Below are positions 1-8,958 of a stretch of 8,958 bases of DNA, in pieces. Numbering within the stretch: position 1 is the first letter of the stretch; every line of letters begins with the position of its first letter. Both the position numbers and the translations under genes were made by a program. The DNA is taken from positions 1-8,958 of the forward strand of contig JAIOSZ010000015.1 of assembly GCA_021107335.1 (NCBI GenBank), written 5' to 3'. The notes beneath the pieces were generated by a model that worked only from the letters and a program-made list of their open reading frames with translations, was not told the DNA's origin and did no database searches. This DNA comes from Desulfuromonadaceae bacterium (GTDB taxonomy: Bacteria > Desulfobacterota > Desulfuromonadia > Desulfuromonadales > Syntrophotaleaceae).

Positions 1-179
1 AGAATGAAAAGTTACTCAGGCAGGGGGCACCGTACAGAGTAGCAATACCACCCAGGAGTTGATATCCTAACGGCAGCCGGCCAGATAACCGCCCACCGAC
101 TTTTTCGATTTATTGTAGCTAGTGCCCATCCGGCGACGATGGATGGACACAGCGCAGTTTTCATATGGGAAACGAGCAA

Positions 180-276
180 TTTCCCCCTAGGTCAAGGAAA
201 TCAAGCGCTTGCACGGAGGCGTAGTAGTTTACGCCGCACACGCAAGCGAGCGGATTGACGCCGAGATTGGGGGAAA
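180..276 (+). repeat. Nested inverted-repeat (structured) element upstream of nifK
   Basis: Four helices nest inside one another: TTTCCCCC (180-187) with GGGGGAAA (269-276); GTCAA (191-195) with TTGAC (255-259); CGCTTGC (206-212) with GCAAGCG (242-248); and the innermost GGCGTA (218-223) with TACGCC (230-235) around a 6-base loop. All four are exact complements in the right order, so the stretch can fold into one long rod. Similar intergenic elements occur, as I recall, in Geobacter/Pelobacter genomes, which suggests a dispersed repeat, but I could not check copy number. It could also be a structured leader of nifK. The rest of 1-392 holds no gene, no convincing promoter and no terminator that I can support. 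Confidence 0.6.
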
Positions 277-392
277 GGGCCGTTTCTGGATGAAAAATAG
301 CTGAGAGTGTGGATGGAGAGCTGGTTTCATAGGTAGCATAGAACACCGACCCCTCCGTTATTCACGACCTCGCTTCACATAGGAGTATGATC

Positions 393-1856
393 ATGAGTGA
401 ACAGTGCGCAATAAAAAAAGTGACCGAGATCACTACCGAAGAGGTAGATCGGATCAAGGCATGGATCAATACCGAAGAATATAAAGAAAAGAACCTGGCC
501 CGCGAGGCCTTGGTGGTCAATCCGGCCCATGCTTGCCAGCCCCTCGGCGCCCAGCTGGTGGCTCACGGTTTTGAAAGTACCTTGCCCTTTGTCCACGGCT
601 CTCAGGGCTGCGCTTCGTACTACCGTAGTTCCTTAAATCGTCACTTTCGTGAGCCGGCCCCGGCGGTTTCTGACGCCATGACCGAAGACGGCGCCGTTTT
701 CGGCGGCCAGAACAACCTGCACGAAGGTCTGGAGAATGCCTATGCTCTCTACAAGCCGAAGATGATCGCAGTCTTCACCTCTTTCATGCCCGAGGTTATC
801 GGCGATGACCTCACCTCGTACATCCAGAACTCCCGGAACGAAGAGATCATTCCCCAGGATTACCCGGTGCCCTACGCCAATACGCCGAGCTTCAACGGCA
901 GCCACGTCCAGGGCTACGATCCCATGCTCAAGTCCATTGTCGAGTGCCTGGGCGGCGGCAAGCGGGTCGAAGGTAAGAACAACGGGCGGCTCAATCTGAT
1001 CCCGGGCTTTGACACCTGCACCGGCAACTACCGTGAATATAAGCGGATGATGAAGGCCTTTGATATCCCTTGCACCATGCTGGCGGATATCTCCGAAACC
1101 TTTGATTCGCCTTTGACCGGTACTTACCATCCTTTCCCTGGTGGTACGCCGCTGGACGAAACCGCCGACGTGCTCAACTCTCAGGCCACCATCGCCCTGC
1201 AGAGCTATTCCACCAAAGCCACCATGAAATGGATGGCCGAAAACACCGATGCGCCAGTTGAGACGCTGCCCATGCCCATCGGCGTTAAGAAGACCGACGA
1301 GATGTTGCTGAAGATCTCCGAGCTGTTTGACAAGCCGGTTCCAGAAGAGCTGATCGCTGAGCGCGGCCGGGTGGTGGACGCCATGACCGATGCGCATCAG
1401 TACCTGCATAACAAGAAATTCGCCATCTACGGCGACCCCGACTGGTTGCTCGGCATGGTTTCTTTCCTGCTCGAGATGGGTGCCAAGCCCTATCACATTC
1501 TTTGCAGCCGTTCGAACAAGAAGTTCGCTAAGGTATTGCAGGCTTTGCTCGACACCTCGCCTTACGGTGCCGATTGTAACATCTGGATCAACAAGGACCT
1601 GTGGCACCTGCGCAGCCTCTGTGCCACCGATCCCGTCGATGCAATGATCGGCAACTGCCATGGCAAGTTCATCACTCGCGACCTGGGCATTCCGTTGATT
1701 CGAGCCGGTTACCCGATTATCGACCGGGTCAACCTGCACCGCTACCCCACGGTCGGTTACCAGGGTACGATGAACCTGCTGACCTGGACGGTTAATACTC
1801 TCCTCGATCAGGTAGATGCCACTTGCGAGGATCGTAACTTCGAGATTATGCGCTAA
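393..1856 (+). CDS. nifK: Nitrogenase molybdenum-iron protein beta chain NifK (P-cluster ligand Cys replaced by Phe)
   Basis: Beta subunit of the alpha2beta2 dinitrogenase, which reduces N2 at FeMo-co. NifK contributes half of the P-cluster that passes electrons from NifH to the cofactor. The 487-residue protein carries the NifK hallmarks NPAHACQPLGA (Cys48 = Azotobacter beta-Cys70), VHGSQGCASYYRS (Cys73 = beta-Cys95), TPSFNGSHV (Ser166 = beta-Ser188), a DP.WLLGMVSFLLEMG segment, KDLWHLRS and a C-terminal IRAGYPIIDR...GYQG region. These separate it from NifN, NifE, VnfK and AnfK. The start at 393 is preferred to the ATG at 387 because AGGAG (381-385) lies 7 bases before it but only 1 base before 387. 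The oddity is position 131: the segment reads FTSFMPEVIGDD, with Phe where the third P-cluster Cys (beta-Cys153) belongs. Spacing from Cys73 is exactly 58 residues, as in Azotobacter. Otherwise the gene looks intact. nifD is not visible in the 392 bases upstream. Confidence 0.97.
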   Translation: MSEQCAIKKVTEITTEEVDRIKAWINTEEYKEKNLAREALVVNPAHACQPLGAQLVAHGFESTLPFVHGSQGCASYYRSSLNRHFREPAPAVSDAMTEDGAVFGGQNNLHEGLENAYALYKPKMIAVFTSFMPEVIGDDLTSYIQNSRNEEIIPQDYPVPYANTPSFNGSHVQGYDPMLKSIVECLGGGKRVEGKNNGRLNLIPGFDTCTGNYREYKRMMKAFDIPCTMLADISETFDSPLTGTYHPFPGGTPLDETADVLNSQATIALQSYSTKATMKWMAENTDAPVETLPMPIGVKKTDEMLLKISELFDKPVPEELIAERGRVVDAMTDAHQYLHNKKFAIYGDPDWLLGMVSFLLEMGAKPYHILCSRSNKKFAKVLQALLDTSPYGADCNIWINKDLWHLRSLCATDPVDAMIGNCHGKFITRDLGIPLIRAGYPIIDRVNLHRYPTVGYQGTMNLLTWTVNTLLDQVDATCEDRNFEIMR

Positions 1857-1873
1857 GTGCTTGATGACATCGT

Positions 1874-1910
1874 ATAGGCAGGGGAAAGGATGATGCTTTT
1901 CCCTGCCTAT
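1874..1910 (+). terminator. Long hairpin after nifK, without a T-tract
   Basis: Bases 1874-1887 pair with 1897-1910 over 14 base pairs (one G-U) around a 9-base loop, 17 bases past the nifK stop. No run of T follows, so it is not a standard intrinsic terminator. It may protect the 3' end of the nifK message or reduce read-through into nifX. Confidence 0.5.
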
Positions 1911-1983
1911 CGAAGTTGTCGTCGATCCACCTCAAAACGGAACCAGGCAGGGTCTGGATCTTTGACCCGCGGGAGGATTAACC

Positions 1984-2415
1984 GTGGCACTGACGCGACG
2001 ACTGACCGTGGTTAACGATCCGGTCAAGAAAGGATTTGTCATGAAAGTAGCCTTCGCCAGCAGCGACAATCATCACATCGACCAGCACTTTGGCTGGGCG
2101 GAAAAATTCGCAATATGGGAAGTGCAGATGGATCAGGCCCGTTTTTCCGGCATGGTACAAGTTGAGGCCGCCGGGGACGGTGTTGAAGATAAAATCCAGA
2201 CTCGGGTCGATGCTTTGATGGATTGCTCCATTGTTTATGTCAATCAAATTGGCGGCCCGGCAGCAGCTAAGCTGGTGGCACAGAAGATCCACCCCCTCAA
2301 GAGCAAGGGGGAGGAAACGATTTCTCAGGTTGTCGAGAAGCTGCAGCAGGTGTTGCAGGGCAACCCGCCCCCCTGGCTGCGCAAAGCCATGCTCAAAGAC
2401 GAGCGGCCTGCGTAA
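1984..2415 (+). CDS. nifX: NifX, FeMo-co precursor carrier (NifX/NafY family)
   Basis: Small cytoplasmic protein of the dinitrogenase iron-molybdenum cofactor family (PF02579 type). It binds NifB-co and the VK-cluster and moves them towards NifEN during FeMo-co assembly. The 143 residues show the family opening KVAFASSDNHHIDQHFGWAEKFAIWEV (about residues 21-47), including the conserved QHFG, and the later NQIGGPAAAKLV segment. A short polar N-terminal extension (ALTRRLTVVND) resembles that of Azotobacter NifX. This supports the GTG start at 1984, which has GGGAGGA (1971-1977) 6 bases ahead. An internal ATG at 2041, also with a purine-rich site 6 bases ahead, would give a 124-residue form. The C-terminus past residue 105 is a helical, lysine-rich tail. 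It follows nifK here, whereas nifX often follows nifN. Confidence 0.9.
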   Translation: MALTRRLTVVNDPVKKGFVMKVAFASSDNHHIDQHFGWAEKFAIWEVQMDQARFSGMVQVEAAGDGVEDKIQTRVDALMDCSIVYVNQIGGPAAAKLVAQKIHPLKSKGEETISQVVEKLQQVLQGNPPPWLRKAMLKDERPA

Positions 2416-2594
2416 CACATGACGCCAAAATGGATATTCTGTCGCGATTGTCCGTCAGACTCTTATTTAAAGAACTAAACCCCCGGGTTCTAACAGCTTC
2501 CTGGCGGGCGAATATGTGGCTTGATAACGCCACCAACAGGCATTAAATTTACCCCGAAAGTTACCATCGGAAATTGCACAAGGAGAGATTACTC

Positions 2595-2858
2595 ATGGCG
2601 TACTACATCGCAAAAACTAAAGACGGCAGTGACTGGACCCCGACCTTCGTCGAGTCTATCGATGATGAAAAATGTATCGGCTGCGGCCGTTGCTACAAGG
2701 GCTGCTCCCGCAAGGTTCTCGGTTTCAAGGAGATTGACGAAGAGGATTCGGCTCGCATGTTTATGTATGTTGCCGAGCCCGGCAAGTGTATCGGCTGTGC
2801 CGCTTGCGGCGTAACCTGTCCCAAAAAAGCGTTTTCTTTCGCACCTCTGGAAGTCTGA
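2595..2858 (+). CDS. fdxB: nif-associated 2[4Fe-4S] ferredoxin (ferredoxin III, FdxB type)
   Basis: Small cytoplasmic electron carrier of 87 residues. Two cluster motifs are visible: CIGCGRCYKGC (Cys27, 30, 33, 37) and CIGCAACGVTCP (Cys65, 68, 71, 75). The first has no proline after its last Cys and is followed by an insert of about 27 residues before the second. This spacing and the opening AYYIAKTKDGSDWTPTFV match nif-specific ferredoxin III rather than the ordinary clostridial type. Proteins of this type are thought to feed electrons to nitrogenase or to cofactor assembly. The ATG at 2595 is chosen because AGGAGAG (2581-2587) lies 7 bases before it; the upstream TTG at 2574 has no such site. 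It lies between two NifX-family genes, probably in one transcript with the second. The symbol is given by family resemblance. Confidence 0.9.
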   Translation: MAYYIAKTKDGSDWTPTFVESIDDEKCIGCGRCYKGCSRKVLGFKEIDEEDSARMFMYVAEPGKCIGCAACGVTCPKKAFSFAPLEV

Positions 2859-2871
2859 GTCTAAACGATGG

Positions 2872-2891
2872 GCGCCGCAAACCTGCGGCGC
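2872..2891 (+). terminator. Short GC-rich hairpin between ferredoxin and second NifX-family gene
   Basis: GCGCCGCA (2872-2879) pairs exactly with TGCGGCGC (2884-2891) around a 4-base loop. Only a weak CTTATCCC follows, so full termination is unlikely. Partial attenuation or message stabilisation within the ferredoxin-NifX unit is more plausible. The ribosome binding site of the next gene starts 11 bases later. Confidence 0.45.
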
Positions 2892-2913
2892 TTATCCCAA
2901 AAAGGAGCCTCTG

Positions 2914-3258
2914 ATGCTGATTGCTGTTGCTACCAGTGACCAAAGGAAGGTCGACCTTCATTTTGGAAAGGCCTCTGCTTTTGCCCTTTTCGAGATAGAC
3001 GCTGAGTCGACTCGTCTGGTGAAAGAGGTTGCAGTAGCGCAATATTGCACCAGCGACCCCAATCACACTTTTCATGAGCAGCGTTTTTCCGCCATTGCCG
3101 AGGCCTTGACTGGTTGTCGAGCCGTGGTCTGTGCGCAGATCGGCGATCTGCCGCGCATGTCCTTGGCCGAGGCGGGCATTCAGGCTTTCACCGCTCAAGG
3201 GGCGGTGGAAGATGCGCTGCACAACGCTTTTGTGTTGCTCTCTGCGGGGGGATGTTGA
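2914..3258 (+). CDS. Small NifX-family protein (dinitrogenase FeMo-co domain)
   Basis: Stand-alone domain of 114 residues of the NifX/NafY/NifB-C-terminal family. The opening LIAVATSDQRKVDLHFGKASAFALFEID contains the family's conserved HFG. The later segments HTFHEQRFSAIAEAL and CRAVVCAQIGDLPRMSLAEAGI match the rest of the fold. It probably binds a FeMo-co precursor or apo-dinitrogenase. Start: AAGGAG (2902-2907), 6 bases before ATG. It differs clearly from the NifX at 1984 and is not a duplicate copy. Because the NifB encoded downstream lacks the NifX-like C-terminal domain that many NifB proteins carry, this protein may supply that function in trans; this is inference. The gene is followed by a strong terminator, so it ends the unit. 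Confidence 0.85.
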   Translation: MLIAVATSDQRKVDLHFGKASAFALFEIDAESTRLVKEVAVAQYCTSDPNHTFHEQRFSAIAEALTGCRAVVCAQIGDLPRMSLAEAGIQAFTAQGAVEDALHNAFVLLSAGGC

Positions 3259-3329
3259 CGGGCCTCTACAGGAGGGGCTTGGCCGGTGCGTAAAAAAAGA
3301 CCTTCCGGAGCTGCAATTGCCAAGGGCAT

Positions 3330-3371
3330 GGGCAGGCAGACCTCAAAAAGAGGCTGCCTGCCCCTTTTTTT
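3330..3371 (+). terminator. Intrinsic terminator ending the nifX-ferredoxin unit
   Basis: GGGCAGGCAG (3330-3339) pairs with CTGCCTGCCC (3354-3363). An inner CCTC/GAGG stem closes an A5 loop, and seven T residues (3365-3371) follow. This is a textbook rho-independent terminator, 72 bases after the preceding stop. The next promoter begins three bases later. Confidence 0.92.
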
Positions 3372-3373
3372 GC

Positions 3374-3389
3374 TGGCACGGGCTATGCA
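3374..3389 (+). promoter_or_regulatory. sigma54 (RpoN) -24/-12 promoter for nifB
   Basis: TGGCACGGGCTATGCA matches the consensus TGGCACG-N4-TTGCW with a single mismatch (ATGC for TTGC). The GG and GC dinucleotides are separated by exactly 10 bases. It lies just after a terminator and before nifB, on the same strand, so transcription should start near 3400. Genes of nitrogen fixation are commonly RpoN-dependent. I did not find a convincing NifA-type TGT-N10-ACA activator site in the 120 bases upstream. Confidence 0.8.
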
Positions 3390-3422
3390 ATAAATACTAT
3401 CAACAACAGGCGTCAGGCAAAT

Positions 3423-3487
3423 TTCGAAAAAGTTTCGCTCCTTTCCATAGGGTTGGAGGTTTTCAGGCTCCAACCCACTTTTTCGAA
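3423..3487 (+). ncRNA. Nested hairpin in the nifB leader
   Basis: TTCGAAAAAGT (3423-3433) pairs exactly with ACTTTTTCGAA (3477-3487). Inside it GGGTTGGAG (3450-3458) pairs with CTCCAACCC (3468-3476) around a 9-base loop. The two right arms abut, while the left side carries a 16-base bulge (3434-3449). If transcription starts near 3400 this forms the first domain of the nifB leader. It does not match a riboswitch class I recognise. It may be a dispersed intergenic repeat or an RNA-protein site. Confidence 0.55.
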
Positions 3488-3522
3488 GCATTAAGACAGG
3501 CTGAACGCTATTTAGTGAATGA

Positions 3523-3567
3523 CAGGCACAACGGAGTGCTGCGAAGAATAATGGCAATGAAGCCCCA
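3523..3567 (+). promoter_or_regulatory. Candidate ANTAR-protein antitermination site (two A1/G4 hexaloop stems)
   Basis: Stem P1 is CA-G-GCAC / GTGCTG (3523-3541, one bulged G) with loop AACGGA (3530-3535). Stem P2 is GGC / GCC (3553-3555, 3562-3564, possibly extended to 3552/3567) with loop AATGAA (3556-3561). Both loops are six bases with A in position 1 and G in position 4, the signature of RNA sites bound by ANTAR response regulators such as NasR, EutV and GnfR. The 3' half of P2 uses the same bases as the 5' arm of the terminator at 3560, so forming P2 would block termination. P2 is short (3 base pairs plus a bulged extension), which is the main weakness. Confidence 0.62.
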
Positions 3568-3600
3568 CAGGGATATCCCTGTGGGGCTTTTCTATTTTTT
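3560..3600 (+). terminator. Intrinsic terminator in the nifB leader (attenuator)
   Basis: A 30-base perfect palindrome (3560-3589; each arm AAGCCCCACAGGGAT) is followed by TTTCTATTTTTT. It sits between the sigma54 promoter and nifB, 24 bases before the nifB start codon. It therefore must be read through for nifB to be expressed from that promoter. This makes it an attenuator rather than an end-of-operon signal, unless the 3400-3600 transcript is itself a small RNA. Confidence 0.9.
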
Positions 3601-3623
3601 AGCCTCAACAAAGGAGTACAACC

Positions 3624-4538
3624 ATGTCAGCAAGCAGTTGCTCCCATTCCAGCAATCAGGCAGGTCACCCTAACAATCAGTCAGGGCACCCCTGTTTTGG
3701 CGGAGATCACAAGAAGGCCGGTCGTATTCATCTGCCGGTGGCTCCCGGCTGCAATATCAAGTGTGGGTTTTGTGAGCGCAAGTTCGATTGTGCCAACGAA
3801 AATCGCCCCGGCGTCACCAGTCGGGTTCTTTCACCAACCGAAGCCCTCGATCGATTGCGGCTGGTGATGAGCCACCCCGTCGGAGGCAAAAACATGCGCG
3901 TGGTGGGGATTGCCGGTCCTGGGGATCCCCTGGCCAACGAAAATACCTTTGAAACCTTTCGCCTGGTAAAAAAGCACTTTCCGCAGCTGATGTTGTGCCT
4001 GTCCACCAACGGCATGTTGTTACCAGAGCGCATCGGTGAACTGAAAGACCTGGGCGTACATAGCGTCACGGTAACCATCAATGCCTTGACCCCTGAAGTA
4101 GGGGCCAATGTTTATGAATGGGTACGAGCCGATGGCCAGCGCCTGACCGGCGAGGCCGGGGCCGGATTGCTTCTTGAACGGCAGATGGCCGGAGTCGAAG
4201 CGGCGGTGGCCGCAGGCATGCTGGTCAAAGTCAATTCCGTTTACATCCCCGGTGTCAACGACCACGAAACCCTGCCTCTGGCATTGGCTGCCCGCAAGCT
4301 GGGTGCCAGCATGATGAATATTCTGCCGCTGATTCCTCAGGGGATTTTCCATGACCGGGAGCGACCCTCGGATCTGATCATGGAGTTGGTGCGCAACCAG
4401 GCCGAGTCGATTCTGACTCAGGCCCGCCACTGCGGTCAGTGTCGCGCCGATGCCGCCGGCCTCATTGGCCAGGATCTCGACCTATGCTCGTTGAAGAAAC
4501 CAGCCGAGGTTTCCGGAAAGCTGCGCTGTTCCGGTTAG
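3624..4538 (+). CDS. nifB: NifB, radical SAM FeMo-co core synthase
   Basis: NifB fuses two [4Fe-4S] clusters and inserts a SAM-derived carbide to make the 8Fe NifB-co, precursor of FeMo-co. In this 304-residue protein the conserved HPCF (22-25) and GRIHLPVAPGC lead to the radical SAM motif CNIKCGFC (Cys43, 47, 50). GIAGPGDPL and STNGMLLPE are the usual SAM-binding segments. VKVNSVYIPGVNDHE lies in the core, and RHCGQCRADAAG near the C-terminus provides the CxxC (270, 273) for the substrate clusters. The N-terminus holds a short repeat (NQAGHP / NQSGHP). Start: AAGGAG (3611-3616), 7 bases before ATG. The protein ends soon after the core, so it lacks the NifX-like C-terminal domain present in many NifB proteins. 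Expression appears controlled by the sigma54 promoter at 3374 and the leader terminator at 3560. No terminator separates it clearly from modC. Confidence 0.96.
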   Translation: MSASSCSHSSNQAGHPNNQSGHPCFGGDHKKAGRIHLPVAPGCNIKCGFCERKFDCANENRPGVTSRVLSPTEALDRLRLVMSHPVGGKNMRVVGIAGPGDPLANENTFETFRLVKKHFPQLMLCLSTNGMLLPERIGELKDLGVHSVTVTINALTPEVGANVYEWVRADGQRLTGEAGAGLLLERQMAGVEAAVAAGMLVKVNSVYIPGVNDHETLPLALAARKLGASMMNILPLIPQGIFHDRERPSDLIMELVRNQAESILTQARHCGQCRADAAGLIGQDLDLCSLKKPAEVSGKLRCSG

Positions 4539-4586
4539 GGGGCTGGCGGTCTTATCATGAGCCGACTGCAAAATCGCCTGATCGGC

Positions 4587-4650
4587 CCAGATTCTCGACA
4601 ATTTTTGCCAAATAGCCCTGCTATTCGCTCTCAAATTCTAAAAAATCTGG
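4587..4650 (+). repeat. Imperfect inverted repeat between nifB and modC
   Basis: CCAGATT (4587-4593) pairs with AATCTGG (4644-4650), and inside it AATAGC (4611-4616) pairs with GCTATT (4620-4625) around a 3-base loop. The A/T-rich arms between the two helices pair only partly. This 200-base gap is richer in A and T than the neighbouring genes and resembles a dispersed intergenic repeat; I could not test that. The only open frame in it (4557-4754) has no ribosome binding site. Confidence 0.4.
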
Positions 4651-4765
4651 ATTCAAACAGCCAAATTTTCGTTTCGGCCCGCCAAGACCGACAGACCCCT
4701 AGGGCCGCTGACTATCTGCTGCAACCTATCAGCCATTTTGTTCATTGTCCCTGAAGGTGAAACTC

Positions 4766-5821
4766 ATGCAACTCGATGTCGATATTAATATGCGGCTAGG
4801 CTCTTTTGAGTTTGCCGCTGCCTTCTCTGTCGAGGGGCGTCGCACCGGGATCTTCGGACCCTCCGGTAGCGGTAAGTCGACGCTGGTCAACTTGCTGGCC
4901 GGACTGTTGCCGCCTGACGAGGGATCGATCCGTCTGGACGGCCGTGTTCTGCACGACAGCCGTAGCAAAATCAGCCTGCCGCCAGAACAGCGGCGGGTGG
5001 CGGTGGTGTTTCAGCACGCTCATCTCTTTCCTCATCTCAATGTACGGCGCAATCTGCTCTACGGCTATCGGCGCTCTCCGCTGCAACGGCGCAAACTGGC
5101 GCTGGCTGATGTCGCCCATGCTCTGGATATCGAACATCTGTTATCGCGCAGCGTTGCGGCTCTCTCCGGCGGCGAACGGCAACGAATCGCCCTGGGCCGT
5201 GCTCTGCTGGCCGCGCCGGATCTGCTGATCCTGGATGAGCCCTTGAGTGCTCTGGATCACGCTCTCAAAGAACAGATCATTCCTTTTTTACGCAAGACCC
5301 TGCGCCGGTTTAACATCCCCTATCTCTACATCTCCCATTCTCTCAGCGAGATGCGGTTGCTCACGGATCAAGTGCTGATCTTCCAAAATGGCCGTCTTAA
5401 GACTACCAGCGATGCCGAGACCATGGCCCGGGAGCGCCTGGCCCATTGCGAGTCGGGCTACCTCAATCATCTGCAACTCGGTCCTTCCCGAGAGGTCGGC
5501 GACTTGCTGGCCTACCGTTGGGGGCCTACCGAGCTGATCGTGTCGGGTAAGGAATCGCCTGGCCCCGGCCTGTTCGGTCTGGCCAGCAAGGATATTCTGC
5601 TGTTCAAGCGCCATCCCCAGGCGCTTTCGGCGCGCAATCTGCTGGAGGCGACTCTGGTCGAATTGACCCCCTGCGGCAATGCTGTGGGTGTGGTACTCGA
5701 TTGCGGTGGGCAACGTCTGGTGGCCCAGGTGGTACGGGAAGCCGCCGCGGAGCTGGAACTGAAGGAAGGGGTCAAGGTGTTTGCCGCGATCAAGGCGGCG
5801 GCTTTTCGCCGGCTGCTGTGA
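4766..5821 (+). CDS. modC: ModC, molybdate ABC transporter ATPase
   Basis: Cytoplasmic ATPase that powers molybdate import through ModB. In the 351-residue protein the Walker A GPSGSGKST is at 31-39, the Q-loop FQH at 82-84, the ABC signature LSGGERQ at 133-139, Walker B LLILDEPLSALD at 153-164 and the switch His at 191. Together these give a complete, intact ATPase. The C-terminal region from about 285, ARNLLEATLVELTPCG onward, is the molybdate-binding TOBE/Mop domain typical of ModC, which can sense cytoplasmic molybdate. The ATG at 4766 is preferred to the TTG at 4745 because GAAGGTGA (4753-4760) precedes it and the protein then starts like other ModC proteins. Gene order modC-modA-modB is rearranged from the usual modABC. 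Location beside nifB ties the transporter to FeMo-co supply. No clear ModE operator is visible upstream. Confidence 0.95.
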   Translation: MQLDVDINMRLGSFEFAAAFSVEGRRTGIFGPSGSGKSTLVNLLAGLLPPDEGSIRLDGRVLHDSRSKISLPPEQRRVAVVFQHAHLFPHLNVRRNLLYGYRRSPLQRRKLALADVAHALDIEHLLSRSVAALSGGERQRIALGRALLAAPDLLILDEPLSALDHALKEQIIPFLRKTLRRFNIPYLYISHSLSEMRLLTDQVLIFQNGRLKTTSDAETMARERLAHCESGYLNHLQLGPSREVGDLLAYRWGPTELIVSGKESPGPGLFGLASKDILLFKRHPQALSARNLLEATLVELTPCGNAVGVVLDCGGQRLVAQVVREAAAELELKEGVKVFAAIKAAAFRRLL

Positions 5822-5882
5822 AACCTTGGGGATAATGACGTTGGTTTCTGTTTGCTTCGATATAACCAAAAGGAGCTTCATG

Positions 5883-6641
5883 ATGAATATCCGTAATATA
5901 ACAACCCGTTTACTTCTCTTGCTACTGTTGGTGTTTCCCTCGACTCTGTGGGCTGGTGAGTTGCGGCTCTCTGTCGCCGGCAGCATGATCGACGTGATCA
6001 AGGAAGTGGGGGGCGCCTTTAGCGACCAGCACCCGGAAATCCGGCTGCTGCCCAATTTTGCTTCCTCCGGGGCTCTGGCCAAGCAGCTCGCTGCCGGGGC
6101 GCCTGCCGATATCTACATTCCCGCAAATCCCAAGTGGATGGACTTCCTGATAGCTCAGGAAATTATCCCTGCCGCCACGGTGGAGACTCTGGCTTATAAC
6201 CGGCTGGTGTTGGTAGGACAGCCAGCGGTGCCGGTCACGGAGATGAACGATCTGAGCAGTTTGACCCGCATTGCCCTCGGCAGCCCCAAAAGCGTACCGG
6301 CCGGCCGCTATGCTCAGCAGGCGATGGCCAAGGCCGGGCTCTATGAGTCGTTTCTGGCAGAAGGCAAGCTGATCATGACCAAGGATGTGCGTCAGGCGCT
6401 GTTCTATGCCGACCGTGGCGAGGTGGATGTCGCTTTCGTTTACGCTACCGACGCGCCGCTGGCGAACAAGGCAAAAATTCTTTTGGAGGTGCCTCAGGAT
6501 CTCTATCCGCGAGTTACCTATCCGATGGCATTGACGGTAGCCGGTGCCGATAAGGAAGAGGCGAAGGCGTTTCTAACGTTTCTGCACAGTGCGGCTGCTA
6601 AGGAGATTTTTCAGCGGCATGGGTTTGTGACGGTGGAATAG
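5883..6641 (+). CDS. modA: ModA, periplasmic molybdate-binding protein
   Basis: Captures molybdate (or tungstate) in the periplasm and delivers it to ModBC. The 252-residue precursor begins with a classic Sec signal peptide: RNITTR, a run of seven leucines, then a likely cleavage after LWA (24), with the mature protein starting GELRLSVAGS. The ligand-binding loops of the family are visible: AGSM near residue 32, NFASSGALAKQLAAGAPADIYI, the SVPAGRYAQQAM stretch and DVRQALFYADRGEVDVAFVYATDA. There is no lipobox Cys, so it is soluble rather than a lipoprotein. The ATG at 5883 lies 7 bases after AAGGAG (5870-5875); the ATG at 5880 is only 4 bases away. The gene follows modC by 61 bases and is probably cotranscribed with it. 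Confidence 0.95.
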   Translation: MNIRNITTRLLLLLLLVFPSTLWAGELRLSVAGSMIDVIKEVGGAFSDQHPEIRLLPNFASSGALAKQLAAGAPADIYIPANPKWMDFLIAQEIIPAATVETLAYNRLVLVGQPAVPVTEMNDLSSLTRIALGSPKSVPAGRYAQQAMAKAGLYESFLAEGKLIMTKDVRQALFYADRGEVDVAFVYATDAPLANKAKILLEVPQDLYPRVTYPMALTVAGADKEEAKAFLTFLHSAAAKEIFQRHGFVTVE

Positions 6642-6799
6642 CAAATGCGTTGTTGATTTTAAAACCCAATAGCAACTGCGACCACCGGTGGCAAGAGAAC
6701 CGGACCGATCGTTTCAGCAGTCAACGTTCGAAAATGGGGCCGCCCAAAGAAATTGCCATCTCGGTGAGATTACTCAAGGGATTTTAGCCTTCTCCTCAC

Positions 6800-6898
6800 C
6801 TGCGTGACAGCATGCCCCACGCAGTGGCAGCCATTTTTTGCCAACTTTTTGTTGGCTTGGACAAAAAGTAGGGCGTCTGGCGGGACGCGACCCGCCGG
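6800..6898 (+). repeat. Cluster of inverted repeats between modA and modB
   Basis: The 332-base gap 6642-6973 holds no gene. It contains three clear hairpins: CTGCGTG (6800-6806) with CACGCAG (6818-6824); ACTTTTTGT (6844-6852) with ACAAAAAGT (6861-6869); and CTGGCGGG (6877-6884) with CCCGCCGG (6891-6898) around a 6-base loop. A 10-base palindrome CCACCGGTGG sits at 6682-6691. The 6840-6900 part looks like an intergenic repeat I recall as common in Geobacter-type genomes, so it probably invaded the mod operon. I see no T-tract terminator and no convincing promoter here. Confidence 0.5.
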
Positions 6899-6973
6899 TC
6901 TTGATCTTAGCTTTAAACAGCCAATCTCAAATCTGCTCGCCAAGGCAGTGCAACAAAAAGGAACCTCGTAACC

Positions 6974-7684
6974 ATGTTGGAACTCTCCCCCAGCGATTAT
7001 CAAGCCCTGTGGCTCTCGGCCCGGGTCGCCACGGCAGCCACCCTGGTCGCCCTGCCGGTCGGCTTCGGCCTGGCCTGGTTGCTGGTCTTCAGCCGCCTGC
7101 CGGGCAAGCTGCTGCTCGACGGTCTGATCAACCTGCCGCTGGTGCTGCCGCCAGTAGTGGTTGGTTATCTGCTGCTGTTGCTCCTCGGTCGTCAGGGCTG
7201 GCTTGGTGGCCTTCTGGATCAAATGGGGATTCAGATCGTTTTCACCTGGAAGGCGGCGGTAGTGGCCTCGGCCCTGATCGGCTTGCCGCTGATGGTGCGG
7301 GCCATTCGGCTGGGCATGGAACAGATCGATCCCCATCTACTGCATGCCTCCCGTACCCTTGGCGCGACCTGGCACGACACCCTGCTGACCATCGTGTTGC
7401 CCCTGTCCTTGCCGTCGATGCTAGCGGGGGCGACTCTGGCTTTTGCCCGCAGCCTTGGCGAATTTGGTGCCACCATTATTCTGGCCGGCAATATTCCCGG
7501 AGTGACTCAGACGATCCCTCTGGCGATCTTCGATTATTCCAATTCACCGGGAAGGGAGACGCGCGCCTTGACTCTGTGTCTGGTGTCCATCGCCCTGTCC
7601 TATGTGGTGCTGCTGTTCAGCGAGATGGCCTTGCGTTGCTTTCGTTATGGACGGGGCCGCAGGGATTGCTGTTCCCGTCAGTGA
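6974..7684 (+). CDS. modB: ModB, molybdate ABC transporter permease
   Basis: Inner-membrane channel subunit of the molybdate importer, 236 residues. Hydrophobic segments are visible at about 14-38, 46-72, 90-112, 133-160 and 196-218, consistent with the five-helix ModB topology. The LINLPLVLPPVVVGYLLL segment is typical of ModB. The EAA loop that docks on ModC reads ASRTLGATWHDTLLTIVLPL (about residues 125-144), followed by LAFARSLGEFGAT. Start: AAAAGGAA (6956-6963), 10 bases before ATG. It is separated from modA by 332 bases of repeat sequence. It lies close upstream of the DUF1858/binding-protein gene (21 bases), so those two are probably cotranslated from one message. The tail RYGRGRRDCCSRQ is unusually basic and carries two adjacent cysteines. 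Confidence 0.94.
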   Translation: MLELSPSDYQALWLSARVATAATLVALPVGFGLAWLLVFSRLPGKLLLDGLINLPLVLPPVVVGYLLLLLLGRQGWLGGLLDQMGIQIVFTWKAAVVASALIGLPLMVRAIRLGMEQIDPHLLHASRTLGATWHDTLLTIVLPLSLPSMLAGATLAFARSLGEFGATIILAGNIPGVTQTIPLAIFDYSNSPGRETRALTLCLVSIALSYVVLLFSEMALRCFRYGRGRRDCCSRQ

Positions 7685-7705
7685 ACCACCCCCAGGAGAA
7701 TCTTC

Positions 7706-8926
7706 ATGATCCAACCGATACACCTCGATATGAAAATCGCCGAACTGGTTAACGCCTGGCCCGAAACCCGCGCGGTTTTTGTCGCCCACGGTCTTGAAGC
7801 GCTGATCAGTGAGGACGGCATGCGGGTACTGGCACCTTTTCTCACTCTGGGCACGGCTCTGCGCAGCCGGGGTATTGCGGCCCAGTCCTTTTTGCGCCTG
7901 CTCAATGAAGCCATCGCTGAGGAGGAGGTCTGCGAGGCCCCCGGTCTGACCGACTACACGAGCCAGGGGGACCTGACCCTGCTGGCGCTGATGCCCTGCG
8001 GCATCAAGGTACCCTTTGCCAAAGCCATCAGTACTTTTCTTGCCGAACTGCGCCACGCCGGCGGGCCGGAGGTTACCTATGCGGTGGAGGGTAATCTCAA
8101 TCAGGAACTGTCTTATTATTCCTATGTCAGCACCATCGAGCGAATCGAGGAATTACCGGATATTATCGTCTCCGCCGATTTTAATTCCTTCTACCATCAG
8201 AGCTTTTACCAGCGCTTTGTCGTGCCGGGAAATTTCGTCGATGTCGCTGCGACTCTGCCGACTGCCTCTTACGAAAAAGCGGGCATCCTCGATCCTGAGC
8301 ACCAATTTTCGATCCTTGGGGTCAATCCGTTGGTGATGGTCGCCGATCTCGACCGGGTTGGAGAGCGGCCATTGCCCACCACCTGGGACGATCTGCTCAA
8401 TCCCTGCTGGACGGAGGAGGTGACCCTGCGCGGCAACAAGGACTTTTTCTGCCATGCTGTGCTGCTGCCTTTCTACCGGGAGCACGGTGCCGAAGGACTG
8501 CTCGGTCTGGCCCGCAACGTTTGTGAGGGTCTGCACCCGGCGCAGATGGTGAAAAATATCGACAGCGGGCAGGGCGGCGCCCTGTATGTGATGCCCGAGT
8601 TCTTCGCCCACCGGGTCAAGCATCAGGAGCGGATTCGGATTATATGGCCTGAGGACGGTGCCCTGGCCAGCCCGGTGACCCTGATGGTGAAAAAGGAGCG
8701 GGTGGCCGAGTTGCAGCCGGTGCTCGACTACTTGACGGGTAAGGAACTGGCCAAAGTTTTAGTCGGTGCCCGTTTTCCCACCCCGCATAGAGACGTTCCC
8801 GGAGAGTTGCAGGAGAAGCCGTTGAAGTGGATCGGCTGGAACTTTATGCGTAATAACGACCTGGCTGCGGTCAACGCCGCCATCGATGAAATCTTCATGC
8901 CGGCGGTCCAGAGAGTGGTTTCATGA
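7706..8926 (+). CDS. Cytoplasmic DUF1858-like / solute-binding-protein fusion, function unknown
   Basis: A 406-residue protein without a known role. Residues 1-70 (HLDMKIAELVNAWPETRAVFVAHGL and the following helices) resemble DUF1858/ScdA_N domains, but the usual Cys after the HGL is absent. Residues 88-395 resemble a periplasmic binding protein of the ferric-iron transporter type: LTLLALMPCGIKVPF, the SYYSYV and DIIVSADFNSFYHQSF stretches, NPLVMV, TTWDDLLNP, DFFCHAVLLPFY, ALYVMPEFFA and IIWPEDGALASPVTLMVKK. There is no signal peptide or membrane segment, so the binding fold should be in the cytoplasm. Start: AGGAG (7694-7698), 7 bases before ATG. The stop overlaps the next start as ATGA, which implies translational coupling to a P-loop protein. 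A role in handling a metal or oxyanion for nitrogenase is a guess from context. I recall similar genes in anaerobes but could not search. Confidence 0.8.
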   Translation: MIQPIHLDMKIAELVNAWPETRAVFVAHGLEALISEDGMRVLAPFLTLGTALRSRGIAAQSFLRLLNEAIAEEEVCEAPGLTDYTSQGDLTLLALMPCGIKVPFAKAISTFLAELRHAGGPEVTYAVEGNLNQELSYYSYVSTIERIEELPDIIVSADFNSFYHQSFYQRFVVPGNFVDVAATLPTASYEKAGILDPEHQFSILGVNPLVMVADLDRVGERPLPTTWDDLLNPCWTEEVTLRGNKDFFCHAVLLPFYREHGAEGLLGLARNVCEGLHPAQMVKNIDSGQGGALYVMPEFFAHRVKHQERIRIIWPEDGALASPVTLMVKKERVAELQPVLDYLTGKELAKVLVGARFPTPHRDVPGELQEKPLKWIGWNFMRNNDLAAVNAAIDEIFMPAVQRVVS

Positions 8927-8958
8927 AGCTGGTAACGGTGGCCGGGCCGCCATCGAGC
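8923..8958 (+). CDS. Start of a P-loop GTPase-like protein (partial, CobW/HypB/UreG type)
   Basis: Only 12 codons are in the window, reading MKLVTVAGPPSS. A short beta strand followed by GPPSS is the beginning of a Walker A loop of the kind GPPSSGKT, as seen in metal-chaperone GTPases of the CobW/HypB/UreG group. The ATG overlaps the stop of the previous gene (ATGA), so the two are translationally coupled. The assignment rests on these few residues and the context. Other P-loop families remain possible. Confidence 0.5.
   Translation, partial: MKLVTVAGPPSS

Follow-up and report, generated by a model that had tools for sequence, protein, structure and literature searches.

The task of NifB is to build the metal cofactor of nitrogenase, and the stretch in front of its gene in a Desulfuromonadaceae bacterium raises the question of whether nifB is governed at the RNA level as well as at its promoter, by a terminator whose formation an ANTAR protein would prevent. 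We addressed this question in a window of 8,958 nucleotides (the whole stretch of DNA that was analysed) and in homologous leaders drawn from named and unnamed relatives.

The nifB leader and its setting

The window carries a run of nif genes followed by mod genes (Table 1). Its NifB consists of the radical SAM core and matches TIGR01290 over profile positions 9-279 of 441 with 308.6 bits; this falls short of the cut-off of 343.65 set for the whole protein, and the match does not extend to the C-terminal part of the profile. Among named loci, those with the nearest NifB carry the labels Desulfuromonadales or Desulfuromonadaceae. The same order of nif and mod reading frames (nifH, then nifB, then mod) is apparent in G003, a closed genome from the window's genus, as judged from the positions of the reading frames and from family tests of nifH, nifD and nifB. 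No nifD above the family cut-off was found in this metagenome-assembled genome, which is 67% complete, and its nifH contains an internal stop; the nif system of this assembly may therefore not be intact. The first 366 nucleotides of the window, upstream of nifK, are unlike the nifD end of G003; this segment and contig C304 of the same genome (locus L171) may reflect assembly faults or a damaged cluster. Directly downstream of nifK, a long hairpin lacking a T run (1861-1925; sub-threshold Rfam match) could act in the processing or stability of the RNA between nifK and nifX.

The gene run from nifX through the ferredoxin to the NafY-like gene is closed by a terminator-like inverted repeat located upstream of the nifB promoter and missing from the program's list of terminator-like sites. 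At 3313-3336, a GCAATTGCCnnnGGCATGGGCAGG-like sequence was noticed by eye; such a sequence recurs ahead of the nifB promoter in several relatives, and it may be an activator site that has merged with the terminator upstream.

Sigma54 promoters follow a consensus of the TGGCAC-N5-TTGC type. The sequence TGGCACGGGCTATGC fits the TGGC-N8-TGC frame of such a site, with ATGC at the TTGC position, and would place the transcription start near 3400. The same place is recurrently occupied: a TGG[CT]-N8-TGC sequence lies within 180 nt upstream of the first hexaloop hairpin (P1) in 26 of 35 leaders, as compared to 0.7 expected from simple letter shuffles. Further downstream, P1 has five pairs, one of them G-U (arms 3525-3529/3536-3540), and the second hairpin, P2, only three (3553-3555/3562-3564). 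The dual-hexaloop RNA is defined by a pair of hairpins whose stems have 3 bp or more and whose hexaloops bear A at position 1 and G at position 4 (PMC3369931), and both hairpins of the leader have these features.

The intrinsic terminator T1, with a stem of 14 pairs (9 of them G-C) and a tetraloop followed by TCTATTTTTT, has the highest pair count among the 15 terminator-like sites of the window (9.2 expected from shuffles), and its tail ends 23 bases before the nifB ATG. Its 5′ arm takes G4, A5 and A6 of the P2 loop together with the entire 3′ strand of P2, so that P2 and T1 are mutually exclusive by sequence. Thus the promoter sequence, the two stem-loops with loops AACGGA and AATGAA, and the terminator overlapping the second of them ahead of nifB, all proposed in the initial annotation, are found as described. 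The predicted fold energy of T1 (-28.6 kcal/mol) is far below that of P1 and P2 together (-9.5 kcal/mol), and therefore termination should be the default unless P2 is held; since the P2 stem is only 3 bp long, P2 is expected to need a protein.

Table 1. Features of the nifB region, with the regulator gene and the nifH leader site of the same genome
Feature	Position	Strand	Basis
nifK	387-1856		
nifX	1984-2415		
nif-specific ferredoxin	2574-2858		
NifX/NafY-like gene	2914-3258		
Terminator-like inverted repeat GGGCAGGCAG...CTGCCTGCCC with T run	3330..3371	+	by eye
Sigma54-type (-24/-12) promoter sequence TGGCACGGGCTATGC	3374..3388	+	sequence
Hairpin T0, terminator-like, after the promoter and before P1	3423..3487	+	
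P1 hairpin GGCAC-AACGGA-GTGCT, hexaloop with A1 and G4	3525..3540	+	sequence, R2 match, covariation
P1-P2 linker, 12 nt	3541..3552	+	alignment A2
P2 hairpin GGC-AATGAA-GCC, hexaloop with A1 and G4	3553..3564	+	sequence, alignment
Intrinsic terminator T1, stem 3559-3590 and U-rich tail	3559..3600	+	terminator scan
nifB, short form (radical SAM core, no NifX-like domain)	3624..4538	+	TIGR01290
modC, modA, modB, solute-binding-protein gene	downstream of nifB		
Receiver-ANTAR response regulator gene	L001:977-1549		
nifH leader site	G000:C304:1375-1414 (L171)	minus	R2, sequence

Conservation of the hexaloop pair and the ANTAR regulator

Of 62 loci that were scanned, 42 gave a candidate hexaloop pair; the 59 named loci were covered except for L109-L111, L114, L116, L119 and L120. 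After dropping eight doubtful candidates (L031, L067, L074, L083, L085, L090, L100 and L106), the remaining 34 were aligned with the window (alignment A2). Across these 35 leaders, P1 is invariant at A4-C5-A6, G9 and G12-T13, and P2 conforms invariably to GGCAA.G..GC, with its GGCAANGNNGC unchanged. Among 34 distinct leaders, covariation is seen at three of the five P1 stem pairs: 25 double-change cells were counted, a number reached in none of 500 shuffles, and the covariation score was 0.301 as compared to at most 0.104 when the pairing was slid; both loop-closing pairs show no variation. P2 hardly varies, with a single, one-sided change in the 35 leaders, so that its pairing is without covariation support. 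The proportion of paired cells, 98.9%, is inflated because rows were picked for having at least four of the five P1 pairs. The hairpins are conserved, and the pairing of P1 is supported by covariation.

A covariance model (R2) built from 32 leaders with the window's genus left out ranks positions 3525-3566 first in the window's own genome (39.3 bits, E = 2.4e-7) and also finds the site in the two nifB-bearing relatives of the same genus. We then counted sites in a sample of 146 genomes of the class, 117 of them with nifB, accepting R2 matches with E ≤ 0.01 on the same strand and at most 320 nt upstream of a nifB match. Sites were found in front of nifB in 60 genomes, namely 38 of the 51 nifB-bearing genomes in the order, many of which are the source of R2 training rows, and 22 of the 66 belonging to other orders; this count derives from 66 R2 matches, apparently near nifB or on the same contig, and 61 nifB rows. 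At E ≤ 0.01, an R2 site near nifB was missing from 13 of the 51 genomes in the order and from 44 of the 66 in other orders. The NifB proteins of the 66 genomes outside the order share at most 59% identity with that of the window, those of the training loci at least 62% (measured over just a short stretch in L117 and L118). As the former are less similar than the latter, the 22 sites appear to be independent of the training set.

The only ANTAR protein found in the window's genome (PF03861, 77.4 bits, contig C17) is a response regulator with a receiver domain, whose gene is followed by draT and then draG (L001:977-3025). The products of draT and draG carry out the ADP-ribosylation of nitrogenase and its reversal, and draT lies directly downstream of the regulator gene in 34 of 45 genomes having both. 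When 13 nif-bearing genomes, the present one among them, were scanned with the Pfam model, each yielded exactly one ANTAR protein. Regulator orthologs (E ≤ 1e-20) were detected in all 43 genomes with a strong nifB match, again including this one, as compared to 7 of 15 without such a match; these relatives are not mutually independent, and the orthologs are partial or in pieces in G001, G010 and G021. In the same genomes, R2 sites (E ≤ 0.01) were found in 38 of the 43 with nifB, in 3 of the 7 with the regulator and without nifB, and in none of the 8 devoid of both nifB and a regulator ortholog, one of which (G018) carries a different ANTAR protein. Two genomes outside the 13-genome scan, G041 and G047, have two orthologs each; together with the seven genomes that have the regulator and no detected nifB, they indicate that other targets are possible.

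The regulator aligns with the EutV structure 6wsh (E = 9.3e-33) and with 1s8n, a putative antiterminator. As read manually from the alignment, 9 of the 11 RNA-contact residues of EutV are identical (R142, K143, K147, K149, E160, Y164, M172, N173 and R175), and two are changed (R168 to Q and R177 to S). Among 30 regulator loci viewed, taken from 50 genomes with a match, 21 contain a CGGC-N8-TGC sequence 55-86 nt upstream of the regulator match, a raw count without shuffle control; this sequence is sigma54-like with C in place of the first T, and the exact TGG form is seen in 1 of the 30. The initial annotation had staked its reading on, among others, two points that concern sequence, conserved hexaloop pairs in homologous nifB leaders and an ANTAR protein in the genome. 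The pairs are conserved inside and outside the order, although not in every genome, and one such protein is present, which lends support to the predicted ANTAR-dependent antitermination.

Additional hairpins and alternative readings of the leader

Between promoter and P1 lies a hairpin that the initial annotation did not mention, T0, with an inner stem (3450-3458/3468-3476) followed by ACTTTTT and an outer stem formed by TTCGAAAAAGT and ACTTTTTCGAA. The T0 stretch is present in the nifB leader of all three nifB-bearing genomes of the genus (G000, G002 and G003). Elsewhere in these genomes no copy was found except for a weak 27-nt match in G003, and the idea of a repeated element was consequently rejected. 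The distance from the sigma54 sequence to P1 is 148-152 nt in five leaders, as compared to 28-55 nt in the other 21 with such a sequence, and these long leaders are confined to two genera, the window's own and a second one of its family (L063 and L064). Both have a terminator-like hairpin between promoter and P1, of different sequence, and both T0 and its counterpart are possibly new.

These data bear on a two-stage attenuator, in which T0 would be a first terminator under its own control, upstream of a real ANTAR site. The occurrence of hairpins of differing sequence at the same place in both long-leader genera speaks for this reading, as do fold z-scores of about -3 in four of the five long leaders and the ability of the stretch upstream of T0 to pair with its 5′ arm in an alternative hairpin. 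On the other hand, the T0 tail has only five T and begins two bases past the stem, T0 is missing from the program's list of terminator-like sites, L063 reaches a z-score of only -1.4, inspection by eye revealed no A1/G4 hexaloop in T0, and the short leaders of the other relatives show no T0. On balance we regard a separately controlled first terminator as unlikely, yet worth keeping in mind.

A different kind of second terminator is found in other relatives. By strict rules applied to 49 named nifB leaders, seven (L070, L072, L076, L079, L081, L096 and L117) have two terminators, the 5′ arm of each being overlapped by an A1/G4 hexaloop, while 27 have one such terminator (some of these single calls, as in L093 and L100, look spurious) and 15 have none. 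The second hexaloop stem starts 13-23 nt past the first terminator, is mostly of the AGC-AARGGC-GCT type, and in none of the seven leaders is a P1-like hairpin found between the first terminator and the second hexaloop. The window's leader has no second hexaloop terminator, and has T0 instead. As argued in the EutV structure paper, the ANTAR dimer does not touch both hexaloops simultaneously, and a single hexaloop is named as the minimal motif (PMC8934654), which the lone second hexaloops would fit. These lone-hexaloop terminators are possibly new. It is conceivable, though we would put it forward only tentatively, that the nifB leaders of Desulfuromonadales are multi-gate attenuators, with T0 preceding the ANTAR gate in the window's family and a succession of P1, P2, terminator, second P2-like hexaloop (P2′) and second terminator elsewhere in the order. 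If so, the second terminator would be guarded by a lone P2′ that lacks a P1, and these leaders would provide natural evidence that one hexaloop suffices, as proposed from the EutV structure.

The leader scan required A at the first loop position, which excludes loops starting with G. By eye, a P1-like hairpin with such a loop was seen in 6 of the 20 loci without a candidate (L081, L084, L087, L088, L096 and L097). The G-start P1 hexaloops of these six loci and of the nifH leader described below keep G4; A1 belongs to the described ANTAR consensus (PMC3369931).

Alternatively, the leader could be an attenuator worked by a leader peptide or by a metabolite-binding RNA, the hexaloops being incidental. 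The leader is indeed long, with about 125 nt before P1 and a further stable hairpin, and a 10-codon reading frame beginning with ATG overlaps P1 in the window. This ATG is not kept in the two relatives of the same genus, being absent in L062 and replaced by TTG in L004, and a leader peptide over P1 was rejected for this reason. Rfam returned no family at gathering score; a trpB match aligning over P1 and the terminator was rejected at 30.8 bits, the gathering score being 59. Moreover, what is conserved between genera is A1 and G4, the pairing of P1, and P2, and we consider this explanation improbable. Finally, with so short a P2 and so permissive an A..G.. loop rule, one might imagine a terminator accompanied by two accidental hexaloop-like hairpins, yet the match of a model built without the genus, the repeated presence of such sites at this position ahead of nifB in 60 genomes and the covariation of P1 leave chance with a negligible probability.

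The proposed switch, further targets and known systems

Taken together, the comparisons made here argue that the nifB leader is very probably a sigma54-driven switch that terminates by default and would be read through upon binding of the ANTAR regulator. Under low fixed nitrogen, an NtrC-type activator would start transcription from the sigma54 promoter, and the regulator gene, with the recurrent sigma54-like CGGC-N8-TGC sequence upstream, would be induced alongside. A kinase would phosphorylate the regulator, whose dimer would then hold P2 and so prevent the terminator from forming. Expression of nifB, and likely of nifHDK too, would require both promoter activation and an active regulator, as in an AND gate. 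A nitrogen response of the switch is predicted, and termination at T0 is a possibility.

The initial annotation had also suggested a search for further hexaloop pairs; one was found before nifH, with a weak score. About 230 nt upstream of nifH, on a separate contig of the same genome, lies a leader of the nifB design, with TGGCATATGTCCTGC, a P1 loop GATGGG, a P2 of GGC-AACGAA-GCC and a terminator, followed by eye by a further terminator with an A..G.. loop. Its site reaches 19 bits (E = 0.048) and is third in the genome under R2, outranked by C89:623-674 (E = 0.034), after which no T run was seen by eye. Its P1 loop starts with G rather than A. Mutation of A1 reduced eutP induction (PMC3369931). 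Among relatives, such leaders precede nifH in L143, L144, L148 and L165, this gene being recognised by its protein start and, in L165, also by family, and one precedes a nitrogenase-associated TIGR01616 gene in L146. A site before nifV in G026 (L161) has P2 and the terminator, and lacks a clean P1 hexaloop.

Antitermination of nif genes by an ANTAR protein is not without precedent. In Geobacter sulfurreducens, Ueki and Lovley are said to have described in 2010 such control by GnfR, reportedly a two-component ANTAR regulator acting on activated nif promoters whose leaders contain terminators. The GnfR gene (GSU2822) presumably lies beside nifHDK, whereas the present regulator gene is followed by draT and draG, and the label GnfR could be applied to it by analogy only. 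Pelobacter carbinolicus belongs to a lineage related to that of the window. In that organism ANTAR targets have been predicted at three nitrogenase transcription units (Ramesh et al. 2012, PMC3369931), and these RNAs resemble the window's in their dual A1/G4 hexaloops, in the terminator overlapping P2 and in the nitrogenase units themselves. nifB may be among these units, whose genes are given in a figure, the main text having no word that starts with "nif" (PMC3369931). ANTAR sites are described there as common at nitrogen genes, and the passages concerned make no mention of T0, of lone-hexaloop second terminators or of the draT-draG linkage, all of which come from the present leaders and genomes. 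NasR/nasF of Klebsiella and AmiR/amiE of Pseudomonas likewise combine a hexaloop-terminator leader with nitrogen genes; NasR has a fused NIT domain with which it senses nitrate (PMC3369931), whereas the present regulator has a receiver domain. EutV/EutW, acting on eut in Enterococcus faecalis, share with our system the receiver-ANTAR protein, the dual hexaloop and a P2 shared with the terminator (PMC3369931, PMC8934654). Unlike EutV/EutW, the present system has other target genes, a sigma54-type promoter sequence and a P2 stem of 3 bp. In the open-access literature covered by the searches, no paper on ANTAR control of nifB was found by title or abstract start. Given the P. carbinolicus predictions and what is reported of GnfR, this type of switch is already known, and the window represents a strongly supported further case of it.

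If the proposed antitermination switch operates, an order of anaerobic diazotrophs would have a further layer of control, at the RNA level, in the synthesis of its FeMo-cofactor. Together with the leader before nifH and the succession of the regulator gene, draT and draG, this would suggest that a single RNA-binding regulator is tied both to the making of nitrogenase and to its switch-off. The question of single versus dual hexaloops can be tested directly on dozens of leaders, among them tandem and lone-hexaloop ones.
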